A stretch of DNA of 7,979 bases from Candidatus Dormiibacterota bacterium (GTDB lineage Bacteria; Chloroflexota; Dormibacteria; UBA8260; Bog-877), in contig PLTL01000340.1 in NCBI GenBank assembly GCA_003164475.1, forward strand, positions 1 through 7,979, read 5' to 3'. This document shows, piece after piece, positions 1 through 7,979 of the stretch (positions are counted from its first letter, which is position 1; every line of letters begins with the position of its first letter). The position numbers and the translations under genes were made by a program. Under the pieces are notes generated by a model. The model was not told where the DNA came from. It saw nothing but the letters and a program-made list of their open reading frames with translations, and did not search any database.

Positions 1-1677
1 GGCGCTGCCCGCCGGTGAGGTGGCGGAGATGGAGCTGGCGCTGTTCACCGTGAAGCTGGTGGCCGGGTTGCTGCCAAAGTCCACCACCTCGGCCCCGGAG
101 AGGTTGGCGCCCGAGATCACCACCTGCGTGGCCCCCGCGATCGGGCCCTGCGCCGGCGTGACCGAGGTCACCACCGGCAGGTTCTGCAGTGTCCAGGAGA
201 TCGTGGTCACCGACGGGATGGCGGGGTTCTGTGCGGTGTCAGCCTGAAGATCGCTCCAGGCGCCATTGGGACTCAGCGTCCCCGACTCAACCTCGGTCAT
301 CACCCCGGAGAAGCTGATCGCGCCGTCGCCGTTCGCAACCGCCGACTGGCTCAGCTCCTGCCACTCGGTGGCCATGGAGGAGAAGTAGATCTCCGGCTCG
401 GCGCAGGCGGCTGCCATCCCCCAGGAGACCTCGTAGACCTGTTGGCCCGTCCAACCGTCCTCGGGGACGCTCCAGTCCCCTCCCAGGATGTCGTCGCCGT
501 AGTCGGCGAGGTAGCCGCCCTGGCCGAGGGGGCAGGCCGCGTGGGCCGGCGAGGCGGAGTCGTAGCCCTGGACCCAGGCCACGGTGGGAGCGCCCGAGGA
601 CCAGTCGTTGCCGGAGGCCTCCTCCATGTCGTCGGCGCCCCAGATCGTGAGTGGGGCGGCCAGGCCCGACGTCGAGACTGCCCCCACCAGGCTCTGGTAC
701 CAGGACTGGCCGGAGGAGGCCATCTCGGAGTTGGTCAAGGCGTAGTTGGCGTCCACGCCGTTGTAGCTGTTGCTGGTGCCCAGGGCCAGCGTCAGGTTGA
801 TGGTGGTGGTCTGGTTCTGGGACTCGTACCCGCTGATCCAGTTCTCAACCAGCGGCATCAGCGATGCCGCCGGGATGCAGGTGGGCTGGAAGAACATCTC
901 CACCCCGTACACCGAAGGAGCGCTGGGAACGTAGCAGGGGGCTCCGAAGTCCAGCACCACCAGGCCGTTCTGAGAGGGCGGGTGGGCGGAGGCGCCCTGC
1001 TCGTAGAGAGGGCAGCTGCCACTGGGGCTGGAGTCGCACTTGGAGTAGTAGGAGTAGTACTCGTAGTAGGACGGCGTCACCGAGGGGGCCAGGGGGGCCG
1101 CGGTCTCGATGACGTCGGAGAGCAGGGCGGAGGTCGAACCGGAGGACTTGGGCGCGGTCACCGTCGGGGTCGCGGATGCGTCCTTCCTGGCCGACAGCGA
1201 GCATTCGCCTGACCAGCTGGCCGAGACCGTTCCGGAGATCAGGTCGACGGAGCGGTACTTTCCCCGGGCGTCCCTGAGGCAGGCGCTCTGCTTGTTCAGC
1301 TCGGTGACCTGAAGGGCCCCCGAGCCGGGCAGACGGATCAGGTTCTGTCCCTGCCCCTGGATGACCACGATCGCTCCCTCCTGCGAGTCTCCCGGCACCG
1401 ACCCGACCAGGAGGGCCGAGGTGGCGCCGGTGAGCCAACAGCTCCGGGGGTCCAGCAGGGCGCTGCTGACCGGGAGGTCGTAGCAGGACATCTGGGTCGC
1501 TCTGGCCGAGCTTGCGACCGGGCGCGGCTTGGCCGGGGCCGCGCTGGCCGAGTGGACGGTGGACCTGCCGGACCCGACCAGGCCCACCGAGGCCACCAAG
1601 AGGCTACCGGCCCCGATCAGGACCAGTGCCGCAATGCCTATCAGACCGATTCGGCGATGGGGTTCCAAGGGCTCCAC
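1..1677 (-). CDS. Secreted/membrane-tethered protein with C-terminal IPT/TIG domain (3' end outside window)
   Basis: A 559-codon minus-strand reading frame runs without a stop to the window edge. The chosen GTG start (complement of 1675-1677) puts two Arg (R8, R9) before a hydrophobic stretch at about residues 10-35 rich in Leu, Ile, Val, Gly and Ala, which looks like a signal peptide or membrane anchor. An Ala/Pro/Ser linker follows, then a small Cys-containing region (about 45-150) and a Tyr-cluster (YYEYYSYYSKC, about residue 201). From about residue 239 a larger domain shows repeated strand-like segments ending in acidic or aromatic residues (VVLDFGAPCY, LTIWGADDMEE, VAWVQGYDS, VYEVSWG, PEIYF). 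This could be a barrel-type fold, but that is my inference. From about residue 501 the VTSVTPAQGPIAGATQVVI pattern is typical of an IPT/TIG immunoglobulin-like domain. The function is not recognised; a cell-surface or extracellular role is likely. No good Shine-Dalgarno precedes the GTG. An in-frame TTG at 1791 is an alternative start. Confidence 0.8.
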   Translation of the reverse strand, partial: MEPLEPHRRIGLIGIAALVLIGAGSLLVASVGLVGSGRSTVHSASAAPAKPRPVASSARATQMSCYDLPVSSALLDPRSCWLTGATSALLVGSVPGDSQEGAIVVIQGQGQNLIRLPGSGALQVTELNKQSACLRDARGKYRSVDLISGTVSASWSGECSLSARKDASATPTVTAPKSSGSTSALLSDVIETAAPLAPSVTPSYYEYYSYYSKCDSSPSGSCPLYEQGASAHPPSQNGLVVLDFGAPCYVPSAPSVYGVEMFFQPTCIPAASLMPLVENWISGYESQNQTTTINLTLALGTSNSYNGVDANYALTNSEMASSGQSWYQSLVGAVSTSGLAAPLTIWGADDMEEASGNDWSSGAPTVAWVQGYDSASPAHAACPLGQGGYLADYGDDILGGDWSVPEDGWTGQQVYEVSWGMAAACAEPEIYFSSMATEWQELSQSAVANGDGAISFSGVMTEVESGTLSPNGAWSDLQADTAQNPAIPSVTTISWTLQNLPVVTSVTPAQGPIAGATQVVISGANLSGAEVVDFGSNPATSFTVNSASSISATSPAGSA

Positions 1678-1760
1678 GGAAAGTCTTCGGGGATGACGAT
1701 GTTCGCCGAGTCGAGTCGGTTGGGCTCCTGGCGCGGGGGCTCGCGGCCGCGTTGGGGTTG

Positions 1761-1791
1761 AGGGTAGCTCACATTCCGGTCGCCGATGCAA
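1761..1791 (-). promoter_or_regulatory. Possible sigma-70-type promoter for the secreted-protein gene
   Basis: On the minus strand TTGCAT (1791-1786) is followed after 19 bases by TACCCT (1766-1761). This is a weak match to the -35/-10 pattern, with a long spacer. It lies about 85 bases upstream of the chosen GTG start, in the least GC-rich part of the gap. It would conflict with use of the alternative TTG start at 1791. Confidence 0.2.
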
Positions 1792-2001
1792 AACGATTGT
1801 GGAGACTGGGTCACGCCCCCGTTACCTCTGGCGCCGACCGCAGGTGCTAGGTCGGGCGGAGCAGAGCGGCCGGGACCGCTCTCCAGCCCCAGCCCGCAAG
1901 CTCGCCGGGCGCGGGATCGGAGGTCGGCGCCCGCTCCACATCCCTGCCCCGGCCGCGGCGACGGTACTACTCTCTCCATCTGGGGCTGATCCGAACAGTG
2001 G

Positions 2002-2008
2002 AAGGAGA
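2002..2008 (+). promoter_or_regulatory. Ribosome binding site that fixes the prfA start
   Basis: AAGGAGA lies 7 bases before the ATG at 2016. It makes that ATG the start rather than the in-frame GTG at 1998, which sits upstream of the site. Confidence 0.8.
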
Positions 2009-2015
2009 ACTCGAG

Positions 2016-3098
2016 ATGCTCGCCCCCGGGCTGGAGGCGCGGTTGGAAACCGTTCGTGAGCGTGCCCAGGCAATCACGACGCAGCTGGAGGACCCCGAGA
2101 TCAACCGGGACCCTGGCCAGCTGGAGCGCCTGGGCAGGGAGCGGGCCGAGCTGCGTCCAGTCGTCGACGCCCTGGCGGCGCTTCGAGGTGCCCAGGCGGC
2201 CGAGGCGGAGGCGAGGAGGATGGCTGCCGCCGAGGACGACGCCGAGATGCGCGCCTATCTGGAATCGGAGGCCCGGCGGGAGGCGGAGCGGGCGGAGGAG
2301 CAGCTGGTGGAACTGAAACTCCTGCTCCTGCCCCGCGACGCCGACGACGATCGCGACGCGGTGGTGGAGATCCGATCCGGAACCGGAGGGGAGGAGGCGG
2401 CGCTCTTCGCCGCCGACCTGGTGCGGATGTACCTGCGTTTCGCGGAGCGCCGCCACTGGAGGGTGGAGCTGCTGGAGAGCTCCGCCACCGATGGCGGCGG
2501 CTTCAAGGAGGTCGTGTTCGAGCTCCACGGCCGGCGTGCCTACGGGACGATGAAGTTCGAGAGCGGGGTCCACCGGGTGCAGCGGGTACCGAAGACCGAG
2601 TCTCAGGGTCGCATCCACACCTCAGCCGCCAGCGTCGTGGTGCTGCCCGAGGCCGACGACCTCGACGTGGAGATCAGCGACGACGACCTGCGGATCGATG
2701 TCTTCCGCTCGACCGGGCCGGGAGGCCAGAGCGTCAATACCACCGACTCGGCGGTGCGGATCACCCACCTGCCAACCGGACTGGTGGTCACATGCCAGGA
2801 CGAGAAGTCCCAGCACAAGAACCGGGCCAAGGCACTGCGGGTGCTCCGCTCGCGGCTGTACGACCTCAAGCGCGCCGAGCGGGACGCCGAGGTCACGCAG
2901 ACTCGTCGCTCGATGGTCGGTCACGGCGACCGCAGCGAGAAGGTGCGGACCTACAACTTCGCCGAGGGTCGGGTGACCGACCATCGGATCGACCTGAAGC
3001 TCTACCAGTTGCCGAGGGTCCTGGCAGGAGAGCTGGAGCTGGTGATCGATCCCCTCCGGGCTGAGGAACAGAGCCGGCGCCTGAGCGGCGAGGCCTGA
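2016..3098 (+). CDS. prfA: Peptide chain release factor 1 (RF1)
   Basis: Class I release factor that recognises UAA and UAG stop codons in the ribosomal A site and triggers peptidyl-tRNA hydrolysis. The product is 360 residues, the usual RF1 length. It has the charged helical N-terminal domain, the PCRF region ([20 protein letters not shown], about residues 110-130), the stop-codon recognition tripeptide P192-K193-T194 in the [15 protein letters not shown] context, and the catalytic loop G236-G237-Q238 in [18 protein letters not shown]. The P-x-T form identifies RF1; RF2 carries SPF. Lys at the middle position is within the variation seen in RF1s, as far as I recall. The downstream [20 protein letters not shown] and [19 protein letters not shown] segments are also family hallmarks. 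In many bacteria prfA is followed by prmC, which methylates the GGQ glutamine; here the next gene is a convergent exonuclease, so prmC must be elsewhere or absent. Confidence 0.97.
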
Positions 3099-3116
3099 CC
3101 GCGCGGGGGGGGCCGG

Positions 3117-4136
3117 CTACTGGACCGCCGGCTGGCTCAGATCTGAACTGGGCTGGTCCGCGCTGTCGGCCGTGCTCTTGCGCCGCCGTCCCCTGCCGCC
3201 GCGCCGCCGCCTTCGCGCTGGCCGCTCTGGCCCGCCCGCAACCGCACCTCCGGCCGGGCGCTTCGCCGCCGGAGTCGGCGCAGCGGCGACTGCGCGTCGA
3301 GGACGGGGCTTGGGAGCGAGCCGGGGAATCGGCGGCATCCCCACCGCCAGGAGGTCGCCCAGATTCCGCCACCCGAACCGTTCCTGGCCGATCTGGACCA
3401 GCTTCACGAAGCAGTCGGCGGTGGCCTCCGAGTCGGCCAAGGCGAAGTGGGGGCTTCGGTGGGTTACCCCAAGCTGCTCGCAGAGCCGTTCCAGCCCGAT
3501 CGTGTCCCTCAGCTCGAACAGGAACCCGGCGATCCGGGAGGTGTCCAGGTGGTGGTGGGGCAACGGTCGCCCGAGTGCCCGGGAGACGAGGCGGGTGTCG
3601 AACCCGTCGGCGCTGTGCTCGACCAGGACCGTGCCGCGGGCCAGCTCGTCGAAGGCGGTGGCGACCCGGCGTAGGGTGGGGGCGCCGCTCAGCATGGAGG
3701 CGTGGATGCCATGGACGCGGCGCGCGTAGGGGTTGATGTGGTCCTCGGTGTGAACCAGGCTCTCCAAGGAGAGGCGGGGCTGGGAAGGACGGCCGGGCGC
3801 TCCCAGTTGAAAGCGGACCGCTCCCAACTCGACCATCCGGTGCGGGAAGTGACCGGTCGTCTCGCAGTCCAGGGCCACGAAGCCGAGGTCCTCGAGTTGG
3901 GTCTCGTCGCTGGGCCATTCGCCGGGGCGGTCCACCCCCAGCTCACGGTCGGCCAGAAGCGCCAGCTGATCGGGATTGTGAAAGGGGGCTGCCTCCGGGG
4001 AGACCGGGCCTAGCCTAGCCACCAGCCGGTCGCCGGGAGCTCCAATTCCACGTTCCCGGCCCCGCCTGACGCGGGGGCCATTTGTGGGGGAGGGCGCCTG
4101 CAGGTCGGGCGCAGGCTCCTGGGGTGGGCGGTCCAC
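3117..4136 (-). CDS. DEDDh-family 3'-5' exonuclease (DnaQ / DNA polymerase III epsilon-like)
   Basis: A 339-residue protein with a central exonuclease domain (about residues 85-255). Motif I is FVALDCETTG (D90, E92). Motif II is VEHSADGFDTRL (D180). Motif III is HFALADSEATADCF (H230, D235). Together these give the two-metal Asp-Glu-Asp-Asp set plus the His of the DEDDh subclass, which removes nucleotides from 3' ends of DNA or RNA. Motif II has HSADGFD where a HNxxFD form is more usual. The N-terminal ~75 residues are Pro/Arg-rich and the last ~70 are low-complexity Ala/Pro followed by a strongly basic tract (RRRRRGGRGRRRK), which probably binds nucleic acid. The extensions distinguish it from the compact E. 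coli DnaQ, so a repair or RNA-processing exonuclease is as likely as a replicative proofreader. The GTG start has an AGGA about 9 bases upstream; further upstream starts are possible because the frame stays open. It converges on prfA with an 18-base gap that includes a run of eight G and no clear terminator. Confidence 0.85.
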   Translation of the reverse strand: MDRPPQEPAPDLQAPSPTNGPRVRRGRERGIGAPGDRLVARLGPVSPEAAPFHNPDQLALLADRELGVDRPGEWPSDETQLEDLGFVALDCETTGHFPHRMVELGAVRFQLGAPGRPSQPRLSLESLVHTEDHINPYARRVHGIHASMLSGAPTLRRVATAFDELARGTVLVEHSADGFDTRLVSRALGRPLPHHHLDTSRIAGFLFELRDTIGLERLCEQLGVTHRSPHFALADSEATADCFVKLVQIGQERFGWRNLGDLLAVGMPPIPRLAPKPRPRRAVAAAPTPAAKRPAGGAVAGGPERPARRRRRGGRGRRRKSTADSADQPSSDLSQPAVQ

Positions 4137-4244
4137 CGCCCCATCCTAATCCCGGAAGTGGGGAGCGCACCCGCGCCGGGTGGGCCATCTGATCTCCTGC
4201 TGAAGTGAGGCATCGGGACCCGACCAGGGTTTCCCCTCTGCGCG

Positions 4245-4493
4245 GTGGGTGCCCGGAAGCGGTTCCCCGGCCTCTGGACAACGGCCAGGGCAGGGATCGC
4301 CGTGCTTGCCCCACGATCGGACCGAGCCGGAGAGCAGCTCCGCGCTGGCCCCGGAGCGGGCCTGCCCGGCTTGGGCCTGGACTGCGTCGGCGTCCCGACA
4401 TTCAGCGCGTTTGGACGCTTGCGCGCCCGCCCGGAGTGCGGCCTCTGTGGGGCTGGTGGGCCGTGGCCACATCTCGTCGCCCTAGCGCCTTAG
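4245..4493 (+). pseudogene. Possible decayed uroporphyrinogen-III synthase (hemD-like) fragment
   Basis: An 82-codon frame (GTG start) contains AVLAPRSDRAGEQLRAG and, after a Gly/Pro-rich stretch, LGLDCVGVPTF. This follows the HemD pattern of a strand ending in xxxR, an Ala/Leu-rich helix (xxAxxL), then a Gly-hydrophobic strand ending in VP (compare the RVLLPRSxxAxxxLPxGLRxLGAEVDVVPxY style segment). Known HemD proteins are about 250 residues, and nothing resembling the rest follows here. Codon third-position bias is weaker than in neighbouring genes, which fits decay. The position, 63 bases before a hemB fragment on the same strand, matches the hemD-hemB order common in actinobacteria, and that is the main support. 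The similarity is short and judged by eye; it could be chance. Confidence 0.25.
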
Positions 4494-4556
4494 GTCGGGA
4501 CCTGGCGACGCCTTCCGGGCGCCGGCCCCTCGGGTGCGGGAGAATGGGCGCCAGCC

Positions 4557-4889
4557 ATGAGCTCTCCCGAGGCGCGACTTCGCCCGATCCGCCGTACCCC
4601 CGCTCTGCGCCAAGGGGTCCGAGGGGATGGCCTCTCACTGGCCGGTCTGCTGCCGGCCGTCTTCACCAGCGACGCCGTGGGCATCTTGCCAGGCATGCCA
4701 ACCGTGCCCGGTGCGTTTCCGGCGAGCTTGGGCTCGCTCGTGCCGATCGCCGATCGGACAGCGGACTTGGGGGTCTCCGGCCTGGCCCTCTTCGTGATTC
4801 CAGCCCATGAGGGCCCCTACGGGTCCCTGGCCGGGGGCGAGGAGAGGGTGGGCCAGACGGAGTCGCGGTGGCTCCAGGAGGTTGCATGA
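4557..4889 (+). pseudogene. hemB: N-terminal fragment of porphobilinogen synthase (delta-aminolevulinate dehydratase, HemB), truncated
   Basis: The 110-residue product matches the HemB N-terminus along its whole length. RLRPIRRTPALRQGV (7-21) corresponds to the family's RPRRLRxTPALRxLV. LSLAGLLPAVF (27-36, plus neighbours) fits the LSPxDLxxPLFV segment, LPGMPTVPGAF fits IxSMPGVYR, ADLGVSGLALFVIP (69-82) fits the AxxLGIxxxxLFGIP strand, and GSLAGGEERVGQ (89-100) fits GSEAWxxDGxVQ. Intact HemB is about 325 residues and condenses two 5-aminolevulinate molecules into porphobilinogen. This frame stops just before the Cys-rich metal site and lacks both active-site lysines, so it cannot be a working synthase alone. 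The frame is nonetheless open, with G/C-rich third positions, and its TGA overlaps the ATG at 4886 (ATGA) of the cyclophilin, suggesting coupling. GGGAGA lies 13 bases before the ATG. It is either a remnant kept as a coupled leader or a small protein with a new role. Confidence 0.6.
4876..4881 (+). promoter_or_regulatory. Strong ribosome binding site before the cyclophilin start
   Basis: AGGAGG is 4 bases before the ATG at 4886 and 7 bases before the ATG at 4889. The spacing favours 4889. The site lies inside the last codons of the hemB fragment, so translation of the fragment would pass over it. Confidence 0.7.
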
Positions 4890-5578
4890 TGGGCTCCGAT
4901 CTCTGGCGGCGGGGCGGAACGGTGCTTGCAGTGCTCCTGGTCGCCGGGGTGGTCGGCGTCGGCGCCTTCTTCATCAATGTGGCCGCGACTAGGAGGACCT
5001 CAGCTGTGTCTGCCGCAGATTGCGCCGGAGCCAACTTCAGTGACCCCCTCGGACCTCTGGACCAGCCCAAGGCGGTGCACCACTATTCCAAGGAGCCGGC
5101 CTTCACGATCGACACCCAGCGACTCTACGAGGCCACCATCTCCGGGCCCAGGGGGGACATCGTAATCTGCCTGGTCCCCGGATGGGCCCCGGTCACCGTC
5201 AACAACTTCGTCACCCTTGCCCGCAACCACTACTTCGACGGTCTGCTCTGGGCCCGTGACCCCTCCACCTCGCCGGGTGGGCCCGTCATCCAGGGTGGCA
5301 GCCCCAACAACAACCTCACCGGGGGTCCTGGCTACCTCTTCAAGGACGAGAAGGTCGTTAGCCCGCTGTACAAGGGCAGCGCCTACAAGGCGGGGGCGGT
5401 GGCGATGGCCAACGCCGGACCCAACACCAACGGCAGCCAGTTCTTCATCACGCTCTCGTCCTTCTCCCTGTCGCCCGACTACAACCTCTTCGGGGAGGTC
5501 GTCTCCGGGCTCGACGTTGCCGGGAAGATCCGGAAGGGCGACCAGATGCACGTCACTGTCCGAGAGCAGCTGCCCTAA
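4889..5578 (+). CDS. Membrane-anchored cyclophilin-type peptidyl-prolyl cis-trans isomerase
   Basis: The 229-residue product has a short positive N-terminus (WRRGG), a single hydrophobic segment at about residues 10-30 that is a membrane anchor or uncleaved signal, a linker, then a cyclophilin domain from about residue 80 to the end. The domain should lie outside the cytoplasmic membrane and help fold exported proteins by proline isomerisation. Visible family features are APVTVNNFVTLARNHYFDGL, the catalytic Arg (R123, in LLWAR), IQGGSP (Q135), TGGPGYLFKDE, AGAVAMANAGPNTNGSQFFI (F185, F186) and the closing YNLFGEVVSGLDV. Two points are unusual: between R123 and Q135 there are 12 steps instead of the usual 8, with a Ser/Thr/Pro/Gly insert, and the position of the hydrophobic Phe before the IQGG motif is Pro (P132). 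The ATG at 4889 is chosen over 4886 and over the GTG at 4868 because of Shine-Dalgarno spacing. Confidence 0.9.
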   Translation: MGSDLWRRGGTVLAVLLVAGVVGVGAFFINVAATRRTSAVSAADCAGANFSDPLGPLDQPKAVHHYSKEPAFTIDTQRLYEATISGPRGDIVICLVPGWAPVTVNNFVTLARNHYFDGLLWARDPSTSPGGPVIQGGSPNNNLTGGPGYLFKDEKVVSPLYKGSAYKAGAVAMANAGPNTNGSQFFITLSSFSLSPDYNLFGEVVSGLDVAGKIRKGDQMHVTVREQLP

Positions 5579-6348
5579 CCGACCCAGTCCCCTCAGCCTG
5601 GTCTGGACGACGACTGTGGGGCGGGCGTGGCCCACGCCGACCGGGGTGTTGAGCGGCTCGTGGCGCTCGGCCCCAGCGGTGGATGGCACGCAGCAGGGCC
5701 TGGTGGCTTCGCCGGCTCGGGTCCTGTTCGTTATCGGGGGCAGCCGCCACCTGGACACGGTGCTAGCCTGAGGCCCCCGATTCTGAGCCCGCCCCGCCGC
5801 ACGGGGGTCGGGGTGGTCTGAAGCTGGCTGGAGATGGGGGGCCGACCACGGCTACTCCGAGGCCGAAGTGGAGCTCGCCGAGACGGTCCACCGACGGCCG
5901 CTGCGCCTGCCCCCGGCGGTGCCCTACTTCCCTGCGGCCGCGGGGATGCGCCCGATCGGGGGCTTCTTCCTCCCCCTGAAGGTGACAGCCGTGTCTGGGG
6001 CAGCCCTCGCACCGCCGGTTCCCGTGTGGCAGACCCGGCCCTCTCGGCCAACCACGAGGCGACTTCGCGGGTCAGTCCCACGTGGCCCCGACTGCCTCAT
6101 CCCCCCGGCCGGACTCGGCTTACCATCCCCTTTCCGGTGCCAGCTTGGAGATTCCGCCGGTGCTCGGCGTCCTGGGTACCGCCAGGATCGACGCCAGCGC
6201 CAGCTGCAGCACTGCGACTGGCCGGCAATTCCCATAATGGCCCCTGGTGACACTGGCGGTCACCACTTCATCCTGCCTGCCTCTTGGCGGTGTCTATCCG
6301 GCTCCATGGGGGACCCATCCTGCTCATCGACCACCGGCGGGCCCACTG
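5579..6348 (+). other. Long stretch without a convincing intact gene
   Basis: About 770 bases between the cyclophilin and rph. Frames are open on both strands, as expected at this GC content, but their products are rich in Pro, Arg and Ser and look like shadows. One short plus-strand stretch near 5840-5925 reads GADHGYSEAEVELAETVHRRPLRLPP, broken here as GADHGYSEAEVELAE followed by TVHRRPLRLPP. It faintly resembles the GPEGGFSEAEVELAE...PVRLGP end of RsmE 16S rRNA methyltransferases, but the Gly-Pro-Glu-Gly-Gly and LRTETA motifs are not preserved. A tight inverted repeat (GGCGTGG at 5624-5630, CCACGCC at 5632-5638) has no T-run after it, so it is not a standard terminator. No gene call is justified. 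Confidence 0.5.
6233..6265 (+). promoter_or_regulatory. Possible rph promoter -10 with adjacent inverted repeat
   Basis: CATAAT at 6233-6238 is a five-of-six match to the -10 consensus in a very GC-rich context; a -35 is not clear (CTGCGA at 6212-6217 is a weak candidate). Just downstream TGGTGAC (6245-6251) and GTCACCA (6259-6265) form perfect 7-base inverted arms around a 7-base centre, at the expected transcription start. This could be an operator or a 5' hairpin. The rph start codon is about 84 bases further on. Confidence 0.25.
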
Positions 6349-7071
6349 ATGGCGCGCTTCGATGGAAGGGCCGCTGGCCAGTTGCGGCCTATAGAGATCG
6401 ATACCGGAGTGCACAGCTGGGCCGAGGGGGTCGCCCTCATCACTTCCGGGTCCACCACCGTGCTCTGCACCGCCACAGTTGAGGAGAGGGTGCCCCCACA
6501 CCGGCGCGGGTCCCGGACTGGTTGGGTGACCGCCGAGTACGGGATGTTGCCGCGAGCTACCCACGAGCGCAACCCTCGGGAGCGGGCGGGCAGGGTGGAC
6601 GGCCGCTGCCAGGAGATCCAGCGGCTGGTCGGTCGCAGCCTGCGCGGGGCGGTCGACCTACGCCTTCTGGGCGAGCGCACCGTGATCATCGACTGCGATG
6701 TCATCCACGCCGATGGGGGCACCCGCACTGCCGCGATCAATGGTGGGTTCGTCGCCCTGGCTCTCGCCTGCAGGCGCCTCCAGGAAGCGGGGATGGTGAC
6801 CGCATCTCCCATAGCCCGGGGGGTGGCCGCAGTAAGCGTGGGGCTGGTTGGGGGGATCCCTCTGCTGGACCTGGACTACAGCGAGGACTCCAGGGCCGAG
6901 ACCGACATGAACCTGGTGATGAGCTCCGATGGCAGGATCATCGAGATTCAGGGCACGGCAGAGCGCGATCCCTTCAGCGAGGAGCACCTGCAGGCGCTGC
7001 TTGCCCTTGGTCGAAGCGGCGTCCCCGCGATCTGGGCGGCGCAGTCCCGGGCGCTGGAGCAGCCGCGATAG
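6349..7071 (+). CDS. rph: Ribonuclease PH
   Basis: A phosphate-dependent 3'-5' exoribonuclease that trims tRNA 3' ends, forming a hexameric ring. The 240-residue product has the full family signature: the MARFDGRAAGQLRPIEID start, HSWAEGVALITSGSTTVLCTA, GWVTAEYGMLPRATHERNPRE with the phosphate-site Arg region, GRCQEIQRLVGRSLRGAVDL, ERTVIIDCDVIHADGGTRTAA with metal/catalytic Asp residues, VAAVSVG, LDLDYSEDSRAETDMNLVM and IEIQGTAERDPFS. The length is typical. The ATG at 6349 is chosen because it aligns with the usual MxRxDGR start. The frame is open upstream to a GTG at 6247, but the extra 34 residues do not look like RNase PH. The Shine-Dalgarno is weak. rdgB follows 32 bases downstream on the same strand, the common actinobacterial pair, so co-transcription is likely. 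Confidence 0.97.
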   Translation: MARFDGRAAGQLRPIEIDTGVHSWAEGVALITSGSTTVLCTATVEERVPPHRRGSRTGWVTAEYGMLPRATHERNPRERAGRVDGRCQEIQRLVGRSLRGAVDLRLLGERTVIIDCDVIHADGGTRTAAINGGFVALALACRRLQEAGMVTASPIARGVAAVSVGLVGGIPLLDLDYSEDSRAETDMNLVMSSDGRIIEIQGTAERDPFSEEHLQALLALGRSGVPAIWAAQSRALEQPR

Positions 7072-7103
7072 GGAGCCGGTACCCGGACGATGGTGCGATC
7101 GTC

Positions 7104-7748
7104 GTGGGCGGCGATCTCAGACGCGTGGTGGTGGCGAGCAGAAACCGTGGCAAGGTCGCAGAGCTCCGGCGGCTGCTGCGCCCAGCTCGCTGGAGGCTCC
7201 TTGAGCTGGACCAGGCGCCGGGCGGCGCGGAGCTGCACTGGGTCGAGGACGGGTCCAGCTATCTGGGCAATGCCGCGATCAAGGCCAGGGCGGCCTGCGC
7301 CGCCACGGAGCTGCCCTCGCTGGGCGATGACAGCGGCATCGAGGTGGGAGCGCTCGGCGGTTGGCCCGGTCTCCTCACCGCCAGGTGGCTCGGGGAAGAC
7401 GCGACGCCGGCGGAGCTACTCGAGGGCCTGGCGTCCAGGGTCGCCCAGCTACCCACCGAGCAGCGCCGAGGCAGCTTTGTGTGCGCCCTAGTCCTAGCTG
7501 TGCCGGTGCCTGACCAGGAGCCCAGGCTGATCATGGCCGAGGGGCGCCTCGAGGGCGTCCTCCTGAGCCGCCCCAGAGGGGAGAGGGGGTTCGGCTACGA
7601 CCCGATCTTCGTTCCCGGCGGTGAGCAGCGGACGATGGCGGAGATGAGTCAGGCGCGCAAGGACGAGATCAGCCACCGTGGCCGGGCGGCCCGACGCCTC
7701 CTGGGCAAGGTCCGCCGGTCACATCTTGGTGGCCCAGGGGCCGCGTGA
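7104..7748 (+). CDS. rdgB: dITP/XTP pyrophosphatase (RdgB/HAM1 family)
   Basis: Hydrolyses non-canonical purine nucleoside triphosphates (ITP, dITP, XTP) to the monophosphate and pyrophosphate, keeping deaminated bases out of DNA and RNA. The product has about 214 residues. Visible features are VVVASRNRGKVAEL (substrate-binding N14 and K17), SLGDDSGIEVGALGGWPGLLTARW (the catalytic Asp lies in D75-D76), ERGFGYDPIFVP (163-168, base specificity) and DEISHRGRAARRL (S190-H191-R192). The usual TFAELxxxEKNxISHRG segment reads TMAEMSQARKDEISHRG, a mild variation. The start is uncertain: no Shine-Dalgarno is good for any candidate, and GTG at 7104 or 7125 would both give a complete domain. I chose 7104. 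The short gap after rph suggests one transcript. Confidence 0.93.
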   Translation: MGGDLRRVVVASRNRGKVAELRRLLRPARWRLLELDQAPGGAELHWVEDGSSYLGNAAIKARAACAATELPSLGDDSGIEVGALGGWPGLLTARWLGEDATPAELLEGLASRVAQLPTEQRRGSFVCALVLAVPVPDQEPRLIMAEGRLEGVLLSRPRGERGFGYDPIFVPGGEQRTMAEMSQARKDEISHRGRAARRLLGKVRRSHLGGPGAA

Positions 7749-7912
7749 TGCCGTCTGCCGGTTCCGGGGTCACCGACCGGTGGCTGTTGGCTCACGAGAC
7801 GTAGATAGCCGCTCGCCCGCGTAGACTGGGCGATCGGACTCGGCACGACCGCTCCATCTGGACATGTCATCGAGAGCCCGAGGGGTTGAGCTGGTACGAC
7901 GCAAGTTCTCTT
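7749..7912 (+). other. Intergenic region between rdgB and tRNA-Pro
   Basis: Contains a possible hairpin (TCGCCC and GGGCGA arms around GCGTAGACT, near 7812-7832) with no T-run. No protein gene is supported. A promoter for the tRNA is expected but I could not pick a convincing -35/-10 pair. Confidence 0.4.
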
Positions 7913-7979
7913 CGGGGCGTGGCGCAGCGGTAGCGCACCTGCTTTGGGAGCAGGGGGTCGTGGGTTCGAACCCCACCGA
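7913..7979 (+). tRNA. tRNA-Pro (anticodon UGG), 3' end cut by the window
   Basis: The cloverleaf can be built by eye: acceptor 5' strand CGGGGCG (7913-7919), U8, D-stem GCGC/GCGC around AGCGGTA, anticodon stem CCTGC/GCAGG with loop TTTGGGA (anticodon TGG at 7945-7947), variable loop GGGTC, and T-arm GTGGG-TTCGAAC-CCCAC. It reads CCN proline codons, mainly CCA. Only three bases of the 3' acceptor strand (CGA) are in view. A C at the first position is typical of bacterial tRNA-Pro. The third visible base would put A opposite G5, a mismatch. Confidence 0.93.

Follow-up and report, generated by a model that had tools for sequence, protein, structure and literature searches.

Translationally coupled leader ORFs are characterized by a stop codon that overlaps or directly borders the start of the downstream gene. 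The N-terminal arm of HemB decides between octamer and hexamer, as described in the available part of PMC7729013. For bacterial pseudogenes the available part of a survey in Salmonella reports that in 346 of 378 curated cases a single mutation had inactivated the gene, most often a short deletion (141/346; PMC2916853). Here we report on a DNA stretch of 7979 bp with about 70% GC, called the window throughout, in which a short HemB-like ORF, in our view probably a gene relic, directly precedes a cyclophilin gene.

Gene order and HemB homology

The window begins with a minus-strand gene for an IPT/TIG-domain protein (PF01833, 1-1791), which runs past the left window end; its product has a hydrophobic stretch near the N-terminus and carries the IPT/TIG domain at the C-terminus. 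A class I peptide chain release factor on the plus strand is located between this gene and that of a minus-strand DEDDh-type exonuclease (PF00929, 3117-4136) with a long C-terminal tail rich in Arg, Pro and Ala. The intergenic stretch at 4137-4556, to which no strand is assigned, had no Pfam family above cut-off in its three plus frames; the one sub-threshold match scored 13.4 bits versus a required 27.1. It is followed on the plus strand by the ORF under study (4557-4889), which starts with ATG, ends with TGA and codes for 110 amino acids, and by the cyclophilin gene (PF00160, 4889-5578; ORF 4868-5578, 87.2 bits). RNase PH and a Ham1/RdgB-type protein are encoded further downstream on the same strand, and a plus-strand tRNA (RF00005, 7913-7979), whose 3' end is cut by the right window end, was the single Rfam match, with none listed by ARAGORN. 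Its anticodon loop, read by eye as TTTGGGA, suggests TGG (Pro). The roughly 770 bp between cyclophilin and RNase PH (5579-6348) are crossed by long ORFs, a spacing unusual for a dense genome. No Pfam match at E ≤ 1 was detectable there in the three plus frames, and the segment perhaps consists of further relics. Remains of the hem pathway were not seen up- or downstream of the HemB-like ORF, where six plus-frame translations gave no Pfam match above cut-off.

The product of the 110-codon ORF matched PF00490 (ALAD) with 28.1 bits and an E-value of 1.4e-6, exceeding the Pfam gathering score of 24.6 bits; its residues 6-102 corresponded to positions 2-98 of the 317 in the profile. A search of the PDB gave an ALAD as the top match (27.6 bits, E 2.7e-5), and all 14 rows named ALAD/porphobilinogen synthase. 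With a profile of 24 mostly proteobacterial HemBs, from which L101, a partial HemB, and L105, which is not a HemB, had been excluded, the piece scored 29.4 bits, while the top of 2000 shuffles was 2.5. Residues 1-45 and 46-110 each outscored 1000/1000 of their own shuffles with this profile and began in the same register with an offset of 9. The two halves are thus not offset against each other by a net indel. These data bear out an initial annotation made from the letters alone, which had described a truncated N-terminal piece of HemB, open in frame and aligned with few gaps, and had named the ALAD profile search as one of its checks.

That annotation had also claimed co-linearity from the RRTPALR region to the GSxA...VGQ region. 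Residues 1-83 (4557-4805) alone accounted for 27.0 of the 29.4 bits. Shorter segments were less distinctive: residues 29-70 were equalled by 24/1000 shuffles, residues 70-110 by 2/1000 and residues 84-110 (4806-4886) by 147/1000, the latter being unrecognisable in isolation. Judged by these profile scores the piece is HemB with confidence to about residue 83, and the remainder follows by continuity; the claimed co-linearity holds for the first part and is weak beyond. In tblastn searches of a plasmid collection that includes some chromosomes, hemB genes were hit in 24 records, 19 of them with at least 80% query coverage. The identity was 29% across 110/110 residues for a Paenibacillus hemB and 36% across residues 4-104 for one of Nonomuraea. 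The same method showed a 40-42% identity of 4641-4796 (residues 29-80) with a Gordonia phage major tail protein at E 0.01-0.08, with 20 Gordonia records among 27. Since both halves of the piece match HemB in one and the same register, this similarity is probably due to chance.

In the alignment the frame stops just short of the HemB strand that bears TDxCxC, in agreement with the annotated end ahead of the metal-binding Cys and catalytic Lys part. The TDxCxC strand itself is visible in the alignments; in HemB the metal-binding Cys region and the catalytic Lys region belong to the barrel. Both regions are absent from the frame of the piece and from the window. A scan of all six frames of the window with the 24-HemB profile at E ≤ 10 gave no convincing second HemB piece, the two other matches having negative scores (E 5.1 and 8.5), and no full-length hemB with a frameshift, the finding named beforehand as speaking against the annotation. 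Since the metal-binding and catalytic parts are lacking in frame and window, the predicted product cannot make porphobilinogen. The NCBIfam equivalog cut-offs for porphobilinogen synthase were missed with 28.1 bits versus 297 for PRK09283.1 and 17.5 versus 507 for PRK13384.1. An intact enzyme was ruled out by these cut-offs, by the coverage of PF00490 and by the lack of any other HemB part in the window.

In a collection of 5.8 billion proteins the sole match at E ≤ 1e-3 among 60 word-sharing candidates was P0001, a 64-residue form of the piece starting at Met47 (4695-4889, plus strand), where the public gene call begins as well. P0001 comprises two member sequences from 34 contigs, one of which may be the contig of the window. 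The occurrence in 34 contigs makes an assembly error of this part unlikely; it says nothing on selection. A full-length HemB close to the piece was not found at E ≤ 10 among 1590 word-sharing candidates. Profile searches for short HemB N-terminal proteins yielded 3354 matches. Among the 120 listed, proteins from single contigs dominated, and those with a source name were mostly called partial. These matches look like genes at contig edges and are indistinguishable from real stand-alone pieces.

No HemB adjoined a cyclophilin in the HemB loci examined, with flanks of about 1.5-4 kb; the one cyclophilin hit, L105, had been included because of its cyclophilin. No HemB match was present in the best 80 RNase PH loci of species genomes, which came from Proteobacteria, Acidobacteria, Bacillota and others, none being named Actinobacteria, with a top identity of 60%. 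In viral contigs the piece as query produced 29 pattern matches and 0 relatives, and the cyclophilin two distant loci. Plasmid DNA similar to 4100-6400 was limited to the cyclophilin in six records that covered 2-3% of the query. A literature search, judged from the search results alone, returned no stand-alone or leader HemB piece.

Residue constraint and coding signal

Conservation was scored on the 24 HemBs, on which all of the following percentages rest. Of the columns shared by at least 90% of them the piece kept 9/15, of those at 70-90% 9/20 and of those at 50-70% 8/29. In leave-one-out comparisons every one of the 24 real HemBs retained between 13/16 and 15/15 of the uppermost class. 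The six near-invariant positions lost are R10, E23, P34, G40, M50 and K85 (numbering of the piece), with residues of the arm and of the barrel among them. Against the pooled 44/47 of three actinobacterial HemBs the value of 9/15 corresponded to a Fisher p of 0.004; the test was post hoc, and the sequences compared are related. The identity of the piece to the 24 HemBs ranged from 20.9 to 32.7% with a mean of 25.8%, below the mean identity of each real HemB to the others (35.8-49.8%). Leave-one-out profile scores were 91-138 bits for N-termini of real HemBs and 27.7-30.4 bits for the piece.

We then compared the replacements with simulated neutral drift, using an HKY-like mutation model at 72% GC and HemBs of other organisms as start sequences. 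The 17 changes at conserved columns had a mean BLOSUM62 score of -0.47. In simulations from five starts the mean was -0.45 to -0.89, and 0.11-0.58 of the runs were at least as mild. Thus the replacements at conserved columns look like neutral drift. The loss of near-invariant positions, the low identities and scores and the drift-like replacements indicate that HemB function was not what kept the piece, and the HemB-specific constraint is, as judged from these residues, relaxed.

The coding signal was evaluated with a codon model built from the six neighbouring genes. In its own frame the piece scored 0.107 bits per codon, the highest of its six frames; the other five did not exceed 0.009, and 18 intergenic frames all stayed at or below -0.001. 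Scores as low as that of the piece or lower were obtained for 14 of 121 gene windows of equal length. When gene windows were subjected to 40, 80 and 120 random substitutions drawn at the intergenic composition, the score of the piece was still attained in 66%, 39% and 13% of the runs, respectively. The signal thus appears weak but present; partial fading and an originally weak signal both fit the score.

The open frame and the cyclophilin junction

The initial annotation had conceded that a dead gene may stay open by chance at such a GC content, and the simulations agree with this. Neutral drift from three actinobacterial HemBs to 60% residue retention left 0.46-0.59 of the runs without a stop. 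Drift to the observed profile score required about 80-100 substitutions with 0.35-0.55 of the runs stop-free; on a second measure the divergence of the piece equalled 55-82 neutral substitutions. Because neutral drift leaves this fraction of runs open, the stop-free frame is no argument for translation, and the scarcity of stop codons at about 70% GC is part of the reason why the frame of the piece has stayed open.

The lack of indels is a different matter. The chance of neither stop nor indel, calculated at 60% retention for the whole 330 nt, of which no more than about 250 nt can be recognised, and for a piece that was picked for being open, was about 0.04-0.05 at 0.03 indels per substitution, about 0.007-0.01 at 0.05 and about 0.0001-0.0002 at 0.1. 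These ratios were assumed and afterwards compared with direct bacterial values of 0.10-0.36 in seven species, computed by us from Table 1 of PMC4978911, the part of that paper used here. Over about 83 codons the lack of a net indel is hard to reconcile with neutrality if indels occur at a ratio of at least 0.1, and argues against a drift that was neutral from start to end. Since the frame is without a net indel despite its divergence, it was probably still under selection for part of that divergence, or is being kept to this day.

The piece and the cyclophilin gene share a single base in the overlap TGATG (4887-4891), formed by the stop codon at 4887-4889 and the cyclophilin ATG at 4889-4891. 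The annotation is supported in that the frame is open to the cyclophilin start; the stop lies within ATGATG. The ribosome-binding-like site of the cyclophilin, AGGAGG at 4876-4881 on the plus strand, 7 nt ahead of its ATG, lies within the final codons of the piece. No site as strong as this precedes ATG 4557, where GGGAGA ends 14 nt upstream. The mean unpaired probability of AGGAGG was 0.67 and 0.62 in two narrower folding contexts and 0.20 in the widest, with a local median of 0.32, and the folding of the cyclophilin start region did not surpass that of shuffles (z 0.56, 0.82 and 0.00).

The annotation had taken the frame preserved up to the junction as a hint at translation, either as a leader for cyclophilin or as a stand-alone protein. 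We see no support for this, considering that one of three possible frames stops at an ATGATG anyway, that openness by chance is frequent, that constraint is relaxed and that the cyclophilin has a binding site of its own, for which ATG 4557 has no equal. What does favor translation is the absence of a net indel over about 83 codons, and the own frame being the best of six in coding score. Coupling of cyclophilin translation to the piece is possible and, from the features of the junction, not indicated.

Origin of the piece and comparison with known systems

Taken together, the piece is probably a truncated, decaying hemB relic. It is homologous to HemB, it is truncated, it has lost near-invariant residues and its coding signal is weakened. 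How this came about we infer as follows. A deletion or rearrangement would have taken the catalytic two thirds of hemB and left the N-terminal third beside the ribosome-binding site of the cyclophilin gene. The constraint on HemB would have been lifted then or already earlier, and the piece would have drifted, presumably without a function; part of the drift possibly took place while the copy was still full-length and no longer needed.

An unlikely alternative, and the boldest of those that would fit the data, is that the start of a dead hemB is reused as a regulatory ORF and translated as a leader, with ribosomes terminating at TGATG and re-initiating at the cyclophilin, so that the frame is selected and the residues are free. 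This would predict what is seen, i.e. a frame open to the overlap and free of net indels while residues drift as if neutral. It would also be in line with the absence of sigma-70-type promoter-like and terminator-like sites in 4100-6400 and with the cyclophilin AGGAGG being mostly paired in the widest folding context. On the other hand, that site belongs to the cyclophilin itself, has a 7-nt spacer and is more open than the local median in the narrower contexts, the cyclophilin start has no unusual folding, a GGGAGA at some distance is all that precedes the start at 4557, the ATGATG ending is a one-in-three matter of frame and the public gene call does not begin before Met47.

We consider it improbable that the piece stems from a divergent full-length HemB-like paralogue, i.e. 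a pseudoenzyme, that was truncated recently and had diverged before. Such an origin would account for the absence of indels and stops together with the low identity; yet the 1590 word-sharing candidates held no close full-length protein, and the replacement pattern is no milder than neutral. A small protein of its own, built on the HemB arm and the first barrel strands and acting e.g. by binding HemB and shifting its assembly state, is similarly improbable. What is present is just the arm with the first two strand-helix units, the 64-residue form recurs in 34 contigs, and the role of the arm in octamer versus hexamer formation, as given in the available part of PMC7729013, would suit such an activity. 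But 6/15 near-invariant positions are lost, arm and barrel residues among them, there is no relative beyond its own cluster at E ≤ 1e-3, and single-sequence AlphaFold2 gave a pLDDT of 41.5 and a pTM of 0.13, which as the output of an alignment-free model is weak evidence. Nor would three strands of a TIM barrel be expected to fold by themselves. Chance similarity or an assembly error, to which the low score of 28 bits and the weak C-terminal quarter might point, was rejected because 2000/2000 shuffles scored far lower, both halves match independently in register and the 64-residue part occurs in 34 contigs.

As a hemB relic the piece is ordinary, one more truncated gene ahead of an intact one, and it cautions that at about 70% GC a frame open up to the next start codon says little about translation. 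Should relatives have kept the frame with drifting residues, the locus would be a clear-cut example of the head of a pseudogene turned into a coupling leader. With coupled leader ORFs the locus shares the one-base stop/start overlap ahead of a downstream gene; it differs in that the cyclophilin comes with a strong Shine-Dalgarno-like site of its own and the upstream frame is only putatively translated. With HemB (PF00490) the piece has in common the order and spacing of N-terminal arm, first strand, first helix and second strand, as well as R7, R9, R12, R18, F36, P51, G72, L78 and F79. It deviates by ending before the TDxCxC strand, by having no catalytic part in frame or window and by its near-invariant losses. 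From ordinary truncated bacterial pseudogenes it is set apart by its strong divergence, during which the recognisable part has acquired neither a stop nor a net indel; such a state would be uncommon in an old relic at the ratios computed from Table 1 of PMC4978911. It resembles them in the loss of most of the ORF, the relaxed residue constraint and the weakened codon signal.
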